Shown: piece by piece, positions 1 to 64,000 of the stretch
Numbering within the stretch: position 1 is the stretch's first letter
Layout: every line of letters begins with the position of its first letter
Source: an uncultured Elusimicrobiales bacterium
Lineage (GTDB): Bacteria; Elusimicrobiota; Elusimicrobia; Elusimicrobiales; Elusimicrobiaceae
DNA: 64,000 nucleotides
Assembly: GCA_944325225.1 (NCBI GenBank)
Contig: CALUZQ010000001.1
Span: forward strand, 1 to 64,000
Direction of reading: 5' to 3'
Translations under genes and position numbers: made by a program
The notes under the pieces: model-generated
The model's database searches: none
Told to the model about the DNA's origin: nothing
The model's input: the letters and a program-made list of their open reading frames with translations, nothing else

Positions 1-1
1 C

Positions 2-496
2 GACTGTAAAAACGCCGGATTTACGCTAATAGAGCTGTTAGTGGTTGTTTTAATTATAGGCATTTTGGCGGCGGTGGCCCTGCCAAAGTATGAGATGGCA
101 ATTATTAAAGCCCGCATGGTGGAAATTTATAAATGGGGCGACTATACTTCCCGTGAAGCGGAACTTTTTTATCTAGCCAATGGACGCTATCCTTCCACTT
201 TTTTGGAACTGGGAGTTGTTGTTCCCGGGTGTAATCAAACAGAGAATTTTTTCAATGGCTGTCCGGGCAATAAGGATATTTCCATTGTGGAAATTTCCAA
301 TGGGGGAATCTTAATAGAAAGCCGTAGATACTATTTACGCTATTTTCATGTCTTTGAGCAGAAATGGAATAAGCCGGAGAAAAAGTATTGTTGGCCTTTG
401 CCTAATAATTCAAAAGGAAAAGAGATTTGTCAAAAGTTAAGCGGCGGAAAAGATCCCGTTTCTTATTGGCCTCAGCCAATGTATGCATTGGAATAA
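2..496 (+). CDS. Type IV pilin-like protein, 5' end cut by window edge
   Basis: The reading frame is open from base 2 and encodes KNAGFTLIELL, the class III prepilin motif (cleavage expected between G and F), followed by the hydrophobic helix typical of type IV pilins and type II pseudopilins. The leader and start codon lie outside the window. The globular part has four cysteines in two spaced pairs (C-x8-C followed by GNK, then C-x10-C), the same plan as the pilin at 9.5 kb. The DNA around the motif is nearly identical to the cassette pilins at 9.6, 19.2 and 30.2 kb. It is probably a surface or periplasmic pilus subunit; which pilus is unknown. Confidence 0.85.
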   Translation, partial: DCKNAGFTLIELLVVVLIIGILAAVALPKYEMAIIKARMVEIYKWGDYTSREAELFYLANGRYPSTFLELGVVVPGCNQTENFFNGCPGNKDISIVEISNGGILIESRRYYLRYFHVFEQKWNKPEKKYCWPLPNNSKGKEICQKLSGGKDPVSYWPQPMYALE

Positions 497-514
497 TAAA
501 ATTTTGAAATATAA

Positions 515-542
515 ACACCCCCCGGTTATGTCGGGGGGTGTT
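515..542. terminator. Bidirectional hairpin terminator
   Basis: An 11-bp stem rich in C on the left arm and G on the right arm is flanked by A- and T-rich DNA. It sits between the convergent pilin (plus) and galT (minus) genes. Confidence 0.75.
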
Positions 543-549
543 AAATTTA

Positions 550-2055
550 TTACAGCTTTTTTAAAAAGCGCTCAAACGCGGCCTGCCCATCGGGCGTGCG
601 TTTATAAACGCCGGCGTATTCCAATACGCGCGCAAACACTTTTCCCACTTCCGCGCGCAGGATTTCCGCCGCGTTTTGGGCGGTAAAGGTATATTTCTTC
701 AGCAATTCTTCCGCCCACGGCGCGTGTTTGGCAAGCGCTTCATTTTTTTGAATGGCGGCTAGGTCCTTTTTAATCAGCGGGGCTTCCAAGTCCTTTAATT
801 CCTTGGCCAGCCGCGCCGGCAGTACCGCCAGCCCCATTACTTCAATGAGCCCGATGTTTTCCTTTTTGATGTGGTGCACTTCTTCGTGCGGGTGGAAAAT
901 GCCCAAAGGAAACTCGTCCGTCGTGCGGTTGTTGCGAAGCACAATATCCAATTCAAACGCTTTGCCGCGGCGGCGGGCAATCGGCGTAACCGTATTGTGC
1001 ATCGTATCGCCCGTTTTGGCTAAAATATCGGCCTTGGGGTCGCTGTAAACGCGCCATTTTTTTAGGATATAGTCCGCCGCTTCAATAAGGTCCTTTTTCG
1101 CTCCGTTTAGGCGAATGACGCTCATCGGCCATTTGACGATACCCGCTTTTACGCGCGGGAATTTTTTGAGTTTAAAACTCTTTTCCACCGGGGCCTTTTC
1201 CATCGCAAACACATACCGCCCGCCCTGGAAATGGTCGTGCGTTAAAATGGAACCGCCGACGATGGGCAAATCCGCATTAGAACCAATAAAATAGTGCGGC
1301 AGAAAATCCACAAAGTTAAGCAGCCGCGCAAAGCTTTTTTTAGTCAGTTTCATCGGTTCGTGCTTGTCGGACAGGAAAATACAATGCTCGTTGTAATACA
1401 CATACGGCGAATACTGCAAATACCACGGATTGCCGTCTTTTAGCAAATCCAACGGTATCAGCCGTAAATTCTGACGGGCCGGGTGGTTGACGCGCCCGGC
1501 ATAGCCCTCGTTTTCTTTGCACAATAAGCACGGCGGATAGGCCGACGCTTTTACTTTCAGCGCGGCGGCGATATCTTTGGGGTCTTTTTCGGGTTTGGAC
1601 ATATTAATCGTAATGTCCAAATTGCCGTACGGGGTGCGGGCTTTCCAGGCCAGGTTTTTGGACACGCGTTCGGTGCGGATATAGTCCAGCGCGCGGGCGT
1701 CGTGGTAGAATTTGTCCGTAGCGGCTTTGGGGCTTTTTTTGTACAGCGCGAAAAATTCCTCCGTTACCGCCGATGGCTGGCGGGCAAATACGCCCATGAG
1801 TTTGGTGTCAAACAAATCCCGCATGGTTACCGTATCGGGCTCAATAAGCCCTTGTCGGGAGGCCCAGTCGCAGATATTTTTTAGGATTTCGCACGGATAA
1901 GCCGGCGTTTTGCCTTTAAAACCGCTGGGGGTATAGTCGGATAAATGCAAGAGGTCCAGCAGTTGGTTTACCGCCCACACGCGGTCCCGCGCGGGCAGGA
2001 GTTTTTCGTTCACGGCGAAAGCGACCAGTTGGTCAATCAGCAAATTGATATCCAT
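550..2055 (-). CDS. galT: UDP-glucose--hexose-1-phosphate uridylyltransferase (class II GalT)
   Basis: Transfers UMP from UDP-glucose to galactose 1-phosphate in the cytoplasmic Leloir pathway. At 501 residues it matches the long Firmicutes-type GalT class rather than the roughly 350-residue E. coli type. The active-site segment THDHFQGG lies near residue 272 and a CLLC pair near residue 177. The ATG is preceded by AGGAG, which overlaps the stop of galE 8 bases upstream, so the two are translationally close. It is the last gene of galM-galK-galE-galT and ends at the hairpin at 515-542. Confidence 0.93.
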   Translation of the reverse strand: MDINLLIDQLVAFAVNEKLLPARDRVWAVNQLLDLLHLSDYTPSGFKGKTPAYPCEILKNICDWASRQGLIEPDTVTMRDLFDTKLMGVFARQPSAVTEEFFALYKKSPKAATDKFYHDARALDYIRTERVSKNLAWKARTPYGNLDITINMSKPEKDPKDIAAALKVKASAYPPCLLCKENEGYAGRVNHPARQNLRLIPLDLLKDGNPWYLQYSPYVYYNEHCIFLSDKHEPMKLTKKSFARLLNFVDFLPHYFIGSNADLPIVGGSILTHDHFQGGRYVFAMEKAPVEKSFKLKKFPRVKAGIVKWPMSVIRLNGAKKDLIEAADYILKKWRVYSDPKADILAKTGDTMHNTVTPIARRRGKAFELDIVLRNNRTTDEFPLGIFHPHEEVHHIKKENIGLIEVMGLAVLPARLAKELKDLEAPLIKKDLAAIQKNEALAKHAPWAEELLKKYTFTAQNAAEILRAEVGKVFARVLEYAGVYKRTPDGQAAFERFLKKL

Positions 2056-2063
2056 AGTTTCTC

Positions 2064-3038
2064 CTAGAATTTGCGGTGTTGTTCCCAGTTCCAGGCCGTT
2101 TCAATAATGCGGGCCAAATTATATTCGGGTTTCCAGCCGAGCACTTTTTGCGCCTTGGCGCTGTCGGCCACCAGAACGGCGGGATCTCCCGCGCGGCGGG
2201 GGGCTACTTCCACCTTAAAATCAATGCCCGTAATGCGTTTGGCTTCTTTGACCAGTTCCGCCACGGAAAAGCCGTTTCCGCTGCCTAAATTGAAACGCTC
2301 GCTGGTATTATCTTTAAACATTTTTTCCAATGCCAAGATATGGGCGCGGGCTAAATCGTTTACATGTACATAGTCGCGCACGCAGGTTCCGTCGGGGGTG
2401 GGATAGTCGTCGCCGAACATTTTAATAGACGGCCGTTTGCCCGCCGCGGCTTGCAGTACAATGGGAATTAAGTGCGTTTCCGGATCGTGGGATTCGCCGA
2501 TGTCGCCCGAGTCGTCCGCGCCGCTGGCGTTGAAATAACGCAGGGCGGTGGCTTTGAGCCCGTAGGCGGTGTCAAAATCCGAGAGCATTTTTTCCACCAT
2601 CAGTTTGGTATTGCCGTAGGGGTTAATCGGATTTTGGGGGTGGGTTTCGTCAATTTTTTCTTTGACGGGTTCGCCGAAGGTGGCGGCGGTGGAAGAAAAG
2701 ACAAAGTATTTAATGTCATTTTCTACCATAGCGTCTAACAAATTAAGCACTTGGGCCACATTGTTGTGGTAGTATTTAGAGGGTTCTTTCACGCTTTCGC
2801 CCACTTCAATAAAAGCGGCAAAGTGCATCACAGCGTCTATGTGATGTTTTTTAAATACTTCGGCCAGCCGCGCTTTGTCGCCCAGGTCGCCCAGTTCAAA
2901 AGGATAGCGGGCCACGGCCTCGCGGTGCCCTTTGGATAAGTTATCAAACACAACGGGGTTGTAACCCTTTTCCGCCAGCATTTTTACCGTGTGCGAGCCA
3001 ATGTAGCCCGCCCCGCCGATGACTAAAATGTTTTTCAT
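2064..3038 (-). CDS. galE: UDP-glucose 4-epimerase
   Basis: Interconverts UDP-galactose and UDP-glucose using bound NAD. The Rossmann motif GGAGYIGSH starts at residue 7, with FSSTAATFG and PYGNTK supplying the SDR Ser and Tyr-x3-Lys near residues 120-147. It is 324 residues when started at MKNILVIGG (3038), the start used here because GGAAAGGAG lies just upstream; the frame stays open 23 codons further into the galK end. It is placed between galK and galT in one operon. Confidence 0.95.
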   Translation of the reverse strand: MKNILVIGGAGYIGSHTVKMLAEKGYNPVVFDNLSKGHREAVARYPFELGDLGDKARLAEVFKKHHIDAVMHFAAFIEVGESVKEPSKYYHNNVAQVLNLLDAMVENDIKYFVFSSTAATFGEPVKEKIDETHPQNPINPYGNTKLMVEKMLSDFDTAYGLKATALRYFNASGADDSGDIGESHDPETHLIPIVLQAAAGKRPSIKMFGDDYPTPDGTCVRDYVHVNDLARAHILALEKMFKDNTSERFNLGSGNGFSVAELVKEAKRITGIDFKVEVAPRRAGDPAVLVADSAKAQKVLGWKPEYNLARIIETAWNWEQHRKF

Positions 3039-3060
3039 AAAATATCTTTCTCCTTTCCGA

Positions 3061-4233
3061 TTAGTAGCGCTTTTCTTCGGGCCGCGCCGGCCCGCCGACG
3101 GAAGCAATATAAAAATCAGCCGTCAGCCCGGTTTTTTCCCGGTAGATTTTGCCTACATTGTCTATAAAATCCTTCAGATTTTCATCTTTTACCAGCGCAA
3201 TCGCACAGCCGCCGAATCCGGCGCCCGTCATGCGTGCGCCAAGTACGCCTTTTTGCTGCCAGGCGGCTTCGGCCAGAGCGTCTAATTCTTTGCCGGTTAC
3301 TTCGTAGTCGTCGCGCAGGGAAATGTGGGACTGGTTCATCAGTTTGCCGAAAGTTTCCAAATCACCCTCTTTTAATTTTTGGACGGCCTGCAGCGTGCGC
3401 TGATTTTCGTAAACGGCGTGTTTGGCGCGTTTGCGTTCCGTGGGGTTTACAATTAAATCTTTGTGTTTTTCAAAATCTTCTATACTCAGTTCCCCCAGGG
3501 ATTTAACCGGCAGCTGCGCCTGCAGGGCTTTTAAGGCGCGTTCACATTCGCCGCGGCGCTCGTTGTATTTGGAATCGGCCAATTCGCGGCGTTTGTTGGT
3601 GTTCATAATCACGATGGAAATGCCTTTTAAATCCAGGGGGGCGTAATCGTAGTCCAGGGTATTGCAGTCCAGTAAAATGGCGCAGCCCTCTTTGCCCATA
3701 CCGATTGCAAACTGGTCCATAATGCCGCAGTTCATACCGACGAATTTATTCTCCGCTTCCTGACAGAATTTTACCAGCTGTACCTGCGGAATATAGAGCT
3801 TAAACACGCTGTTCATCGCCACGGCGGTGGCTAATTCAATAGAGGCCGAGGACGACAGCCCCGCTCCGTTGGGAATATCGCCCCAGAACATCAGCTCAAA
3901 TCCCTGGTCAATTTTGTAACCGTGGTTTTGCAGGGTTTTGATGACGCCCAGCGGATAGTTGGCCCAATCTTGCTTTTTGTTGTAGGAGATGTTATCTAAA
4001 TCGGCGTCAATAATGCCTTGCTGCGGGAAGTTGAGGGAGTAGAGCCGTATTTTGCGGTCGTCGCGTTTGCAAAACACACAGTGCGTGCCGAAAGACAAAG
4101 CGCACGGGAATACATGGCCGCCGTTATAATCGGTGTGTTCGCCGATTAGATTGACGCGCCCCGGCGCAAAAAAATATAATTTTTCCTTTTTAAATATTTC
4201 GTTGAATTTGCTTCGTAAGGCCAGTTGGTTCAT
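3061..4233 (-). CDS. galK: Galactokinase
   Basis: Phosphorylates alpha-D-galactose with ATP, the entry step of the Leloir pathway. All three GHMP-kinase motifs are present: GRVNLIGEHTDY near residue 25 (galactose signature), GAGLSSSAS near residue 122 (ATP loop) and MTGAGFGGCA near residue 338. The start at MNQLALRSK (4233; 390 residues) is favoured over an upstream in-frame start because an AGGGGA site sits just before it. galM precedes it by 41 bases and galE follows by 22. Confidence 0.95.
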   Translation of the reverse strand: MNQLALRSKFNEIFKKEKLYFFAPGRVNLIGEHTDYNGGHVFPCALSFGTHCVFCKRDDRKIRLYSLNFPQQGIIDADLDNISYNKKQDWANYPLGVIKTLQNHGYKIDQGFELMFWGDIPNGAGLSSSASIELATAVAMNSVFKLYIPQVQLVKFCQEAENKFVGMNCGIMDQFAIGMGKEGCAILLDCNTLDYDYAPLDLKGISIVIMNTNKRRELADSKYNERRGECERALKALQAQLPVKSLGELSIEDFEKHKDLIVNPTERKRAKHAVYENQRTLQAVQKLKEGDLETFGKLMNQSHISLRDDYEVTGKELDALAEAAWQQKGVLGARMTGAGFGGCAIALVKDENLKDFIDNVGKIYREKTGLTADFYIASVGGPARPEEKRY

Positions 4234-4274
4234 AGTATTTTCCCCTTTCGGATACGAAAGCACCCGAATTAAAT

Positions 4275-5213
4275 TTATTGTACCGTCATTTTAAACGACC
4301 ATTCGCAGCAGGCCTTGGGGCCGACCACCGCCGCCCGCCGGATTTTATGTGCTACATACAAATCGTCGTAAATACCGGTGCAGGGTTCCAGCGCCAGGTT
4401 GTAATCGCCCCGGTAACCGCCTTGGGTTTTCCAAACGCCCAGGTAGGGCACTTTGTCGGCGTCGTAGGTGTAGAGGAGTTTTTCGCCGGTGTCGGTATGT
4501 TCTATGCCGCACCAGCCGGCGGTATTTTTCTCGGTAAAATAGAATTTCTCGCAGTTGCGCACGGTGCGCGGTTCGGTGGCGGCCAAGTCCATTTTAAGCC
4601 CGCGTACATCGGTGGTAAGCGGGTAGGTGTGGCGGGTGCCCCAAGGGCCCAGGCGTTTGGTGGAATGTTCCACGGTGATAATCTCGGTTAGATTTTCCGG
4701 TATCAGCAGCCGCGTAGCGGGAGAACAAGCCAGCAGGCAGTGGGGCGTCCAGATAAACTTAAAATCTTCGTTAGAAGTGTTTTCTACGCAATAGTCCAGG
4801 TGTATTTCGTTGGCTTTGAGTGTGATATTTTTGGAAAAAATATACGGAAGGGCCTGGCTTTTTACAAACGCTTTGGCGGCCTGTCCGTCGGGCGAGCGGA
4901 CGCTTTCCCAAGGCATGGCCCACACTTCGCCGTGGTCCGGCACGGGGATACCTTTCCAGGAACCGTCCGGATAGGGGCAGGCATCTATGGAGGGGAAAAC
5001 CTCGTCAAAGCCGCTGGAGTCATAATCGGCGAAAGCGGCTCCGTAAGGAGGAATACGCAGTACCGGGTCGGACGATTGAAACAAAAATTCACGGCCGGTT
5101 TTTTTGCTGATTAAACTGGCCATTTTGCAGGCATAGCCAGGCAGAAAAGTAAGTTGGAGAGCGTCGTTTTCCAAGGTCCACGCCGCAAGTCCTTTATAGA
5201 CGGTTTGTGTCAT
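4275..5213 (-). CDS. galM: Aldose 1-epimerase family protein (GalM-like)
   Basis: A mutarotase-fold protein of 312 residues. PDHGEVW near residue 91 is the catalytic-histidine motif of the family, and FDEVFPSIDACP precedes it. It probably interconverts the alpha and beta anomers of galactose for GalK; the exact sugar is inferred from its place as the first gene of the gal cluster. A GGGGGA ribosome site precedes the ATG. A small terminator-like hairpin (5223-5246) separates it from cdd. Confidence 0.8.
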   Translation of the reverse strand: MTQTVYKGLAAWTLENDALQLTFLPGYACKMASLISKKTGREFLFQSSDPVLRIPPYGAAFADYDSSGFDEVFPSIDACPYPDGSWKGIPVPDHGEVWAMPWESVRSPDGQAAKAFVKSQALPYIFSKNITLKANEIHLDYCVENTSNEDFKFIWTPHCLLACSPATRLLIPENLTEIITVEHSTKRLGPWGTRHTYPLTTDVRGLKMDLAATEPRTVRNCEKFYFTEKNTAGWCGIEHTDTGEKLLYTYDADKVPYLGVWKTQGGYRGDYNLALEPCTGIYDDLYVAHKIRRAAVVGPKACCEWSFKMTVQ

Positions 5214-5222
5214 AAATCCCCC

Positions 5223-5246
5223 AAAAAATACGCGGCTGTGCCGCGC
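5223..5246 (-). terminator. Small hairpin with T run between cdd and galM
   Basis: On the minus strand a 6-bp GC stem with an ACA loop is followed by TATTTTTT. It could end or attenuate cdd transcripts just before galM, partly uncoupling the gal genes. Confidence 0.5.
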
Positions 5247-5248
5247 GT

Positions 5249-5683
5249 TTATTTTTCCGAAAATTTATCAAACGGGAAAGGCATCAAATCCCGCAGTGTT
5301 TTGCGGTAAACGGTGCGTTTGTTCTTATCCAATACGGCAATTAAAATAGGCGTATCAGGGGGCATAAATTCGCTCATGACCTGGCGGCAGGCGCCGCAGG
5401 GCGAGTTAAACGCCATACCCGGCAGTTTTTGCGTAACCAAAGCCAATGCCCGCAGCCGCCGCGCCCCGGCGCCTACCGCTGCAAAAATAGCATTTCGCTC
5501 CGCGCAGACGGTCAGCCCATAGGAAGCATTCTCAATATTGGTTCCTTGGAAGATTCGGCCGTCCTCACTCAGTACGGCGGCCCCTACTTTAAATTTAGAG
5601 TAGGGCGAATAAGAATGTTCGCGTACAAGCTGTGCTGCGTCCAGCAAGCTATGTTCTTCGTCTTTGGTTAAAGGTTTTCTCAT
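5249..5683 (-). CDS. cdd: Cytidine deaminase
   Basis: Hydrolytic deamination of cytidine and deoxycytidine in pyrimidine salvage. The zinc site is complete: CAERNA near residue 59 (Cys ligand plus catalytic Glu) and PCGAC near residue 95. Length 144 residues fits the homotetrameric class. The start MRKPLTKDEE is chosen from family length; there is no Shine-Dalgarno, and a TTGACT/AAGAAT promoter-like pair ends six bases before the ATG, so the message may be leaderless. Confidence 0.92.
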   Translation of the reverse strand: MRKPLTKDEEHSLLDAAQLVREHSYSPYSKFKVGAAVLSEDGRIFQGTNIENASYGLTVCAERNAIFAAVGAGARRLRALALVTQKLPGMAFNSPCGACRQVMSEFMPPDTPILIAVLDKNKRTVYRKTLRDLMPFPFDKFSEK

Positions 5684-5689
5684 ACTTTT

Positions 5690-5718
5690 ATTCTTATAAT
5701 AAAGAAGCCAAAAGTCAA
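5690..5718 (-). promoter_or_regulatory. Promoter-like pair for cdd
   Basis: On the minus strand TTGACT (5713-5718) and AAGAAT (5690-5695) are 17 bases apart. Transcription would start at or next to the cdd ATG. Confidence 0.5.
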
Positions 5719-5752
5719 CCCTTTTTTCCAACGCGCGTACGGAAACCTTTGT

Positions 5753-5758
5753 TATAAT
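5753..5758 (+). promoter_or_regulatory. -10 hexamer TATAAT before the GDSL esterase
   Basis: A perfect TATAAT lies 16 bases upstream of the ATG at 5775, with AGGAG between. No good -35 is visible. Confidence 0.5.
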
Positions 5759-5774
5759 AAATAGGAGCGTTTTT

Positions 5775-6374
5775 ATGAAAAAATGGATTGGACTGTTGTT
5801 GGCGGCTGCCGCCGTGTATTATTTTATGAAAGATACTCCCGAAATTAAGAATTTGGGTAACCCGGGTGTGGCTATCGTCGCATTTGGGGACAGTTTAACC
5901 GCCGGTTACGGTGCACCGCAAGGAAGCAGTTATCCGGATTTTCTATCCCGCAAATTAGGGCGGGAAGTGATTAATCTGGGGCAATCGGGCGAAACGGCCG
6001 TTCATGCTCCGTCCCGGCTGGCGGAAGTGCTTAGCCAGAACCCGCATATGGTACTGATTGAATTTGGCGCCAATGATTATATGCAAAGCCGCAGTATGCA
6101 GGCCGCCGTAGAGGCGGTGGCCCGGATTGTGGACGCCGTGCAGCAGGCCGGCGCCGTGGCGGTGATTGTGGATACCGGCGGCCCGGGTATGGACGGTTAC
6201 TCCAGAAATTACAGAAAATTAGCTAAAGAAAAAGGCGCTGTTTTTGTGCCGGGTATCTTAAAAGGAATTTTTAACGACCGCCGCTATAAATCGGATATGG
6301 TGCACCCCAATTCCGCCGGTTATGAAATAGTGGCCGACCGAATTTATCAGGAGATAAAACCTTACCTGGAATAA
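5775..6374 (+). CDS. SGNH/GDSL-family esterase (TesA-like)
   Basis: A 199-residue hydrolase with the four SGNH blocks: FGDSLTAGYG near residue 36 (nucleophile Ser), Gly in the INLGQSGET region, GANDYM near residue 97 and DMVHPNS near residue 175 (Asp-His). The first 20 residues form a hydrophobic segment without a clear cleavage site, so it is probably anchored in or exported across the inner membrane. Family members are lysophospholipases, thioesterases or arylesterases; the substrate cannot be told. AGGAG precedes the start. It is divergent from cdd and followed closely by the PLD-family gene. Confidence 0.85.
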   Translation: MKKWIGLLLAAAAVYYFMKDTPEIKNLGNPGVAIVAFGDSLTAGYGAPQGSSYPDFLSRKLGREVINLGQSGETAVHAPSRLAEVLSQNPHMVLIEFGANDYMQSRSMQAAVEAVARIVDAVQQAGAVAVIVDTGGPGMDGYSRNYRKLAKEKGAVFVPGILKGIFNDRRYKSDMVHPNSAGYEIVADRIYQEIKPYLE

Positions 6375-6399
6375 CAGAATTTTTACTTGGTTGCATGCT

Positions 6400-8418
6400 A
6401 TGATTAAACTTCGCTTATTCTTGTGCTTATTTTTCAGTATCGTTTTTTGTGGTTGCGTGCATAATGCCCACAAACAGCAAGCCCTTCGCCGGGTGGCTCA
6501 ACACGAAGTGGAACCGGCGGACGCGTTTTTACAGGGGCATATGCTCTATATCCAATATGACTTCCAGGGGGAATCCTTTTTCTTCGCGGCGGATTTAAAT
6601 CAAGTACAGCTGGAAGGCAATGTACATTTAGCCCGGCTGGAGCCGCTTCGGGTAAAGAATCCGGAAGGGTTGGATCACAGCCGCCGGGTGGTTATTGTAG
6701 GACGGGAATGGGCCGAAGTATTAAAACGCACTATTGCACCCCTGGTGCCGTCGCGGGAAGGGCAGGGGGTGTTATTATTCATTCAAAATTATGAAACGAT
6801 GCTTTTGCGCCGGGCCGACGGAACACCCGATTTGGTACAGTTAAAAGATGCTCCCGGTGCAATTGAAATTGTGGGCAAAATAGAAGCCGCACAATTTGAC
6901 TTGCTGGTCAACGAACAACTTAAAAAAATGGTATCAGCGGCCGGGGAACCTTATACCCGCTTTTTATTGCGTTTAGACAGGGTGCCGGCTTCTCCCTTTA
7001 TCTATTTGGATACCCAAACCCATACACAGCTGCAGCTGCAATTGCCCGATTATTATGAAGTTAAAAAGGAAATGACTTCACTGGGCTTTTCCGCTTCGTT
7101 TATTTATTCCTTTTTTGTAAAAAGCCATTTATTTAGTATCGTCAAAGCGCCGTTTACCACCGTGCACCGCCTGGCAGCGTTTGGCACTTCCACCGTATAT
7201 ACCGCACTGCCGCCGCATGCGTGGGATTTGAAAGAAATCCCGCCGTTAAATCAGTCCGGCGACGAAATGGATTTAACCGATTTTAACCGCTGGCTGGATA
7301 AAAAAATCAGTAAACAAAACTATAAAGCGTTTGTAACTTTATTGATAGACGGGGAGGAATTTTTCCCGCATTTTATGTTGGCGATGCAGCGCGCGCAGGA
7401 GAGTATTTTTGCCAATGTGTATATTTTTATGGCCGATCCGTACGGGCTGTCTATTGCCGATGTGATGAAAACCCGCGCCAACGAAGGAATTGATGTGCGG
7501 GTGGTGGTGGACGAATTAAACACCGTGCTTAATTCGGGCAAAAACCCGGAACTCAAGACCTCGGAAACTTTTATTATGCCCAAGTACATTACTTCTTATC
7601 TGCGGAAAAATTCCAAAGCCAAAGCCCGCACCCATTTGAACCCGTGGGGCACTTTTGACCACAGCAAGGTATATATTGTGGACCGAAAAATTGCCTATAC
7701 CGGCGGTATGAATATTGGGCAGGAATATCGCTACACCTGGCACGATATGATGGTGGCCCTGCAGGGCCCGGTGGTAGGGCGGCTGGTAAAGAATTTTTAT
7801 GAAAATTGGTCCTTTACCGGCTGGGGGGGCGATTATGCAGCGGCGTACCGCAAGCTGTTCAGCAAACGCCAGCGGGAAGTAAACCGCGAGGCGCCCGGTA
7901 TGATTGATGTGCGCCTGATGTACACCAAGCCCAATGATTCCGAGATTTTTGATGCCCAGCGCGAAGCAATCCGCCGGGCCAAAAAACGGATTTTTATTCA
8001 AAATGCGTATTTTTCCGATGACCGCATCATAAAAGAACTGATTGAAGCCCGGGGGCGCGGCGTAGATGTGCGTGTGATTTTGCCCGGTAAAAATGATGTG
8101 GGGATTATGGATGTAAACAACCGGGTCATGGCCAATAAACTGTTAAAAAACGGCGTGCGGGTGTATTTTTATAACGGTATGAGCCATGTAAAAGCCGCGG
8201 TATATGACGGATGGGCGGTGGTGGGGTCGTCCAACTTTGACAAGATGAGCTTGTATATCAATAAGGAAATGAGCTTGGGGATTTCCGACCCGGGCTTTGT
8301 GGAAGAATTAGTCCAGCGGCTGTTTGAAAAGGATTTTGAAAATTCCGAAGAACTGACCGAGCCCCTTAACATTGCCTGGACCGCTTCTATCGTTACCGCG
8401 CTTACCAATCAACTGTAA
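6400..8418 (+). CDS. Phospholipase D-family lipoprotein (cardiolipin synthase-like)
   Basis: The C-terminal half holds two HxKx4D motifs, HSKVYIVD near residue 420 and HVKAAVYD near residue 594, each followed by the GG/GSS-N segment of phosphatidyltransferases. The N-terminus has a lipoprotein signal ending FCGC, so it is probably tethered in the envelope. About 300 residues before the PLD domains have no recognised family. It may synthesise or cleave phospholipids; cardiolipin synthase activity is only inferred. The start is uncertain: TTG at 6391 or ATG at 6400, neither with a good ribosome site. Confidence 0.82.
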   Translation: MIKLRLFLCLFFSIVFCGCVHNAHKQQALRRVAQHEVEPADAFLQGHMLYIQYDFQGESFFFAADLNQVQLEGNVHLARLEPLRVKNPEGLDHSRRVVIVGREWAEVLKRTIAPLVPSREGQGVLLFIQNYETMLLRRADGTPDLVQLKDAPGAIEIVGKIEAAQFDLLVNEQLKKMVSAAGEPYTRFLLRLDRVPASPFIYLDTQTHTQLQLQLPDYYEVKKEMTSLGFSASFIYSFFVKSHLFSIVKAPFTTVHRLAAFGTSTVYTALPPHAWDLKEIPPLNQSGDEMDLTDFNRWLDKKISKQNYKAFVTLLIDGEEFFPHFMLAMQRAQESIFANVYIFMADPYGLSIADVMKTRANEGIDVRVVVDELNTVLNSGKNPELKTSETFIMPKYITSYLRKNSKAKARTHLNPWGTFDHSKVYIVDRKIAYTGGMNIGQEYRYTWHDMMVALQGPVVGRLVKNFYENWSFTGWGGDYAAAYRKLFSKRQREVNREAPGMIDVRLMYTKPNDSEIFDAQREAIRRAKKRIFIQNAYFSDDRIIKELIEARGRGVDVRVILPGKNDVGIMDVNNRVMANKLLKNGVRVYFYNGMSHVKAAVYDGWAVVGSSNFDKMSLYINKEMSLGISDPGFVEELVQRLFEKDFENSEELTEPLNIAWTASIVTALTNQL

Positions 8419-8426
8419 CCGCGGGT

Positions 8427-8969
8427 TCAAATAAAGGGATTATAGCCCCATTGAAGAAGCGCCTGGCGCTGGCGGGGGCGGCAGAATAAATCCCCGGGGC
8501 GGCAATTTTTAAGCACTTGCGCGCGGTGGCGGGTAAATGCGGCCCACCGTTTGATTTGGCGGGTGTCTAATTCCGGGCTGCGCCGGCCCAGCCAGTAACG
8601 GCAGTACCATTGGAACCAGCCGCGCGGGTCGGGGTCAAAGGGGGCAATCCAGCCGCGGCGGAGCCATTCGCTGCGGGGCTGGCGCGATTTTACCCCAAAG
8701 CAGTTTTTCGTTTCGTCCGGTGCGTGCGGCGATAATTTTTCCGCCGCGGCGGCGAACCACTCCACGGGCAATTCCTCTTGGCAATCATTTAAATAATGCC
8801 CTTCAAATACGCCTAGTTTAAGCATATGAGCGGGGGATAAATCCGGCACAAATCCGGGCGTACTGAAACACCCGGGCCACTCGCTCAGCCGGTAGGTGTA
8901 ACCCGTTTGCATGGTATCGTTTGCTGTAATGATTCGCCCGGGGCGAAACCACTTTAAAGGGTGCGGCAT
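8427..8969 (-). CDS. Conserved hypothetical protein, Trp/Arg-rich
   Basis: A 180-residue soluble protein with no recognised catalytic motif. It is unusually rich in Trp, Pro and Arg, with a patterned segment DPDPRGWFQWYCRYWLGRR near residues 112-130 and QIKRW soon after. It has no signal peptide or membrane span. GAGGTC precedes the ATG, and the gene converges on the PLD-family gene with eight bases between stops. The strong aromatic patterning argues for a real folded protein, but no function is proposed. Confidence 0.7.
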   Translation of the reverse strand: MPHPLKWFRPGRIITANDTMQTGYTYRLSEWPGCFSTPGFVPDLSPAHMLKLGVFEGHYLNDCQEELPVEWFAAAAEKLSPHAPDETKNCFGVKSRQPRSEWLRRGWIAPFDPDPRGWFQWYCRYWLGRRSPELDTRQIKRWAAFTRHRAQVLKNCRPGDLFCRPRQRQALLQWGYNPFI

Positions 8970-9150
8970 ACAAAGACCTCTTTTTTATCTTACTGCAAAA
9001 TCCATTTTTTTACAGGGGCGATATTGGGTTAGAATGATTTTGCGATACTTTTTGGAGCAGTTTTTTGGTAGAGCGTGTGTTTCAAAAGAATTGCGTTAAC
9101 GGGCCTGGAATTAGGCCCCCAAGCTTTGTCCCCTGGAGGCCCCCAGATCG

Positions 9151-9443
9151 GGTGTACTTTTTCCGACGGGAAAAAGTACCAAAAAGCGTCCGCCCCCAGG
9201 TCCTATAAAAAGCAAGTTGTGGCGGGAAATTTTATAACTCGCGCGGGGGGGCCGCGCTCAAACAATAAAATTTCTGATCCGCCCCAACCGCTTTTTATAA
9301 ACAGGACAAAGGGGCGGATTCAACGGCAACAACCACAGCAACAGCCAAGCGGAACCGACTTTTCCTTTTATAGTCGTTCATGGGCCCTTTTAACCCGTCT
9401 ATAAAATACGCTTTCGGACGAGTAGGTATTTTATTGTTTGAGT
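9151..9443. repeat. Dispersed intergenic repeat block A, copy 1
   Basis: About 290 bases closely resemble 18378-18685, including a hairpin of 11-bp arms (9154-9164 and 9169-9179, GTACTTTTTCC with a GACG loop) and the segment ATAAAATACGCTTTCGGACG. Together with block B fragments (about 9474-9512) it fills the 8970-9542 gap upstream of a pilin. Short ORFs crossing it are not supported as genes. Confidence 0.8.
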
Positions 9444-9542
9444 GCCAAATATGGGTTCTTAAATGGGCGCGGTTATGCGGGAACAGTGTGGATAAATCCA
9501 GTCGCATGAACGGGGATTGAGTAGGGAACCCAGCCCCTGGGC

Positions 9543-9576
9543 TTGACTCGTTTTTTTTTTTTGATAAATTTTGCGT
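9543..9576 (+). promoter_or_regulatory. Pilin cassette promoter with T12 spacer tract
   Basis: TTGACT (9543-9548), CG, twelve T (9551-9562), GA, then TAAATT (9565-9570) six bases before the ATG. The hexamers are 16 bases apart. The same arrangement, with T14 and T10, precedes the pilins at 19128 and 30164. Confidence 0.55.
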
Positions 9577-10106
9577 ATGAACAAAATCTATCAAAATCAT
9601 TCCCCGGCGTTAAAAACGCCGGATTTACGCTAATAGAGCTATTAGTGGTGGTTTTAATTATTGGTATCCTGGCGGCGGTAGCTGTTCCGCAGTATCAGAA
9701 AGCTGTTTTAAAATCCCGTATGGCACAAATATATGCGTGGATGAATCATGCTTCCCGCGAAGCGGAACTTTTTTACATGGCTAATGGCCGCTATCCCCAA
9801 AACTTTTTTGAAATGGGGGTAGAAATCCCCGGTTGTACTATCACGGAAACTTCTATGGACTGGTGCAGTGGCAACAAGGAACTTTCTTTTGTGGAAATTT
9901 CAAACAATACTATTCAGTTTCTTATGAAAAGAAGCGGCGGCGCACGGGTTATTTATTTTTTCCGGCGTTATAATCAAAATTACGGAGAAGGGTTATTCTG
10001 TGCTCCTTCTGGAGTAGAGAGTTTAAAAGAATTTTGCCGCAGTATAGGGGCTGTAAGGCCGGCGGCTAATAAGTGGATGGGCTACGAAATTTACCACATA
10101 GATTAG
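9577..10106 (+). CDS. Type IV pilin-like cassette gene with a leader frameshift
   Basis: The body encodes KNAGFTLIELL, the hydrophobic pilin helix and a globular domain with two cysteine pairs, closely matching the plan of the pilin at the window start. Compared with the copies at 19128 and 30164, the ATG-led MNKIYQ leader is out of frame: the A run after TATC is four long, where five would restore KSFPGVKNAGF. As it stands the ATG reads 18 codons to a TAA. An upstream in-frame TTG at 9543 reads through the T tract and is an unlikely start. It is either phase-off, recently broken, or a sequencing error in a homopolymer. Confidence 0.75.
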
Positions 10107-10127
10107 CCACCCAAAGTTTTTAAAAAA

Positions 10128-10150
10128 CGCCCGGCAGAATCAGCCGGGCG
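10128..10150 (-). terminator. rimO terminator
   Basis: An 8-bp CGCCCGGC stem is followed on the minus strand by a run of T. It lies just after the rimO stop and may also serve the convergent pilin. Confidence 0.7.
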
Positions 10151-10163
10151 CTTTGAAAAATAG

Positions 10164-11450
10164 TTATTCTTCCAGCGGTTCCAGTTCCCGTTCGTATCCT
10201 TGGGCGGCTACCACGCGCGCTTTAAAAATACGGCCCGTTTCCACCGGCCGGGTAAAAGTAACTTTGCCGTCAATATCAGGCGCGTCCTTATAGGTGCGCC
10301 CGAAGTCCGGCCCGTCGGCAATAGCTTCCAGCACGGTGCCCATCAGCCGCTTGTTGATTTTATCTATCACGCGGCTTTGCACTTCTTCCAACTCTCGCGC
10401 GCGTTCGTGTTTCACGCGGGCGGGCACTTGTTCCATGGCATAGGCCGCGGTGCCTTTTTCGCGGAAGTATTCAAACACTCCCATATTGTCAAACTCATAT
10501 TCTTTAACGAATTTTTTAAGTTCGTTGAAATCTTTTTTCGTTTCTCCCGGAAATCCCACAATAAAATTCGTGCGCAGGGAGATATCCGGCACTTCGGTTT
10601 TAAGCATATCCAGCGTCCGGCGGATTTGCGCCGCGTTACAATGGCGGTTCATACGGGTTAAAACAGGGTCCGCAATATGCTGGAGGGGGATATCAATATA
10701 ATGGAAAATCTTATCGGTGCCCGCCATCAGCCGGGCGATTTCTTTAGTAACCCGGTGGGGATAGCCATACATAATGCGAAGCCGCCCCAATCCTTTCAGT
10801 TTGAGTAATTTTTCCAATAATTCCAGCAACTTCGGCTGGCCGTATAATTCCATACCGTAGGAAGTTGTATCCTGGGCAATAAGCGATATTTCTTTTACGC
10901 CGTTTTCAATCATCAGCTTGGCTTCCTGCACAATCTCTTTCATCGGTTTGGAGCGGTAATTCCCGCGGATAAACGGAATGGTGCAGTAGGCACAGCGGTT
11001 ATTGCAGCCGTCGGCCACTTTTAAATACGCCGTATGGGGAGCGGTTAAACTCATCTTATATTCGGGAATATGAAGCGTGCTTGCCAGCGGAGAAAGAATG
11101 CTTCCGCGTTGTTTAATTATATCTTCTATGTTCTCCTGCGCCGTAATAGAAAACACGGTGTCTAAATCCGGAAATTCGCTTGCTACTTGTTCTTTAAAGC
11201 GTTCCACCAAACAGCCCGTAACAGCCACTTTTTTGACGATTCCTTTTTTCTTTAAATCCAATGCAAAACGAATTTCTTCCTTGGCTTCTTTGACGGCGGA
11301 AGCAATAAAGCCGCAGGTGTTAATGATAATTTCGTCGGCCTTTTCGGGAGAGAAAACCATTTTATGGCCTTTTGCCAACAGTCGGGCGGAAAATTCCTCG
11401 CTGTTGGTTAAATTTTTGGGGCAGCCCAAGCTAATTACATAAAATTTCAT
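10164..11450 (-). CDS. rimO: Ribosomal protein S12 methylthiotransferase
   Basis: A radical-SAM enzyme that methylthiolates an aspartate of ribosomal protein S12. The N-terminal UPF0004 cysteines are present (SLGCPKN near 10, INTCGF near 46, VTGCLVERF near 80), then the radical-SAM CNNRCAYC near residue 148 and a C-terminal TRAM-like region. SLGCPKN and the 428-residue length favour RimO over the tRNA enzyme MiaB. AGGAG lies seven bases before the ATG. It stands alone between a pilin and the potassium transporter. Confidence 0.93.
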   Translation of the reverse strand: MKFYVISLGCPKNLTNSEEFSARLLAKGHKMVFSPEKADEIIINTCGFIASAVKEAKEEIRFALDLKKKGIVKKVAVTGCLVERFKEQVASEFPDLDTVFSITAQENIEDIIKQRGSILSPLASTLHIPEYKMSLTAPHTAYLKVADGCNNRCAYCTIPFIRGNYRSKPMKEIVQEAKLMIENGVKEISLIAQDTTSYGMELYGQPKLLELLEKLLKLKGLGRLRIMYGYPHRVTKEIARLMAGTDKIFHYIDIPLQHIADPVLTRMNRHCNAAQIRRTLDMLKTEVPDISLRTNFIVGFPGETKKDFNELKKFVKEYEFDNMGVFEYFREKGTAAYAMEQVPARVKHERARELEEVQSRVIDKINKRLMGTVLEAIADGPDFGRTYKDAPDIDGKVTFTRPVETGRIFKARVVAAQGYERELEPLEE

Positions 11451-11471
11451 TTGGATTCTCCTTTCGTGTGC

Positions 11472-12860
11472 TCATACGGCGACATCTTCCCGTTCCGCCG
11501 GTTTTTCTTCTTGTTCGTCGTTATCGTCCTCATCGGTGCCTAAAATAGCCATTCCAAAAGTTACTACGCCAATGCGTCCTACCAGCATCGTAACAATGAT
11601 GATGAGCTTTCCCCATACGGAAAGCTGCGTAGTGGCCCCAGCAGACAGCCCCACCGTGCCTAAGGCGGAGGCGGATTCAAAAACCAGACTCAAAAACGGC
11701 AGGTCTTCCGTCCAGGTTAATAAGAAAATACTGATAAATAAAGAAACGATATAAATCATCAAAGTAGAAGTAGCCGCATACAGCCGCACCAAGGGAATGC
11801 GTTTCCCTAAAAATTCCACGCGGTTATTTAAACGCAGCCGGTTGTAGGTAATGGCCAGCACGCTGGCAAAAGCGGTGGTTTTGATACCGCCTGCCGTACC
11901 GGAGGGGGAACCGCCGATGCTCATCAGTAAAATTAAAATCAGCAGCGAACAGGCGGAAAGTTCCCCTATATTAACGGTATTATAGCCGGCGGTCGTCATG
12001 GCGGTGGTGGATTGAAAGAACGCCTCCAGCAAGGTTATCCCCGGCGTGGTAACGAATAAAGTGAAAGTGCCAAAAGCAACCAAAGCCGTGGTAATGACCA
12101 GAATAATTTTGGTGGTAAAAGTAATCTCTTTCGTTTTGCGGCGGATAAAATTAAACACATCGGTTACTACAATAAACCCTATCGCACCGGCCAGGGAGAG
12201 GGCGGAAATAACGACATTAACCGTTTTGCTGTCGGAAAAATTCTCCAACCCGTTGCTCCAGAGGGAAAACCCTGCCGTACAGAATGCCGATACGCTGTGG
12301 AAAATGCTGTACCAACCCGCTTCAAAAATGCCGTAATTGTGGTGGCGGAAGTAGTTGAATAAAAAGACGGTGCCGATACTTTCGGCAATCACGGTAAATA
12401 CGATAGCGGCCCATAAAAAATCGGATAATTTTAAGGTATTGGGCAGCGATACTTCGGCGCTGAGTGCTTCCTGTTGGCTTTTGCGAAGCCGGTGGCGCTG
12501 GGAGAAAGAGAGGAACACAAAAGAGGAGAAAGTCATATACCCTACCCCGCCGATTTGTATTAACAGCAATACCACCAATTTACCCAAAAAAGTGTAAGAA
12601 TCGGCAAAGTTGACGCTGTTAAGCCCGGTGGTGGATACGGCGGAAGCAGAAGTAAACAGATTGTCTATAAACGACACATCGGTCGTATTCATAAACGGGA
12701 GCGAAAGCAAAATCCAGCCCAATAAGGTATAAGATAAAACGGTCTGCGCGATGTTTTGGTGCGGCGTTAGACGCAGGAGAAAAACGGAATATCTTTTGAG
12801 CGAAGTCTTAACAAATTCTTTGGTGCGGACATATAATTCCCGCCAATTAATTGGTTCCAT
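11472..12860 (-). CDS. TrkH/KtrB-type potassium transporter subunit
   Basis: An integral membrane protein of 462 residues with the four-repeat P-loop plan of Trk/Ktr/HKT transporters; filter-like segments include STTGLNS, CTAGFS, TTAGYNT and LGTVGLS. It moves K+ (or Na+) inward, normally with a cytoplasmic NAD-binding partner, which is not nearby. The start at MEPINWREL is chosen because TATAAT ends six bases before it; the frame is open upstream (also an ATG at 13001) but the extra residues do not look like the family. The C-terminal tail is acidic. Confidence 0.88.
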   Translation of the reverse strand: MEPINWRELYVRTKEFVKTSLKRYSVFLLRLTPHQNIAQTVLSYTLLGWILLSLPFMNTTDVSFIDNLFTSASAVSTTGLNSVNFADSYTFLGKLVVLLLIQIGGVGYMTFSSFVFLSFSQRHRLRKSQQEALSAEVSLPNTLKLSDFLWAAIVFTVIAESIGTVFLFNYFRHHNYGIFEAGWYSIFHSVSAFCTAGFSLWSNGLENFSDSKTVNVVISALSLAGAIGFIVVTDVFNFIRRKTKEITFTTKIILVITTALVAFGTFTLFVTTPGITLLEAFFQSTTAMTTAGYNTVNIGELSACSLLILILLMSIGGSPSGTAGGIKTTAFASVLAITYNRLRLNNRVEFLGKRIPLVRLYAATSTLMIYIVSLFISIFLLTWTEDLPFLSLVFESASALGTVGLSAGATTQLSVWGKLIIIVTMLVGRIGVVTFGMAILGTDEDDNDEQEEKPAEREDVAV

Positions 12861-12866
12861 ATAGGT

Positions 12867-12872
12867 ATTATA
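12867..12872 (-). promoter_or_regulatory. TATAAT six bases before the transporter ATG
   Basis: On the minus strand TATAAT-ACCTAT-ATG. No Shine-Dalgarno is present, implying a leaderless or near-leaderless message. Confidence 0.5.
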
Positions 12873-13016
12873 GTAAATAACCTTTGGAAACAAAAACCGC
12901 TTGGCAAACAGAATCCCCGGCGGTATCTGTAGCCCGAGAGGATTAATCCAACGGGTTGCGTAGGATTGGCGGGGTGTATTTGGCAAAAGAAGATTTTTCA
13001 TCGTGTAAAAACAAAA

Positions 13017-13044
13017 AAATCCCGGCGGAAAAATGCCGGGATTT
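13017..13044 (-). terminator. Terminator after the OsmC pair
   Basis: AAATCCCGGC pairs with GCCGGGATTT, followed by T-rich DNA on the minus strand. Confidence 0.75.
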
Positions 13045-13062
13045 GAATAATCCGTGCAGCTG

Positions 13063-13446
13063 TTATTTAATTTCCACCGTGTAGGAAATATCTTCGCGCA
13101 AGCTGTTATGCACCGGGCAGGTTTGTGCCGCGCGCGCATAAAACTTTTTCTGTTCATCGGTCAAAGAAGCCGGGAACGAAAACGCTAACGCAATTTTCAG
13201 CACGCGGCTGTGTTTTTCGTCAAATTCCGGTACGACGGAAAGTTCCGTTCCGGTTACATTCTCCCCGCGTTTGGAGGCCATAAACCCCACCATCGTCAGC
13301 ATACACGCACCTAAGGCCGCGGCTAACAGTTCGCCGGGCTGCATTTCTTCGCGCGGTTCAAAATAGGCCGAGCGTACTTCGCCTTTTTTTCCTCCCACGA
13401 TGCTTGTAGTTTGTAAATTTTCCCCCAATACTGTTTTAATAGCCAT
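13063..13446 (-). CDS. OsmC/Ohr-family peroxiredoxin-like protein
   Basis: A 127-residue cytoplasmic protein with the two conserved cysteines of the OsmC fold, GACMLTM near residue 48 and TCPVHNSL near residue 110. Family members reduce organic or fatty-acid hydroperoxides. It follows a paralogue by 12 bases and has its own AGGAG site, so the two are probably co-transcribed. A third member is at 56842-57228. The substrate is not visible. Confidence 0.87.
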   Translation of the reverse strand: MAIKTVLGENLQTTSIVGGKKGEVRSAYFEPREEMQPGELLAAALGACMLTMVGFMASKRGENVTGTELSVVPEFDEKHSRVLKIALAFSFPASLTDEQKKFYARAAQTCPVHNSLREDISYTVEIK

Positions 13447-13458
13447 AAGTTTCTCCTT

Positions 13459-13857
13459 TTACTGTATATTTACCGTAATTTTTACATCTTCCCGAAGCGT
13501 TTGGTGCACCGGGCAGGCATGGACTGCCGATTGGTAAAACTTTTTCTGCTCCGGCGAAAAATGCGCCGGAAAAGTAATGTTGAGTACAAACTCGCCTACC
13601 CGGCGCGGATTTTGTGCCATTATTTTTTCTATTTCCACGCGGGCGCCGGCAAAATCTTCATGACGGGCGGCGGCCATTTTGCCCATAATCGTCAGCACGC
13701 AGGAAGCAAAGGCCGAAGCCAATAAGTCCGTAGGCGAGAAGCGGCGTCCTTTCCCGCCGTTATCCGGCGGCAAATCCGTCTGAATGATGCTTCCCGTTGG
13801 GCCGTGTACCAGTTCGGTTTCACCGTCGCCCGTATAAGTGCAGGTAATTGCGGTCAT
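13459..13857 (-). CDS. OsmC/Ohr-family protein, second tandem copy
   Basis: Paralogue of the downstream gene, with ASCVLTI near residue 53 and ACPVHQTL near residue 114 and the same length. ATG at 13857 is preferred over the TTG three bases earlier because GGAG lies six bases before it. Tandem OsmC genes suggest a division of labour between peroxides or reductants; this is inferred. A GC hairpin (about 13877-13897) lies between dnaJ and this gene. Confidence 0.87.
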   Translation of the reverse strand: MTAITCTYTGDGETELVHGPTGSIIQTDLPPDNGGKGRRFSPTDLLASAFASCVLTIMGKMAAARHEDFAGARVEIEKIMAQNPRRVGEFVLNITFPAHFSPEQKKFYQSAVHACPVHQTLREDVKITVNIQ

Positions 13858-13908
13858 CAATTTCTCCCGTAAAATAAACGCCCGCCGTTCCCGGCGGACG
13901 CTGCTAAA

Positions 13909-14892
13909 TTAGCTGATTTGCGCCAATTTGCTAAACAAATCTTTCTGTTCTTTGCTTAGCGTGCGCGGAACATCAATCGTCAGCGTTACAAACAAACTGC
14001 CTTTGGCGCTGAGCCCCTTGCCGCTTAATTTCAGTTTTTTGCCGTTATGCGTTCCGGCCGGTACTTTTACTTTTACCGGCCCGTCCAGCGTGGGCACAAA
14101 AATCGTACCGCCCAAAGCGGCCGTCCAAGGCATAACGATTACCGGCACATGCAAATCTTCTCCTTCCAGCCGAAACATCGCATGCGGGCGGATTTTGACA
14201 ATTAAATACAAATCTCCGTTCCCTTTGCGCGTAGGGTTGCCCATGCCTTTTAATTTGATTTTTTTGCCTTCACTTACGCCGGCCGGCAGTTTGACGGTAA
14301 CGGTGCGTCCGTTGGGCAGCGTCATTTGCATATTGCCGCCGCGGTGGGCGTCCTCCAGGTTTAAAGCCAGTTCGGCCTCCACATCGCCGGCGGCCTGCCC
14401 GGAAGCGGCACTGCGGCCGAAATTCTGGCCAAATCCGCCGAAGCCGCCGCCCATTCCGCCAAAGATACTTTGAAAGAAATCACTAAAATCTCCGCCAGAA
14501 AACGCTTCCGCCCCGCCGCTGCCGGCAAAGCCGGAAAATCCGCCCCCGTTCCCGCCGCCATAGCTGTATTGCTGGTACTGCTGGTAAGGGTTGGCGCCGC
14601 CATACGACGAAGAAGAAGACCTCGCCCGGGAAGAAGCCCCGCCGCCGCGGGCATAATCTTGATATCCTTGTTGGCCCACTTGGTCGTAAATTGTGCGTTT
14701 TTGTTTGTCGGAAAGCACGGTGTAGGCCTCGTTGATATCTTTAAATTTTTCGGTCATTTTGGCCTTTTCGGCTTCCGGGTGCATATCCGGATGGTACTTG
14801 CGGGCCATAGTTTTGAACGCTTTTTTGATTTCCGCGTCCGTGGCATTTTTATTCACGCCGAGAATTTTGTAATAATCCTTATATTCAGCCAT
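13909..14892 (-). CDS. cbpA: DnaJ-class co-chaperone, CbpA type
   Basis: The J domain occupies the first 70 residues with HPD at about 34-36, followed by a long Gly/Phe/Ser-rich linker (about 80-165) and the two beta-rich substrate-binding domains. There is no CxxCxGxG zinc region, so it is a type II/CbpA-like DnaJ that would stimulate DnaK ATPase. It has an AGGGGGA ribosome site and sits upstream of the two OsmC genes in a plausible stress-related unit. Confidence 0.9.
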   Translation of the reverse strand: MAEYKDYYKILGVNKNATDAEIKKAFKTMARKYHPDMHPEAEKAKMTEKFKDINEAYTVLSDKQKRTIYDQVGQQGYQDYARGGGASSRARSSSSSYGGANPYQQYQQYSYGGGNGGGFSGFAGSGGAEAFSGGDFSDFFQSIFGGMGGGFGGFGQNFGRSAASGQAAGDVEAELALNLEDAHRGGNMQMTLPNGRTVTVKLPAGVSEGKKIKLKGMGNPTRKGNGDLYLIVKIRPHAMFRLEGEDLHVPVIVMPWTAALGGTIFVPTLDGPVKVKVPAGTHNGKKLKLSGKGLSAKGSLFVTLTIDVPRTLSKEQKDLFSKLAQIS

Positions 14893-14941
14893 AATTCCCC
14901 CTTTCTGTTATCATTTTATATAATTTTTTAGGGTCTGCAAT

Positions 14942-16201
14942 ATGCTATTACTGACTAGAAACACCCACAAAACACCGCTTAAACTTTTATTGACGACGGA
15001 GGCGTTTTCGTCGTTAACCAACCAGTTTATGCAGATTTTGCTTCCGTGGTATATCCTTTCCACTACCGGCAGCGTGTTATGGACGGGGTTCGTGGGGTTT
15101 TGCGCCTTATTGCCCAATATCTTTTCGTCCCTGTTTGGGGCGGCGGTTATAGATAAGCTCGGCCGTTCCAAAACCATGCTTTCGTGCGAAGTTATCCAGC
15201 TGATGCTGCTCGGTATGATTCCGGTGTTGATTGCCGGCGGGAGGGATTGGCCCTGGCTGATTGGGTTGATTATTTTCTTGAGTTCATTTTTTGACGCCCC
15301 CGGCCAACTGGCGCGGACGGCGCTTTCGCCCACATTTTCGCGGTATGCCGATGTGGCTTTGTCCAAAACTTCCGGCATTATAGAAGCGTTTGACGGAATT
15401 ATGTCGGTGGCGGGGCCTTTATTGGCCGGAGCCGTGATTGCCTGGTACGGACTGCTGGCGGCGTGGATTGTCTGTGCGGTATTTTGCATGGTGATTGTAA
15501 CGCTGTGTGTGATTGTATTTACCAACCGCCGCCCGCGCCAGCTGCGGCCGGCGGTGTCCTACCGGGAAGTATGGGGCCATTTAACGACGGACCGTTCCCT
15601 CTGGGAACCTATTTTGTTTACCATTCCTACTTTTATTTTAGGACAGTCGTGGGAACTGATTCTGCTGCCCACTTATATTTATGAACATGGTTTTAATTCC
15701 GTGTATTTGGGCTTTTTGGGAGCCACTTTTGGCCTGGGTGCTTTTGCGGGGGCTTTATGTTTTGCCGGAAAAGCTAAAAAATTCACTTTTTTTACCTTGT
15801 TGAGTTTAAATTATGCCGGGTATTTGCTTTCCGTGTTGGTGCTTTATTTTCATTTGCCTACGCCCCTTGTGCTGGGGGCTACGGCTTTGTGCGGGATACC
15901 GTTCGGTGCCTTTGGAGCGATGATTATCAGCATTATTTTACTGCGTACGCCTTCGCCCTGCCGCAGTAAGATGCTGGGATTGTTTGCTACGGCGACTTAT
16001 ACGGTGGAAAGCGTCTGCGTGCTGGGGTTGGCGGCGCTTATTGAGTGGACAGGCCTGCAAAAAACTTTATTAAGTGTGAGTGTGGTGTTTGGAATGCTGG
16101 TAATTATCAGCATAATAAGCCGGCGGAAGGAAGATTTTTGGAGTGTTTTATCGTCGGGGAATAAAAAGTATTTACAAAACCGAACAGATTTAATACAATA
16201 A
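14942..16201 (+). CDS. Major facilitator superfamily transporter (EntS/MFS_3-like)
   Basis: A 419-residue membrane protein with about 12 hydrophobic spans; the loop after the second span carries DKLGRSK, the MFS motif A region. The overall plan is like drug or siderophore exporters of the MFS_3 group. The substrate is unknown. It is divergent from the DnaJ gene; TATAAT lies upstream and AGGG about eight bases before the ATG. A tRNA-Asn gene follows on the same strand. Confidence 0.82.
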   Translation: MLLLTRNTHKTPLKLLLTTEAFSSLTNQFMQILLPWYILSTTGSVLWTGFVGFCALLPNIFSSLFGAAVIDKLGRSKTMLSCEVIQLMLLGMIPVLIAGGRDWPWLIGLIIFLSSFFDAPGQLARTALSPTFSRYADVALSKTSGIIEAFDGIMSVAGPLLAGAVIAWYGLLAAWIVCAVFCMVIVTLCVIVFTNRRPRQLRPAVSYREVWGHLTTDRSLWEPILFTIPTFILGQSWELILLPTYIYEHGFNSVYLGFLGATFGLGAFAGALCFAGKAKKFTFFTLLSLNYAGYLLSVLVLYFHLPTPLVLGATALCGIPFGAFGAMIISIILLRTPSPCRSKMLGLFATATYTVESVCVLGLAALIEWTGLQKTLLSVSVVFGMLVIISIISRRKEDFWSVLSSGNKKYLQNRTDLIQ

Positions 16202-16240
16202 TTAGGTAGTCAGAATAAACGGTTGTAAAAAACAGATTTT

Positions 16241-16315
16241 TCCCCGATAGCTCAATGGTGGAGCGACCGGCTGTTAACCGGTAGGTTGTAGGTTCGAGTC
16301 CTACTCGGGGAGCCA
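16241..16315 (+). tRNA. tRNA-Asn (GTT)
   Basis: A full cloverleaf: acceptor TCCCCGA (16241-16247) pairs with TCGGGGA (16305-16311), the anticodon GTT is at 16273-16275 in a CTGTTAA loop, the T arm holds GGTTCGAGTCC, and CCA is encoded at 16313-16315. Confidence 0.97.
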
Positions 16316-16321
16316 TTTAAA

Positions 16322-16347
16322 AGAGCGCCTAAAGGCGCTCTTTTTTT
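16322..16347. terminator. Bidirectional terminator after tRNA-Asn
   Basis: AGAGCGCC-TAAA-GGCGCTCT followed by a T run; the left flank is A-rich, so it can also end the convergent ankyrin gene. Confidence 0.85.
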
Positions 16348-17071
16348 AATCTTCTGGTTTGGGTGCGGGCTTGGGTTTTTGTTTTAAAATCTGCAGAATT
16401 TTTTTAGAAGCCGCATCTTTTTCCCCAGCCAGTAATGTTTTGATTTTTTCTTTAGTTTGTTCGTCCGGTGCGGCGCCGTATTCGTGCAAAAGTTCGGCGG
16501 CGCGTGCGTTTTTTAGGACGGCCGCATAGTACAGAGGGGCGTTGTTAAAATTATCCGTCCAATTTACATCCGCCCCGCGTTTAAGCATATAGAGCAGTAA
16601 TCCCTCGCGTTCTTTTTCAGTGGGGAAAGGTTGCGTAAGGGCCATCAAAAGCGGGGTGGCACCGCGGTCGGTCTGGGCGTTTAGGTTGGCTTTGCGGAAG
16701 ATAAGCAGTTTGGCTGCTTCGGCCCGTCCGTCGCGTATGGCGATAAAAAGAGGCGTCCAGCCCTGGGGGGTGGCCTCGTCTATAGAAAGCCCTTGTTCCA
16801 ATAAAAAATTAATGATATCTTCGTTTCCGCTGGAAGCCGCGGCCTGCAAAGCGTTAAATTCCACTCCGCCGTAGCCGCGGTCCGGATCGTGCAAATAAAG
16901 GGTATAAGTTAACGGGGCGCCTTTTTCCAGCCCTTCTTTGACGGAAAGCAAGTTGCCGTAATAAGCGTCCAGAATAAGATTTTTTCCCAATTCGTTGATT
17001 TTTTTATGGTGATAATCTAATCCCAGCCAAATAACGGCGGCGGCAATGAGTATAATAGCTGCTTTTTTCAT
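16346..17071 (-). CDS. Membrane-anchored ankyrin repeat protein
   Basis: A 241-residue protein with an N-terminal hydrophobic anchor (about residues 4-19) followed by about four ankyrin repeats, seen in segments such as ALQAAASSGNEDIINFLLEQG, of which GWTPLFIAIRDGRAEAAKLL and GATPLLMAL are parts of later repeats. The tail is Lys/Pro-rich. Ankyrin stacks bind proteins; the partner is unknown, and the anchor suggests an envelope role. Its ATG overlaps the stop of the upstream oxidoreductase by four bases, so the two are co-translated. Confidence 0.83.
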   Translation of the reverse strand: MKKAAIILIAAAVIWLGLDYHHKKINELGKNLILDAYYGNLLSVKEGLEKGAPLTYTLYLHDPDRGYGGVEFNALQAAASSGNEDIINFLLEQGLSIDEATPQGWTPLFIAIRDGRAEAAKLLIFRKANLNAQTDRGATPLLMALTQPFPTEKEREGLLLYMLKRGADVNWTDNFNNAPLYYAAVLKNARAAELLHEYGAAPDEQTKEKIKTLLAGEKDAASKKILQILKQKPKPAPKPED

Positions 17072-18174
17072 AACGAGATTTCCTTATTTTCTTGGGCAGA
17101 TTGGTACATAGCGTCCAGTATGCTCTGCACATACAGCCCGTCTTGCAAAGAGGGCTGGGCCGGGCGGTCTTCCGCCACGGCACGGAGAAATTCATACAGC
17201 GAATCTGCATGGCCGCGCAGCCAGCCCAGCGGGTGGCGCGGCGGCGGAAAGGGGGAAACCCCGCCGTAATTTTGCACCGTTTCCAGGCGGGTATAGCCCT
17301 TGTAAGGGGCGTTGGCGTCGTAGTAATACAGCCAGTTAGCGTCCATAAAGTCTATTTTCAAGGCGCCTTTTGTTCCATGGATTTCAATGTATAAGTCGGT
17401 ATTGGTGCCGGTGGCTAATTTGCTGGCTTCGGCGATGCCTACGGCTCCGTTTGCCAGGGTAACTACGGAGTAGGAAGCGTCGTCGGTATCTACGGGGGCA
17501 AATCCTCCCTTTCCGTCGGGCCGCTTGGCGTACGCCGTTTGGTTTTTGGTATAGACGGATTGAACCGGTCCAGCCAGCCAGGTAAGCATATCCATTACAT
17601 GGGCTCCCAAATCGTAAAGAACGCCGCCGCCCGCTTGCTGACGGGTATTGCGCCAGCGAATCGGCGTGGACGGGTTGATGTTGGAGGGCATAATCATACG
17701 GGCCCGAAAGGATAGAATTCTCCCCAGCCGTTCTTCCTGCATAAATTGTTTAGCCAATTTGGCCGCCGGCAAAAAACGGTTATTAAATACCGTTTGGGTA
17801 ACCACTTCGTTTAAGTGAGAGTGTGCCAGAATGAGGCGGGTTTCGGCTGGTCCGCAGGCAACGGGCTTTTCGCAATAAATATGTTTTTTAGCGTCTAACG
17901 CCTTTAAAATGGCCTGTGTGTGCATGGAATTGGGGGTGCAGATGTCTATAATGTCTATATCCGGCAGGGCAAGAATTTCGTCTAAATTATGAGCGGCATG
18001 GGCAAATCCGTAGCGTTCTTTGGCGGCGAGGGCGTGCTCGTAATTGCGGGCGCAGACGGCGGCCAGGCGGATATTAAAATCTGGCTCATAAAAAAGCGGA
18101 ATTGTTTTGTAGCCGTAAGTATGGGTTTTCCCCATAAATCCAAACCCGATGACGGCGGTGCTAAGCGTTTTCAT
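17068..18174 (-). CDS. Gfo/Idh/MocA-family NAD(P)-dependent oxidoreductase
   Basis: A 368-residue protein with a Rossmann motif GFGFMGKTH near residue 10, EKPV near residue 100 (the Lys contacts cofactor and substrate in this family) and a C-terminal alpha/beta substrate domain with GGVLYDLGAHVMD. Members oxidise or reduce sugars, inositols or sugar derivatives; the substrate cannot be told from the sequence. AGGAG precedes the start. It is translationally coupled to the ankyrin protein downstream, an unusual pairing. Confidence 0.88.
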   Translation of the reverse strand: MKTLSTAVIGFGFMGKTHTYGYKTIPLFYEPDFNIRLAAVCARNYEHALAAKERYGFAHAAHNLDEILALPDIDIIDICTPNSMHTQAILKALDAKKHIYCEKPVACGPAETRLILAHSHLNEVVTQTVFNNRFLPAAKLAKQFMQEERLGRILSFRARMIMPSNINPSTPIRWRNTRQQAGGGVLYDLGAHVMDMLTWLAGPVQSVYTKNQTAYAKRPDGKGGFAPVDTDDASYSVVTLANGAVGIAEASKLATGTNTDLYIEIHGTKGALKIDFMDANWLYYYDANAPYKGYTRLETVQNYGGVSPFPPPRHPLGWLRGHADSLYEFLRAVAEDRPAQPSLQDGLYVQSILDAMYQSAQENKEISL

Positions 18175-18377
18175 AGTGGCTCCTGTGGAATTTCTTTTAT
18201 TCTAGCAAAAAGAATTTTGGCTTGGAATGAAATTCGGGTTATTAGTAAAGAGCGTGTATGGGAGTAATGGCTCATTTTTGCAGAAATGTCCCCAACAAGG
18301 CGTTCCTTTTTTATATGAGTCGCTCTCCGAGCCGGAATCCCCTGGTCTGAAAGCCCCTTTTGCTGCCGAAATTATAA

Positions 18378-18685
18378 AATGTACTTTTTCCGACGGGAAA
18401 AAGTACCAAAAAGAGTCCGCCCCAGGGTCCTATAAAAAGCAGGTTGTGGCGGGAAATTTTATAACTCGCGCGGGGCCCGCGCTCCAACAATAAAATTTCT
18501 GATCCGCCAAAACCGCTTTTTATAAACAGGACAAAGGGGCGGTTAAACGGCCGCGGCAACAACCCCGGCAACAACAACAGCAAAGCGGAAAACAGCTTTT
18601 CCTTTGATGGTTGTTTATGGGCCCTTTAACCCGTCTATAAAATACGCTTTCGGACGAACAGGTATTTTATGGTTTGAGCGCCTGG
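18378..18685. repeat. Dispersed intergenic repeat block A, copy 2
   Basis: Closely resembles 9151-9443 over its whole length, including the GTACTTTTTCC hairpin and the Gln-codon-like CAACAA run. With the elements below it fills the roughly 950-base non-coding stretch 18175-19091 upstream of a pilin. No protein gene is supported here. Confidence 0.8.
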
Positions 18686-18726
18686 GGCGCGAGTTATAAA
18701 ATACCCGTCCGAAAGGTGTATTTTAT
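18637..18726. repeat. Long inverted repeat
   Basis: ATAAAATACGCTTTCGGACG (18637-18656) is answered by its near-perfect complement at 18706-18726 (one mismatch or extra base). Smaller ATAAAATAC/GTATTTTAT arms are nested inside each side. Confidence 0.75.
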
Positions 18727-18756
18727 GGGTTGCTGGGCCCCCATTTTTTGGTACTT

Positions 18757-18890
18757 TTTTGTGGCCAAAAAAGTACATAAACCGGGTAAGCGCGGTTGTA
18801 TGGCAACAGTGTGGCTTAAAGAAATCGCATTAACGGGCAACGGATATCCGCCCCCTGGAAGGGGTTTTGTGGCCAAAAAAGTACATAAAC
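18757..18890. repeat. 26-base direct repeat pair
   Basis: The same 26 bases, containing TGGCCAAAAAAGTACATAAA, occur at 18757-18782 and 18865-18890. The first copy is part of a GTACTTTTTT/AAAAAAGTAC hairpin. GTGTGGCTTAAA-type motifs (block B) occur between the two copies. Confidence 0.75.
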
Positions 18891-18934
18891 AAAGTGTTTT
18901 TAAGAAATTTTTAGTAGAGTGCAACAGTGCAAAA

Positions 18935-19048
18935 CAGTGTGGCCTAAACTAATCATGTTACCGGGCAAAGAGTGGGGAGTGGCGGTTCGCTTTTATAGTA
19001 ACATTCCCAACAAGTCGTTCCCCACATGCATTAGCACCGTAATTTGCA
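18935..19048. repeat. Dispersed intergenic repeat block B, copy in front of a pilin
   Basis: About 114 bases align with 29979-30090, including TTTTATAGTAACATTCCCAA. Shorter fragments of it occur near 9474-9512 and 18793-18840. All copies lie upstream of cassette pilins. Confidence 0.75.
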
Positions 19049-19091
19049 ACCCCCTTGGCCGAGGCCAAACGGGCTTCCCCCGGCAAGGGGG

Positions 19092-19127
19092 TTGATTTGT
19101 TTTTTTTTTTTTTGATAAATTTTGCGT
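19092..19127 (+). promoter_or_regulatory. Pilin cassette promoter with T14 spacer tract
   Basis: TTGATT (19092-19097), TG, fourteen T (19100-19113), GA, TAAATT, then six bases to the ATG; hexamer spacing is 18. The DNA from GATAAATTTTGC on is one arm of a perfect inverted repeat with GCAAAATTTATC just after the start codon. Confidence 0.55.
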
Positions 19128-19691
19128 ATGAGCAAAATTTATCAAAAAACCCTCTCGGCGGGGAAAAACGCCGGATTTACGCTAATAGAGCTATTAGTGG
19201 TCGTTTTAATTATTGGCATACTGGCAGCAGTAGCGCTGCCACAGTATGAAAAAGCGGTGGAGAAATCCCGTGCCACTCAAGCGTTTACTTACTTGGATGC
19301 GTGGGTAAAAGCGCAAGAATTGTATAAATTAGCCAATGGTTCTTATAGTAGAAAGGGGAGCCCCAGGGAAGTTATGGAGGCCGTGGGAATAACTCCTCCT
19401 ACTCTTGATTCCAAGGCATGGATTTGCGATATGACGAGTTCTAGCTATCTACCTCACGCCCGTTGCTACAAGCCGGTATATACTAGTGCTGGTTTTGGTG
19501 TGACTAGTATTAAAGTGAAATATGCATTAGTGGCTGTTATGCGTACAGAAGGAGTGGTTCGTGCCTGTTCGTATGATGAAAAAATCTGTAAATCTATTAG
19601 TAGTGGGGCTGCTAACTGTAGCCCGAGTGGTTCGCCAAATGATGACCCTTGGTGTTATGCGGAAAATTTTGTTTCTTTAGTTACTGAATAA
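19128..19691 (+). CDS. Type IV pilin-like cassette gene, intact leader
   Basis: MSKIYQKTLSAGKNAG leads in frame into FTLIELLVVVLIIG, the prepilin cleavage motif and helix, then a roughly 150-residue variable domain with several cysteines near the C-terminus. The ATG at 19128 is chosen because it is conserved among cassettes. There is no Shine-Dalgarno, and the start codon sits between the arms of an inverted repeat. The 3' part shares little with the other cassettes, whereas the first 30-odd bases of the motif are identical to them. It is probably exported and assembled as a pilus or pseudopilus subunit. Confidence 0.88.
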   Translation: MSKIYQKTLSAGKNAGFTLIELLVVVLIIGILAAVALPQYEKAVEKSRATQAFTYLDAWVKAQELYKLANGSYSRKGSPREVMEAVGITPPTLDSKAWICDMTSSSYLPHARCYKPVYTSAGFGVTSIKVKYALVAVMRTEGVVRACSYDEKICKSISSGAANCSPSGSPNDDPWCYAENFVSLVTE

Positions 19692-19713
19692 ACTGATCAT
19701 AACTGATAAAAAC

Positions 19714-19745
19714 CCCCGGTCTGCGGAAACAGACCGGGGTTTTTT
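19714..19745. terminator. Bidirectional terminator between pilin and PFOR
   Basis: CCCCGGTCTG pairs with CAGACCGGGG, with A-rich left and T6 right flanks; it serves both convergent genes. Confidence 0.88.
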
Positions 19746-19755
19746 GGCTGATAAA

Positions 19756-22700
19756 CTATTTTTCAACCTTTTCCGCCGGTTGCATCGCGGCCAGTTGTTT
19801 ATACAGGTCTCGTCTCCAGGCGTATTCGGATTCGGCGCGTTTAATCAGTTCTTTCGCCAATTCCGGGTTGTCGCGCATGAGCCCTTTGAAGCGGTTTTCG
19901 CCGCTCATATAGTCGGCCAACGGCAAGGTCGGTGCCGTTAACGGGCTGTCCACATGCAAGGGGTTTTTCCCTTCGTAGCGGGCTTCGGGGTTGAAGCGGT
20001 ACAGGATCCAGCGGCCGGCTTGTACGGCGCGTTTGGCTTCGCCCATACCCTTGGACATATCAATCCCGTGCGCAATACAGTGCGAGTAGGCAATTACCAA
20101 AGCCGGGCCGTCGTAAGCGTCGGCTTCCGCCAGGGCTTGAATGGTCTGGTTCATATTGGCGCCCATAGCAACCTGTGCTACATAAATGTTGCCGTAGGTC
20201 ATCGCAATCATACCCAGGTCTTTCTTCGGCATGGTTTTGCCGCCCGCCGCAAACAGCGCTTTGGCGCCTAAAGGCGTGGCTTTGGACATCTGTCCGCCGG
20301 TGTTGGAGTACACTTCCGTATCCAGCACCAAGATTTTGATGTTCTTGCCGCTGGCGAGGACATGGTCCAACCCGCCGTAGCCAATATCATAGGCCCAGCC
20401 GTCGCCGCCCAAGATCCAGACGGACTTTTTAACCAGGTAATCGGCCAAGCTTAAGAGCCGTTTGCATTCTTCGCAGCCCTTTTCGGCGCCTTTTTCCAAA
20501 ATGGCTTTGAGGTCGGCCACATTTTTGCGCTGGGCTTCTACGCCCGCGTCGGTAGATTGGTCGGCGTTCAAAATAGCGTCAATCAGCGCGGTGTGTTCTT
20601 TAAGCCCGCCTTCTTTAGCGGTGTTCAAGAGCGCTTTGGCGTCGTGGTTGAGCTGGTCAAACGCCAGGCGCATACCCAGGCCAAATTCGGCATTGTCTTC
20701 AAACAAGGAGTTGGACCAAGCCGGGCCTTTGCCGTCGTCGCGTTTGCAGTAAGGCGTGGTGGGCAGGTTGCCGCCGTAAATGGAGGAACAGCCCGTCGCG
20801 TTGGCGATGGCCAAGCGGTCGCCGAACAACTGCGTTAAGAGTTTTACATAGGGCGTTTCACCGCAGCCCGCGCAGGCGCCGGAGAACTCAAACAAGGGTT
20901 TTCTCATCTGAGAACCTTTAACCGATTCTTTTTTGGTCTTTACTTCGGCCTGTTTGAGCCCCAGGAAGAAAGCGTAGTTGTCAATTTCGTTTTCGCGAAC
21001 ATCCAACTGGTGCACCATATTAATAGCTTTCTTTTCCGGGTTTTCTTTGTTCTTAGCCGGGCAGTTAAATACGCACGCGCCGCAGCCGGTGCAGTCTTCC
21101 ACCGCTACCTGTACGGTGAATTTGAGCCCGGCCAAGTCGGCTTTGCCGTCGGTGGATTTAAAGGTTTTCGGAGCGTCTTTCAGCGCCGCGCCGTCATACG
21201 CTTTGATGCGAATGGCCGCATGCGGGCAGACCAGCGAGCAGAAACCGCACTGGATACAGGTATTGGGATCCCACTGCGGTACCATAATGGCGATGTTGCG
21301 TTTTTCGTATTGGGTGGTGCCCGTCGGATAGACGCCGCCTTCCGGCATGGCGGAGGTCGGCAGATCGTCGCCGCGGCCGGCAATCATTTCGCCCAGCACA
21401 TCTTTTACAAAGGCCGGGGCTTCCGCCGGAACCGGGGCTTTGGTGTGCAGTTTAGAGGTTACTTCCGCCGGATATTTTACTTCCTGCAAACCAGCCAAAG
21501 CCGCATCTACGGCTTTGTAGTTTTTCTGCACCACTTCTTCGCCTTTTTTGGAATAGGTTTTCTTAATGGCTTCTTTGATGTCGGCGATGGCTTTTTCGGT
21601 TGGGATTACGCCCGCGATGCCGAAGAAGGCCGTTTGCATAATGGTATTGGTGCGGCTGCCCATGCCGGTTTTGAGCGCAATTTCGGAAGCGTCAATCACA
21701 TACACTTTGAGTTTGCGGTCAATGATGATTTTTTGTACTTCGGCAGTCAAATGGTTCCATACTTCGCTGGCGTTGTACGGCGAGTTGATGAGCACGGTGG
21801 CGCCTTCTTTGGCTTTGCCCAGGACATCGTATTTATCCAGGAAGTCAAACATATGCACGCCGATAAAGTCCGCCGATTGAATGAGGTACGGGGCGCGGAT
21901 ATAGTTTTTGCCGAAGCGGATATGGGAAGTCGTCATAGAGCCGGATTTTTTAGAGTCATAGACGAAGTACCCTTGTGCAAAGAAACCGTTGGCGCTGATG
22001 ATTTTCATCGTGTTTTTGTTGGCGCCTACGGTGCCGTCGGAACCTAAACCGTAGAACAAAGCGGCGAAAATATCGCTGGCGGCTTTATTGTCCAGTTTGG
22101 TTTCGGGCAGGGAGAGGTTCGTCAAGTCGTCTTTAATGCCGACGGTGAACTCTTTTTTGGGTTCTTTGGCGGCCAGATTGTCAAACACGGCTTTGACATG
22201 AGAAGGCGTAAAATCTTTGGAGCCAATTCCGTAGCGGCCGCCGATGATAAGCGGAGTCGTGGGGAATTTGGCTTTGGCTTCGTCGGTCAGGAACGCGGCG
22301 CAGACATCTTGGAACAACGGTTCGCCCAAGGCGCCGGGTTCTTTGGTGCGGTCCATAACCGCTACTTTCTTGACGGAAGCCGGAATGACTTTTACGAAAT
22401 CTTCAATGGAGAAGGGGCGGAACAGTTTTACTTTCAGTACGCCCACTTTTTCGCCTTTCATCGCTTCCACGGCGTTCTGGGCCACATCGGCGCCGGAACC
22501 CATAATCACGATCAAGCGTTCGGCGTCGGCGTCGCCCACATATTGGAACAATTCGTAGTGGCGGCCGGCGATTTTTTCAAATTTGGCCATTTCTTCTTTC
22601 ACAATGCCGGGTACGGCGTTGTAAAATTTGTTGACGGCTTCGCGGGATTGGAAATACACATCCGGGTTGGCGGCGGTACCGCGCACGGTGGGGTGTTCCG

Positions 22701-23325
22701 GGTTTAAACCGCGGGATTTGTGTTCGGCGACGAGTTTGTCGTCAATCATTTCGTGCATTTGGTCTTTGGTTAAAGGTTCCACCATATTCAGCTCGTGGCT
22801 GGTGCGGAAACCGTCAAAGAAGTGCACAAACGGCACGCGGGCGCGCAAAGTGGCGGCCTGGGCGATAAGGGCCATATCCATAGCTTCCTGCGGATTGTCG
22901 GAGCAGAGCATGGCCCAGCCGGTCTGGCGGACGGACATCACATCGGAGTGATCGCCGAAGATGGACAGCGCCGTCGTGGCCAAAGCACGCGCGGACACAT
23001 GGAACACCGTCGGCGTGAGTTCGCCGGCGATTTTGTACATATTCGGAATCATCAAAAGTAAGCCCTGGGAAGCGGTAAAAGTGGTAGTCAGCGCGCCGGC
23101 GGTAAGGGAACCGTGCACCGCACCGGAAGCGCCGCCTTCGGACTGCAGCTCGCTTACGGACGGGACATTGCCCCAGATATTGGTTTCGCCTTTGGCGCTT
23201 TTCGCGTCGCAGATTTCGCCCATCGTGGAGGACGGGGTAATCGGATAAATAGCGATTACTTCGTTGGTGGCATGGGCGACATGGGATACTGCGCCGTTGC
23301 CGTCCATAGCAACTAGTTTAGCCAT
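19756..23325 (-). CDS. nifJ: Pyruvate:ferredoxin (flavodoxin) oxidoreductase
   Basis: Oxidises pyruvate to acetyl-CoA and CO2 and passes electrons to ferredoxin or flavodoxin; oxygen-sensitive and central to anaerobic fermentation. The 1189-residue single chain has all domains in order: pyruvate-binding YPITPSSTMGE near residue 30, the EKR region near 430-600, two 4Fe-4S sites (CIQCGFCSLVCP near 690 and CTGCGACVFNCP near 745), CAGCGETP near 815 and the TPP motif GGDGWAYDIGYGG near 977. The start MAKLVAMDG is chosen by family and a GGAG site. It has a strong promoter and a structured leader. Acetate kinase at 60 kb fits the same route. Confidence 0.97.
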   Translation of the reverse strand: MAKLVAMDGNGAVSHVAHATNEVIAIYPITPSSTMGEICDAKSAKGETNIWGNVPSVSELQSEGGASGAVHGSLTAGALTTTFTASQGLLLMIPNMYKIAGELTPTVFHVSARALATTALSIFGDHSDVMSVRQTGWAMLCSDNPQEAMDMALIAQAATLRARVPFVHFFDGFRTSHELNMVEPLTKDQMHEMIDDKLVAEHKSRGLNPEHPTVRGTAANPDVYFQSREAVNKFYNAVPGIVKEEMAKFEKIAGRHYELFQYVGDADAERLIVIMGSGADVAQNAVEAMKGEKVGVLKVKLFRPFSIEDFVKVIPASVKKVAVMDRTKEPGALGEPLFQDVCAAFLTDEAKAKFPTTPLIIGGRYGIGSKDFTPSHVKAVFDNLAAKEPKKEFTVGIKDDLTNLSLPETKLDNKAASDIFAALFYGLGSDGTVGANKNTMKIISANGFFAQGYFVYDSKKSGSMTTSHIRFGKNYIRAPYLIQSADFIGVHMFDFLDKYDVLGKAKEGATVLINSPYNASEVWNHLTAEVQKIIIDRKLKVYVIDASEIALKTGMGSRTNTIMQTAFFGIAGVIPTEKAIADIKEAIKKTYSKKGEEVVQKNYKAVDAALAGLQEVKYPAEVTSKLHTKAPVPAEAPAFVKDVLGEMIAGRGDDLPTSAMPEGGVYPTGTTQYEKRNIAIMVPQWDPNTCIQCGFCSLVCPHAAIRIKAYDGAALKDAPKTFKSTDGKADLAGLKFTVQVAVEDCTGCGACVFNCPAKNKENPEKKAINMVHQLDVRENEIDNYAFFLGLKQAEVKTKKESVKGSQMRKPLFEFSGACAGCGETPYVKLLTQLFGDRLAIANATGCSSIYGGNLPTTPYCKRDDGKGPAWSNSLFEDNAEFGLGMRLAFDQLNHDAKALLNTAKEGGLKEHTALIDAILNADQSTDAGVEAQRKNVADLKAILEKGAEKGCEECKRLLSLADYLVKKSVWILGGDGWAYDIGYGGLDHVLASGKNIKILVLDTEVYSNTGGQMSKATPLGAKALFAAGGKTMPKKDLGMIAMTYGNIYVAQVAMGANMNQTIQALAEADAYDGPALVIAYSHCIAHGIDMSKGMGEAKRAVQAGRWILYRFNPEARYEGKNPLHVDSPLTAPTLPLADYMSGENRFKGLMRDNPELAKELIKRAESEYAWRRDLYKQLAAMQPAEKVEK

Positions 23326-23366
23326 AATAGAGAAGTCTCCTTTTGCGTAAATTAAAACGGTCTTTG

Positions 23367-23405
23367 GGCGTGTACAAAACACGCCAGCCCGGAGGGACAC
23401 TCCGG
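23367..23405 (-). promoter_or_regulatory. Two adjacent hairpins in the PFOR 5' leader
   Basis: GGCGTGT/ACACGCC (arms 23367-23373, 23379-23385) and CCGGAG/CTCCGG (arms 23389-23394, 23400-23405) lie between the promoter and the ribosome site. Near the 5' end of the message, they could protect it from decay or regulate it. Confidence 0.6.
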
Positions 23406-23414
23406 CCTGTATAT

Positions 23415-23443
23415 ATTGTATAACTTTGGTCTGTATTTGGCAA
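23415..23443 (-). promoter_or_regulatory. PFOR promoter
   Basis: On the minus strand TTGCCA (23438-23443) and TACAAT (23415-23420), spaced 17 bases, each matching five of six consensus bases. The predicted leader is about 80 bases. Confidence 0.75.
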
Positions 23444-23527
23444 ACCGCTTTCTACCGCGCGGTAAATAAATTTTCTTTTAGCCATATTTCCGCCAATCAG
23501 GAGATTTGGGAGAAAAATGCAAAAAAC

Positions 23528-23558
23528 TTGACTTGGAGTTCGCTTCAACTGCTACAAT
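23528..23558 (+). promoter_or_regulatory. Promoter-like pair for the DUF362 gene
   Basis: TTGACT (23528-23533) and TACAAT (23553-23558) with a long 19-base spacer, divergent from the PFOR promoter. Confidence 0.5.
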
Positions 23559-23608
23559 AAAAAAAGCCGTGGTTTTTCCGTCGGCGATTTTTTATAAGGA
23601 GAACGAAA

Positions 23609-24574
23609 ATGAAACACCTAAACTTGTTTGTTCTTGCGGCGGGTTGCGCAGTGTTGGCGGCGTGTGGTTCCAATGGGGCTGCCCCGGTAAAAGCCGAAAA
23701 ACCGGCGCAAAAACCCGTCGTTTATTTTACAGAGGATATCAGCCCCGAAGGGTTAGTGAAAATTTACGATAAAATTTCCAAAAATGTAAACGGCAAAGTG
23801 GCTATCAAGGTGCACACTGGCGAGCCGCACGGCCCCAACATTATTCCGCGCGAAATGGTAAAAGCGCTCCAGCAGCATATCCCCAACAGCAACTTGGTGG
23901 AAACCAATACGCTCTACGAAGGCGGCCGTCACACCACCGAACTGCACCGTCAAACCCTTAAAACCAACGGGTGGGATTTTTGCGAAGTGGATATTATGGA
24001 CGCCGACGGCGCAGTAATGCTGCCCATCAAAGGCGGGAAGCATTTTAAAGAAATGTCCGTGGGCAAAAATTTGCTCAACTACGACTCTATGGTGGTGTTG
24101 ACGCATTTCAAAGGACACACCATGGGCGGCTTTGGCGGCTCGCTTAAAAACATTGCCATCGGCTGTGCGGACGCCAAAGTGGGCAAAGCCATGCAGCACG
24201 GCAGCCAGGGAAGCGACCTCTGGCGCGCCAATAAAGAGCTGTTTATGGAACATATGGTGGAAGGCGGCAAAGCCGTAACCGATCATTTCGGCAAGAACAT
24301 TGTCTATATCAATGTGCTTCGCAATATGTCGGTGGATTGTGACTGTGCCGGCACTTCTGCCGCCGAACCCAAAACCCGCAATATCGGCATTTTGGCTTCC
24401 ACCGATATTTTAGCGGTGGACCAGGCCTCCGTAGATATGGTGTACGCCCTGCCGGACGAAGAAGCCCACGATTTAAAAGAACGCATTGAATCGCGCAAGG
24501 GGCTTCGCCAGCTTTCGTATATGAAAGAAATGGGTATGGGGAACAACGAATACGAGTTGGTTAAATTAGATTAG
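23609..24574 (+). CDS. DUF362-domain lipoprotein
   Basis: The N-terminus is a lipoprotein signal ending LAAC at residue 19-20; the rest is a DUF362 domain with VAIKVHTGEPHGPN near 65-78, THFKGHTMGGFGGSLKN near 165-180 and conserved cysteines (IGCADAK, DCDCAG). DUF362 proteins often accompany 4Fe-4S clusters, but no ferredoxin motif is visible here. It is the divergent neighbour of PFOR and may link to redox metabolism; this is only context. AGGAG precedes the ATG and a strong hairpin follows. Confidence 0.85.
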   Translation: MKHLNLFVLAAGCAVLAACGSNGAAPVKAEKPAQKPVVYFTEDISPEGLVKIYDKISKNVNGKVAIKVHTGEPHGPNIIPREMVKALQQHIPNSNLVETNTLYEGGRHTTELHRQTLKTNGWDFCEVDIMDADGAVMLPIKGGKHFKEMSVGKNLLNYDSMVVLTHFKGHTMGGFGGSLKNIAIGCADAKVGKAMQHGSQGSDLWRANKELFMEHMVEGGKAVTDHFGKNIVYINVLRNMSVDCDCAGTSAAEPKTRNIGILASTDILAVDQASVDMVYALPDEEAHDLKERIESRKGLRQLSYMKEMGMGNNEYELVKLD

Positions 24575-24595
24575 ACAGGATATCTTTAATCCGCA

Positions 24596-24628
24596 CCGCC
24601 CGCCTGCCAAACAGGCGGGCGGTTGTTT
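24596..24628 (+). terminator. Terminator after the DUF362 gene
   Basis: An 11-bp GC-rich stem (24596-24606 with 24612-24622) followed by TTGTTT. Confidence 0.75.
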
Positions 24629-24686
24629 GGGGCAAATTTTTGTTATACTATTAGTTAGATTTTAGTTATATAAAGGAGAGAACGGT

Positions 24687-25151
24687 ATGAAACAGGGGTT
24701 TACCTTGATTGAATTGATGGTGGTGGTACTTATTATCGGAATCTTATCGTCTATTGCATTGCCGCAGTACCAGCGGTCTGTAGATAAAGCCCGCGCCGCC
24801 GAAGCGGTAGTAACGGCTAAAAGTATTGTGGACGCAGCCGCCCTCTATGCTACGACTTTTCGCGCGTGTCCGGGGGCTTTGTCTGATTTAGATGTGAAAG
24901 TGGGGGATACTACCACGAACTGGACTTTTGGCGTAGCTTCGGAAGGGGCCCGTAATTGCGGGGCGTCCGTTTCTCCGGTGAAAGGAACGGCTTTTACCGC
25001 GGTGCGTATTTTGGTTAAAAATGCCGCCACTTCTCCCTCTGGGTTGGAGTCAGGCAGTATGTATTGGCATTGTACCAGCGGATCCTGCACGGATTTTTTT
25101 AGAAATATCAATGCAAAGCCGATTTCCGGTTCTTCGCAGTATTATCAATAA
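24687..25151 (+). CDS. Type IV pilin-like protein, short leader
   Basis: MKQGFTLIELMVV gives a three-residue leader before the prepilin cleavage site, then the pilin helix and a 120-residue domain with four cysteines in two pairs (C-x19 to 20 type near 60-82, and HCTSGSC near 134-140). Unlike the cassettes it has a clear AGGAG ribosome site, a TATACT upstream and different codons in the conserved motif, so it belongs to a separate, older subgroup. It stands alone between two hairpin terminators. Confidence 0.88.
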   Translation: MKQGFTLIELMVVVLIIGILSSIALPQYQRSVDKARAAEAVVTAKSIVDAAALYATTFRACPGALSDLDVKVGDTTTNWTFGVASEGARNCGASVSPVKGTAFTAVRILVKNAATSPSGLESGSMYWHCTSGSCTDFFRNINAKPISGSSQYYQ

Positions 25152-25175
25152 AAAATACCGTTTGTTTTGTATATA

Positions 25176-25208
25176 AAATCCCCGTTTGATAACCAAACGG
25201 GGATTTTT
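25176..25208 (+). terminator. Terminator after pilin
   Basis: A stem from AAAATCCCCGTTTG with its complement, followed by a T run. Confidence 0.85.
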
Positions 25209-25232
25209 GATGTTGCCGTGCCGTGTAATTTA

Positions 25233-25238
25233 TATAAT
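25233..25238 (+). promoter_or_regulatory. TATAAT six bases before an ATG
   Basis: TATAAT-AAATAT-ATG with no Shine-Dalgarno; leaderless-type start for the GT9-like gene. No convincing -35 is seen. Confidence 0.5.
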
Positions 25239-25244
25239 AAATAT

Positions 25245-26450
25245 ATGAAGCATACCCCCTGGATTTATTCTTTTCGGCCGCTGTGCGTGGCATATGAAAC
25301 CTTGCGCTGGCTGTGGCATAAAATTTGCTTTTTTATTCATACCCACACGCCCGTATGGTACCGTTTTGACCAAAAGCACCAGCCGGGCGAACCCGTGCAG
25401 GAAGATCTGCCGCTGGATAAAAATTGGTACCGTATTTGCCGCCCGCTGTACCGCCGGGAACATGTTTATTATGATTTAACCAAAGCCCTCCAGGTAAACC
25501 CGCAGGTAAAAGGGGTGGCGCTGATTTTCTTTATGGGGATTGGCGATTATCTCTATACTACGCCGATGCTGGCAGCGCTCAAACAAAAATACCAGGATTT
25601 GCCTTTTTATGCGTATGTCGGCGCCCAGTTTGACCGTAACAATTCTCCTCTAGTAGGGAAACTGTTGGAAGAAAATCCACATTTTGAAAAAGTGTTTTAT
25701 TTTAACGGAACCCGCCATCCGCTGATTTGGAAAAATTACGATTATTCGGACGCATTTAAAGATATTCCCGCGGGCTTTCTGGCCGTGCCCGTTTATTACG
25801 ATTACGGCGTGCAGGTAAAACATCGCGTTACGAATTTATTTGAAACTTTTTCGCTTCCTGTTCCGGCCGAAGTGCCGCCGCCGCAAATGTATTTTCCTCA
25901 AACGGTGGCGGGGGCCGCGGCGGATTATTTGGCGCAGGTGCGTCAGCGGGCCGGCGGCAAAAAAGGAATAGTGTTTTTGCAGCTGGATTCGCGCGGTTCC
26001 AACTATGTCTATCCGCATATGAAAGCGCTTAGCGAAGGTTTGATTAAAGAGGGATATTTGGTAATGAGCGTAACCAAAGGCGGCCCTGTTGAGAACCCGG
26101 ACTATTTGGAAATTGACATCAAAAAATTGGCGATCAATCAAACTTGGCAGCTGTTAGCTGTTTTAAAGGCGGAATATCCGTTGTATGTGATTGCGGTCAA
26201 CTCGGTTTTTTGGGCGGCATCGGCCGGATTGGGATTGCCCAACCTGGGGCTGCAGCACTGGATTGACAAAAAGGTACACAACCTGTGGTACCCCAATATA
26301 GAGATAGTTACGGATTATATTTATCCGCTTTTGCCGCGGGAAAAACAAATTTTTGCACCGGCCGAAAGTTATACGCGCCACAACCGCAAAATCATTGATT
26401 ATAAACCCGACTGGGTAATTAAATGGTTTAAAGAAAAGTTTGACAAATAA
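25245..26450 (+). CDS. GT9-like (heptosyltransferase-family) glycosyltransferase
   Basis: A 401-residue cytoplasmic or peripheral protein. GIGDYLYTTPMLAALKQKY near residues 105-123 matches the N-terminal nucleotide-sugar transferase motif of the ADP-heptose:LPS heptosyltransferase family, and the C-terminal half has GLGLPNLGLQHW where the family has its donor-site loop. The donor and acceptor are unknown; a role in lipopolysaccharide or other surface glycan is inferred. The ATG at 25245 is chosen over an upstream frame extension that crosses a terminator. Confidence 0.72.
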   Translation: MKHTPWIYSFRPLCVAYETLRWLWHKICFFIHTHTPVWYRFDQKHQPGEPVQEDLPLDKNWYRICRPLYRREHVYYDLTKALQVNPQVKGVALIFFMGIGDYLYTTPMLAALKQKYQDLPFYAYVGAQFDRNNSPLVGKLLEENPHFEKVFYFNGTRHPLIWKNYDYSDAFKDIPAGFLAVPVYYDYGVQVKHRVTNLFETFSLPVPAEVPPPQMYFPQTVAGAAADYLAQVRQRAGGKKGIVFLQLDSRGSNYVYPHMKALSEGLIKEGYLVMSVTKGGPVENPDYLEIDIKKLAINQTWQLLAVLKAEYPLYVIAVNSVFWAASAGLGLPNLGLQHWIDKKVHNLWYPNIEIVTDYIYPLLPREKQIFAPAESYTRHNRKIIDYKPDWVIKWFKEKFDK

Positions 26451-26451
26451 A

Positions 26452-26480
26452 AAGCGGGCTCTTTGAAAGAGCCCGCTTTT
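26452..26480. terminator. Bidirectional terminator
   Basis: AAGCGGGCTC-TTTGAAA-GAGCCCGCTT flanked by A and T runs, between convergent genes. Confidence 0.85.
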
Positions 26481-26507
26481 AGAAAACAGAAAACCGTTTG
26501 CTCCTGC

Positions 26508-27053
26508 CTAGGATTTGTATTCGTTGTAGCTGACAATCTGTTCAAACGCTTCGCGCGGGCGCGGGGCCGGTTCTTCAGCCGGGTATCCCACCGCAATCAA
26601 ATGCTCAATTTTCTTGCTTTTGGGCAGGTGGAAAAATTTTTCGGCTTTGTCGGAATTTAACCAGCCAATCCAGCAGGTTCCCAAGCCCAGGTCGTGCGCG
26701 CGGAGCACAAAGTGCTCGCCGGAAATGCCTTGGTCCACCAAGTAAAATTCCGTCCGGCGGAAAAAATTGCCGATGCGGCTGGTGAAGTTCCCCCGATCCG
26801 ATACGGCGGCAATCAAAACCGGCGCTTTCTCGGCAAATTTCGTCATGGCATAAACGCCGGAAAATACTTCTTTGCAAAATGCTTCTTTAATTTTGGGATC
26901 GTCAATTACAATATAATGCCACGGCTGGGAATTGCAGGCCGAGGGCGCCAGCCGGGCGGCTTCCAGGCATTCGTTTATTTTCTCGCGCTCTACCGGTTTA
27001 TCCTGGTATTTGCGCACGCTGCGGCGCGATTTAATAACATCCATTAATTCCAT
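26508..27053 (-). CDS. Nitroreductase-family FMN oxidoreductase
   Basis: A 181-residue protein with the family's N-terminal FMN phosphate motif SRRSVRKYQDKPV near residues 8-20, APSACNSQPWHY near residue 40 and GTCWIGW near residue 130. The family reduces nitro compounds, quinones or flavins with NAD(P)H; the natural substrate is unknown. MELMDVIKSRRS (27053) is chosen because GGGGTG lies just upstream. It is divergent from dapF. Confidence 0.87.
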   Translation of the reverse strand: MELMDVIKSRRSVRKYQDKPVEREKINECLEAARLAPSACNSQPWHYIVIDDPKIKEAFCKEVFSGVYAMTKFAEKAPVLIAAVSDRGNFTSRIGNFFRRTEFYLVDQGISGEHFVLRAHDLGLGTCWIGWLNSDKAEKFFHLPKSKKIEHLIAVGYPAEEPAPRPREAFEQIVSYNEYKS

Positions 27054-27128
27054 AAAAAGCACCCCTGTTTGAGTAAGATAAAAATATCTTACCAAATTGC
27101 CCGTCTGTTTTTATAAAATAACTGTATC

Positions 27129-27965
27129 ATGCAATTTACAAAATACACAGGACTTGGAAACGATTTCGTCCTACTGGACGGGAAAACCGCGCGCGAGGTG
27201 CAGGATCCTGGTGCGCTGGCCCAAAAAATCTGCGACCGCCATTTCGGCGTGGGGGCAGACGGTTTGGTGCTGTTGTTGCCTTCCCAACAAGCCGATATGC
27301 GCATGCAAATTATCAATTCGGACGGAAGCGAAGCCGAAATGTGCGGCAATGCCACCCGGTGCGTGGCACTGCATTTGTATCGCAGGGGGATTGTCCGCCA
27401 AAAACAGATTGCGCTGGAAACCTTGGCGGGAATTATTCGTACCGATATTATAGACGAAGCCGCCGGTATGGTGCGGGTGGATATGGGAATGCCTCGGCTG
27501 ACGCGGGGGGAAATCCCGATGACGGGCATTTCCGGCGACCGCGCCGTCAATGTGCCGCTGCGCGCGTGTGGAACGGAGTTTTGCGGAACGGCGGTTTCTA
27601 TGGGAAATCCGCACTTTGTGGTGTTTGTAGAAAATGCCGAAAAAGCGCCTATTGAACATTGGGGCCCGGCGCTGGAAACGCACGAAGCGTTCCCGCGTAA
27701 AACCAATGTGGAATTTGTGCAGGTGTTAAATGACCGCACCGTGCGTATGCGCGTGTGGGAGCGCGGGGCTGGCATTACCAAGGCCTGCGGCACCGGGGCG
27801 TGCGCTACGACGGTGGCTTGCGTGCTGAACCGTAAAACGGGCGATCCGATTACGGTAAAGCTGGACGGAGGCGATTTACTGATTGAATGGCCCAGCGGCA
27901 AAAATATCTTTATGACCGGTCCCGCTGCTGAAGTGTTTACCGGAGATTATAAGGGGGAAGTATGA
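27129..27965 (+). CDS. dapF: Diaminopimelate epimerase
   Basis: Converts LL- to meso-diaminopimelate for lysine and peptidoglycan. The two catalytic cysteines are in MCGNATRC near residue 72 and ACGTGAC near residue 219; the N-terminal [11 protein letters not shown] is characteristic. Its stop overlaps the dapL start by four bases (ATGA), so the last two steps of the pathway are encoded as one translated pair. No strong ribosome site precedes the ATG. Confidence 0.95.
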
Positions 27966-29191
27966 CACTGTTAAACGACAATTATTTAAAGCTGCCCGGC
28001 AGCTATCTCTTTTCTACTATTGCCAAGCGCGTGGCCGCTTATAAAGAATCCCACCCCGGCGAACAAGTCATCAGCTTGGGGATTGGCGATGTATCCCGCC
28101 CGCTGGTGCCGGCCGTCATAGAAGCGCTGCATAAAGCGTCGGACGAAATGAGCCGCGCCGAAACTTTCCGCGGATACGGGCCGGAACAGGGTTATGCCTT
28201 CTTGCGCGAAGCCATTTTAAAACACGATTATTTGGACCGGAATATCCAGCTGGAAGCTGATGAAATTTTCGTTAGCGATGGGGCCAAAAGCGATGTCGCC
28301 AATTTTCAGGAATTGTTTGATACTTCCTGTAAAGTGGCCCTGCAGGATCCGGTATATCCCGTCTATTTGGATACCAATGTGATGGCGGGGCGCACCGGTG
28401 CGTTTGAGAACGGCCGGTTTGGCGGTATTGTCTATTTGCCGTGTACGGAAGAAAACGGTTTCCTGCCGCAGTTGCCTAAAGAACGGGTGGATTTGGTGTA
28501 TTTGTGCTCGCCCAATAACCCCACGGGGGCGGCGATGTCGCGGGCGGAACTTAAAAAATGGGTGGACTGGGCTGCGGAAAATAACAGCGTTATTCTGTAC
28601 GATTCCGCCTACGAGGCCTTTATTACCCAGCCGGATATTCCTCATTCCATTTACGAAATTCCGGGCTCCCAAAAAGTGGCGGTGGAGTTTCGTTCGTTTT
28701 CTAAGACGGCTGGTTTTACGGGCACGCGCTGTGCTTATACCGTGGTTCCCAAAGCCCTGCAGGTTTACGACCGTGCCGGGAAACCCCATGCGTTGAATGG
28801 TTTGTGGCTGCGCCGGCAAACGACGAAATTTAACGGCGTGCCGTATATTGTACAGCGGGCGGCGGAAGCGGTATTTTCTCCCTTGGGACAGGCGCAAATC
28901 CGGGAAGTAATTGCCGGATATCAGCAAAATGCCCGTGTGATTTTACAGGCCCTTCAAAATGCCGGGCTGACGGCTTTTGGCGGCGTAAATGCCCCGTATA
29001 TTTGGCTTAAAACGCCCAAAGGGGTGGATTCCTGGGCATTTTTTGACCGCTTGCTCAGCGATGCCCGCGTAGTGGGTACGCCCGGGGTAGGATTTGGCGG
29101 CTGTGGGGAAGGGTTCTTCCGCTTGACGGCCTTTAATACGCCCGAACTGACGCAGGAAGCCGCGCGCCGGATTGCCGGGCTTTCGTTCTAA
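27962..29191 (+). CDS. dapL: LL-diaminopimelate aminotransferase
   Basis: A PLP-dependent enzyme that makes LL-diaminopimelate from tetrahydrodipicolinate in one step, bypassing the succinylase and acetylase routes. It has 409 residues, [19 protein letters not shown] near 60-80, [12 protein letters not shown] near 180 and the PLP lysine in [10 protein letters not shown] near residue 246. This DapL variant is known from plants, Chlamydiae and various anaerobes. Coupling to dapF strengthens the call. Confidence 0.95.
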
Positions 29192-29223
29192 ACCATACTG
29201 TATTAAATCAACGGAGAAAACTT

Positions 29224-29736
29224 ATGAATAAACATACTAAACGCGGTTTTACCTTAATAGAACTGCTGACGGTGGTATTAATTATTGGCGTGCTGACGGC
29301 GGTGGCTTTGCCTAATTATACGCGCTCCATTGAACGCGCGCGCGCCGTGGAAGCTATGGCCGGATTAAAAGCGCTGAACGATTCGGTTTACGCGTATGCC
29401 GCCGGCCGGACGGGAAATGATGCCTGCCCCACGGGGTTTAATAAACTATCTATTTCTTATCCGGGGGAAATGAGCGCCGACAAATCCACCATTACCACCA
29501 AGGATTTTGAATTTAAAATTAATTCGGCCACCAATGCCATTATCCCGGGGACGGACTGCCCCGGTGTTACGGCCAAACGCTTGGGGGGAAAGAAATACAA
29601 TTATATTATATGGAACCCGTATGTGCGCGGTACGGCCGGGAAGGGGGCTTCGCTGGCGTGTACGGGGGATAACGAGGACAGTATTACGGTTTGTCAGTCC
29701 TTGGACTTATATATAGCCGGCAGAAAACCGTATTAA
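29224..29736 (+). CDS. Type IV pilin-like protein, short leader
   Basis: MNKHTKRGFTLIELL gives a seven-residue leader to the prepilin site, followed by a helix with TAVALPNYTRSIERARA and a domain with four cysteines. A GGAG ribosome site is present 32 bases after dapL, so it may be partly read through from the dap pair. Codons in the motif differ from the cassette group. It ends at a strong terminator. Confidence 0.87.
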   Translation: MNKHTKRGFTLIELLTVVLIIGVLTAVALPNYTRSIERARAVEAMAGLKALNDSVYAYAAGRTGNDACPTGFNKLSISYPGEMSADKSTITTKDFEFKINSATNAIIPGTDCPGVTAKRLGGKKYNYIIWNPYVRGTAGKGASLACTGDNEDSITVCQSLDLYIAGRKPY

Positions 29737-29756
29737 TCCGCTTAAAGTATTCCATT

Positions 29757-29787
29757 ATCCCGGGGAAAATCTTCCCCGGGATTTTTT
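29757..29787 (+). terminator. Terminator after pilin
   Basis: ATCCCGGGGAA-AATC-TTCCCCGGGAT followed by a T run. Confidence 0.88.
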
Positions 29788-29901
29788 AACTCATAGTGTT
29801 AACGGCTCTAGAGATGGGAGGGCAAGAGCTGCCCCCGCTTGGGGTCGGTTTGTCCTTTTGTAGAAAGAACCCCAATCCGTTGTTCCTTTATTGCGGCACT
29901 A

Positions 29902-30090
29902 CCGTAATTTATAACCCCCTTGGTCAGGGCCAAACGGACTGCCCCGCAAGGTGCAGTAGAGCGCGGCCTTGTGGTAATAGTGTGGCTTAAACTAGTCGTA
30001 TTAACAGGGAGAGCGTGTGGCGGGGCGGTTTACTTTTATAGTAACATTCCCAACAAATTGTTTCACTAATGCGTTAGCACCGTATTTTGC
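29902..30090. repeat. Dispersed intergenic repeat block B, second copy
   Basis: 29979-30090 aligns with 18935-19048, and 29902-29937 with 19037-19071, but the two segments are in opposite order in the two places, so the repeat is mosaic. It fills the gap upstream of the pilin at 30164; no gene is seen here. Confidence 0.72.
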
Positions 30091-30131
30091 GAAACCCTGT
30101 TCAAGGCAGAACCCCATGGCCTGGAAGGGGC

Positions 30132-30163
30132 TTGACTCGTTTTTTTTTTGATAAATTTTGCAT
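30132..30163 (+). promoter_or_regulatory. Pilin cassette promoter with T10 spacer tract
   Basis: TTGACT (30132-30137), CG, ten T (30140-30149), GA, TAAATT (30152-30157), six bases, ATG. Hexamer spacing is only 14, predicted to be poor for initiation. Confidence 0.5.
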
Positions 30164-30676
30164 ATGAACAAAATCTATCAAAAAAACTTCCCTGGCTATA
30201 AAAACGCCGGATTTACGCTAATAGAGCTGTTAGTAGTCGTTTTAATTATTGGGATTCTGGCATCCGCAGCCATGCCGCAATATGAAAAAGCGGTGGCTAA
30301 ATCCCGTTATACAAAATTAATACTTGCGGGAAAATCTTTAAAAGATGCTATGGAATCCTATTACCTGGCTAATGGAGATTATCCGCAGATGTGGGACCAA
30401 TTAGATCTTGAATATACGGGCTGTGAGTATTCTAATAGCGCTCGTTATATGTTGTGGTGTGATAATTTTGCTGTTGATATGTTTAATGGCTCGGATGCCA
30501 ACTTATTCATTTTTGATGTACATGGGCTGGAAGATAATGGGAAAAATATGCCAAGTACTACATTGCTGGAACAGGCCGAATCTCGGTATGTTGTTTGGTT
30601 GGAGCGATCAGATCATCCCGGAAAAACAGAGTGCCGCAGTAAAATAAGCGGATTATGTAAAAATATGGGATATTAA
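30164..30676 (+). CDS. Type IV pilin-like cassette gene, intact leader
   Basis: MNKIYQKNFPGYKNAG runs in frame into FTLIELLVVVLIIG. The globular part has four cysteines, an acidic middle and a C-terminal CRSKISGLCKN. An A7 run in the leader (where the 9.5 kb copy has A4 and the 19.1 kb copy A6) keeps this copy in frame. No Shine-Dalgarno is present. The gene sits as a single unit between a repeat block and a degraded region. Confidence 0.87.
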   Translation: MNKIYQKNFPGYKNAGFTLIELLVVVLIIGILASAAMPQYEKAVAKSRYTKLILAGKSLKDAMESYYLANGDYPQMWDQLDLEYTGCEYSNSARYMLWCDNFAVDMFNGSDANLFIFDVHGLEDNGKNMPSTTLLEQAESRYVVWLERSDHPGKTECRSKISGLCKNMGY

Positions 30677-30806
30677 AGAGAAACAAGAAAGAGCAACGGC
30701 GGAGGAAATATCCGGGGCTTTTTATTGCTACAAATCATCATGCTGTTGCTAAATGAGTAGAAGCGGTATTTCTTTTCCACCGCTTGCAGGTAGGCCTCGT
30801 AGATAA

Positions 30807-31137
30807 AATCTTCTCTGGCAATTTTATGAAGGCGGATATTTGGCACAGGAACCTGCTGTTGGGAGTACTTCAGCCAGGTGGTTTTTTGGGAACGGAGGAA
30901 CTCTTATTAGAGAACAACTGTACTGCTATTCGGGGGGATCTGTGCCGACTTGTTCTCGAAATGATTATCAAGCAATTTGTGATATGTACTGTTCCACAGG
31001 AGCGTATTCCTGTTCTTATAAATGTTTAATTTCAAAAAATGTTTCCGAATGTTCTAACGGATATTTATACTTATAACGGAGTTATCTATAATAAGTCAAC
31101 TAATAATGCATCTGGTAATGCGTCTGGAACTGGGTAA
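30807..31137 (+). pseudogene. Degenerate cysteine-rich remnant, perhaps a pilin tail
   Basis: From 30807 a frame without a start reads FYEGGYLAQEPAVG and on through a cysteine-rich tail (YCYSGG, PTCSRND, CDMYCSTG) to a stop at 31074; a different frame then continues with NNASGNASGTG to a stop at 31137. Lack of a start and an apparent frameshift mark it as a remnant. Cassette pilins also have cysteine pairs near the C-terminus, but the identity is only a guess. The stretch 30677-30806 shows nothing recognisable. Confidence 0.45.
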
Positions 31138-31183
31138 GTAATGAAATGTGTGCGCCGATAAAAAAGGAAATATAGTATAGTAA

Positions 31184-31213
31184 AACCCCCGAAGTGAATA
31201 CTTCGGGGGTTTA
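31184..31213. terminator. Terminator of the stomatin operon
   Basis: AACCCCCGAAGT-GAAT-ACTTCGGGGGTT with A- and T-rich flanks. Confidence 0.82.
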
Positions 31214-31227
31214 GATTGGTTTCATTT

Positions 31228-32241
31228 TTATTTAGTTGACGGTACGCCGCCGGTTAAATCTTTAATAGCGGCGACGGCGCCTAATACATTGGAAGCTTCA
31301 TACGGCATATAGATAATCTTATTGTCTTTGCCTTCGGTCATTTTGGTCAGCGCTTCAATGTATTTAAGCGAAATCATATAGCTGGCCGGATTGGAGGACT
31401 GCGCCACCGTGGAAGATACAATTTTTACCGCTTCCGCTTCCGCCTGGGCTACTTTAATTTTTGCTTCCGAAATACCCTCCGCCTGCAAAATGGCGGCCTG
31501 TTTCATACCTTCGGCTTTTTTGATTTCGGATTCCCGCACCGCTTCGGCTTTTAAAATTTGGGCTGTTTTGGTTCCTTCCGCTTCCGTTACCATGGCGCGG
31601 CGGTCGCGTTCGGCTTTCATTTGTTTTTCCATCGCTTCGCGGATTCCGGCGGGGGGAATGATGTCTTGCAGTTCTACGCGGTTTACTTTCACGCCCCATT
31701 TATTGGTGGCTTCGTCCAAAATAACCTGCAGTTTGCTTTTGATAATTTCCCGGGAAGTGAGGGTTTGGTCCAAATCCATTTCGCCGGTAATGTTTCTTAA
31801 AGTGGTTTGTGTGAGTTTTTCAATGGCGGTCGGCAGGGATTCCACTTTGTACGCCGCGTTGACGGGGTCCGTAATCTGAAAATACAACAGGGCGTTGATT
31901 TCAATACTTACATTGTCCTTGGTAATTACGCTCTGGCGGGGCAAATCATAGACGGTTTCGCGCATATCAATCACATCGCGCATTTCCGTAACCGGTACCG
32001 AGCGCACCCGGCCGGATCCATCCATATAATCCCGGTTTTCGCGCCATTGCATCAAGTGCGGCTTATCCATAATGGGGATAATCCAGTTGATACCCGGGGT
32101 GAGTGTTTCCAGGTATTTACCAAACCGTTCAATAATCATTACTTGGGCCTGCCGGACAATGACAATCCCTTTGGCGATAATAACAATTACAAAGAACACA
32201 AACGCAAGCAGAAAAAGAGATCCTAAGCTGTTGATTTCCAT
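31228..32241 (-). CDS. SPFH/stomatin-family membrane protein (paraslipin/QmcA-like)
   Basis: A 337-residue protein with an N-terminal membrane span (about residues 7-27), a SPFH/band-7 domain starting with QAQVMIIERFGKY, and a long Ala/Glu/Lys coiled coil (about 190-270). Such proteins form large rings and organise membrane microdomains. AGGAGG precedes the ATG. The NfeD gene lies 42 bases upstream, a classic pairing that supports the assignment. Confidence 0.9.
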   Translation of the reverse strand: MEINSLGSLFLLAFVFFVIVIIAKGIVIVRQAQVMIIERFGKYLETLTPGINWIIPIMDKPHLMQWRENRDYMDGSGRVRSVPVTEMRDVIDMRETVYDLPRQSVITKDNVSIEINALLYFQITDPVNAAYKVESLPTAIEKLTQTTLRNITGEMDLDQTLTSREIIKSKLQVILDEATNKWGVKVNRVELQDIIPPAGIREAMEKQMKAERDRRAMVTEAEGTKTAQILKAEAVRESEIKKAEGMKQAAILQAEGISEAKIKVAQAEAEAVKIVSSTVAQSSNPASYMISLKYIEALTKMTEGKDNKIIYMPYEASNVLGAVAAIKDLTGGVPSTK

Positions 32242-32283
32242 TTTTTCCTCCTGTAAATAAGCGCCTTTTGGCGGGCGCTCAAA

Positions 32284-32709
32284 TTATTTTTCGCGTACGG
32301 TCAGCGTAACGCCGTCCAATTTTTCCACCACGCATTCCGTCCCGGCCGGAAGCGGTTTTATAGCGGTGGCTTTCCAGCTTTCGCCGGCTACTTTTACCCG
32401 TCCCGTGTTTTGAATGGGATCAATCGCGGTTTCTACCACCGCATTTTTGCCGATAACATCTTCAGCCGGTGTTTTTACCGATTTGGCTTTGGAATATAGA
32501 TGTCGCCGCGCAAACGGACGAATACCCGCCCAAGCAATTGCCGATATCAAAGCGAATGCGCCCACCTGGCTCCATATTCCCAAACCCAGCCAGGCCGCCA
32601 GCGAAGCACCCGCCAGCCCCAATCCCAAGCACGCCAGCGAAAATTCCATCGTGAACAGTTCGCCCACAAAACATCCTACGGCTATAATCAGCCAGATATA
32701 GTAGTTCAT
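32284..32709 (-). CDS. NfeD-family membrane protein
   Basis: Short NfeD of 141 residues: three or so membrane spans in the first 70 residues, then a C-terminal OB-fold-like domain (VIGKNAVVET ... GRVKVAGESW). NfeD partners bind and may localise stomatin-type SPFH proteins, here encoded next downstream. It has an AGGAG site and no protease domain, so it belongs to the short class. Confidence 0.88.
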   Translation of the reverse strand: MNYYIWLIIAVGCFVGELFTMEFSLACLGLGLAGASLAAWLGLGIWSQVGAFALISAIAWAGIRPFARRHLYSKAKSVKTPAEDVIGKNAVVETAIDPIQNTGRVKVAGESWKATAIKPLPAGTECVVEKLDGVTLTVREK

Positions 32710-32727
32710 AGTTTCTCCTAAAGAATG

Positions 32728-33573
32728 TTATGCTTTAATAATTTCCAAATATCCGCGCAGGTATTTTAAACGCCGTTCATCGCGCACTTTATTGAGCACA
32801 TAAATCATATTGGCGATAAAACGCCGGATAATCTGGCGGGAAGAAAGCGGCGCCAGAAAATCCTCGTTCCATGCTAATTGACGGGTGCGGATATAATGGC
32901 GGCAGTCGTCCTCGGTTAAAATTTTTCCGTTGTCCAGGGGGTCAATAAATAAGGATTGCTTGCGGGAAAAATCACGCATATGGACTAACACTCTTCCGGC
33001 TAAGTCCACTACGGACGCGTCAATCCCGTACCGTTGCCCCAGGCAAACATACAGGCATGCCACGCATAAGCTGGAGCCGCTTTTTTTATGCAGGAAGCGT
33101 GCGAAAGAAATGTCTTTAATATCGGTATTGGTTTGCAGTGCTGTAATGGCTTGGATATGAAAGAAATAGTGACCCAGAACAGTGGCGATTTCCGTATAAT
33201 TTTTGGCATTTAACAAAACGGGCCGCAAATCGGAAGCCATTTGATCTAAGGGGGCGGCAATATTTCCGCGGGCGGTGGTGGGGGTTGTAAATTTAGAAAG
33301 CAGCGCCAGCCCCTCTTCCAAATCCGGATTAATTTTGGCGGAGAAACGGGCCAGGGCGGACGCCAGGTCCTCCCAGCAGATTTCTTCCAGCGTATTTAGT
33401 ACGGCACGCGGGGCAGAGGTTTTAAATTCTTCTTCCATCACTTGCTGTACTTGCATGGGATTGGCTTTAATAGCGTCTGCCAGAGCGCCTTTGAGCACCG
33501 GGCCGTAAGTGTCCGACTCGGTTTCCAACAGTTTAATAAGCGCTTTGAGCCCTTCGTTGCCCAGGATTTTCAT
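32728..33573 (-). CDS. SirB1/YchA-like protein with transglutaminase-like fold
   Basis: A 281-residue protein. The middle holds FLHKKSGSSLCVACLYVCLGQRYGI (residue region 145-170), which matches the SirB1 core where a Cys sits near the transglutaminase nucleophile position, then VLVHMRDF and LFIDPLDNGKILT. The N-terminal 90 residues are helical. The function of the family is poorly known. No Shine-Dalgarno is seen; TATCTT lies seven bases before the ATG. Confidence 0.7.
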   Translation of the reverse strand: MKILGNEGLKALIKLLETESDTYGPVLKGALADAIKANPMQVQQVMEEEFKTSAPRAVLNTLEEICWEDLASALARFSAKINPDLEEGLALLSKFTTPTTARGNIAAPLDQMASDLRPVLLNAKNYTEIATVLGHYFFHIQAITALQTNTDIKDISFARFLHKKSGSSLCVACLYVCLGQRYGIDASVVDLAGRVLVHMRDFSRKQSLFIDPLDNGKILTEDDCRHYIRTRQLAWNEDFLAPLSSRQIIRRFIANMIYVLNKVRDERRLKYLRGYLEIIKA

Positions 33574-33726
33574 ATATTAAAAGATAGCAAATTGTCCCGT
33601 TTTTTGCCACTGCTTTTTTACGCATTTTTTTGACGAGGAGAATGCTTCCCCAAAACGGGATTGATTCCTAGTTGAAGGATTTCGGATTGCCGCTTTGGCG
33701 CGTTTTAACGCAGAGCGCGCAAACCG

Positions 33727-33757
33727 CAAAAAAAGGGGACCGGTTCGGCCCCCTTTT
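33727..33757 (-). terminator. Terminator of the OmpA-like gene region
   Basis: A GGGG-CCG stem with one mismatch, flanked by seven A and five T; on the minus strand it follows the OmpA-like stop. The rest of 33574-33774 shows nothing else. Confidence 0.7.
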
Positions 33758-33774
33758 TGCTTGTGGAAAAAGGT

Positions 33775-34410
33775 TTATTGCAAATCTTTTTCGTTTGCGG
33801 TAATTTGCAGCACGACGCGGCGGTTTTGCGCGCGGCCTTCGGCCGTAGCGTTGCTCGCAATCGGGTTGGAAGAACCGTAGCCCACATAGGTAATGCTCAA
33901 GGTTTTTAAGCCGCTTCCCAGCAAAAAGTCGTACACGGCTTTGGCGCGCTGGGTGGAAAGCTTATTATTAATAGCATCGGAACCGGTGGAATCGGTATAC
34001 CCTTGTACCACAATGCGGTTTTTGGGATATTTTTTGAGCACGCGGTTGAGGTCCGTCAGCGTTTGCATGGAAGCCGGCGTCAGTTCCGAGCTACCGGTCG
34101 CAAACAAGATATCGTTTTTCAGATAGACCTGAATGCCGCTGTCGGATTTAACTACTTCGGCAATGGCGGCCAATTCTTTGGCTTGTTTGTCATAGTAGTT
34201 GCCTAACAAGCTTCCGGCGGCCAGGCCGGCCAAGGCACCATAAATGGCGCCGGTTTCGCTTTTACCGCCCGTGTTATTGGCGATGATAGCTCCGGCGGCT
34301 GCGCCCACGGCGGCTCCTCCGGCGGCACCCCAAGCGGTTCTTTTACCGGGGGTGGTGCAGGCCGTACCTAATAACGATACTGCCATACAAAGCAGAATAA
34401 CTTTTTTCAT
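33775..34410 (-). CDS. OmpA-family lipoprotein with glycine zipper
   Basis: A lipoprotein signal ends GTAC near residue 18. Residues about 27-70 form a glycine-zipper segment (GGAAVGAAAGAIIA, ALAGLAAGSLLG). Residues about 95-205 are an OmpA C-terminal peptidoglycan-binding domain, with LKNDILFATGSSELTP, QGYTDSTGSD and AQNRRVVLQI. It probably tethers the outer membrane to peptidoglycan (YfiB/YiaD-like). It has an AGGAG site and is followed by a terminator. Confidence 0.9.
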   Translation of the reverse strand: MKKVILLCMAVSLLGTACTTPGKRTAWGAAGGAAVGAAAGAIIANNTGGKSETGAIYGALAGLAAGSLLGNYYDKQAKELAAIAEVVKSDSGIQVYLKNDILFATGSSELTPASMQTLTDLNRVLKKYPKNRIVVQGYTDSTGSDAINNKLSTQRAKAVYDFLLGSGLKTLSITYVGYGSSNPIASNATAEGRAQNRRVVLQITANEKDLQ

Positions 34411-34512
34411 TCAGTTGTTTCTCCTTGTGAATTAGATATTTACATTTTACTTTTTTTTAGCAAAAGAAAAACTGTTTTCCGTACAAGATTTGCCTCATAC
34501 CGCCGGCCGGGT

Positions 34513-35010
34513 TTAAAGGATGCGGCAATCCGGCTGGGCCTTTTTCTTCATCAGTTCGCGGTACAGCCGATAAACCGGTTTGCCCAGTTTGGGGTGTACA
34601 TAATCGGACAGAATATACGAAAGCGGTTTTAATACAAACTCCCGTTCCTGCAGGCGCGGGTGGGGTATGAAAAGCGGGAAGTGTTCATCGTCCACAAAAA
34701 GGATTTGGTCGTCATAAAACAGAATATCCAAATCAATCACGCGCGGCCCGTTGGGAAAAGTCGGCGTACGGCCCAGCTGGGTTTCCAGGGCTTTTAGTTT
34801 TTTAAGCAGCGGCAGCGGTTCATATGGCGTGCTGAGAATGACCACCGTATTGATAAAATCGGGCTGTTCCGTAAAACCTTCCGGTTTGGACACAATGTAC
34901 GGGGCCACTTCTTTGACCGTACCCAGTGCCGACAGGGCCTGTATCGCCCGGTCTATATTTTCTTTAGCGGGGGCCAGATTGCTGCCCAGGGAAAGGACGG
35001 CTTTTGGCAT
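34513..35010 (-). CDS. folK: 2-amino-4-hydroxy-6-hydroxymethyldihydropteridine diphosphokinase
   Basis: Transfers pyrophosphate from ATP to 6-hydroxymethyl-dihydropterin in folate synthesis. It starts LSLGSNLAPAKENIDRAI and carries RVIDLDILFYDD near residue 88 and IPHPRLQEREFVLKPL near residue 113, the HPPK signatures; length 165. Its start overlaps the stop of the PTPS gene by one base. It is the last gene of the queuosine-folate operon. Confidence 0.94.
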   Translation of the reverse strand: MPKAVLSLGSNLAPAKENIDRAIQALSALGTVKEVAPYIVSKPEGFTEQPDFINTVVILSTPYEPLPLLKKLKALETQLGRTPTFPNGPRVIDLDILFYDDQILFVDDEHFPLFIPHPRLQEREFVLKPLSYILSDYVHPKLGKPVYRLYRELMKKKAQPDCRIL

Positions 35011-35360
35011 TATTCTTCTCCTCGGTATTCAACCCAGCGGTCCGGTTCCTCGCCTACTTTTACGCTGTGCAAATGCGGCAGCCGCTCTTTTAACCGGTTG
35101 AACATCCATATACACAATGCTTCCGTGGTGGGCTGTGCCAGAAAAACGCCCAAGTCGCTGCCTTCCAGGCGGGATTCCAATTCGTTTTTAAAAGTATCGG
35201 CCAGCTGGCGGAAATCAATTAAATAACCCTCGGCATTTACGGGGCCGTAAAAAGTGATTTCGTAATGAAAAGTATGCGAATGCACGGGTTCGGCCAAGGT
35301 TCCTTCGTGCCCGTGCCGGGCGGTAAAACGGCCGCATTGGGTTAAATATATTTTGTTCAT
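35010..35360 (-). CDS. PTPS-family protein, probably the FolB-replacing type (PTPS-III)
   Basis: A 116-residue 6-pyruvoyl-tetrahydropterin synthase fold. Zinc-ligand histidines are seen in FTARH and VHSH. The catalytic Cys-x3-His-Gly-His of QueD is absent; the matching segment reads LAEPVHSH, with Glu and no Cys. Glu in this place is the known mark of PTPS-III enzymes that cleave dihydroneopterin triphosphate to 6-hydroxymethyl-dihydropterin and replace FolB. It lies between folP and folK, overlapping both, and no folB is in the operon. A canonical QueD is encoded three genes upstream. Confidence 0.75.
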   Translation of the reverse strand: MNKIYLTQCGRFTARHGHEGTLAEPVHSHTFHYEITFYGPVNAEGYLIDFRQLADTFKNELESRLEGSDLGVFLAQPTTEALCIWMFNRLKERLPHLHSVKVGEEPDRWVEYRGEE

Positions 35361-36154
35361 CGGGCTTGCTCCAGTTCTTGATAAAAATCCATTATTTTGC
35401 GCGTATCTTTTACATCGTGCACACGCAGGATATCCGCCCCGCCTTGTAATGCTATCAAGTGGGCGGCCAGCGTTTGCGCTTTGCGTTTGGGGGGAAGCTC
35501 GCGCTTTTGGCTTAAAAAGGTTTTGCGCGAAAGCCCCACCAGCATACGGACGCCCAATTCCTTAAAAACGGACAGGTGTTTTAAAAGTATATAATTTTGT
35601 TCGCGGGTTTTGGCAAATCCAAAGCCGGGGTCTATGATAATGTCGGCTGGGGGCAGCCCGCAGGAAACGGCCTGCTGGATTTTATCCGCCAGGAAATTTT
35701 TTACTTCTGCGAGAAAATCTGTATAATCCGTCATCGTCTGCATTGTTTGCGGGGTACCGCGCGTGTGCATAATAACGATTTGGGCTTTAAAATCCCGCAC
35801 CAGATTAAACATTTCTGGATCCGGCGTGCCGCTTACATCGTTGATGATAGACACCCCGGCTTTTAATCCTTCCAGGGCTACGGGTATTTTTACGGTGTCC
35901 AGGGAAAGGGGAATATGCGGCCATTTTTTTCGGGCGGCTTGAATCAGCGGCAGTACGCGGCGGAGTTCTTCTTCGGCTGAAACGGGCTCGGCGTTAGGGC
36001 GGGTGGATTCGCCTCCGATGTCAAAAATATCGGCTCCGCCGGCGGCGTAGTCGCGGCATTTGGCCAATAGCGAATCCAGGTTGTTTTGCGGTTCGCCGTC
36101 GTAAAATGAATCGGGCGTAGCGTTGATAATGCCCATTAAAAGCGGTTTAGTCAT
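35357..36154 (-). CDS. folP: Dihydropteroate synthase
   Basis: Condenses 6-hydroxymethyl-dihydropterin diphosphate with p-aminobenzoate. The TIM barrel has the expected loops: GIINATPDSFYDG at residue 8, DIGGESTRPNA near 45, SLDTVK near 84, INDVSG near 105, DPGFGFAKT near 172 and GLSRKTFL near 202; length 265. Its stop overlaps the PTPS start by four bases. It is the sulfonamide target class, but nothing here indicates resistance. Confidence 0.95.
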   Translation of the reverse strand: MTKPLLMGIINATPDSFYDGEPQNNLDSLLAKCRDYAAGGADIFDIGGESTRPNAEPVSAEEELRRVLPLIQAARKKWPHIPLSLDTVKIPVALEGLKAGVSIINDVSGTPDPEMFNLVRDFKAQIVIMHTRGTPQTMQTMTDYTDFLAEVKNFLADKIQQAVSCGLPPADIIIDPGFGFAKTREQNYILLKHLSVFKELGVRMLVGLSRKTFLSQKRELPPKRKAQTLAAHLIALQGGADILRVHDVKDTRKIMDFYQELEQAR

Positions 36155-36167
36155 AGTTTTTAGAAAG

Positions 36168-36788
36168 CTATTTTATCATTTCTAAAAATTCATTTCGCAC
36201 TTCCATTTTCTTAAAAGCCCCGCGAATGGCGCTGGTAACCATAACGGCGTTGTGTTTTTCAATGCCGCGGGAACTGATGCACATGTGTTTGGCTTTGCAT
36301 ACCACCATGACTCCGTGGGGCTGTAGGGTTTCCATTAAACTGTCGGCAATTTGGGCGACGAGTTTTTCCTGAATTTGCAGCCGCCGGGCAAATACTTCCA
36401 CCAGCCGCGCCAGTTTGGAAATGCCCAACACGCGCCCTTTGGGCAGATACCCAATGCTAATGGTGCCAAAAAAGGGCTGCAGGTGATGCTCGCAGGTGGA
36501 ATAAAATTCAATGTCTTTGAGGACGACCATTTCTTCGCAGGAGCCCTCGGTAAAGGTTTTTAATACATCTTGCGGCTTCATTTTGTAGCCGCCAAATAAT
36601 TTCTGCCAGCTTCTTACGATGCGGTGGGGGGTTTCCAACAATCCCTCGCGCGATGGATCATCGCCGATATAGGCGAGGATTTCCCGCAGGTTTTTTAAAA
36701 TTTTTTCTTCGCTCAGCGAATGTTTGCCAGCTTGTGCGTTTGCAAACTTAGCCGGGCGGACGGATGATTTTTTAATAGTTTTACGCAT
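36168..36788 (-). CDS. folE: GTP cyclohydrolase I
   Basis: Makes 7,8-dihydroneopterin triphosphate from GTP, the shared first step of folate and queuosine synthesis. The zinc ligands are visible in STCEHHLQPFFG near residue 100 and KAKHMCISSRG near residue 168; length 206. The ATG lies 76 bases inside the 3' end of queE in another frame, preceded by AGGAG, an unusually long overlap; no other ATG lies before the conserved region. Confidence 0.95.
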   Translation of the reverse strand: MRKTIKKSSVRPAKFANAQAGKHSLSEEKILKNLREILAYIGDDPSREGLLETPHRIVRSWQKLFGGYKMKPQDVLKTFTEGSCEEMVVLKDIEFYSTCEHHLQPFFGTISIGYLPKGRVLGISKLARLVEVFARRLQIQEKLVAQIADSLMETLQPHGVMVVCKAKHMCISSRGIEKHNAVMVTSAIRGAFKKMEVRNEFLEMIK

Positions 36789-37306
36789 AGGTCTATATTC
36801 TCCTGTTTGTTGCTTTCGGGCTGCAGATAAATTTGAGTGTGGGTGTTTTCATACGCATAGTATTTTTGCAAATCGTCTAAATCCGTATTCTGCCCGACGA
36901 CGATTTTAATCACATCGGCTTTTTTCAGCATTTCCGGGCTGACATATTTCTTGGGCGACACGCATACAAAATCGGCCCGGCTGACATCGGTATCTATGGA
37001 GCCGTTTGTTTCCAAATGCACGGCATAACCGGCCTTTTTCAACACCGCAATTAAGCCCGTCAAATCCTGTTCGGCCGGTTCCCCGCCGGTAATAATAACG
37101 GTTTTAGCGGGCCATTGGGCCAGGGTTTGCAGCAAGTGGGCCGAGTCGGTTTCTTTTCCTTCCCGGGCGGCGTATTGGGTGTCGCAAAACGGGCAGTTCA
37201 TAGAACAGCCCGCCAGCCGCACAAATACCGCGGGCATGCCGGTATGTTTGCCTTCCCCTTGGATAGAATAAAAAATCTCGTTAACCTTCCACGACGGCTG
37301 CGGCAT
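36713..37306 (-). CDS. queE: 7-carboxy-7-deazaguanine synthase
   Basis: A radical-SAM enzyme of the queuosine pathway. FYSIQGEGKHTGMPAVFVR (residues 12-30) and the cluster motif CSMNCPFC near residue 34 identify it, with ITGGEP near 73. It has 197 residues. It overlaps queD by 26 bases at its start and folE by 76 at its end, so the whole cluster is tightly packed. QueC is not in this window. Confidence 0.93.
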   Translation of the reverse strand: MPQPSWKVNEIFYSIQGEGKHTGMPAVFVRLAGCSMNCPFCDTQYAAREGKETDSAHLLQTLAQWPAKTVIITGGEPAEQDLTGLIAVLKKAGYAVHLETNGSIDTDVSRADFVCVSPKKYVSPEMLKKADVIKIVVGQNTDLDDLQKYYAYENTHTQIYLQPESNKQENIDLCVKLLKNHPSARLSLQTHKLANIR

Positions 37307-37625
37307 TGTCGCTCTCCCAGATTTCCAGCGTTTTAAGTTTTAAATTTTGTTTGGTCAGTTCCTGTCCGATTTTTTGGAATAAAAAATTAGCCAGATTTTC
37401 GGCGGTGGGATTTTCCACCCAGTCGTTTAGAAGCTGATGGTCCGGCAGGTTGTCGTCCAGCAGTTTTTTGATGACTTTAAAATCACACACCATACCGTCC
37501 GGCCGGATTTCGCCTTCTATCACAAAAACGGCTTTCCAAGTGTGTCCGTGCAAATGGTGGCAGGGCCCGTCGTAATGGGGCAGCCGGTGGGCGGAGCTGA
37601 AAGAACGAATAAGCTTAATGAGCAT
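37281..37625 (-). CDS. queD: 6-carboxy-5,6,7,8-tetrahydropterin synthase
   Basis: Converts dihydroneopterin triphosphate to carboxy-tetrahydropterin for queuosine. FSSAHRL supplies a zinc His near residue 13, and CHHLHGH near residue 22 is the canonical Cys-x3-His-Gly-His; a C-terminal WESDNA follows. Length 114. A GAGGAG site for it lies inside the end of the upstream membrane-protein gene, which stops at the adjacent base. Contrast the Cys-less paralogue at 35010-35360. Confidence 0.93.
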   Translation of the reverse strand: MLIKLIRSFSSAHRLPHYDGPCHHLHGHTWKAVFVIEGEIRPDGMVCDFKVIKKLLDDNLPDHQLLNDWVENPTAENLANFLFQKIGQELTKQNLKLKTLEIWESDNAAAVVEG

Positions 37626-38366
37626 TTATCTCTCCTCGGGTAAAGTGTTAAAAATTTGCTGCATATAGATAATACATAAAATAACCTGGGCCAGCGTAAA
37701 CAGCGGGATATTCCACCACAGCCGCACATACCACAGCGCGCACAGCGGCCCCAACAGAAAAAACGCCCATTTAAGCACCACCGCCCGCGGCAAGCGGGAC
37801 TGGTAAAACAGTTTAAAAAATAATCCAACCGTCCCTGCCAGCAGAAACCCAAATAACATCAGCAGCGGAATCAGCAACAGCGAAGTTAAGAAGCAAACGG
37901 CGCTAAGCGCTTCGGAAAGGGTGTCTTTTTCTTTGTTTAAATTTTCCTGGGAGGTAACAAAGTTAAGCGTCGGCGGCAGCGCGGTTTGCTGGATTCCGCC
38001 CGAAGAAAGCATATAGGCCTGGTTGCCGGAGATGAGCAGGAAAGTTTTGTTTTTTAGCATTTGTTCGGCCGTGGGCGGCGTAGTTAACGATGCGTCAAAA
38101 ACCAGGTTGAAATCGCTCTGCGGCACGGTAACGGATATCGGAGTTTTGGGGGCGGTTAATACGCCTTTTTCAAAAGTAACTTGCGGAAAATTTTTAAGCA
38201 GTACCGGCAAGTTTTTTTCTATATATCCGTTGGAAAAGAAGTAAAAAACGATCAGCGACAGCATAAATAAATAAATGCCAAAGGCCGCCATCTGCCGGGC
38301 TGAAGCAAAAGCCAGCCGGTGGTAAAAACGGAAAGAAAAAATAGTTTTTAGATGGGCAAAAAGCAT
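37626..38366 (-). CDS. DUF1189-like membrane protein
   Basis: A 246-residue protein with one N-terminal span, an extracytoplasmic region of about 110 residues (YIEKNLPVLLKNFPQVTFEKG onward in part) and three to four C-terminal spans. This is the layout of DUF1189 proteins, whose function is not known. It directly abuts queD and looks like the first gene of that operon, though a shared role is not evident. Confidence 0.65.
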   Translation of the reverse strand: MLFAHLKTIFSFRFYHRLAFASARQMAAFGIYLFMLSLIVFYFFSNGYIEKNLPVLLKNFPQVTFEKGVLTAPKTPISVTVPQSDFNLVFDASLTTPPTAEQMLKNKTFLLISGNQAYMLSSGGIQQTALPPTLNFVTSQENLNKEKDTLSEALSAVCFLTSLLLIPLLMLFGFLLAGTVGLFFKLFYQSRLPRAVVLKWAFFLLGPLCALWYVRLWWNIPLFTLAQVILCIIYMQQIFNTLPEER

Positions 38367-38403
38367 ATTTACATTATACCAATTTGGTTTGCCCGTTAAT
38401 GGT

Positions 38404-39006
38404 TTAACGGCCGGAATTGGCGGCAGGGGTAGAGGGGGCGTTTTTATTTTGGCAGGTAATTTCCGTTCCTAAGAAATAGATTTGATTTTTCTTAAACACG
38501 CAGGAAATTTTTTGGGCGCGGGGGGAACCGTCCGGCGCCGGGGAAAGCGGCTTTAAACAGGCGATGCGCGTACAGGAATAGGTTTTGCCGCACTGAGGAA
38601 AAGAGGAGGAGGGAAAGTTTGCGATAAACCAGGAAAAATCCAAGTTAAAAAGAAGCGATTTCAAAAAATTTTCGCAAGTCATTTCATCGTTAAATGTGCA
38701 CAGCGGCTCGGCGGAAGTGTTTTCCACCGTCAGTGTTTGGTCCAGCAGGGTATAGCGTTCGGCGTCAATGGGGTCTCCCTGCACGCGGTACACATCAAAA
38801 CAGGAAAATCCCGGCGCTTGTTTTTTGGTGCAAGTAAACCGTTGGAAAATGTCGTTCCCAGGGCAAGTATCCTCCACCAGGGCCGGATCTGTGGAAAGGT
38901 ATTGCGGCGTTTGGCGAAGCGTTTGCGGTTTATAATCCGCTTCTTCCGCGCTCCAGCAAGCCGTTGCAAACAACAAGCAGGCAAGTCCCGTCCAACCGTA
39001 TTTCAT
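38404..39006 (-). CDS. Exported cysteine-containing protein of unknown function
   Basis: The start MKYGWTGLACLL (39006) is chosen because GGAGG precedes it. A signal peptide ends near ATACWSA, allowing either lipid attachment at Cys17 or cleavage after WSA. The mature part of about 180 residues has about ten cysteines, suggesting disulfides in the periplasm. No family is recognised. It is divergent from the multi-PAS gene. Confidence 0.65.
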   Translation of the reverse strand: MKYGWTGLACLLFATACWSAEEADYKPQTLRQTPQYLSTDPALVEDTCPGNDIFQRFTCTKKQAPGFSCFDVYRVQGDPIDAERYTLLDQTLTVENTSAEPLCTFNDEMTCENFLKSLLFNLDFSWFIANFPSSSFPQCGKTYSCTRIACLKPLSPAPDGSPRAQKISCVFKKNQIYFLGTEITCQNKNAPSTPAANSGR

Positions 39007-39192
39007 ATTTTCCTCCGTTGGTTTATCGTAGCAAATTTCGCAGGAGTTTCCACTGTTTGGAGCGGACAAAAAAGGGTTAGACGGCTCTCCGTACGCACGC
39101 GGGCACACGCGTACCCCTGTATATTGCAACACCGTGCGGAATTTATTAAGATATAACCGTGTTGTTTTATTTTCTATTTGGACAGAGGGCTT

Positions 39193-42100
39193 ATGTCTAA
39201 TAATCTTTTCTCATTTTTTTCTAAAAAAGATGCACCCGCCGCTCAGGTCATTAAGGCGCTTACTCCGGAGATGCTGGCTTTTTTGCAACAATTCCCTACC
39301 GCTATTTTATTGGTTAATGCAACGGGTAAAATCGTGTTTGCCAACAGCGCCGCGGCAGAGGTGCTGCATACAGAAATTTCCGCTTTGAACGGTTCGTCGG
39401 TGGACCGTTTCGGGCTGACGATGCCGCAGGTGCGGGCCATGGCGGAAGCCAAAGAACCGCATAAAACTATTTTACAGTTAGTTAATCGCAAGGCCGACAC
39501 CGTATATGTAAGCGCCGGGGCAGGCATTCTGGCTGCTACGCCGTTTATTATGCTGACGCTGGAAGCCGTTCCCCATTTTAAGCAGCTGACGGCTGAAAAA
39601 ACTTTTTTGCGATCGGTAATAGATAGTTATCCCGTACCGGTAACAGTGCAGAATTTTGCCGGGATTTGCACTTTGTGGAACGCTCCAGCGGAAAAAATGT
39701 TCGGCTTTAAAGCGGCCGATACGCAGGGGCATACGGTATATGATTTCCTGCCAAAAGAAATTGTCCCTTCGGTCCAGCGGCTGGATACCGAAGTGCGTGA
39801 AAAACAGCATTCGCGCGAGAATGTGCTGCTGTCTTATAAAGATGCAAAAGCAGAAGAACGGACGCTTTCTGTAACCAAAGTGCTGGCTCCGTCGGAAAAT
39901 GGCAAAAGCCAAACCATTTTAACCGTATATGAAGATGTAACGCTCCGGCAGCGCTATGAACAGGATTTGCTGCAGAACCGCACCCTGCTTCGCGCCGTGT
40001 TGGACAATGTGCCGCTGGGGCTCTATACCCGCGACTGCGACAATCAGATGACCTTTTTTAACCGCCAGAGTATGAAAGTGCTGGGCGAAACCGATGTAAA
40101 ATGCGTCAATACCCCGCACCCGCACCAAGATTCGGATGTGGTGGCTTTTCACCGTACCCGCGAACAGCAGGTGCTGGAAGAAGGAAAAATCAAAGATTAC
40201 CCCGAAGAAGTTTATGTGGACCATAATGGCAACGAAAAGATTTTGCATATGATTAAAGTGCCGCTGATAGACGCCGGCCCGAAACCGCTGGTATTGTCTA
40301 TTGTGGAGGATATTACGGAGCGTCATCGCCAGCAGAAAGAGATTGCCCGGGCGAACAGTTTTCTTTCCGCCATTGTGCAAAACGCGCCGATTGGCCTGTA
40401 TGCCCGCGCGGCAGACGGTCATATGCTGCTTCGCAATAAACAGTGCGAATTGATTTTTGGCGAAACTTCCGGGAAAGCGTTTGATTCCCAAGGTTCTTTG
40501 CCGCACGAAACGCCCGAACAGGTTCACTCGTATATTGAACGGGAGAAAAAACTGCTGGAAAGCGGAAAGGCACTGGATATCCCGGAAGAAGAATATGTTA
40601 CCGGCTCCGGAGAAAAGAAACTGCTGCATATGATTAAAGTGCCGGTGGGCGGGGCGGAAGGCGAGCCGCAGTTCGTGGTAACACTGGTAGAGGATATCAC
40701 CGAAAAACGCGCGCAGGAACGCACGCTGATTGAAACGAAAAATTTCCTGCAGACGCTGCTGGACCAGGTGCCGGTGGCCATCTATGCCCGCGGACAAGAT
40801 GACAAACTTTCTTTTATTAACCGCCGGGCGCATGAACTGTTCCCGGACGAAAAAGAATACCAGGCCAAAGACGATTTCTACGGCCAGCGGGAAGAGGCCA
40901 TCTTCCGCGACGGGAAAATGGTGGAATTTCCCGAAGAATGGTACACCACCTTGCGCGGGGACAGGATTTTGCTGCATTTAATTAAAGCCCCCGTGTTTGA
41001 TAAAGAAGGCAAGCCGTTTATGGTGCTGACGGTGGCCGAAGATATTACCCAGAAAAAAGCCCAGGAAAAAGCGCTTATTGACGCTAAAAACTTTTTGCAG
41101 ACCGTCATCAATAACCTGCCGGTGTCGCTGTCGGTTAAGGATTACGACGGGAAATATATCCTCTGGAATAAAAAGAGCGAAGAGTTATTTGGGGTAATGG
41201 CCGATGCCGTTATCGGGCGCACTTCGTACCGGGCGGATATCAATAAGGACCAGGCGGAATTTTTGCGCGAAGCGGACTTGCGTGTATTTGAAAGCAAAAA
41301 AGAGCAGGATATCCCGCAGGAACTTATTTCCACCGCCAGCGAAGGCGTTAAAATTATGCACACCGTCAAAACGCCTGTATTTAATGTGGACGGCACACCG
41401 AATTGTATGCTGGTGGTATCGGAAGATATTACCGCCAAAACCAAGATGGAAAAACAAATTCGCGAAGCCAGCGATAAAAACACCCTGCTGGTGGAAAATG
41501 CCCGGGAAGGGATTGTGATTTTGGAGGACGGAAAAGTAATTTATGCCAACCGTGCTCTGTGCCGCATTTTGGGATATGAAGAGGTGCAGGAAGTAAAAGG
41601 GAAAATGCTTACGGATATGGCGGCGGAGGATCATCGGATGTTCTTAAAAGACAAATACGACGCCGTGCTGGCCGGGTCCGATGATGCTTCTTCGGCAATA
41701 GATGTGCATTTTCTTAAAAAGAACGGCAGCGAGGTGGAAGCGGAGTTTGCGGCAGTAGCGTCTAAGTATTTAGGCCGGCGCATTGTGTTGTGCTTCGTGC
41801 GCGATGTAACCCATTCCAACCGTATGCTGCGCGAAGTAAAAACCGAACGGGAATGTTTCCGCTCTGCCTTTGAGAAAAGCGTTACGCCGGCGTTTATCCT
41901 CACGCATAAAGGATACATCAGCGTAATGAACGAGGCCTGCCGAAACCTGTTTGATTTTACCGAGTCGGATAAAAATTTCTACCGTAATGTGTATATGAAA
42001 CCGGCCGTTTCGCTGCCGGCGCGTAAACAATTAAAAGCCGGCAATCCCGCCCATATGGAGTATGTGTTTGATTTTGACCGCGCCGCACAAATGTTCCCCG

Positions 42101-44268
42101 GCCGCATACAGGGAACGGGCAAAATGCCGCTTTCAGTCAGTTTTGTACCAATCAATAAACGGGACGCCAAAGACGGTACAGTAGAGGCCGATTATGTGGT
42201 GTTTTTAGAGCCCCGGCAAACCCAGGCCCCCAGCGCACCGAAACCGGCCGCCCCGGCTAAACCGGCCAAACTGCGCCGCGCGCCGGCGCCGCCGGCACCG
42301 CCGGCTATGGTCATCAGCAAAACCGCTAAAGAAATGCTGGTGCTGCCCAACAGCGAGCCGTATGTGCTGTGCGGGGACGGGTGGAAAATTGAAGTGTGCA
42401 ATGATTTGTTCTGCTCGCTTTGCCAACTGTCCGAAGAAGAGTTGCTGGGGCAGGATTTGCGGCGGGTGTTTGATGCCGATTCGCTTCCCCGGTTGGAAGA
42501 AGATTTAAAATCGCTCCGGCAGGACGGCTCTTTGGCTAACCGTGAATATCATATTAATTTGGCCAGCGGACTGGAAAATACCGCCGTGCGCCTAACGGCT
42601 ATTAAAGAAACCGACGGACGGTATCTCTTTGTCATGCGCAATATGGCATTCCACCGCCAGATTATGAAAATTTTGGAGGAACGGTCCTCTCAGCTCAACG
42701 CCCTGTTGGAAGCAACAGACGGCGTGGTGTTTTCGGTTTTGTTTGAAAACGGACGCTTTGGACATATTGAACAAAGCAATAAATTTTTAACGCGCAAACT
42801 GGGTTTTTCGCATGACGAACTGGTGCATATGCCGTTTAGAGATTTATTCTTTGACAAAAACCATAACTCCGCCCACTGTAAACAAGTGCTGGACCGCGCC
42901 CAGGAGCAAGCCGCCACCCACGGAAAAGCGGACTTTAAACTCTCCGTACGCAAGAAAGACGGCAGTTCTTTTGAGGCGCAAGTGGTTGTTACGGTTATGG
43001 ACTTGCCCTCCAAAGATGCGGCGTTGGTGGTCATGCGGGATTTGGCGGAAGATTTGGACGAAGCATCCAAAGATTCCAAAGAAGCCCAGGAACTTAAAAG
43101 CGTCCGTCAGGCGCTGCCCGGGCTGTATTTAAAAACCGACAGCGATGGCCGGGTGTTGGAAGTATATTCCAACTTGGCGTATTTGGATAATACCCTGGCG
43201 GAGGAAACTTTCTTGAATAAAAAACCCGGCACCTATTGGCCGCAGGAAGCGTCCAGCCGGGCGTTGTTTGCCATCAAAGAGGCGCTTTCCATCAATGTCA
43301 GCACCCGCTTTGAATTTGAATGGACGGTTGCCGGCGTGCTTCGGTATTTTGAAGCGATGGTTACGCCGATTACCGGCCGGGCCGAAGCCGTACTGTGGGT
43401 AAAAGATGTATCAGAGCAGCGGGCTTACGATACCAAAATACACCAACTGTATCGGCTGGCCAGCGAGCCGGGGTTATCTATTACAGAACAAGTGGATAAA
43501 ATCCTGGCATTCGGGTTAAAAAATTTCCGAGCCGAAGTGGGGCTGGTCATTCGGTTTGATCAGGGCAAAAACGGGCTGGAGAGCCATATTGTCTATACGA
43601 CGCCGAATGAGTTGAATATAGAGCGGTATATGACTTTTCCGGTGGAAGAATGCCTGGTAGATGTACCGGACGGGAATGTGGTTATGTTTCCGGATTTGGA
43701 AAATGCAGATTGCTCGCGTTGCTTGCACAAGGAGAAAGGATTTGCGTCCATGCTGGCGGCCCCGCTGTATGTATCGGGTAAAGTGCAGGGGGCGCTGTGT
43801 TTTGCTTCGCGCCAAACCTGTCGGGACTTTGGCCCCGGTGCCGAAGAGCTGATGGGGATTATGTCCCGGCTGCTCAGTTTGCGCATTGAACTTAGACAAA
43901 CGGGCAAAATGCTTAGCGAGGCCTCCCGTTCGCTGGCGCGCACCTTGGAATATGTAGAAATGCCGGCCGTGATGATGGATTTGGATTATCAGGTAACTTT
44001 CGTCAATAAGCCGTTTTTGGAAGTTACCGGCCGCCGCACCAGCAATATGCTGGGACGCGATTTCTTTACAGAGGTCGTCCGCAACGAGGATCTTTCCAAA
44101 CAGATGTTTAAAGCGGCTGAAAATTCCGCCGCCGGAAATGCGTTCCAGGTGCGTATGGACTTGCTGCATGAAAACGGATTGTATGAGGATACCGGGTGGG
44201 ATGTTTTTGCCTGTAAAGATGCCGACGGCCGGGTGGACGGATACGCGCTGATAGCGTCGGAATCTTAA
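39193..44268 (+). CDS. Giant soluble multi-PAS/GAF protein without a visible output domain
   Basis: A 1691-residue cytoplasmic protein. I count about eleven to twelve PAS-like units: eight from residue about 25 to 1025, a Pro/Ala-rich linker (about 1030-1060), three more (about 1065-1410), a GAF-like domain (about 1415-1570, with MLAAPLYVSGKVQGALCFA) and a final PAS to the end. Units 3-6 are close internal repeats, ending in variants of VEDITERHRQQKE and sharing LLHMIKVP. No HisKA, HATPase, GGDEF, EAL, methyl-accepting or DNA-binding domain is visible, and no membrane span. It may be a sensory scaffold that signals through a partner. The ATG at 39193 has AGAGGG upstream. Confidence 0.85.
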   Translation: MSNNLFSFFSKKDAPAAQVIKALTPEMLAFLQQFPTAILLVNATGKIVFANSAAAEVLHTEISALNGSSVDRFGLTMPQVRAMAEAKEPHKTILQLVNRKADTVYVSAGAGILAATPFIMLTLEAVPHFKQLTAEKTFLRSVIDSYPVPVTVQNFAGICTLWNAPAEKMFGFKAADTQGHTVYDFLPKEIVPSVQRLDTEVREKQHSRENVLLSYKDAKAEERTLSVTKVLAPSENGKSQTILTVYEDVTLRQRYEQDLLQNRTLLRAVLDNVPLGLYTRDCDNQMTFFNRQSMKVLGETDVKCVNTPHPHQDSDVVAFHRTREQQVLEEGKIKDYPEEVYVDHNGNEKILHMIKVPLIDAGPKPLVLSIVEDITERHRQQKEIARANSFLSAIVQNAPIGLYARAADGHMLLRNKQCELIFGETSGKAFDSQGSLPHETPEQVHSYIEREKKLLESGKALDIPEEEYVTGSGEKKLLHMIKVPVGGAEGEPQFVVTLVEDITEKRAQERTLIETKNFLQTLLDQVPVAIYARGQDDKLSFINRRAHELFPDEKEYQAKDDFYGQREEAIFRDGKMVEFPEEWYTTLRGDRILLHLIKAPVFDKEGKPFMVLTVAEDITQKKAQEKALIDAKNFLQTVINNLPVSLSVKDYDGKYILWNKKSEELFGVMADAVIGRTSYRADINKDQAEFLREADLRVFESKKEQDIPQELISTASEGVKIMHTVKTPVFNVDGTPNCMLVVSEDITAKTKMEKQIREASDKNTLLVENAREGIVILEDGKVIYANRALCRILGYEEVQEVKGKMLTDMAAEDHRMFLKDKYDAVLAGSDDASSAIDVHFLKKNGSEVEAEFAAVASKYLGRRIVLCFVRDVTHSNRMLREVKTERECFRSAFEKSVTPAFILTHKGYISVMNEACRNLFDFTESDKNFYRNVYMKPAVSLPARKQLKAGNPAHMEYVFDFDRAAQMFPGRIQGTGKMPLSVSFVPINKRDAKDGTVEADYVVFLEPRQTQAPSAPKPAAPAKPAKLRRAPAPPAPPAMVISKTAKEMLVLPNSEPYVLCGDGWKIEVCNDLFCSLCQLSEEELLGQDLRRVFDADSLPRLEEDLKSLRQDGSLANREYHINLASGLENTAVRLTAIKETDGRYLFVMRNMAFHRQIMKILEERSSQLNALLEATDGVVFSVLFENGRFGHIEQSNKFLTRKLGFSHDELVHMPFRDLFFDKNHNSAHCKQVLDRAQEQAATHGKADFKLSVRKKDGSSFEAQVVVTVMDLPSKDAALVVMRDLAEDLDEASKDSKEAQELKSVRQALPGLYLKTDSDGRVLEVYSNLAYLDNTLAEETFLNKKPGTYWPQEASSRALFAIKEALSINVSTRFEFEWTVAGVLRYFEAMVTPITGRAEAVLWVKDVSEQRAYDTKIHQLYRLASEPGLSITEQVDKILAFGLKNFRAEVGLVIRFDQGKNGLESHIVYTTPNELNIERYMTFPVEECLVDVPDGNVVMFPDLENADCSRCLHKEKGFASMLAAPLYVSGKVQGALCFASRQTCRDFGPGAEELMGIMSRLLSLRIELRQTGKMLSEASRSLARTLEYVEMPAVMMDLDYQVTFVNKPFLEVTGRRTSNMLGRDFFTEVVRNEDLSKQMFKAAENSAAGNAFQVRMDLLHENGLYEDTGWDVFACKDADGRVDGYALIASES

Positions 44269-44376
44269 ACGATTTGAAGTGCTTGGCTGGCTGGGCGGAG
44301 CGGCAAAACAGGCCGCCTGTGGGGCTAGCCCCAAATTGGATATGATTTAGAAAAATTGATGATATAGGAGGAAGTT

Positions 44377-44832
44377 ATGAACCGAGGTTTTACATTGGTA
44401 GAGTTATTGGTGGTAGTGCTGATTATTGGGATTTTGTCTTCTATTGCTTTGCCGCAATATGAAACGGCTGTAGAAAAAAGCCGTGCTTCAGAAGCATTCA
44501 TCAACGGGCGGTCTATTTTAGATGCGATGAACCGTTCCATTAATGAACGCCCCAACGAACCGCCGACCACGCGCGCTTCGCTGGATATCAAGCTTAGCGG
44601 CGGGGAATGGAACAGTGCGGCTACGCAGTATCAAACTAAGGATTTTACTTATGATTTATCCGCCGGGGACCGGCTGGTGGTAACAAGAACTTTTGGAAAT
44701 GGCCAAAAATATACGCTTACCTTTTATAATAATTTAAGTTCCCGCCCGGACGACCGGGTATGCACGGCCTCTGGTGATAAGGCGGAAAATCTGTGCCGCT
44801 CTTTTGAAGGGTCGGGCTATAAACGCAGTTGA
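44377..44832 (+). CDS. Type IV pilin-like protein, short leader
   Basis: MNRGFTLVELLVV gives a three-residue leader before the prepilin cleavage site; the helix and SSIALPQYETAVEKSRASEAF follow (the last part seen across two segments). There are two cysteines near the C-terminus. It has AGGAGG, and a perfect 12-base palindrome GGGGCTAGCCCC (44321-44332) and TATGAT upstream. It lies 108 bases after the multi-PAS gene on the same strand, with no clear terminator between. Confidence 0.88.
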   Translation: MNRGFTLVELLVVVLIIGILSSIALPQYETAVEKSRASEAFINGRSILDAMNRSINERPNEPPTTRASLDIKLSGGEWNSAATQYQTKDFTYDLSAGDRLVVTRTFGNGQKYTLTFYNNLSSRPDDRVCTASGDKAENLCRSFEGSGYKRS

Positions 44833-44879
44833 TAGGGGCTAAAAGGGCCTCAATAGGACTTATCCATTATATAGCAAAA

Positions 44880-44900
44880 CCCCCGGCTTATGGCCGGGGG
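44880..44900. terminator. Terminator between pilin and dut
   Basis: CCCCCGGC-TTATG-GCCGGGGG, with A-rich left flank and T-rich right flank. Confidence 0.78.
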
Positions 44901-44932
44901 ATATTTATTTAGGTAAAGCGGCTGGGTGTCCG

Positions 44933-45349
44933 TTAATGGGTGCCGGTGCTGCCAAATCCGCCGGTGCCGCGGGCTGTATCCGAGAGTTCCTCACTTAGTT
45001 CAAAAGTCGGATACAGGGTGGGCAGAACGACGAGCTGGGCGATTTTCTGCCCGGCTTCAAAGACAAAATCGTCCTCGTTTAAATTATACATACACACCAG
45101 CAATTCTCCGCGGTAAGGGGCGTCCACCAGCCCGGCCATGGTTTTAATGCCTTTGCTTTCCACGGAGCTTTTTCCCCAGATAATTCCGGAGGTTGCTTCC
45201 GGCAGTTCAATGGCAATACCCGTGCGTACTTTTACAATGGACCGCGCCGGGATGACCGTCTGTTCCAGTGCAAATAAATCGGCTCCGGAATCTGTCGGGT
45301 GGGCGCGCAGCGGCAGTTTGGCGCGGGAATCCAGTTTCTTTACTTTCAT
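44933..45349 (-). CDS. dut: dUTP diphosphatase
   Basis: Hydrolyses dUTP to dUMP, keeping uracil out of DNA and supplying dTMP synthesis. The five trimeric dUTPase motifs are readable: DSGADLFA near residue 20, WGKSSVESKG near 58, GLVDAPYRGEL near 73, GQKIAQLVV near 98 and RGTGGFGSTG at the end. Length 138. AGAGG precedes the ATG. It lies just after the HEAT-like gene on the same strand. Confidence 0.95.
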   Translation of the reverse strand: MKVKKLDSRAKLPLRAHPTDSGADLFALEQTVIPARSIVKVRTGIAIELPEATSGIIWGKSSVESKGIKTMAGLVDAPYRGELLVCMYNLNEDDFVFEAGQKIAQLVVLPTLYPTFELSEELSDTARGTGGFGSTGTH

Positions 45350-45359
45350 AAAAGAACCT

Positions 45360-46397
45360 CTAAAGCATTAATTTTTCAATTTGGCGAAGGGCGTTATCGG
45401 CGTAAATTTTTACCGAGTCGTCGCCTGTTTTAGCCAACACTTTTAACTGGGGGATCATACTTTTGAGCAAACCCGTATCAAAAGCGCGGTCGGAGGTATA
45501 ATTAAAAGCGTCCGGGTTGGATAACACACCCGCCATATAAGCGGCGGCCCGGGCGGAATTGATGCGTTCGTTTTTGTTTGTACTTTCCAGCCCGCGGCGA
45601 ATGGTATCGGCCGCGTTGCCGGTCATGAACCCCAGGGCCAGCGCATAGGTGCCGGCGGCGGGGGTGTTATAATTTTGTTTAAGCCCTTTGGCTGCGGCTT
45701 GCAGGGTATAGTCGCGGTTAACGGCCAACCCGGTTGCAATTTGGGTTTGTACGGCGGGATCCACTTCGGTTTTGGCCATTTTAAGTAATTGTTTGGCGGC
45801 ATCTTCGGTATGCAAGGTAGTCAGCCAGCCGGCGGCCGCGGCACGGGTTTGGCTATCCGGGCTGGCGGCGGCCTGTTTTAAGTATTTTAGCAGGTGTTTG
45901 GGTTCTTCCGCCAATAAATTCATAGAACGGACGGCAAATTGCGGATCAAAAATATAGAGCAGCACCACTTCTTGCACATAGTTTTTATCGTCCGGATTGA
46001 TAATGCCGTAAGCCCCGGCCGCATAGGCGCGCAATACGGCATCTTTGCTTTCCAAACCATTTTGCAATATGGGGAGCAGTTCTTCCTGGGCGGTTCCCAT
46101 CGCCGTAATGATAATGGCGGCAAAGGTTTGTTTTAACGGATCGTCAGTTCTTAAAACCAGGTTAAAAAGGGCGGGCTGCTGGGTTTTGGCGGGAGGAGTT
46201 TTTACCAAACTTGCGCCGGCGGCAAAGACTGTATTGGGATCTTTGGCGGTGCGGAACAGGGTAAGCACTTGGTAATTTTCGGCCGCGGAGCGGTTATTTT
46301 TTTGCAAGAGGGGCAGCGCTTTTTCCAGTTGGGTTTGCGCCGAAACAGAGAGTGCCGCAAAGAGAACAGGCAGAAATAAAAAAGTTCGTTTATTCAT
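45360..46397 (-). CDS. Exported HEAT-repeat-like helical protein
   Basis: A 345-residue protein with a signal peptide (MNKRTFLFLPVLFAALSVSA) and a wholly helical body of repeated Ala/Leu-rich units such as VLRAYAAGAYGIIN and AAAAGWLTTLHTEDAAKQLL, typical of HEAT-like solenoids. It is probably a periplasmic scaffold; the partner is unknown. ATG at 46397 is preferred because TATAAT ends seven bases upstream and no ribosome site is present; another ATG at 46406 overlaps that hexamer. Confidence 0.75.
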   Translation of the reverse strand: MNKRTFLFLPVLFAALSVSAQTQLEKALPLLQKNNRSAAENYQVLTLFRTAKDPNTVFAAGASLVKTPPAKTQQPALFNLVLRTDDPLKQTFAAIIITAMGTAQEELLPILQNGLESKDAVLRAYAAGAYGIINPDDKNYVQEVVLLYIFDPQFAVRSMNLLAEEPKHLLKYLKQAAASPDSQTRAAAAGWLTTLHTEDAAKQLLKMAKTEVDPAVQTQIATGLAVNRDYTLQAAAKGLKQNYNTPAAGTYALALGFMTGNAADTIRRGLESTNKNERINSARAAAYMAGVLSNPDAFNYTSDRAFDTGLLKSMIPQLKVLAKTGDDSVKIYADNALRQIEKLML

Positions 46398-46446
46398 ATG
46401 CTTCATTATACCATTTAAAGCGGCTGTTTCTGGAGAGCATATAAAA

Positions 46447-46474
46447 ACTCCGCCCGTCAACAGGCGGAGTTTTT
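46447..46474. terminator. Terminator of the small gene at 46483
   Basis: ACTCCGCC-CGTCAACA-GGCGGAGT followed by T on one side and preceded by A on the other. Confidence 0.75.
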
Positions 46475-46482
46475 AAAAAGCG

Positions 46483-46644
46483 TTAGCGCAGGGCCAAGGC
46501 ATCAGCCAGCCGTTCGGCCGCCACTTGTTTCTTGTGGGCAACAGCCGGAGAGGAATACACCTGTAAATCGCCCTGTTCTCTGAGCACCACGATTTTCGTG
46601 TTTCCTAGCGCCAGCAAAAAGCGCAGATTGGTTTGGTTTTTCAT
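46483..46644 (-). CDS. Small hypothetical protein, 53 residues
   Basis: MKNQTNLRFLLALGNTKIV and on to ADALALR; basic, no membrane span. The start at 46644 is supported by AGGAG seven bases upstream, and a terminator follows the stop by nine bases, so promoter-less noise is unlikely. The frame is also open 11 codons further upstream. TKIVVLREQGDLQVYSS looks like a short beta-hairpin. No family recognised. Confidence 0.55.
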   Translation of the reverse strand: MKNQTNLRFLLALGNTKIVVLREQGDLQVYSSPAVAHKKQVAAERLADALALR

Positions 46645-46773
46645 AAAACGGCTCCTACAAATCAATTTCTTATTCATACTTTAACTGTTTGAACCGCAAA
46701 CGGCAAGGGCCTTTGGACCCAGGAGAATGATAGGTCCTGGAATCGTGTATATTGATATGGTAAAATAGGCAAT

Positions 46774-47739
46774 ATGAAACATATTTATTTTTTGTTGGTT
46801 TGTTTGCTGGCGGCCGTTTCCGGTTTTGCCCAGGAAGAGCTGATGATTATTAGTCCCGGACGGGAAACTTTCATTCATTTCCCTTCCGCCGTATTGGGGA
46901 ACAAACATACCCTAACCGTTTTTCTGCCCGAAAAAGCCATTCCGCTTTCCAAGCGATATCCCGTAGTATATTTGTTGGGTGCCAGCCCTAACCAGGCGGC
47001 CGAAGCCCAGCGGTTTCTGGAAAAACACAAAGCCCTGGTGGTGGGGATTGATTTGCAGGAAGCCGACTATCAGAATCAGGCCAAGATTGTAGAATTTGTA
47101 TCGCGGGAATTAATCCCCTATATTGATACCAATTATCTGACATTTACCGATGCGTCCCAGCGGTTTTTGGCGGCGCAGGGCAAAAGTGCCGCCTTGGCGG
47201 CAATTGCGCTGTTTGCCAAGCCCAATTTATTTGGCGGACTGGCGTTGGCTTCCAGCGGCGATGCCTTGGAACAGCTGACGCTGCCTGCCCATTCGGCGCG
47301 GGTTTTTGTGACAGGCCGTCAGCCGGAATTGGCTTTAGCCCAGCGGACTTTACAGCACTTGGGGCTTAAATACGGCAAAGATTTTGCCTTGGCTTATGCT
47401 TCTTCGGCGGACGGATTGTTTGACGGGTTGGATTTTGCGTACTTGACGGCGCCGGCGGACGAAGTGTCTTTAAAGCGATTGCTGCCCCAGCAAAGCGGCC
47501 GTATGCTCGTTTTGGAAAATGACGGAAGTGTTACACTATCTGTAAATGCCCGTTTGAACAACGGACGCACTTATGTCTATATTCCCGTTTCTTTGCGTAT
47601 TAGCCCCCCTTATTTGAACTGGGACGCTTCGCGGGGGGAACTGACAGCCCTGCCCGGTGCCGAGCCCGGAACGGTCAAAATCAGTGGGGGTGTGGATAAA
47701 ATTGGGTTTCAAACCAAAATAAAGCTTAAAAAACAATAA
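46774..47739 (+). CDS. Exported esterase-like (alpha/beta hydrolase fold) protein with atypical nucleophile site
   Basis: A 321-residue protein with a signal peptide ending SGFAQ. Segments HTLTVFLPEKAI, RYPVVYLLGAS and FVSRELIPYID resemble the putative-esterase (PF00756) group. At the nucleophile elbow the sequence is AAQGKSAALAA: Ser is present but the usual G-x-S-x-G lacks its last Gly. It may be a weak or inactive hydrolase or a binding protein. TAAAAT lies seven bases before the ATG and there is no ribosome site. Confidence 0.65.
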   Translation: MKHIYFLLVCLLAAVSGFAQEELMIISPGRETFIHFPSAVLGNKHTLTVFLPEKAIPLSKRYPVVYLLGASPNQAAEAQRFLEKHKALVVGIDLQEADYQNQAKIVEFVSRELIPYIDTNYLTFTDASQRFLAAQGKSAALAAIALFAKPNLFGGLALASSGDALEQLTLPAHSARVFVTGRQPELALAQRTLQHLGLKYGKDFALAYASSADGLFDGLDFAYLTAPADEVSLKRLLPQQSGRMLVLENDGSVTLSVNARLNNGRTYVYIPVSLRISPPYLNWDASRGELTALPGAEPGTVKISGGVDKIGFQTKIKLKKQ

Positions 47740-47868
47740 AAATGCGTTAAAGAGGCCCTTTTATGCAAAAAAAACGGAACTTGTCAACAGTTTTTTTTAA
47801 AATCTGTAAATAAAGGCGCAAAAGGGGGAAAGGTGAAATCCTCGTCGGAAAATTTACTAAAAACTAAA

Positions 47869-48027
47869 TTATCCCCCTATACAGACGGGAAGTTATCCAC
47901 AGAAAAACGAGGTTATCCACAACCCTTGGAAAAGACCCTTTAAAATTTCACGAAAAAAACGCTTTTTTGTGGAAAACTGTAGAGTATAGCCGAAATTATC
48001 CACAGGTTATCCACAGTGTGTGGATAA
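47869..48027. other. oriC: DnaA-box cluster, candidate replication origin
   Basis: Four perfect TTATCCACA boxes (47893-47901, 47913-47921, 47996-48004, 48007-48015) and one in reverse (48019-48027, TGTGGATAA), plus near-matches TGTGGAAAA (47968-47976) and TTATCCCCC (47869-47877), in a non-coding 356-base gap. AT-rich stretches lie at about 47790-47870 and 47941-47970. Genes to the left are mostly on the minus strand and genes to the right lean to plus, as expected around an origin. The flanking genes are not dnaA or dnaN. Confidence 0.7.
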
Positions 48028-48095
48028 CTTTGAAACCAGAAAAAATTACGCGTTTTGGTCCCTCTTTTGCTATAATTGGGGACAGGAGGAAATCT

Positions 48096-48626
48096 ATGAA
48101 ATTGAGAACCGTTTTGTTGTTTATTTGTTCTGCCGCGCTGTTTGCTTGTTCTTCTGCCCAAAAAGAGGACGAAGAAATCCCGCGCCCGGCTAAAAGGGAT
48201 CCGATTATTGAAGAACAGGCCAAAAAGAACCAAAAGCTTTACAACCAGAGCGAAGCCCGTATGGCTAAAACGCTTAAACTGCCGGCGATTACCTACGAAT
48301 TTGACTCTATCCGCCCACCGGATTATGCCTATCCTTTCTTGGATAAAGTGGCCAATGTAATGAATTCCCACCCCTCGCTGCATTTAATTGTGGAAGGACA
48401 TACCGATGTGTTGGGCTCGGAAGAGTACAACTATTGGCTGGGGGCTTCCCGGGCGGCGGCGATGAAGGCCTATTTGGTCAGCCGCGGCGTAAATGCGGAG
48501 CGTATCCGGATTCATTCCCACGGGAAAGACCGCCCTCTTACACTGGATAATTCCAGCGACGGACGGCGCACCAACCGCCGGGTAGAATTTTCGTTTACCA
48601 CCCGCAACTGGAATTCTATTTATTAA
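48096..48626 (+). CDS. Pal/OmpA-family lipoprotein
   Basis: A 176-residue lipoprotein: signal peptide with LFAC near residue 18, a charged linker, then an OmpA-like peptidoglycan-binding domain with YEFDSIRPPDY, VEGHTDVLGSEEYN, RAAAMKAYLVSRGV and GRRTNRRVEFSF. The plan is that of peptidoglycan-associated lipoproteins. ATG at 48096 follows AGGAGG; TATAAT is at 48071-48076. It begins directly beside the DnaA-box cluster. Confidence 0.9.
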   Translation: MKLRTVLLFICSAALFACSSAQKEDEEIPRPAKRDPIIEEQAKKNQKLYNQSEARMAKTLKLPAITYEFDSIRPPDYAYPFLDKVANVMNSHPSLHLIVEGHTDVLGSEEYNYWLGASRAAAMKAYLVSRGVNAERIRIHSHGKDRPLTLDNSSDGRRTNRRVEFSFTTRNWNSIY

Positions 48627-48660
48627 CCTGCCCATTTATCGCTTACCCCTTATCGCTTAC

Positions 48661-48693
48661 CCCGCCCCGGAACGAATCCGGGGCGGGTTTTTT
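48661..48693 (+). terminator. Terminator after Pal-like gene
   Basis: CCCGCCCCGGA-ACGAA-TCCGGGGCGGG followed by six T. Just upstream, 14 bases (TTATCGCTTACCCC) occur twice in tandem at 48636-48663. Confidence 0.9.
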
Positions 48694-48884
48694 AGGGTCA
48701 TTTGCCCGGCTGGGGCGTTTTCCGGGCTATAAAGAGATGATACGCGGACATGCGGATTGCTCTTGGATTTGAATCGGATTTTGCCAGGGCTCCACTGAAA
48801 CGCCCTTTACCAATGGGGCTGCTATAGCAAAAAAACCGGCGCGGGACGGACTCCCGGCCGGGTGGAAGGGAAAATAAAAAGAGG

Positions 48885-49775
48885 TCAATTTTCCATAATT
48901 TGAAGGGCTTTGCGGTCGTCCGGAACGACGGAAGCGTCCTCTAAGCTTACGCGCCACTTGCCGCAGGGGAAGGTGGAACTGTTCAATTTTTTGCTGTTTA
49001 CGCCGGTACGCGCTTTGGCCCGGCAGGAAACGGTGTAATCCCCCTGGGGGTTGAGCGGGCTGACGCTTAACAGCCGTTCGCTTAACATAAATACAGCGCC
49101 CTGTTGGCGGTAATTTTTATTCATCTGATAGAAATAAGCGTCAATTTTAGCCCCTGCTTTGCGAAGCAGTAAACTTTTAACCAAGGTTTCTTTGGCCTGC
49201 GCTTCTTGGGCGTGTTTTTTGGTTTGTTTGGTTTCTTCGGCCTGGCGTTGCTGTTGTTCAATCAAATAAGCGTTGCGGCGGGTTTGCAGGCGTTGGGCGG
49301 CGGCTTCTATTTGGGCCAGCCGGGCGGGATTTTCGTATTCTTTGTAGGAAAGTTTTACCAACCCGCTGTTGCTGACGGCTCCTTTGGGGGATACGGTTAC
49401 TTTGGTCGTATTGACTAAATTGGAGTGGGATACTTTAAAAGTAATCTTGTCCGGCGAGTATTTGCGGGCGCGGCCGTAGTAGGACAGGTCCTTGTCAAAA
49501 TTTTTATTAAAATCCAGGGTTACTTCGTCCTTATCGCTGCGCCAGCAGCAGGCCGAGATGCAGGCCTCCTGCAAGTTTATCTGTTCGGCCGCTTCCTGGG
49601 GCCAAAAATGGATATTAAATTGATAGCAGGAATCGTATTGCTTGCCGTCAAAATCCAGTTTCTTGCCGGAAACTTCCAGCCAGGGTTTTGTGGTAGCCAC
49701 GCCGGAATTGTTCAGCGGCGTATAACACGCCCCCAGCAGGAAAACAAAAATTGCGCCGCAAAGTATTTTTTTCAT
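48885..49775 (-). CDS. Lipoprotein of unknown function with coiled coil
   Basis: A 296-residue protein with a lipoprotein signal ending LLGAC at residue 17. Residues about 20-150 are beta-rich with a CISACCW cysteine cluster; about 155-195 form a Gln/Glu/Lys coiled coil; the C-terminus has another Cys pair. No family recognised. TATAAT ends six bases before the ATG with no ribosome site, so a leaderless message is likely. Divergent from the MscS-type channel. Confidence 0.7.
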   Translation of the reverse strand: MKKILCGAIFVFLLGACYTPLNNSGVATTKPWLEVSGKKLDFDGKQYDSCYQFNIHFWPQEAAEQINLQEACISACCWRSDKDEVTLDFNKNFDKDLSYYGRARKYSPDKITFKVSHSNLVNTTKVTVSPKGAVSNSGLVKLSYKEYENPARLAQIEAAAQRLQTRRNAYLIEQQQRQAEETKQTKKHAQEAQAKETLVKSLLLRKAGAKIDAYFYQMNKNYRQQGAVFMLSERLLSVSPLNPQGDYTVSCRAKARTGVNSKKLNSSTFPCGKWRVSLEDASVVPDDRKALQIMEN

Positions 49776-49781
49776 ACACTT

Positions 49782-49787
49782 ATTATA
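49782..49787 (-). promoter_or_regulatory. TATAAT six bases before a lipoprotein ATG
   Basis: Minus strand TATAAT-AAGTGT-ATG, the same layout as at 12867 and 25233. Confidence 0.55.
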
Positions 49788-49815
49788 GTAACTTTTTCAA
49801 AAAAGGGGTGCGTGT

Positions 49816-51102
49816 ATGAATTTTATTTTGCCGTATATAGAGAAACTGCCCTATATTCCGGATCAGTATAATACGCTTATCGCCCAGTTGATAGCGGCGT
49901 TTTTATTCGTTTTTATTTTGTATGTCCTAGCTCGGTTTTCGTCGTGGTTTTTTAACAAGTATTTAGGGAAACTGGTGGCGCGTTTCAATTCAGGCAAATG
50001 GTTTAATGCTATGGCCGAACATCAGTTTTTTACGGCGGTGGGCGTAGTCGTTTCGGCGCTGGCGGCCATTAATTTGTATCCAGTTTTTATTACCAAAGAA
50101 GTGGCCTGGCTGACTACGCTGATGGGCAAATTAACCGGTCTTTTTATCGTGCTGAGTTTTGCCTGGCTGATTAATTCCGTGCTGGATACGCTGGGCCGTT
50201 TGTTCGGCCGCAACCCCAATATCCCCATTAAGGGGCTGGTGCAGGCCTTAAAAATTATTTTATTTTTAATTACGGGGCTGTTTATTCTTTCTTTGCTTTT
50301 AGGCCGGCGGCCGATGTATATTATCACGGGCTTATCGGCGTTGGCAGCTGTATTTTCGTTGATTTTTAAAGACCCGATTTTAGGATTTGCCGCCAGTATC
50401 CAGCTGACCACTAATAAACTGATTAAAATCGGCGATTGGATCACCGTGGATTCCGCCGGCGCCGATGGGAACATTATTGATATTTCCTTAACCAGCGTAC
50501 GGGTGCAGAATTTTGATATGACCATCGTCAGCGTGCCTACTTACGATATGATTTCCAAACCGTTTAAAAACTGGAGCGGTATGTATCAAGCCAAGGCGCG
50601 GCGTATTCAGCGCAGTATTTTGATTGATGTGGATACGGTCAAATTTTTGGACCGGCCCATGTTGGAACGCTTGAAAAAGATTCAGCTGTTAAAAGATTAT
50701 TTGGAACAAAAAGAAGCTGAAATCAAAGCGTTCAATGCCGAGCGGAATGTGAAGGAAAATATCTTAAACGGCCGTCATTTAACCAATATCGGTACTTTTC
50801 GCCATTATGCCGAGTTATATTTGGCGTCCCGGCCGTATGTCGTGTCGGACAATGCGGACTTTACCCTTATGGTGCGCCAACTCAAACAGGAAGCACAGGG
50901 GCTTCCGCTGGAAATTTATTGTTTCTTGAATACGACGGTTTGGACGGAATACGAAGCCCTGCAAAGCGATATTTTTGACCATCTGTTTTCCGTCTTGCCG
51001 GAGTTCGGGCTTTATGCTTATCAGCAGCCCAGCGGGCGCAATATCGCCCAAGGAATTAAACTGCTGTCCGAACCGCCGTCCAGTTCCTTGTCGGAACAAT
51101 AA
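49816..51102 (+). CDS. MscS-family mechanosensitive channel (YbdG-like)
   Basis: A 428-residue membrane protein with about five spans followed by the MscS core: the pore-lining helix ALAAVFSLIFKDPILGFAAS near residues 172-191 (given here as its first 20), then NKLIKIGDWITV and the beta domain. An inserted cytoplasmic segment (about 270-330) is as in the YbdG/YnaI-like longer members. It would release solutes on osmotic downshock. AGGGG precedes the ATG. Confidence 0.87.
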   Translation: MNFILPYIEKLPYIPDQYNTLIAQLIAAFLFVFILYVLARFSSWFFNKYLGKLVARFNSGKWFNAMAEHQFFTAVGVVVSALAAINLYPVFITKEVAWLTTLMGKLTGLFIVLSFAWLINSVLDTLGRLFGRNPNIPIKGLVQALKIILFLITGLFILSLLLGRRPMYIITGLSALAAVFSLIFKDPILGFAASIQLTTNKLIKIGDWITVDSAGADGNIIDISLTSVRVQNFDMTIVSVPTYDMISKPFKNWSGMYQAKARRIQRSILIDVDTVKFLDRPMLERLKKIQLLKDYLEQKEAEIKAFNAERNVKENILNGRHLTNIGTFRHYAELYLASRPYVVSDNADFTLMVRQLKQEAQGLPLEIYCFLNTTVWTEYEALQSDIFDHLFSVLPEFGLYAYQQPSGRNIAQGIKLLSEPPSSSLSEQ

Positions 51103-51160
51103 GAAACAACGAACCAGACCGTTTGAAGCGCCGCTTGTATTTGGAGCGCTAACAGTTAAG

Positions 51161-51186
51161 CCCCCGGGCATAACCCGGGGGGTTTT
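51161..51186 (+). terminator. Terminator after the MscS gene
   Basis: CCCCCGGG-CATAA-CCCGGGGG followed by TTTT. The 51187-51410 stretch that follows has no gene or repeat that I recognise. Confidence 0.82.
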
Positions 51187-51416
51187 GTGGGTTAATTCCC
51201 ACCCAGTTTGGTACTTTTCGCGTGAAGTTGGGGGTAAATTTTACTGGTTATCCGCTAGGGCGGCTGCGTTTTTTGACAGTTATCGGTCTGGCAATCGGCT
51301 TTTTGCCGGCAGGAAGGGGAAAATCTTGGGCCGTTTTGTGCAAAAATTCAAAAATACCCCGGTTGTGCGGGATAAAATTTCTCAATATCTTTCGGTGTGT
51401 GAGGGAATATATAAAA

Positions 51417-51469
51417 ACAGCCCCGGAAACCCGGGGCTGTAATTAAAACCCCGGCGGTAAAGCCGGGGT
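51417..51469 (-). terminator. Two tandem terminators for the symporter gene
   Basis: ACCCCGGC/GCCGGGGT (51448-51469) and ACAGCCCCGG/CCGGGGCTGT (51417-51440), each followed by T-rich DNA on the minus strand. Confidence 0.8.
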
Positions 51470-51474
51470 AAAGT

Positions 51475-52974
51475 TTATTTTGCTGCGGTTTTGGGTTTTT
51501 TGCCTACGATGTTTTTGATGTTTTTGCGGGTCGTTCTAATAATGACTTTGCGGAAACACCACAGCGCCCAAATGTTGGGAACGGTCATCATCGTCATGGT
51601 AAAAATAGCCAAGGCCCACATAAAGCGGGTGGAATTGTTGGCTTCGGCGGTGCGGGTCAGCGAATCCACAATCGTAAAATCCCACGAAAAGCTCGTGCCA
51701 ATCCAGCCGCCGATAAATACCAGCAGGATAAAAATAATGCGCGACGGTTTAATCAGGAAATTAGCCCCCTTGCACAAAAACTGCAGGGCTTTTTCCATAT
51801 AATATCCCCAGCCGATAATCGTGGTAAACGAGAAAATAACCAGCGAAAAAATCAGAATGGGCGTACCAATATACGGAACCGTTTTGAAGGCGCTGTTGCA
51901 GAGGTTTGCCGCATACACATTGGGGTTTTGCCAATCGCCGGCCAGCACGATAACCATGCCCGTCAGCGTGCAGATGAAAATAGCCCAAAAGACGGATGTA
52001 GCTGAAATAATGGCCATTTGGGTAGCGCTGCGGGTTTTGGCTGCTGCTGCTGCAATAGAAGCACTGCCCAAGCCGGCTTCCGTGGCGAGTACCGCGCGGG
52101 TAACCCCGGCGCTGACGGCCGGAATCATGGCCTGGATAATGCCCATAATCCCTACGCCGATGGCTCCGCCGGCGGCCGCTTTTCCCGTGAAAGCGCTTTT
52201 TACTACAATCATTACCGCTTGCGGAATATCGCTAAAATTCATAATGAGTACGATGATAGCAATCAGCAAATACAAGCTGCCCATAATCGGCACCAGCCAT
52301 TCGGAATAGGCCGCGATGCGTTTTACGCCGCCGATGACTACCACTGCCGTAGCCGCCGCCACGAATAATCCCACATACCAGGGGTTTAAATTGTACCCTT
52401 CGCGCAGCGCGTCGGCAATAGAGTTGGACTGCAGGGCACTCCCAGCGGTAAATCCCATCAGCAGCGTGCCGACGGCAAAGATAACCGCCAGCCATTTCAG
52501 TTTGAGAATATTGGAAAGATAATACATCGGGCCGCCCACATATTCCCCGTCGGGCAGTTTAACGCGGTATTTAAACGCCACCATACATTCGCAGTATTTA
52601 ATGGCAAAGTTGAAAAAACCGGCCACAATCATCCAGAACAGCGCCCCCGGGCCGCCCTCTGCTACGGCGGTAGTTACGCCGATAATGCTCCCGGTTCCCA
52701 CTGTGGCGCCAATCATTACCGCCAGCGAACCAAAGCTGCTTACCATCCCTTCCGATTCCACTTTCATAACAGAAAGTTTCATAGCCGGCCAGGTATATTT
52801 TTGAAGAAAATGCAGCCGTATGGTAAAATAAATGCCTAAAAAGAGCAAAATGATAATCATGGGGGGGCCCCAAATAAGTGTATTGAAGCCGTTCATCAAG
52901 TCATATGCAGTGTGCACGGAAGGACCGCTCAAAAAAGCCATGAATGCGGACCCTAATTGTTGGATACTTTGCAT
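51475..52974 (-). CDS. Alanine/glycine:cation symporter (AGCS family)
   Basis: A 499-residue transporter with about ten membrane spans. FGSLAVMIGATVGTGSIIGV near residue 82, GGPGALFWM, GGPMYYL and AVLATEAGLGSASIAAAAA (near residue 297) are family signatures; the last marks the sodium-coupled alanine/glycine carriers. It imports alanine or glycine with Na+. AGGAGG lies 14 bases before the ATG, a long spacing, so the start could be slightly off. It ends at two terminators. Confidence 0.93.
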   Translation of the reverse strand: MQSIQQLGSAFMAFLSGPSVHTAYDLMNGFNTLIWGPPMIIILLFLGIYFTIRLHFLQKYTWPAMKLSVMKVESEGMVSSFGSLAVMIGATVGTGSIIGVTTAVAEGGPGALFWMIVAGFFNFAIKYCECMVAFKYRVKLPDGEYVGGPMYYLSNILKLKWLAVIFAVGTLLMGFTAGSALQSNSIADALREGYNLNPWYVGLFVAAATAVVVIGGVKRIAAYSEWLVPIMGSLYLLIAIIVLIMNFSDIPQAVMIVVKSAFTGKAAAGGAIGVGIMGIIQAMIPAVSAGVTRAVLATEAGLGSASIAAAAAKTRSATQMAIISATSVFWAIFICTLTGMVIVLAGDWQNPNVYAANLCNSAFKTVPYIGTPILIFSLVIFSFTTIIGWGYYMEKALQFLCKGANFLIKPSRIIFILLVFIGGWIGTSFSWDFTIVDSLTRTAEANNSTRFMWALAIFTMTMMTVPNIWALWCFRKVIIRTTRKNIKNIVGKKPKTAAK

Positions 52975-53076
52975 GAGTATTTTGGTTTCCTCCTAAACGG
53001 TACAACCTTCTTATTTTACTAAAAATAGACGGGAAAAAGTAAATTTTTCAAAAATAGGAAAAATTTTGCGGAAAAC

Positions 53077-53106
53077 TTCACAACTGTACCCAATATGATA
53101 TATAAT
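53077..53106 (+). promoter_or_regulatory. Promoter for the 53 kb lipoprotein/nad genes
   Basis: TTCACA (53077-53082) and TATAAT (53101-53106) with an 18-base spacer. A GCGGGC/GCCCGC hairpin (53117-53131) follows in the leader. Confidence 0.7.
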
Positions 53107-53150
53107 GAAATAACGCGCGGGCACAGCCCGCAATTTAAAGGAGACGGGTT

Positions 53151-53615
53151 ATGAATAAACTTTTACTCGCGGCCTGTATTGCCGCACTGGGCGCCGCTGC
53201 TTGTTCATCGGGCAACGCCAATACAAAAAATGCGGACGGGAACACCGCTTCGTCCAAAAATGCCAAATATCAAATTATTGACCAGGAGTTTGACAACCTC
53301 CTCGCGCCCGACGCCGATTACGATACCATTCCCGACTATGAACTGCAGGCCTGCGGCGATTCTTACCTGCCGCCTGCCACCACGCCGCTTAAAGGCGCTT
53401 CTAAACCAGCCGCTAAAAAGACGGCTAAAACAGCAGCGGCTAAGTCCGCCTCTTCCAGCAGTTCCTCTAATGTAACGACTAATAAAAAAGTCATCAATAA
53501 TACCAATATCTATTATCTGGACGGCTCCGCCCCGAGCACCTCTTCTTCCTCTACCACCACTACTTATACGAGCGAAGAAGCGCTCCCGCCGGCGGATATG
53601 CCCGATACCCTGTAA
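53151..53615 (+). CDS. Low-complexity lipoprotein of unknown function
   Basis: A 154-residue protein with a lipoprotein signal ending GAAAC near residue 18. The mature part is rich in Ser, Thr, Ala and Lys (KKTAKTAAAKSASSSSSSN and later a SSSSTTTT run), so largely unstructured. AGGAG precedes the ATG. It lies eight bases before nadA, making a shared message likely though the roles look unrelated. Confidence 0.72.
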   Translation: MNKLLLAACIAALGAAACSSGNANTKNADGNTASSKNAKYQIIDQEFDNLLAPDADYDTIPDYELQACGDSYLPPATTPLKGASKPAAKKTAKTAAAKSASSSSSSNVTTNKKVINNTNIYYLDGSAPSTSSSSTTTTYTSEEALPPADMPDTL

Positions 53616-53623
53616 CGCTTTAT

Positions 53624-54667
53624 ATGCTTCAGCGGTTAGAAAACGAAGCCCGGCTTACCGAAGAAGCCCATAGACTCTATGGGCTTCTTAAATCTGTTTC
53701 TAAGGAAGACGGATCACCCTGGACTTATGACGATTGCCTGGCCGCCGCTCCTTATACGCTTTCTATTAACCGGTTTAAAAAAGAGCAAAATGCGGTTATC
53801 TTGGCCCATTCCTATACTACGCCGGATTTGGTTTATGGAGTAGCCGATTATCGGGGTGATTCTTACGAGTTGGCTCTAAAAGCGCGGGAAACTTCCGCGG
53901 ATATCATTGTTTTCGCCGGCGTATGGTTTATGGCGGAAACGGCCAAAATTCTCAACCCGGATAAAAAAGTGCTTATTCCGGCCGGGCGTGCGGGCTGTAC
54001 TTTGGCGGACGCTATGACGGGGGAGGATATGCAAAAACTCCGGGCTCAATATCCCGGTGTGCCCGCCTTGTGCTATATCAACAGTTTGGCGGAAGTAAAA
54101 GCCCAGTGCGATGCGTGCGTTACTTCCGGCAATGTATTTGATATCGCCCAGAAGATACCCGGCAAAGAACTGATTTTTGTGCCCGATTTGCTGATGGCTG
54201 AAAATCTAGAGGCGGAATTGGAACGCCGCGGAACGCCTAAAAAAATCATTTCGGCCGGCGGGTCCTGCTGCGTGCATGATAAATACCGCCCGGAAAATGT
54301 GCAAAAACTTCGGGCAAATTATCCGGGCATTAAAGTAGTTGCTCACCCGGAATGCCCAATTGAAGTGTGCCGGCTGTGCGACTATGTCGGCAGTACCAAA
54401 GGTATGAGCGGGTATGTGGCACAGTCAGAAGCAACCTGTTTTGGCATGCTGACCGAATTCGGATTGGTAAATCGCTTAGAAGCGGAACATCCGGATAAAA
54501 AATTTATTTGGCCTTTTGGCGTATGCCGGTATATGAAGCAAAATACATTGGCCAATACGCTGGAAGCGTTAATTGATCCGCGCCCGGAACAGGTGGTGGA
54601 AGTGGCGCCCGCCCTGGCGGCCGCCGCTAAAAAATCTATTGATAAAATGTTTGAGCTTACCCAATGA
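53624..54667 (+). CDS. nadA: Quinolinate synthase
   Basis: Condenses iminoaspartate with dihydroxyacetone phosphate to quinolinate on a 4Fe-4S cluster, the second step of de novo NAD synthesis. ILAHSYTTPDLVYGVADYRGDS-type N-terminal block starts near residue 60; FAGVWFMAETAKIL near 103, AGCTLADAM near 127, HPECPIEVCRLCD near 245 and FGVCRYM near 305 carry the cluster and active-site residues. 347 residues. Overlaps nadC by four bases. No nadB is in the window. Confidence 0.94.
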   Translation: MLQRLENEARLTEEAHRLYGLLKSVSKEDGSPWTYDDCLAAAPYTLSINRFKKEQNAVILAHSYTTPDLVYGVADYRGDSYELALKARETSADIIVFAGVWFMAETAKILNPDKKVLIPAGRAGCTLADAMTGEDMQKLRAQYPGVPALCYINSLAEVKAQCDACVTSGNVFDIAQKIPGKELIFVPDLLMAENLEAELERRGTPKKIISAGGSCCVHDKYRPENVQKLRANYPGIKVVAHPECPIEVCRLCDYVGSTKGMSGYVAQSEATCFGMLTEFGLVNRLEAEHPDKKFIWPFGVCRYMKQNTLANTLEALIDPRPEQVVEVAPALAAAAKKSIDKMFELTQ

Positions 54668-55497
54668 TACTGGATAAAATTGTAGAACTGGCCCTGCTGG
54701 AAGATTTGAGCTTGGGGGATATTACCTCCGATACGATTTTTACGCCCGAGAACCGGGCGAAAGCTGTTATTAGCGCCAAAGAAGATTTGGTTCTGTGCGG
54801 AATGGAAACGGCCCGCGAAGTTTTTACCGCGGTAGATCCGGAAATCCGTTTTACTCCGCTTAAAAAAGACGGAGAATTCGTCAAAAAAGGGGAAAAGGTG
54901 TTGGAACTGGAAGGACGGACGCTCTCTATTTTAAAAGCGGAAAGAACCGCCCTTAATTTTATGCAGCGCATGAGCGGAATTGCCACCGCTTCCCGTGCGT
55001 ATGCGGCGGTGGGCGCGCGGTATGGCGTGATGATTGTGGATACGCGCAAAACACAGCCCGGGCTCAGACGGTTGGATAAATATGCCGTTCGCACGGGCGG
55101 TGCACGCAACCACCGCATTAGCTTGGCCGACAGCGTAATGATTAAAGATAATCATATTGCGGCGGCCGGTTCTATTACGGCGGCTGTTCAAAAAATAAAA
55201 AGCGTCATTGGCCATACGCCTAAGATAGAAGTGGAAACTACGAATTTGGAAGAAGTAAAAGAGGCCTTAGCCGCCGGAGCGGATATTATTATGCTGGATA
55301 ATATGACGCCGCAGCAAGTGGCCCTGTGCAAAGAAGAAATTGCCGGCCGCGCCGTGATAGAAGTGTCCGGCGGGGTTAATAAAGATAATTTGGAAGCATA
55401 CTGCCAGGCCGGGCCCGATGTTATTTCTATGGGAGCGCTTACGCATTCGGTTCCTGCCAAAGATTTAAGTTTAAAAATTGTACAATATATCAGTTAA
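54664..55497 (+). CDS. nadC: Nicotinate-nucleotide diphosphorylase (carboxylating)
   Basis: Converts quinolinate and PRPP to nicotinate mononucleotide. Family blocks are EDLSLGDITSD near residue 10, NFMQRMSGIAT near 98, DTRKTQPGLRRLDKYAVR-type near 123 and KDNHI near 160, then EVETTNLEE near 185 and EVSGGVN near 236. Length 277. The four-base overlap with nadA implies coupled translation. Confidence 0.95.
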   Translation: MILDKIVELALLEDLSLGDITSDTIFTPENRAKAVISAKEDLVLCGMETAREVFTAVDPEIRFTPLKKDGEFVKKGEKVLELEGRTLSILKAERTALNFMQRMSGIATASRAYAAVGARYGVMIVDTRKTQPGLRRLDKYAVRTGGARNHRISLADSVMIKDNHIAAAGSITAAVQKIKSVIGHTPKIEVETTNLEEVKEALAAGADIIMLDNMTPQQVALCKEEIAGRAVIEVSGGVNKDNLEAYCQAGPDVISMGALTHSVPAKDLSLKIVQYIS

Positions 55498-55524
55498 GAA
55501 ATTATTAGCAGAAGGGAGCTGTAG

Positions 55525-56730
55525 ATGAATTATAATCAGTTGTTTTCCCAAGTGGTCAGCCGCTCCAAAGCGTCCGCCATCAGAGAACTTTTAAAAATTA
55601 TTTCCCGTCCCGAAATTATTTCCTTTGCGGGCGGATTGCCGGATCCGACATTGTTTCCAACGGAAGAAGTGGCCGACATTATGGGCCAGGTGGTGCGGCA
55701 GTCGCCTAAAGAATCTTTGCAGTATGGGACTACCGAAGGGCAGGATTCTTTAAAAAAAGAACTCATCAAATTGCTCAAAGAAACCGAGAATATAACCGTG
55801 AAACCGGAGCAGCTGTTGGTGGTTTCGGCTTCTCAGCAGGCGCTGGATATGACGGCGCGCCTGTTTGTCAATCCCGGAGATAGCATTATTACCGCCTGCC
55901 CCACTTATTTGGGAGCGCTGCAGGCGTTTCAGGTAGCGGGTGCGGCCATTACCGGTGCGCAAAGCGATCAATACGGCGTGCTGCCCGAGGATTTGCAAGC
56001 CAAATTGGAAGCTCTCCGCCAACAAGGCGAACAATGTAAATTTGTCTATTTAGTGCCCGATTTTCAAAATCCTACCGGCACTACTATTCCGGAAGATCGC
56101 CGGCTGCAAATTTTGGAAATTGTTAAAAAATACAATACTTTTATTTTAGAGGATTCTCCCTACCGGCAAGTTCGTTTTGAAGGGAAATCTCCCCGCACTT
56201 TTTACGAGTTGGATACTACCCGCAATCATGTCGTTACGCTGTTTACTTTTTCCAAAGTATTTGTGCCGGGGTTCCGATTGGGGTATATTATTGGGCCGGA
56301 AGAAGTTATCCGCAAATATGTAATTTTAAAACAGGCCATGGATTTATGCACTTCTCCTATTTTGCAGTTGGCCACGGCCGAGTATTTGCGGCGCGGGTTA
56401 TTGCTGGCGCATGTGGACCAGATTATTGCGGCTTACCGCGAAAAACGCGATTTAATGCTTAAAACCTTGGAAGAATATATGCCCAAATGTGTTTCCTGGA
56501 CGCACCCGGAAGGGGGGCTCTTTCTGTGGCTGACGCTGCCTAAACATATGGACGCGGCCAAACTGCTGGCCAAAGCCATAGAAAATAAAGTGGCGTATGT
56601 GGCTGGGGTGGATTTCTATCCGGCCGGGAATATTTTTAACGATATGCGGCTGAATTTTTCTTATTCGTCTAAAGAGCAAATTATAGAAGGGCTTAAGCGG
56701 TTGGCTCAGACGATTAAAGATAATTTATAA
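55525..56730 (+). CDS. PLP-dependent aminotransferase, class I (2-aminoadipate/MocR-like group)
   Basis: A 401-residue fold-type I enzyme: ISFAGGLPDPTLFPTEEV near residue 33, YGTTEGQDSL near 73, PDFQNPTGTTI near 175 and the PLP lysine in FTFSKVFVPGFRLGYI near residue 242. It resembles LysN-like 2-aminoadipate or aromatic/branched-chain aminotransferases; the substrate cannot be fixed. It has no DNA-binding domain. GGGAG precedes the ATG 27 bases after nadC. Confidence 0.85.
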   Translation: MNYNQLFSQVVSRSKASAIRELLKIISRPEIISFAGGLPDPTLFPTEEVADIMGQVVRQSPKESLQYGTTEGQDSLKKELIKLLKETENITVKPEQLLVVSASQQALDMTARLFVNPGDSIITACPTYLGALQAFQVAGAAITGAQSDQYGVLPEDLQAKLEALRQQGEQCKFVYLVPDFQNPTGTTIPEDRRLQILEIVKKYNTFILEDSPYRQVRFEGKSPRTFYELDTTRNHVVTLFTFSKVFVPGFRLGYIIGPEEVIRKYVILKQAMDLCTSPILQLATAEYLRRGLLLAHVDQIIAAYREKRDLMLKTLEEYMPKCVSWTHPEGGLFLWLTLPKHMDAAKLLAKAIENKVAYVAGVDFYPAGNIFNDMRLNFSYSSKEQIIEGLKRLAQTIKDNL

Positions 56731-56740
56731 CACCCAGCGA

Positions 56741-56802
56741 TTCCGGGCGGAATGCCCGGAATTTTATTTTCATAAAAATTCCCCGTTTTAGCGGGGAATT
56801 TT
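56741..56802 (+). terminator. Two tandem terminators after the aminotransferase
   Basis: TTCCGGGC/GCCCGGAA (56741-56761) with TTTTATTTT, then AAAATTCCCCG/CGGGGAATTTT (56775-56802) with T. Confidence 0.83.
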
Positions 56803-56841
56803 TATAAGGGCTAAGTTGGGTTCGTCCGGCAGGAAAGAGGT

Positions 56842-57228
56842 TTATGCAGGATCGTGGACGATGGAAATTTCGTGCGTGATTTTAACATGCCGCGCCACCA
56901 AGCAACGCTTGGCTACTTCCACCAGGGCGTTTTCGTATTTGTCCGGGAAGTCCGGCGGCACATGGATATATACCTTAATTTTGTCAATTACATATTCGTT
57001 GATGTTCCATTCCGGTTCTAAGGTAAGATAGACGGATTCCGGCAGGTTATGCTGTTTTAAAAAATTAAGCACAAATACGCCGCTGCAGCTGCCTAAAGAA
57101 GCCAAAAATAAATCAATGGGCGTGGGAGCGCTGGAATCCCCGCCGTGTTCTTTGGATTGGTCGGTAATGATGTCAAAATCTTTGACATGAACTTTTACTT
57201 TTTTGTTTCCTGCAAAGGTGATTTTCAT
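56842..57228 (-). CDS. OsmC-family protein, third copy
   Basis: A 128-residue OsmC-fold protein with GSCSGVFVL near residue 47 and RCLVARHVKI near residue 107, carrying the two conserved Cys. The second motif is CLVARH rather than the CPVH of the tandem pair at 13 kb, placing it in the YhfA/OsmC-like subgroup. It has an AGGAG-type site (GGAGCC) upstream. It converges with the aminotransferase. Confidence 0.85.
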   Translation of the reverse strand: MKITFAGNKKVKVHVKDFDIITDQSKEHGGDSSAPTPIDLFLASLGSCSGVFVLNFLKQHNLPESVYLTLEPEWNINEYVIDKIKVYIHVPPDFPDKYENALVEVAKRCLVARHVKITHEISIVHDPA

Positions 57229-57417
57229 ACCCCCGGCTCCTCAAATAAAATAACGGTGTTTACTTATACAGTATAATTGTCCGTCGGAGAAAAATCAAGT
57301 CCCCGTTAAAAACGAGGTTTTCCGGCGGAAAACTCCGAGGCGGTGGTACTAGGGAAAAATAGGTCTAAAGGCCCTGGTTTTTAAAATGGATTTTTTACAA
57401 AATATAGGTAAATTCCT

Positions 57418-58362
57418 ATGAAAAAAATTTTTATCTGTTTCCTTTTTCTAACGCTGTGTTCTTCCGCCGGGTTTTCGCAAAAAAATCCAGTTCGTGTATG
57501 GCGGGGCGTTTCGTCGGCAGCATCTGCTAAACCGTTAAAACCGCTTTCTAATGCAACTATAGAAGCGCTGGTGGCCCGCGGCCAAAGCCGGCTGGTATTG
57601 CAGCGGGCGTTGGGGGTATCTGCGCAACGGAAAGATCCCATAGCGTTTATTTTAGAGGACGGACAGCTGAACCGGGTGTTGTTAAAACAGGCCTGGCGCA
57701 AATCAGCAGTGGCTAAATACCGCTGGGACGAAGGCAATATGTTGGGGCTTAATTCCTGGCTGATTGTATTGGTGCACCGCATTCGGGAAGGGGTTAAGCT
57801 GAGTAAGACCACCCTGGATGTGTTGGAAAAAGAGTTGATGTTTGCCCAACAAGACGCGGACGCTGAATATAAAAAGCGGTATCAATATTCCTCTTATCCT
57901 GGCGGAAATTATCAAAAAAGCCCGGCTTTTTTGTCTTTGTTGGGGGAATCGGTGGCATATCGGTTGGATAGTTTTTTTCTGCCTATGTTGAGCAGCGGGG
58001 ATCGGGTGCGGCTGCTGAAAGTATTAATGCACGGGGTGTTTTCCGGGCCGGTGGATTGGCAGGAACTGCATATAGCGGTGTTATACCGAGAAGTGCGCGA
58101 GGCGCTGAACACTTGCGGAAAACAAATAGACTGCGTAGAATACTATGGCCCCATGAAAAAAGCCATGCAGGACAGTGCCATTCGCGCCGCCCAAGAAGCG
58201 GCCGAAAATGCCATCACTTCTACTGTGAAACTGCGGGAACTCTTTATAGAGGAATTGCAGGGTTTCGCCCCCAAATTTGCGGCCAATAAACAGGCCGCTG
58301 AGGAGTGGAATCTGTTAATTCATTTCTTCCAGGATAAACAAAAACAAATACCTCTTCCGTAA
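57418..58362 (+). CDS. Exported helical protein of unknown function
   Basis: A 314-residue protein with a signal peptide (MKKIFICFLFLTLCSSAGFS). The mature part is mainly helical, with repeated Leu/Lys/Arg patterns, a Tyr-rich loop (KKRYQYSSYPGGNYQK near 160) and a single C-x5-C pair near 240. No family recognised. No ribosome site is clear before the ATG. It lies alone between divergent and convergent neighbours. Confidence 0.68.
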   Translation: MKKIFICFLFLTLCSSAGFSQKNPVRVWRGVSSAASAKPLKPLSNATIEALVARGQSRLVLQRALGVSAQRKDPIAFILEDGQLNRVLLKQAWRKSAVAKYRWDEGNMLGLNSWLIVLVHRIREGVKLSKTTLDVLEKELMFAQQDADAEYKKRYQYSSYPGGNYQKSPAFLSLLGESVAYRLDSFFLPMLSSGDRVRLLKVLMHGVFSGPVDWQELHIAVLYREVREALNTCGKQIDCVEYYGPMKKAMQDSAIRAAQEAAENAITSTVKLRELFIEELQGFAPKFAANKQAAEEWNLLIHFFQDKQKQIPLP

Positions 58363-58546
58363 TTCAATTTTTTCTTTTCTTTCCCCTAGCGTTTTAGCCG
58401 GTGGATTTTTGTTGTAAATTAACCGTCGGACAATCGTTTGGTTGATTGTATAAGTTGTTCCCCTTACAGCAGGTGCGTCGGAGATTTGCAAAGCGATTGC
58501 GAACGGACACCCAGGCGGTATGATCAAATAACTTTCAGTGGGTATG

Positions 58547-58576
58547 AAAACCGGGGTTTTTGCAAACCCCGGTTTT
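58547..58576. terminator. Terminator of the phosphate transporter
   Basis: AAAACCGGGGTTT-TTGC-AAACCCCGGTTTT; works in both directions. The rest of 58363-58598 shows no gene. Confidence 0.83.
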
Positions 58577-58598
58577 ATATTCGGATAGAAACAGGCCG

Positions 58599-59645
58599 TT
58601 AAAACAGCCAGGTTTTTAACAGATAGCTGAGGGCCGAAATAATTGCCGCGGCGGGAATGGTAATAAACCAAGCCCATACGATGCGGTTGGCTACGCCCCA
58701 GCGTACGCAGGATAAGCGGCGCAAGGAACCAATTCCCACAATGGCCCCGGTGATAGTATGCGTAGTGCTGACGGGTACGCCCAATACGGAAGCGATAAAG
58801 AGCGAAATGGCCGAACCGGATTCCGCGCAAAAACCGTCCACCGGGCGCAGGCGAGTAATTTTTTGGCCCATGGTTTTAACGATTCTCCACCCGCCCGACA
58901 AGGTGCCTAAAGCGATGGCCCCATGGCACAAAAGCACTACGGAAAGCGGCACAATAAAGGCGCCTTCAGCGGCGGCGTGCATTTCTTCGTGGGTCAGCAG
59001 AAAGTCTCGTATCGGGGCGACTTCGTTTCCGGCCAGCCCGCCCAGCAACAGCATGCTGATAATCCCCATGGTTTTTTGGGCGTCGTTACCGCCGTGTCCC
59101 AAGGAATAGGCCGCGGCCGAAAGGAGCTGCCCTTTGCGGAACCAGTGGTCCACTTTATACGGGTTGCACGGGCGGCATAGGTTGAACACGATAATACCGA
59201 TAAGCACGCTGAGCAGAAAACCCAACAGTGGCGAAAGGAAAATGAACAACACGGTTTTTAAAATTCCGCCCGCCACCAGGGCGTCCAGACCGCCTTTTAC
59301 AAACCCCGCGCCAATGAGCCCGCCAATCAGCGCGTGCGAGGAGCTGGACGGCAGTCCCCACCACCAGGTAAGGATATTCCAAATGCACGCCCCCATCAGG
59401 GCCCCAAAAACCAGGTTGGAATCTACGATCTGAATATCCACAATGCCCGCACCAATGGTTTTGGCTACGCCGGTGTGGAACACCAGGAATGCCACAAAGT
59501 TAAAGAAGGCCGCCCATGCTACGGCCGCTTTGGGCGAAAGCACCCGGGTAGATACCACCGTGGCTACTGAGTTAGCCGCATCGTGGAATCCGTTTAGATA
59601 GTCAAAAAACAACGCCAGAATAATTAAGAATAATATCCAAAGCAT
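58599..59645 (-). CDS. PiT-family inorganic phosphate transporter
   Basis: A 348-residue membrane protein with the PiT signatures: FFDYLNGFHDAANSVATVVS at residue 13, SSSHALIGGLIGAGFVKGG near 105, SLGHGGNDAQKTMG near 183 and VSTTHTITGAIVG near 293. It imports phosphate with H+ or Na+. The DUF47 partner gene lies eight bases upstream, a common pairing that supports the call. Confidence 0.93.
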   Translation of the reverse strand: MLWILFLIILALFFDYLNGFHDAANSVATVVSTRVLSPKAAVAWAAFFNFVAFLVFHTGVAKTIGAGIVDIQIVDSNLVFGALMGACIWNILTWWWGLPSSSSHALIGGLIGAGFVKGGLDALVAGGILKTVLFIFLSPLLGFLLSVLIGIIVFNLCRPCNPYKVDHWFRKGQLLSAAAYSLGHGGNDAQKTMGIISMLLLGGLAGNEVAPIRDFLLTHEEMHAAAEGAFIVPLSVVLLCHGAIALGTLSGGWRIVKTMGQKITRLRPVDGFCAESGSAISLFIASVLGVPVSTTHTITGAIVGIGSLRRLSCVRWGVANRIVWAWFITIPAAAIISALSYLLKTWLF

Positions 59646-59653
59646 ACGGGCTC

Positions 59654-60271
59654 CTAGTTGTTTTTAACCAAAATAGATTCCACCATATTGGCCACATGTT
59701 CGCAGTAATCGGTGATGACTTCTGCCATTTCATAAAGTTCTTTTTGCTTGATGACCATCAGCGGATCTTTTTCGTTTTCAAATAAATAGGAAATAGCTTC
59801 ATCGCGCAGGACATCGCCTTCGTTTTCCAGCCGGTTTATTTCCACGCACTGGTGGAGCGTTTCTTTCATATTCTTATTGCTCCGCAGCGAGGCCAGCGCC
59901 TTTTGAAGCGCTTTGGTGGTGGCTTCAATGGTGGCTGCCATTTTGCGGCTGAATTCGGTCGGCTTTTGGATTTTGTACAGGTGGAAGCGGTTAGTAATTA
60001 AATAAATGCCGTCCACGATATCGTCCAGCCGGTTGGCCAGCGCCAGGATATCTTCGCGGTCAAAAGGCGTGATAAAGGTTTCGTTTAAGGTGTTGATAGT
60101 GGTGTGGGTTAATTCGTCGCCATAATGTTCCATTTCGTGCATGGCGCGTACATTTTCCGGGGTAAATTCGCCGTTGTCCACGAGTTTTTTGTAAAACGCG
60201 GCGGCACGGACGATATTTTCGGCCTGTTTGTCAAATAAGTCAAAGAATTTTACTTCTTTCGGTAAGAACAT
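59654..60271 (-). CDS. DUF47/PhoU-like accessory protein of the phosphate transporter
   Basis: A 205-residue all-helical cytoplasmic protein with FITPFDREDILALANRLDDI near residue 70-89 and ENEGDVLRDEAI near 150, the metal-binding DUF47 motifs with paired acidic residues. Encoded directly before pit, it probably regulates that transporter. ATG at 60271 (MFLPKEVKFF) is favoured because GGAG lies eight bases upstream. Confidence 0.9.
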   Translation of the reverse strand: MFLPKEVKFFDLFDKQAENIVRAAAFYKKLVDNGEFTPENVRAMHEMEHYGDELTHTTINTLNETFITPFDREDILALANRLDDIVDGIYLITNRFHLYKIQKPTEFSRKMAATIEATTKALQKALASLRSNKNMKETLHQCVEINRLENEGDVLRDEAISYLFENEKDPLMVIKQKELYEMAEVITDYCEHVANMVESILVKNN

Positions 60272-60381
60272 AGTTTTTACTCCATTTATCATTTAGTTTT
60301 ATCATCTTGCTACTTGCTGGCCCGGCGCGTTATATACGGCCGGGAGGGTACTGCATATACTGCTTGCAAATTGGATTAAAA

Positions 60382-60409
60382 ACGCCCGTTCGGATAAGCG
60401 AACGGGCGT
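60382..60409 (-). terminator. ackA terminator
   Basis: ACGCCCGTTCG-GATAAG-CGAACGGGCGT followed by T-rich DNA on the minus strand. Confidence 0.83.
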
Positions 60410-60417
60410 AAACAAAG

Positions 60418-61782
60418 CTAATTTTTTAACTCCTGCTTTAACTGCTCGGGGAGGTTGATAGCGGCTTTTAACAAGAAAGGTCGTTTTTTAACCTCCTCTA
60501 TAAAGGCGGCGTCGCGCAGTTTGTTGCGGTAATCTTTCTCCTGAAAGATATAGCGGAACTTGGTGTACACATCGTAAGTGCCGGCCAGCAGGGCCACGAT
60601 GTCCTGCACGCCTACAATTTCTTCGTCCGTCGGTATGACAAAGATTTTCACCTTGGAGTTATCGGCCGAAATGCAGCATTCGGCTTTGTTGGTGTCAGCG
60701 GCGTTGTTGCGTTCTTCGTCCAGCACAATGCCGAAGTTTTCCAATCCTTTTAAAATCATTTCGCGGATATTGGTGGCGCGTTCGCCTACGCCGGCGGTAA
60801 ACACAATGCTGTCCAGCCGCCCCAGCGCGGCCATATAGGCCCCGATGTATTTTTTAACACGGTAGCATTCCACATCCAGCGCCAGTTTGCACAGCTCGTC
60901 GCCGTTGGCGGCTCCCTTGCGTACATCGCGTTGGTCAGCAAAGCGGTCGCCCGTCAGTGCATACATACCGCTTTTTTTGTTTAAAATCTTATACATTTCG
61001 TCCGGGCTTATGTTGAGTTTTTTCATCATATGGAAACAAATGGACGGATCCATATCGCCTGAGCGGGTACCCATAACCAGCCCTTCCAGCGGGGTAAGCC
61101 CCATGCTGGTATCCAGGCACTGCCCGTTTTTAACAGCGGTTACGCTGGCTCCGGCCCCGATGTGGCAGACGATGGTGTTTACTTCATCTACATTTTTGCC
61201 CAAAAGCACCGCAGCCCGGCGGGAAGTATATAGCACGGACGAACCGTGAAAGCCATAGCGGCGAATTTGATAATCCGTGTACCAGCTGCGCGGCAGGGCA
61301 TACATATAGGAAGAAGCCGGCATGGTCTGGTGGAAAGCTGTATCCATTACGCACACATGCGTTACATGGGGCAGGAGCGCGCGGGCGGCTTCAATCCCCA
61401 TGATATGGGCCGGATTGTGGAGGGGTGCCAAGTCCGAGATATTGCGCAATTCTTCCACCACTTTATCATCTACAATGACGGATTTGGCGAATTTCCCGCC
61501 GTGTACGATGCGGTGGCCCACGGCGCTGATAACATTGATATTTTCAATAACGCCGTGTTCTTTATCGGTTAAAGTTTCAATAACGAGGTTGATAGCGTCT
61601 TTATGGTCTTTGCAGTTTCTTTTCAGCTCAAAGGTGGGATAACCGTTGCGGTCCTGGGAGATGAATGACCCTTCAATGCCGATTCGTTCTACCGCACCGG
61701 CGCAAAGACTTTTCTTCTGGTCCCAGTCGTAAACGCTGTATTTGACCGAAGAACTGCCGCAGTTCAAAAATAATATAATCAT
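60418..61782 (-). CDS. ackA: Acetate kinase, divergent long form
   Basis: Makes ATP and acetate from acetyl phosphate, completing the PFOR route. LNCGSSSVKY at residue 5, GHRIVHGG near 85, DTAFHQTMP near 150, YGFHGSS near 180 and GLTPLEGLVMGTRSGD near 220 identify it. Two nucleotide-site motifs deviate: HIGAGAS replaces HLGNGxS and AGVGER replaces GGIGEN. About 50 residues extend past the usual C-terminus, giving 454 instead of about 400. The start MIILFLNCG is chosen by family and an AGGAA site. Confidence 0.9.
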   Translation of the reverse strand: MIILFLNCGSSSVKYSVYDWDQKKSLCAGAVERIGIEGSFISQDRNGYPTFELKRNCKDHKDAINLVIETLTDKEHGVIENINVISAVGHRIVHGGKFAKSVIVDDKVVEELRNISDLAPLHNPAHIMGIEAARALLPHVTHVCVMDTAFHQTMPASSYMYALPRSWYTDYQIRRYGFHGSSVLYTSRRAAVLLGKNVDEVNTIVCHIGAGASVTAVKNGQCLDTSMGLTPLEGLVMGTRSGDMDPSICFHMMKKLNISPDEMYKILNKKSGMYALTGDRFADQRDVRKGAANGDELCKLALDVECYRVKKYIGAYMAALGRLDSIVFTAGVGERATNIREMILKGLENFGIVLDEERNNAADTNKAECCISADNSKVKIFVIPTDEEIVGVQDIVALLAGTYDVYTKFRYIFQEKDYRNKLRDAAFIEEVKKRPFLLKAAINLPEQLKQELKN

Positions 61783-61801
61783 ATAGATTGGATTCCTTTT
61801 T

Positions 61802-61858
61802 GCTCCCGGTCGGGAGCGGAAATTTAGCGGAGGAAAATCCTCCCTCATTATTATTGTA
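61802..61858 (-). promoter_or_regulatory. ackA -10 and two leader hairpins
   Basis: Minus strand TACAAT (61853-61858) is followed by GGAGGA/TCCTCC (61829-61843) and GCTCCC/GGGAGC (61802-61817) before the ribosome site. The same promoter-plus-two-hairpins layout is seen at PFOR. No clear -35. Confidence 0.5.
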
Positions 61859-61939
61859 GCAAAAAGCGGCTTGTGTGCGGTCTTATTTTTACGGTTGCCA
61901 GCGGAAGCGTGTTTTGTTACCATAAAATAAGGAGAATTT

Positions 61940-63172
61940 ATGAAAGTAAAACGCGGTGTATTTTTGAGTGCTTTATTGTTTATCAGCGTTTGCGCGGGTG
62001 GCTTGGCGCTATCGCGCCCGGGACAGCTAGACGATGCCGCCGGCGTGCCGGGCAAGCGCGGGTATGCGGGGGACGGCGGCGACGCACTGCAGGCCCGGCT
62101 GGGTAGCCCAATGGGAATTGCGGTGGATAATCGCGGCAATATCTATTTTTCTGATACGGCCAATCACCGCGTGCGCCGGGTGGACGCCCGCACCGGGGAA
62201 ATTGACACCGTTGTCGGTACCGGCAAAAGAGGGTTTGACAACGACGGCGGCAACGCCGAAATGGCCACGCTGAACGGCCCTACCGGGCTGGCGTTTGATA
62301 CATTGGGCAATTTGTATATTGCAGATACCGGCAACCAGCGGATTCGTATGTTTACCCCGAAAGGATATCTCTATACGGTTGCCGGGGACGGCCGCAAAGG
62401 ATATAACGGAAACGGCCTGCGGCCGGTTTCTTCCAGTTTAAATAATCCGACGGGGGTAACCGTCAGTCCGCAGGGGGAACTGCATATTGCGGATACGGGC
62501 AATAACCTGGTGCGCAAGATAGACCGCCACAGCGGTTTTCTGGTCAATGTAGTGGGAACGGGCGAACCAGGCAACAGCGGCGACCGGGAACTGGCCGAAA
62601 ATGCCCGGCTGAGTAAACCTTCCGCCCTGGTATTTGACGCCCGCGGCAATTTATTTATTGCCGATACGGGCAACCATCAAGTGCGCTGGGTGGAACCGAG
62701 CCACCGGTTGATTTTTACGATTGCCGGCACGGGAAAGCGGGGCTTTTCCGGCGAAGGGGACCGCAAATGTACCGACAGCGCTTTTAGCAACCCTACCGGG
62801 TTGGCGATAGATAAGCGAGGCCGCCTGTATATCGCGGATACGGATAACCAACGAATCCGCCGTTTGACGGTGGAGAGCCGTATGGACAGCAAAGTGGTAA
62901 CGGTGGTAGGCAGCGGCGAACGCGGATACAACGGGGACGGACTGGACGCCTGGGACACCAAACTGGCGTATCCGGGGGCGCTGGCTATTACGCGGCACGA
63001 TATGTTATTTTTTGTAGATACGGGCAACAATTTAATCCGTCGCGTGCAGGGTATTTCTACGGTGGAACCGCCTGTAAAATATACCGGGTACGGACAGGCG
63101 GACAAACAGCCCGATGAGCGGAACTTTTTACAGGTTTTATTTGGCGGGAAAAAGAAACCGGAAACTCCCTAA
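61940..63172 (+). CDS. Exported NHL-repeat beta-propeller protein
   Basis: A 410-residue protein with a signal peptide and six NHL-type repeats, each with a NLYIADTGNQRIR-like strand pair and a GTGKRGFDNDGG-like loop (variants at about 30, 85, 140, 195, 255 and 315). This is the secreted multi-NHL propeller class, usually a binding platform. The C-terminus is charged and Pro-rich. AGGAG precedes the ATG and a terminator follows, so it is a single-gene unit. Confidence 0.87.
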   Translation: MKVKRGVFLSALLFISVCAGGLALSRPGQLDDAAGVPGKRGYAGDGGDALQARLGSPMGIAVDNRGNIYFSDTANHRVRRVDARTGEIDTVVGTGKRGFDNDGGNAEMATLNGPTGLAFDTLGNLYIADTGNQRIRMFTPKGYLYTVAGDGRKGYNGNGLRPVSSSLNNPTGVTVSPQGELHIADTGNNLVRKIDRHSGFLVNVVGTGEPGNSGDRELAENARLSKPSALVFDARGNLFIADTGNHQVRWVEPSHRLIFTIAGTGKRGFSGEGDRKCTDSAFSNPTGLAIDKRGRLYIADTDNQRIRRLTVESRMDSKVVTVVGSGERGYNGDGLDAWDTKLAYPGALAITRHDMLFFVDTGNNLIRRVQGISTVEPPVKYTGYGQADKQPDERNFLQVLFGGKKKPETP

Positions 63173-63194
63173 ATATCTTTTAGTTTGTAACGGA

Positions 63195-63229
63195 ACAGAC
63201 GCGCTTTTAACCAGGCGCGTCTGTTTGTT
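63195..63229 (+). terminator. Terminator after the NHL gene
   Basis: ACAGACGCGC/GCGCGTCTGT followed by TTGTTTTT. Confidence 0.85.
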
Positions 63230-63294
63230 TTTAGGGCGTGAATCTAACTCCAAATAATGCTACAATGGTTATAATCTTGTTGGGAGGAACTTTT

Positions 63295-64000
63295 ATGAAA
63301 CACACCCGTTTTACCCTGCGTTTGGGCGCACTTGCCGCGGCGTTATTGCTGCCGTGCGGCGTTTTGTTTGCGGCGCCCGCGCTGAAAGTTTTATCTGCTG
63401 CGCCCAAAGGCCAGCTGAACTATACCGGCCGCCAGGCGGTTACGCTTACTTTTAACCAACCTGTGGCGGCGCTGGGTGAAAAGAGCGAATTTGCTTCGGA
63501 CAATTGCCCCATTACTATTACTCCTTCCGTTAAAGGTTCCTGCCGCTACAGCGGCACGCAGACCCTGTTGTTTGAACCGGCCGAAGACTGGCCCGTTTCC
63601 ACCCGTTTTTCCGTGCGTTTAAAAGCCGGGTTCAAATCGGCGGTATCCGGGCAGAAACTGGCGCAGGATTATGCGTTTGATTTTACCACCGCGTTGCCGC
63701 AGGTTAACTCCGTCCGTCCCACCAACAACGAACGCTGGATTAATTTGTATCCCACTTTATATGTAGTGTTTAATATGCCGGTGGATATGCAGACCGTCTC
63801 GGATTATGTGGAACTTTCCTATATGCAGGAGCCGGAGCCGACGCTGAGCGAAAAGATTGGGCTTTCTAAAAATAAACGCCCGGCTGTTAAAAAGAATCTG
63901 CCGCTGATTATCCGGCCGATTAGTCCGCTGGAGTATGATAAAGATTTTTCATATTACCAAAACAAAGAAAGAATCATCGCCATTAACTCGTTAGATACGC
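63295..64000 (+). CDS. Alpha-2-macroglobulin-like protein, N-terminal part, 3' end outside window
   Basis: The frame is open from ATG 63295 (GGGAGG upstream, TATAAT at 63270-63275) to the window end, 235 codons. A signal peptide (about residues 1-26) is followed by an Ig-like domain, with VTLTFNQPVAALGE near residue 45 and FEPAEDWPVSTRFSV near 93, then a second domain with VVFNMPVDMQTV. This matches the first macroglobulin-like domains of large bacterial alpha-2-macroglobulins, which trap proteases in the periplasm. The thioester region would lie beyond the window. Confidence 0.75.
   Translation, partial: MKHTRFTLRLGALAAALLLPCGVLFAAPALKVLSAAPKGQLNYTGRQAVTLTFNQPVAALGEKSEFASDNCPITITPSVKGSCRYSGTQTLLFEPAEDWPVSTRFSVRLKAGFKSAVSGQKLAQDYAFDFTTALPQVNSVRPTNNERWINLYPTLYVVFNMPVDMQTVSDYVELSYMQEPEPTLSEKIGLSKNKRPAVKKNLPLIIRPISPLEYDKDFSYYQNKERIIAINSLDT

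What the first reader, a model, noticed from the sequence alone, without database searches (positions are those of the whole stretch)
35010..37625. Two PTPS paralogues split between folate and queuosine
The operon encodes QueD with the canonical CHHLHGH and a second PTPS with LAEPVHSH, which lacks the catalytic Cys but has a Glu. That second gene lies between folP and folK and no folB is present. PTPS-III enzymes with Glu in this position are known to replace FolB, so this operon probably carries both pathways fed by one FolE.
Basis: partly seen in the sequence, partly recalled or inferred. Interest (0 to 1): 0.55.

Follow-up and report, generated by a model that had tools for sequence, protein, structure and literature searches.

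The report
Folate stand-in enzyme beside QueD
A gut bacterium of the Elusimicrobia group lacks the usual folate enzyme FolB and appears to use a remodelled copy of a tRNA-modification enzyme in its place; in a sample of its phylum one glutamate in that enzyme family appears almost only in genomes that need the substitute.

Summary
On the minus strand lie queD (CHHLHGH), queE, folE, folP, a second PTPS-fold gene (LAEPVHSH) and folK, four of the five junctions overlapping. The genome has exactly two PTPS genes and no FolB match.

In 5 of 35 genus loci the second gene is fused to folK. In single-contig genome G090 it sits beside folK, about 147 kb from queD. Among 138 sampled genomes of the phylum, a PTPS bearing the Glu is present in 97 of 99 that have folK but no folB, and in 3 of 39 others. 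Relative G164 has the same operon without the second gene; there the QueD copy itself reads CEALHGH, the published dual-function motif.

The window's protein is not a textbook PTPS-III: the HGH glycine is replaced, and the Asp-His pair kept in 135 of 135 Cys-bearing copies is absent from all 41 dedicated copies that could be read. And the phylum offers natural with/without comparisons of the Glu.

Not shown: activity, substrate, kinetics. I call it a new variant of PTPS-III.

The parts
37281..37625 (-). queD, PTPS-I (Cys type, CHHLHGH; Asp-His pair DH kept; no Glu after the Cys)
   Evidence: relatives
36713..37306 (-). queE, radical-SAM 7-carboxy-7-deazaguanine synthase
36168..36788 (-). folE, GTP cyclohydrolase I, taken to feed both branches
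   Evidence: ATG with AGGAG upstream
35357..36154 (-). folP, dihydropteroate synthase
35010..35360 (-). PTPS-III-like paralogue; Glu24, zinc histidines 16/27/29, Glu104; Cys and Asp-His pair absent
   Evidence: relatives
34513..35010 (-). folK (HPPK), overlaps the PTPS-III-like gene by 1 nt; fused to it in 5 relatives
37626..38366 (-). 246-aa protein without a Pfam or NCBIfam match, directly upstream of queD; found there in the genus loci that reach so far

Best explanation
The operon makes two pterin-derived products from one precursor. FolE turns GTP into 7,8-dihydroneopterin triphosphate. QueD (Cys plus Asp-His) takes it to 6-carboxytetrahydropterin, then QueE and (elsewhere in the genome) QueC lead to preQ0 and queuosine. 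The second paralogue keeps the zinc site (His16, His27, His29) and the pterin-anchoring Glu104, and uses Glu24 in place of the Cys; it cleaves the side chain to 6-hydroxymethyl-7,8-dihydropterin, standing in for FolB, and hands it to FolK, its neighbour and in some relatives its fusion partner, then FolP and FolC. Shown here: the genes, the absence of a FolB match, the residues, the gene links and the covariation over 138 genomes. Inferred: the reaction, the substrate, the roles of zinc histidines and Glu104 (by homology), and that loss of the Asp-His pair means it is not needed for the folate reaction.
For: No FolB match here or in the other 60 genomes of the order searched. FolC and QueC present in this genome. 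Gene order folP-PTPS2-folK in 35 of 35 genus loci fetched, 5 of them with PTPS2 and FolK as one ORF, both domains over Pfam cut-offs. In G090 PTPS2-folK lies about 147 kb from queD-queE-folE. Glu24, the three zinc histidines and Glu104 invariant in 38 of 38 aligned sequences. Of 138 genomes, a Glu-bearing PTPS occurs in 97 of 99 folK+ folB- and 3 of 39 others. All 34 Cys copies read in family genomes with the dedicated paralogue lack the Glu, while single-copy family members G164 and G170 have CEALHGH and CERLHGH. In G164 the operon is queD-queE-folE-folP-folK with no gene between folP and folK. Confident model (pLDDT 94) matches E. coli QueD, PTPS and Plasmodium PTPS. Glu38 mutants of P. falciparum PTPS lose 6HMDP production (PMC2229834, section read).
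Against: No biochemistry. G118 and G262 have folK, no FolB match and no Glu-type PTPS, so some lineage solves the step another way or FolB was missed; G051, G240 and G243 keep CExxHGH without detected folK. The strict motif ExxHGH is not met in the window. No DHFR of PF00186 in the genome, so the last folate step is unassigned. Window queD is below the NCBIfam QueD cut-off. On starred branches only 4 independent contrasts exist (none against; sign test median 0.125); 8 on the best tree regardless of support. Two genus genomes, G013 and G231, have no PTPS match at all; G013's folK lies at a contig end, G231 also has no folK match.
Confidence: 0.88

Rival explanations
1. It is a FolB replacement, but works on dihydroneopterin monophosphate or dihydroneopterin rather than the triphosphate, like the archaeal members of the group.
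For: Its best solved sequence relative is Pyrococcus horikoshii PH0634, whose motif is also ExxHGH; PMC5041015 section 5 (read) says archaeal PTPS-III may use the monophosphate. The lost Asp-His pair hints at altered chemistry.
Against: No phosphatase for DHNTP was looked for; nothing in the sequence read here decides the substrate.
Confidence: 0.2
2. It is a catalytically dead PTPS that stabilises or steers FolK, and the aldolase step is done by an unrecognised enzyme.
For: Loss of Cys, Asp-His and the HGH glycine; fusion to FolK in 5 genomes; G118 and G262 show that folK can occur without FolB or a Glu-type PTPS being found.
Against: Zinc histidines, Glu24 and Glu104 invariant in 38 of 38 aligned sequences, identities down to 36%; the Glu tracks a folB-less folate pathway over 138 genomes; hybrids carry the Glu where no dedicated gene was found.
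Confidence: 0.05
3. QueD in this operon serves both pathways and the second paralogue makes some other pterin.
For: Dual-function PTPS-I/III enzymes exist (PMC5041015, section 5).
Against: The published dual motif is CExxHGH; the window has CHHLHGH and all 34 family QueD copies read beside a dedicated gene lack the Glu.
Confidence: 0.04
4. The covariation of the Glu with folK/folB is shared ancestry, not function.
For: Large clades share one state; the Fisher value ignores relatedness; only 4 starred independent contrasts.
Against: 8 changes of the Glu on the best tree; in 8 edge-disjoint contrasts of that tree folate need goes the same way in 6-8 and the other way in 0; inside family f2 the non-Glu residues are R, K, A, G and S.
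Confidence: 0.08

Closest known systems
PTPS-III (COG0720 subgroup; P. falciparum PTPS, bacterial FolB bypass)
   Same: Glu three residues before HxH, no catalytic Cys, zinc histidines, next to folate genes, no folB match in the genome, same fold as Plasmodium PTPS (Z 12.4-13.0)
   Different: HSH in place of HGH (E, T, D, K, P, A, Q, R or S in 38 of 38 family copies; L264 and L267 do keep HGH), Asp-His pair lost, a His where the usual Tyr stands, separate clan within the phylum (100/99)
PTPS-I/III hybrid (CExxHGH)
   Same: Found in the same operon in G164 and as the single copy in most folB-less families sampled
   Different: The hybrid keeps Cys and Asp-His; the window has the two roles on two genes
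QueD (PTPS-I)
   Same: Window queD has CxxxHGH, DH and queE next door; the second paralogue shares the fold (E. coli QueD Z 17.2)
   Different: The second paralogue lacks Cys and Asp-His
FolB (dihydroneopterin aldolase)
   Same: Proposed product; related fold (Z 8.3-10.3)
   Different: No PF02152 match; FolB has no zinc-histidine site (recalled)

Membership tests
PTPS-III | Signature ExxHGH (PMC5041015 section 5) | tested here: not met
   EPVHSH in the window; Glu and both His invariant, the Gly replaced in 38 of 38 family dedicated copies; but two of the 38 aligned (L264, L267) do have ExxHGH, so the clan itself includes strict-motif members
PTPS-III | Glu replaces or accompanies the active-site Cys | tested here: met
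   Glu24 invariant; Ala, Asn or Ser at the Cys column in the family
PTPS-III | No folB in the genome while other folate genes are there | tested here: met
   (FolE, FolP, FolK, FolC present; DHFR of PF00186 not found); genome 93% complete
PTPS-III | Clustered with folate genes | tested here: met
PTPS-III | Produces 6-hydroxymethyldihydropterin / complements a folB mutant | not testable with these tools
   bench test needed
PTPS/QueD superfamily (PF01242) | Pfam PTPS over the gathering score, three zinc histidines, PTPS fold | tested here: met
   64.8 bits against 22.4; three His in 180 of 180 aligned relatives and in 38 of 38; fold
PTPS/QueD superfamily (PF01242) | Asp-His pair of the catalytic relay (role recalled) | tested here: not met
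   EG in the window protein; DH in 135 of 135 Cys copies and in none of 42 dedicated copies, one of which is masked there
QueD (PTPS-I), window 37281-37625 | CxxxHGH and neighbouring queE | tested here: met
QueD (PTPS-I), window 37281-37625 | NCBIfam equivalog TIGR03367 over its cut-off | tested here: not met
   79.0 bits against 89.25

The most novel reading that the evidence does not exclude
The family's dedicated enzyme is a catalytically distinct FolB replacement: freed from the queuosine reaction it dropped not only the Cys but the Asp-His relay and, in nearly all members, the HGH glycine, and has an invariant His at the usual Tyr position near the first zinc ligand, so that side-chain cleavage runs on Zn, Glu24 and perhaps His18 alone. 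The phylum would then show a three-state evolution (hybrid CExxHGH; split Cys-only plus Glu-only; Glu lost where folate synthesis is gone or FolB is present) that separates the residues of the two reactions of one enzyme family.
Probability: 0.4. Interest if true: 0.6.

Novelty: new variant of a known kind. Interest (0 to 1): 0.48.

Why it matters
It supports a FolB bypass in Elusimicrobiota and gives a natural with/without series for one catalytic glutamate: the same operon exists with a CE hybrid and no paralogue, or with a Glu-free QueD plus a Glu-only paralogue. That makes it directly testable which residues serve queuosine and which serve folate. It also shows that the published strict motif (ExxHGH) would miss most of this family's enzymes; NCBIfam leaves the window protein below all its PTPS/QueD cut-offs.

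Tried and rejected
Rfam search of the window for a preQ1 or tetrahydrofolate riboswitch: one tRNA only at gathering scores. Recent duplication inside the family was considered: the tree puts all dedicated copies on one side of a 99/96 branch and the family's QueD/hybrid copies (except that of G166) in their own clan (97/98), so the split looks old or acquired, but the alignment is short (137 columns), the sample is 69 rows and the root is not inferred. A reading of His18 as a wholly new residue was softened: it aligns with the usual Tyr, and 11 of 135 Cys copies also have His there. FolB being merely missed: E up to 10 in the own genome gave nothing; the same model finds 47 of 294 genomes in the phylum, three of them weak and under the cut-off (G111, G186, G201), which I counted as folB+. 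Dropped before counting: L205 (same copy as L141), the truncated QueD of G022, genomes without a PTPS match (G013 and G052; G245, G266 and G270); three more dedicated-gene genomes (G004, G020, G036) have no QueD in the stretch read. The window's genome is not among the 138. The tree used every fourth genus copy. A sixth PTPS-FolK fusion is suggested in G083 by a 334-aa frame that both families hit, not fetched. Literature: among the titles listed by the searches (three of them cut to the best 15-20 of 36-140 papers) I saw none on this operon, on PTPS-III in Elusimicrobiota or on a PTPS-FolK fusion; most subscription papers, including the original bacterial PTPS-III paper (identifier recalled), are not held, so this is no proof of absence. 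PMC4674097 (passages) called a Rickettsia PTPS a PTPS-III; PMC5615194 (passages) disputes it because the Glu is absent there. Here the Glu is present.
Full report
What is there. The minus strand between 38366 and 34513 carries, in order, a 246-aa unknown, queD, queE, folE, folP, a second PTPS-fold gene and folK. The junctions queD/queE, queE/folE, folP/second PTPS and second PTPS/folK overlap. QueD reads CHHLHGH; the second protein reads LAEPVHSH. The published signatures are CxxxHGH for PTPS-I (QueD), ExxHGH for PTPS-III and CExxHGH for a dual enzyme (PMC5041015, section 5 read in full). The window's Glu sits at the ExxH position.

FolB. PF02152 gives no match at E<=10 in the window's genome (93% complete), while the same search rings in 12 of 14 controls, 10 over the cut-off. 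None of 61 genomes of the order has one. In the phylum 47 of 294 genomes do, all in other families of the same class. The window's genome has exactly two PTPS genes, and also FolC and QueC, but no DHFR of PF00186 at E<=1.

Gene links. In 35 loci of the same genus the order folP, second PTPS, folK is kept; in five of them (G004, G015, G019, G022, G032) the second PTPS and FolK are one open reading frame, with both domains over Pfam's cut-offs. The 36th genus genome of that set, G013, has no PTPS match and a folK at a contig end. In G090, a single-contig genome of 1,643,562 bases (probably Elusimicrobium minutum, recalled from the size), the second PTPS and folK lie together while queD, queE and folE lie about 147 kb away; L264 and L267 likewise show it with folK and without queD in the stretch held. 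Of 55 loci found in named genomes, 51 titles name Elusimicrobia in some form and 4 say only uncultured bacterium (that scan used one conserved pattern, so it does not prove restriction to the phylum).

The natural experiment. Family f2 of the same order has mostly one PTPS. All 13 f2 genomes with folK in the first set read CENLHGH; of 10 without folK, 9 have R, K, A, G or S in place of the Glu and one (G051) keeps it. I then sampled 80 more genomes of the phylum, 77 with a PTPS. Over 138 genomes (window's own not counted): folK+ folB-: 55 hybrid, 42 with a dedicated Glu-only paralogue, 2 without Glu (G118, G262). folB+: 24 of 24 without Glu (three of these folB calls are weak). folK- folB-: 12 without Glu, 3 with (G051, G240, G243). 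That is 97 of 99 against 3 of 39. The Fisher value printed ignores relatedness and should not be quoted as a probability. On a tree of 111 Cys copies with the Glu column masked, the Glu changes 8 times on the best tree; 4 contrasts rest on starred branches, on average 3.7 in the expected direction and none against, which cannot reach significance; on the best tree without regard to support, 8 contrasts give 6-8 with and 0 against.

Inside the window's own family, G164 and G170 have one PTPS each, CEALHGH and CERLHGH. G164 has the same operon as the window but nothing between folP and folK. A third single-copy member, G166, has no folK match and reads CRFLHGH. The 34 Cys copies read in family genomes with the dedicated gene never have the Glu (H 19, R 6, Y 4, Q 2, A, S, N 1 each). 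The two roles thus lie on one gene or on two, and the Glu follows the folate role.

The remodelled active site. All 42 dedicated copies keep the Glu aligned to Glu104, and all 180 aligned copies keep the three zinc histidines. The Asp-His pair is DH in 135 of 135 Cys copies. Of 42 dedicated copies none reads DH; one is masked; family f4 has DY or NY, the window's family mostly EG, DG or NG, with four copies that keep a His after a changed first residue (EH, HH twice, NH). The HGH glycine is kept in the four f4/f11 copies and lost in all 38 of the window's family in that set; of the 38 sequences aligned, L264 and L267 keep it. A His stands at the usual Tyr position in all 38 family copies. The naming of the Asp-His pair as a proton relay is from recall. 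PH0634 of Pyrococcus, the nearest solved relative by sequence, keeps LDH with ExxHGH, so the loss is not general among Glu-type enzymes.

Structure. AlphaFold2 on the window protein with 37 relatives gives pLDDT 94.0, pTM 0.87. Foldseek and VIA-align place it with PTPS and QueD (E. coli QueD Z 17.2, 1.5 A, 113 residues; Plasmodium PTPS Z 12.4-13.0), FolB lower at Z 8.3-10.3.

Mechanism. In P. falciparum PTPS, Glu38 is needed for 6-hydroxymethyldihydropterin; Glu38Cys and Glu38Gln gave only the other pterin product, Glu38Leu none (PMC2229834, section read). By homology the window protein should cleave the side chain of DHNTP or a dephosphorylated form with Zn and Glu24. Whether the missing Asp-His pair changes product purity (less of the pyruvoyl product) is an attractive but untested idea.

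Verdict. Observation confirmed; interpretation supported with about 0.88 confidence. Functionally it works like PTPS-III; the window protein does not meet the strict published motif, so I file it as a new variant.

Noticed in passing
own genome contig C9, locus L212:118-2163: QueC lies at the C-terminal end of a 681-aa ORF whose N-terminal part matches 2-phosphosulpholactate phosphatase (PF04029), with some 300 residues between them.
   Followed up: partly
own genome G000: FolC is present but no DHFR of PF00186 is found at E<=1, so the last folate reduction is unassigned.
   Followed up: partly
L072:1492-3117: In G038 of family f2 FolK is the N-terminal part of a protein with Mur-ligase domains, read as a FolK-FolC fusion; the other f2 folK frames are similarly long.
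   Followed up: partly
L200, L201, L202 (G147, G089, G079): A third PTPS-fold protein with ASYLHGH, MH in place of DH and Ser at the Glu104 position, the same in three genera of two families.
   Followed up: no
L196, L199 (G262, G118): Two genomes with folK, no FolB match and no Glu-type PTPS: the dihydroneopterin step is unexplained.
   Followed up: no
window 36713-36788: folE's ATG, with AGGAG upstream, lies 76 nt inside queE, a long overlap.
   Followed up: no
window 39178-44268: A 1696-aa ORF read by eye as many repeated PAS-like sensor domains, on the other strand beyond the operon's 5' end.
   Followed up: no
window 29224-29736 and 30158-30676: Two type IV pilin-like ORFs, by eye from a GFTLIELL stretch near the start.
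   Followed up: no

What the first reader, a model, noticed from the sequence alone, without database searches (positions are those of the whole stretch)
39193..44268. 1691-residue multi-PAS protein with no output domain
About a dozen PAS-like units and one GAF, without kinase, cyclase, methyl-accepting, DNA-binding or membrane segments. Units 3-6 look like recent internal duplications. Sensory proteins normally end in an effector; this one could be a cytoplasmic scaffold or work by binding a partner. It is followed 108 bases later by a pilin gene with no clear terminator, so control of pili is a possible but unproven link.
Basis: partly seen in the sequence, partly recalled or inferred. Interest (0 to 1): 0.65.

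Follow-up and report, generated by a model that had tools for sequence, protein, structure and literature searches.

The report
Kinase-less PAS sensor array, Elusimicrobiota genus
A large protein built almost only from sensory (PAS) domains, with no switch of its own to flip, is kept by an entire genus of gut bacteria and may act as a detachable antenna for a small kinase that has lost its own sensor.

Summary
In detail: 39193-44268 encodes an intact 1691-aa protein of about 12 PAS units plus one GAF, with no kinase, cyclase, MCP, HTH or clear transmembrane segment. It is not a broken kinase: orthologs occur in 60 of 60 other genomes of this Elusimicrobiales genus, nearly all complete ones end at the same C-terminal PAS, and dN/dS is 0.045-0.075. 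Units 3-6 are old duplications that predate the genus, not recent ones. The pilin link is weak: the genome has 80 pilin-type genes, and pilin adjacency is confined to close relatives. The conserved neighbour is a small exported Cys-rich protein (38404-39006), adjacent in 46 of 54 scorable genomes, in two orientations.

My best explanation is a sensory hub acting in trans. The genome's only sensory_box matches lie in this gene. The same genus carries a bare HisKA-HATPase kinase whose syntenic homolog in the neighbouring family still has a GAF and a PAS-like region. Rate covariation is consistent with array-kinase coupling, but also with a second kinase, so the partner is unproven. No sequence evidence shows that the array took over that kinase's sensor, and one species lacks the array's C-terminal third.

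The parts
39193..44268 (+). multi-PAS/GAF protein gene, 1691 aa, no output domain
   Evidence: orthologs in 60 of 60 other same-genus genomes; dN/dS 0.045-0.075 in 7 pairs
39262..39966 (+). PAS units U1 and U2 (residues 24-258)
   Evidence: Pfam PAS 26.1 bits for U1, PAS_4 43.7 bits for U2; least conserved units
39985..41454 (+). related PAS units U3-U6 (residues 265-754); duplications older than the genus
   Evidence: 26-42% identity to each other; unit tree groups by position; U5 absent or doubled in some lineages
41347..41517 (+). U6-U7 junction (residues 719-775), most conserved stretch
   Evidence: mean pairwise identity 0.81 over 780 pairs of orthologs
41476..42210 (+). PAS unit U7 and probable PAS unit U8 (residues 762-1006)
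   Evidence: sensory_box 61.6 bits for U7; U8 only by weak PAS match E 0.26 and conservation
42211..42339 (+). variable Pro/Ala-rich linker (residues 1007-1049)
   Evidence: mean pairwise identity 0.26; pLDDT under 50 in model
42340..43440 (+). PAS units U9, U10, U11 (residues 1050-1416)
   Evidence: Pfam PAS_9 28.4 and 33.3 bits for U9 and U10; U11 sub-threshold; PAS-like folds, pLDDT mostly 70-89
43465..43896 (+). GAF domain (residues 1425-1568)
   Evidence: PF01590 32.7 bits; poorly modelled
43936..44265 (+). C-terminal PAS U12 (residues 1582-1691); the protein ends at its last strand with no helix or kinase after it
   Evidence: PF00989 24.9 bits; common C-terminus in 50 aligned proteins
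38404..39006 (-). conserved neighbour: exported Cys-rich 200-aa protein, no known family (38404-38406 is the stop codon)
   Evidence: no Pfam/NCBIfam hit; in 56 of 61 same-genus genomes and 0 of 40 of the other family; adjacent in 46 of 54 scorable genomes
44377..44832 (+). type IV pilin-like gene, 108 bp downstream; not a conserved neighbour
   Evidence: N_methyl 31.5 bits; one of 80 such genes in the genome
44880..44900 (.). terminator-like stem after the pilin gene
   Evidence: 9-pair stem on the + strand, 8-pair on the - strand

Best explanation
A soluble, genus-wide sensory hub: about 12 PAS units and a GAF in a row integrate internal cues and pass the result to a partner by direct contact, because the output module sits on another polypeptide. 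The most likely partner is a histidine kinase acting in trans, above all the bare HisKA-HATPase kinase of the same genus (G000:C25:17901-18650), whose homolog at the same locus in the neighbouring family still has a GAF and a PAS-like region in front of the kinase. Shown: intact gene, constant C-terminus, no effector, sole source of sensory_box matches in the genome, sensor-less kinase at a conserved locus. Suggested: rate covariation with the kinase. Inferred: physical contact, direction of signal, ligands.
For: No output domain by Pfam, NCBIfam, PDB sequence search or model. Ortholog in 60 of 60 other same-genus genomes, purifying selection, shared C-terminus. All 9 sensory_box matches of the genome at E<=1 are in this gene. 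Bare kinase in 60 of 61 same-genus genomes in open frames of at most 281 aa, against about 518-569 aa frames in 33 of 40 other-family genomes; gene k0 lies upstream of it in 14 of 14 loci of both families and in 44 of 44 same-genus genomes. The three other-family homologs scanned have GAF+HisKA+HATPase, the bare kinase HisKA+HATPase only. Array-kinase distance covariation ranked 1 of 15, 1 or 2 of 36 and 1 or 2 of 55; branch-based ranks 3 of 36, 1 of 55, 6 of 91 and 1 of 15. Nearest other-family relatives are PAS histidine kinases: HisKA in 7 of 8.
Against: Kinase and array genes are not neighbours. The array's GAF-PAS end shows no specific similarity to the lost GAF/PAS-like region (hhalign Prob 2.4%, no better than control units; weak test). 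In branch-based tests a HAMP kinase covaries with the array more strongly than the bare kinase does (0.57 and 0.70), and the kinase's neighbour k12 also covaries with it, so specificity is unresolved; these correlations carry no p-value. G041 keeps a kinase although its array stops at residue 1003 with no C-terminal remnant found. The bare kinase could simply be constitutive or controlled by k12.
Confidence: 0.4

Rival explanations
1. The hub controls a non-kinase partner by direct binding, in the way NifL holds NifA or AppA holds PpsR, for example a transcription factor or a lone receiver protein.
For: PpsR (1st), the AppA-PpsR2 core complex and the NifL-NifA complex are among the top 50 fold matches of the C-terminal model. 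The genome has three lone receiver proteins.
Against: No conserved adjacent regulator gene was found; fold matches reflect the common PAS fold only.
Confidence: 0.25
2. It is a multivalent scaffold or condensate organiser: the PAS units work mainly as dimerising and docking modules, not as ligand sensors.
For: Unit number varies between lineages; the most conserved stretch is an inter-unit junction (U6-U7, 81% identity). A scaffold that regulates a histidine kinase through its PAS domains is known: PodJ-PleC (passages of PMC8980812).
Against: U6 as a whole is also strongly conserved (0.73), which a mere spacer or docking repeat would not need; ligand pockets were not analysed, so this is weak.
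Confidence: 0.2
3. It works with the exported Cys-rich neighbour (38404-39006) in envelope or redox homeostasis, the pair being one unit.
For: Adjacent in 46 of 54 scorable genomes, divergent in 29 and same-strand in 17; among 101 genomes the neighbour occurs only in this genus, as do close relatives of the array.
Against: No rate covariation (partial r -0.18); separated by 103 kb in G037; predicted opposite sides of the membrane; no domain evidence.
Confidence: 0.12
4. It is a decaying relic of a PAS histidine kinase that lost its catalytic end.
For: Nearest other-family relatives are PAS kinases; G041 and G022 have truncated or interrupted copies.
Against: dN/dS 0.045-0.075, presence in 60 of 60 relatives, constant C-terminus.
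Confidence: 0.03

Closest known systems
PAS-GAF sensor histidine kinases of Elusimicrobiales
   Same: strings of PAS_4/PAS_9 units, in some with a GAF
   Different: those carry HisKA in 7 of 8 cases examined; here HisKA and HATPase are absent
PodJ-PleC of Caulobacter
   Same: a non-kinase protein regulates a histidine kinase by contact with PAS domains (PMC8980812, passages read)
   Different: there the PAS domains are on the kinase and the binding part of the scaffold is disordered; here the PAS domains are on the non-kinase protein
PpsR / AppA-PpsR and NifL-NifA
   Same: PAS proteins that act by protein-protein binding (recalled); top-50 fold matches; PpsR multi-PAS oligomerisation (PMC3949515, search listing only)
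   Different: PpsR has an HTH and NifL a kinase-like end (recalled); this protein has neither
H-NOX or NosP stand-alone sensors with a separate kinase (recalled, not tested here)
   Same: sensor and kinase on two polypeptides (recalled)
   Different: single small sensor domains, usually encoded next to the kinase (recalled)

Membership tests
PAS domain sensor proteins (PAS_4 / PAS_9 / sensory_box) | PAS domains over curated cut-offs | tested here: met
Sensor histidine kinase | HisKA and HATPase_c domains | tested here: not met
   none at E<=1 in 1691 aa, none in the eight tiles; the gene is not among the genome's 8 HATPase_c hits
Diguanylate cyclase / MCP / one-component regulator | GGDEF, EAL, MCPsignal or HTH domain | tested here: not met
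   no such Pfam match; Diguanyl_cycl_sensor and MLTR_LBD are sensor/ligand-domain models, not effectors
Detached sensor acting on a kinase in trans | a sensor-less cytoplasmic kinase in the same genomes | tested here: met
   bare kinase in 60 of 61 same-genus genomes; HisKA+HATPase only
Detached sensor acting on a kinase in trans | coupled evolution with that kinase and not with others | tested here: inconclusive
   high rank for the bare kinase, but a HAMP kinase ranks higher in two branch-based sets
Detached sensor acting on a kinase in trans | the array's GAF-PAS end descends from the kinase's lost sensor | tested here: inconclusive
   hhalign Prob 2.4%, not above controls
Detached sensor acting on a kinase in trans | physical contact that changes kinase activity | not testable with these tools
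   needs biochemistry

The most novel reading that the evidence does not exclude
A whole bacterial genus has split a sensor kinase system: PAS-type sensing is concentrated in one kinase-less array of mostly 11-13 units, while a once sensor-bearing kinase has been stripped to its catalytic core and takes orders from the array in trans, perhaps together with a membrane kinase.
Probability: 0.25. Interest if true: 0.75.

Novelty: new variant of a known kind. Interest (0 to 1): 0.52.

Why it matters
PAS arrays are usually read as the front end of an enzyme. A conserved array without one, in a genus whose matching kinase has lost its own sensor, would be a natural case of sensing and output evolving on separate proteins. 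It gives a defined pair of proteins and defined regions (U6-U7 junction, GAF-U12) on which trans-regulation of a histidine kinase can be tested directly. My paper searches for this genus, for Elusimicrobium minutum with PAS or pilin, and for PAS proteins without output showed, in their listings, no description of this protein.

Tried and rejected
Truncated-kinase idea: rejected on conservation and the shared C-terminus. Recent duplication of U3-U6: rejected. Pilin link: not conserved, 80 pilin-type genes. Structure of the exported neighbour: model useless, mean pLDDT 38.4. Descent of the array's GAF-PAS end from the kinase's lost sensor: no support. Covariation array/exported neighbour: none. 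The first covariation run used mainly exported or membrane controls; it was repeated with kinase, regulator and fol/que controls, which weakened the claim of specificity. Context-B controls (nadB, FKBP, IMPDH-like) were collected but not used in a test.

Rows dropped: the ortholog alignment used 49 of 59 loci plus the window (over 1400 aa; L098 cut by a contig end and L102 split by an in-frame stop left out); conservation used 40 of those 50 rows. Covariation used 40, 34, 23, 18 or 15 of 61 same-genus genomes, according to which genes had been fetched and passed length filters. The adjacency count scored 54 of 61 genomes: 4 lacked a visible 5' end, 3 lacked the neighbour gene; of the 8 scored as not adjacent, G005 and G048 have it within 2 kb, G009, G017, G040, G051 and G060 have the two genes on different contigs and G037 has them 103 kb apart.

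Full report
WHAT IS THERE. The ORF at 39193-44268 (+) is intact, 1691 aa from its ATG. Pfam finds PAS families in up to 9 stretches each and one GAF, and no effector domain at E<=1; NCBIfam finds sensory_box in 8 stretches, and its kinase-named matches are far below their cut-offs; PDB sequence matches are PAS sensors only. I divide the protein into U1-U8, a Pro/Ala-rich linker (1007-1049), U9-U11, GAF (1425-1568) and U12 (1582-1691). U8 and U11 are weak by profile; U11 has a PAS-like fold in the model, U8 was outside the modelled stretch. The AlphaFold model of 1000-1691 (mean pLDDT 60.7) shows no additional domain, and its best PDB matches are PpsR, DosP, LOV-HK and FixL PAS regions.

NOT A RELIC. 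The window comes from an Elusimicrobiales genome (1.63 Mb, 55 contigs). Related records found include 'Elusimicrobia bacterium UBA1436' and 'uncultured Elusimicrobiales'; that the genus is Candidatus Avelusimicrobium or its neighbour is recalled, not shown (taxonomy entry). Orthologs are in 60 of 60 other genomes of the genus, while the 40 genomes of the other family in the same search gave only generic PAS matches, 22-34% identical in the rows listed. All 50 aligned proteins end within a few residues of the same C-terminal strand. dN/dS is 0.045-0.075 in 7 pairs. U6 is the most conserved unit (mean pairwise identity 0.73) and the U6-U7 junction reaches 0.81.

OLD DUPLICATIONS, SOME VARIATION. 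U3-U6 resemble one another at 26-42%. In a tree of units from 16 proteins (the window and 15 orthologs) they group by position, so the duplications predate the genus. The U5 copy is absent from L087, L088, L090, L091 and L096 and doubled in L078, L080 and L083. G059 lacks roughly residues 1007-1565 but keeps U12; G036, cut by a contig end, shows the same junction; G041 stops at residue 1003 with no C-terminal remnant found. The C-terminal third is therefore not needed in every species.

NEIGHBOURS. In 59 ortholog loci the most frequent neighbour within 5 kb is the gene at 38404-39006, found in 47 loci. It encodes a 200-aa protein with a signal-peptide-like start and many conserved cysteines, no Pfam or NCBIfam match, present in 56 of 61 same-genus genomes and 0 of 40 of the other family. 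It lies within 400 bp upstream in 46 of 54 scorable genomes, divergent in 29 and on the same strand in 17. The same-strand arrangement is mostly at another genomic place (nadB-like gene upstream, FKBP-like gene downstream; names by eye), so the pair has kept together through relocation. Pilin genes number 80 in this genome and are next to the array mainly in its close relatives. There is no terminator-like site in the 108-bp gap to the pilin, so read-through in this species is possible.

A KINASE WITHOUT A SENSOR. The genome has 8 HATPase_c proteins. By reading their sequences two are GyrB- and MutL-like. The other six are kinases: one hybrid with a receiver, three with membrane segments, one HisKA_3 type with its own PAS-like region by eye, and one 250-aa protein that is HisKA and HATPase only (Pfam for four of the six). 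That bare kinase is in 60 of 61 same-genus genomes; in 33 of 40 other-family genomes its best relative is in a frame of about 520-570 aa. The same upstream gene (k0) precedes it in 14 of 14 loci of both families and 44 of 44 same-genus genomes, so it is the same locus. The three other-family members scanned have GAF+HisKA+HATPase; the region between GAF and HisKA looks PAS-like by eye but has no Pfam match. All 9 sensory_box matches of the genome lie in the window gene. The genus thus has a sensor without a kinase and a kinase without a sensor.

ARE THEY COUPLED? Using protein distances corrected for the mean of the other genes, array-kinase was the strongest of 15 pairs over 40 genomes (0.60; next 0.34), and the GAF-U12 end gave the highest value of the array pieces (0.67). 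With added controls it ranked 1 or 2 of 36 and 1 or 2 of 55. With branch lengths on a fixed tree it ranked 3 of 36, 1 of 55, 6 of 91 and 1 of 15, while a HAMP kinase was the array's top partner in two sets (0.57, 0.70). So the array evolves in step with kinases, the bare one among them, but the test does not single out one partner. Pairs of distances are not independent, and I give no p-values. The array's GAF-PAS end is not recognisably the kinase's lost sensor.

MECHANISM. Inference: cues bound by PAS/GAF units alter the array, presumably a dimer; the change is read by a kinase docking on a conserved surface, with the U6-U7 junction and the GAF-U12 end as candidates. A precedent for kinase control through contact with PAS domains is PodJ-PleC (passages of PMC8980812). 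Rivals are a NifL- or PpsR-like partner protein, a scaffold role, or a joint role with the exported neighbour.

VERDICT. A real, intact, conserved output-less PAS array; a new variant of a known kind. The detached-sensor model is testable and moderately supported; the partner is unproven.

Noticed in passing
L068, L069, L070 (own genome C16 and C3): Three predicted exported proteins (signal-peptide-like start) carry a C-terminal receiver-like domain (PF00072 30-38 bits), which is unusual for a cytoplasmic phosphotransfer domain.
   Followed up: no
window 38404-39006 (-): Genus-restricted exported Cys-rich protein family with an almost invariant core, no known family.
   Followed up: partly
G000, 80 places, seven of them in the window: 80 prepilin-type N-terminal motifs in a 1.6-Mb genome.
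   Followed up: partly
L119:6381-6902 (-): 174-aa gene (k12) overlapping the end of the bare kinase gene, no Pfam match, same neighbour in 4 of 4 same-genus loci; it covaries with the array.
   Followed up: partly
L102 (G022), array residue about 1555: In-frame TAA splits the array gene before U12 in this genome.
   Followed up: no
window 35357-37625 (-): Folate and queuosine-type genes (folP, folE, queE, queD by eye) sit upstream of the array in one of its genomic contexts.
   Followed up: no
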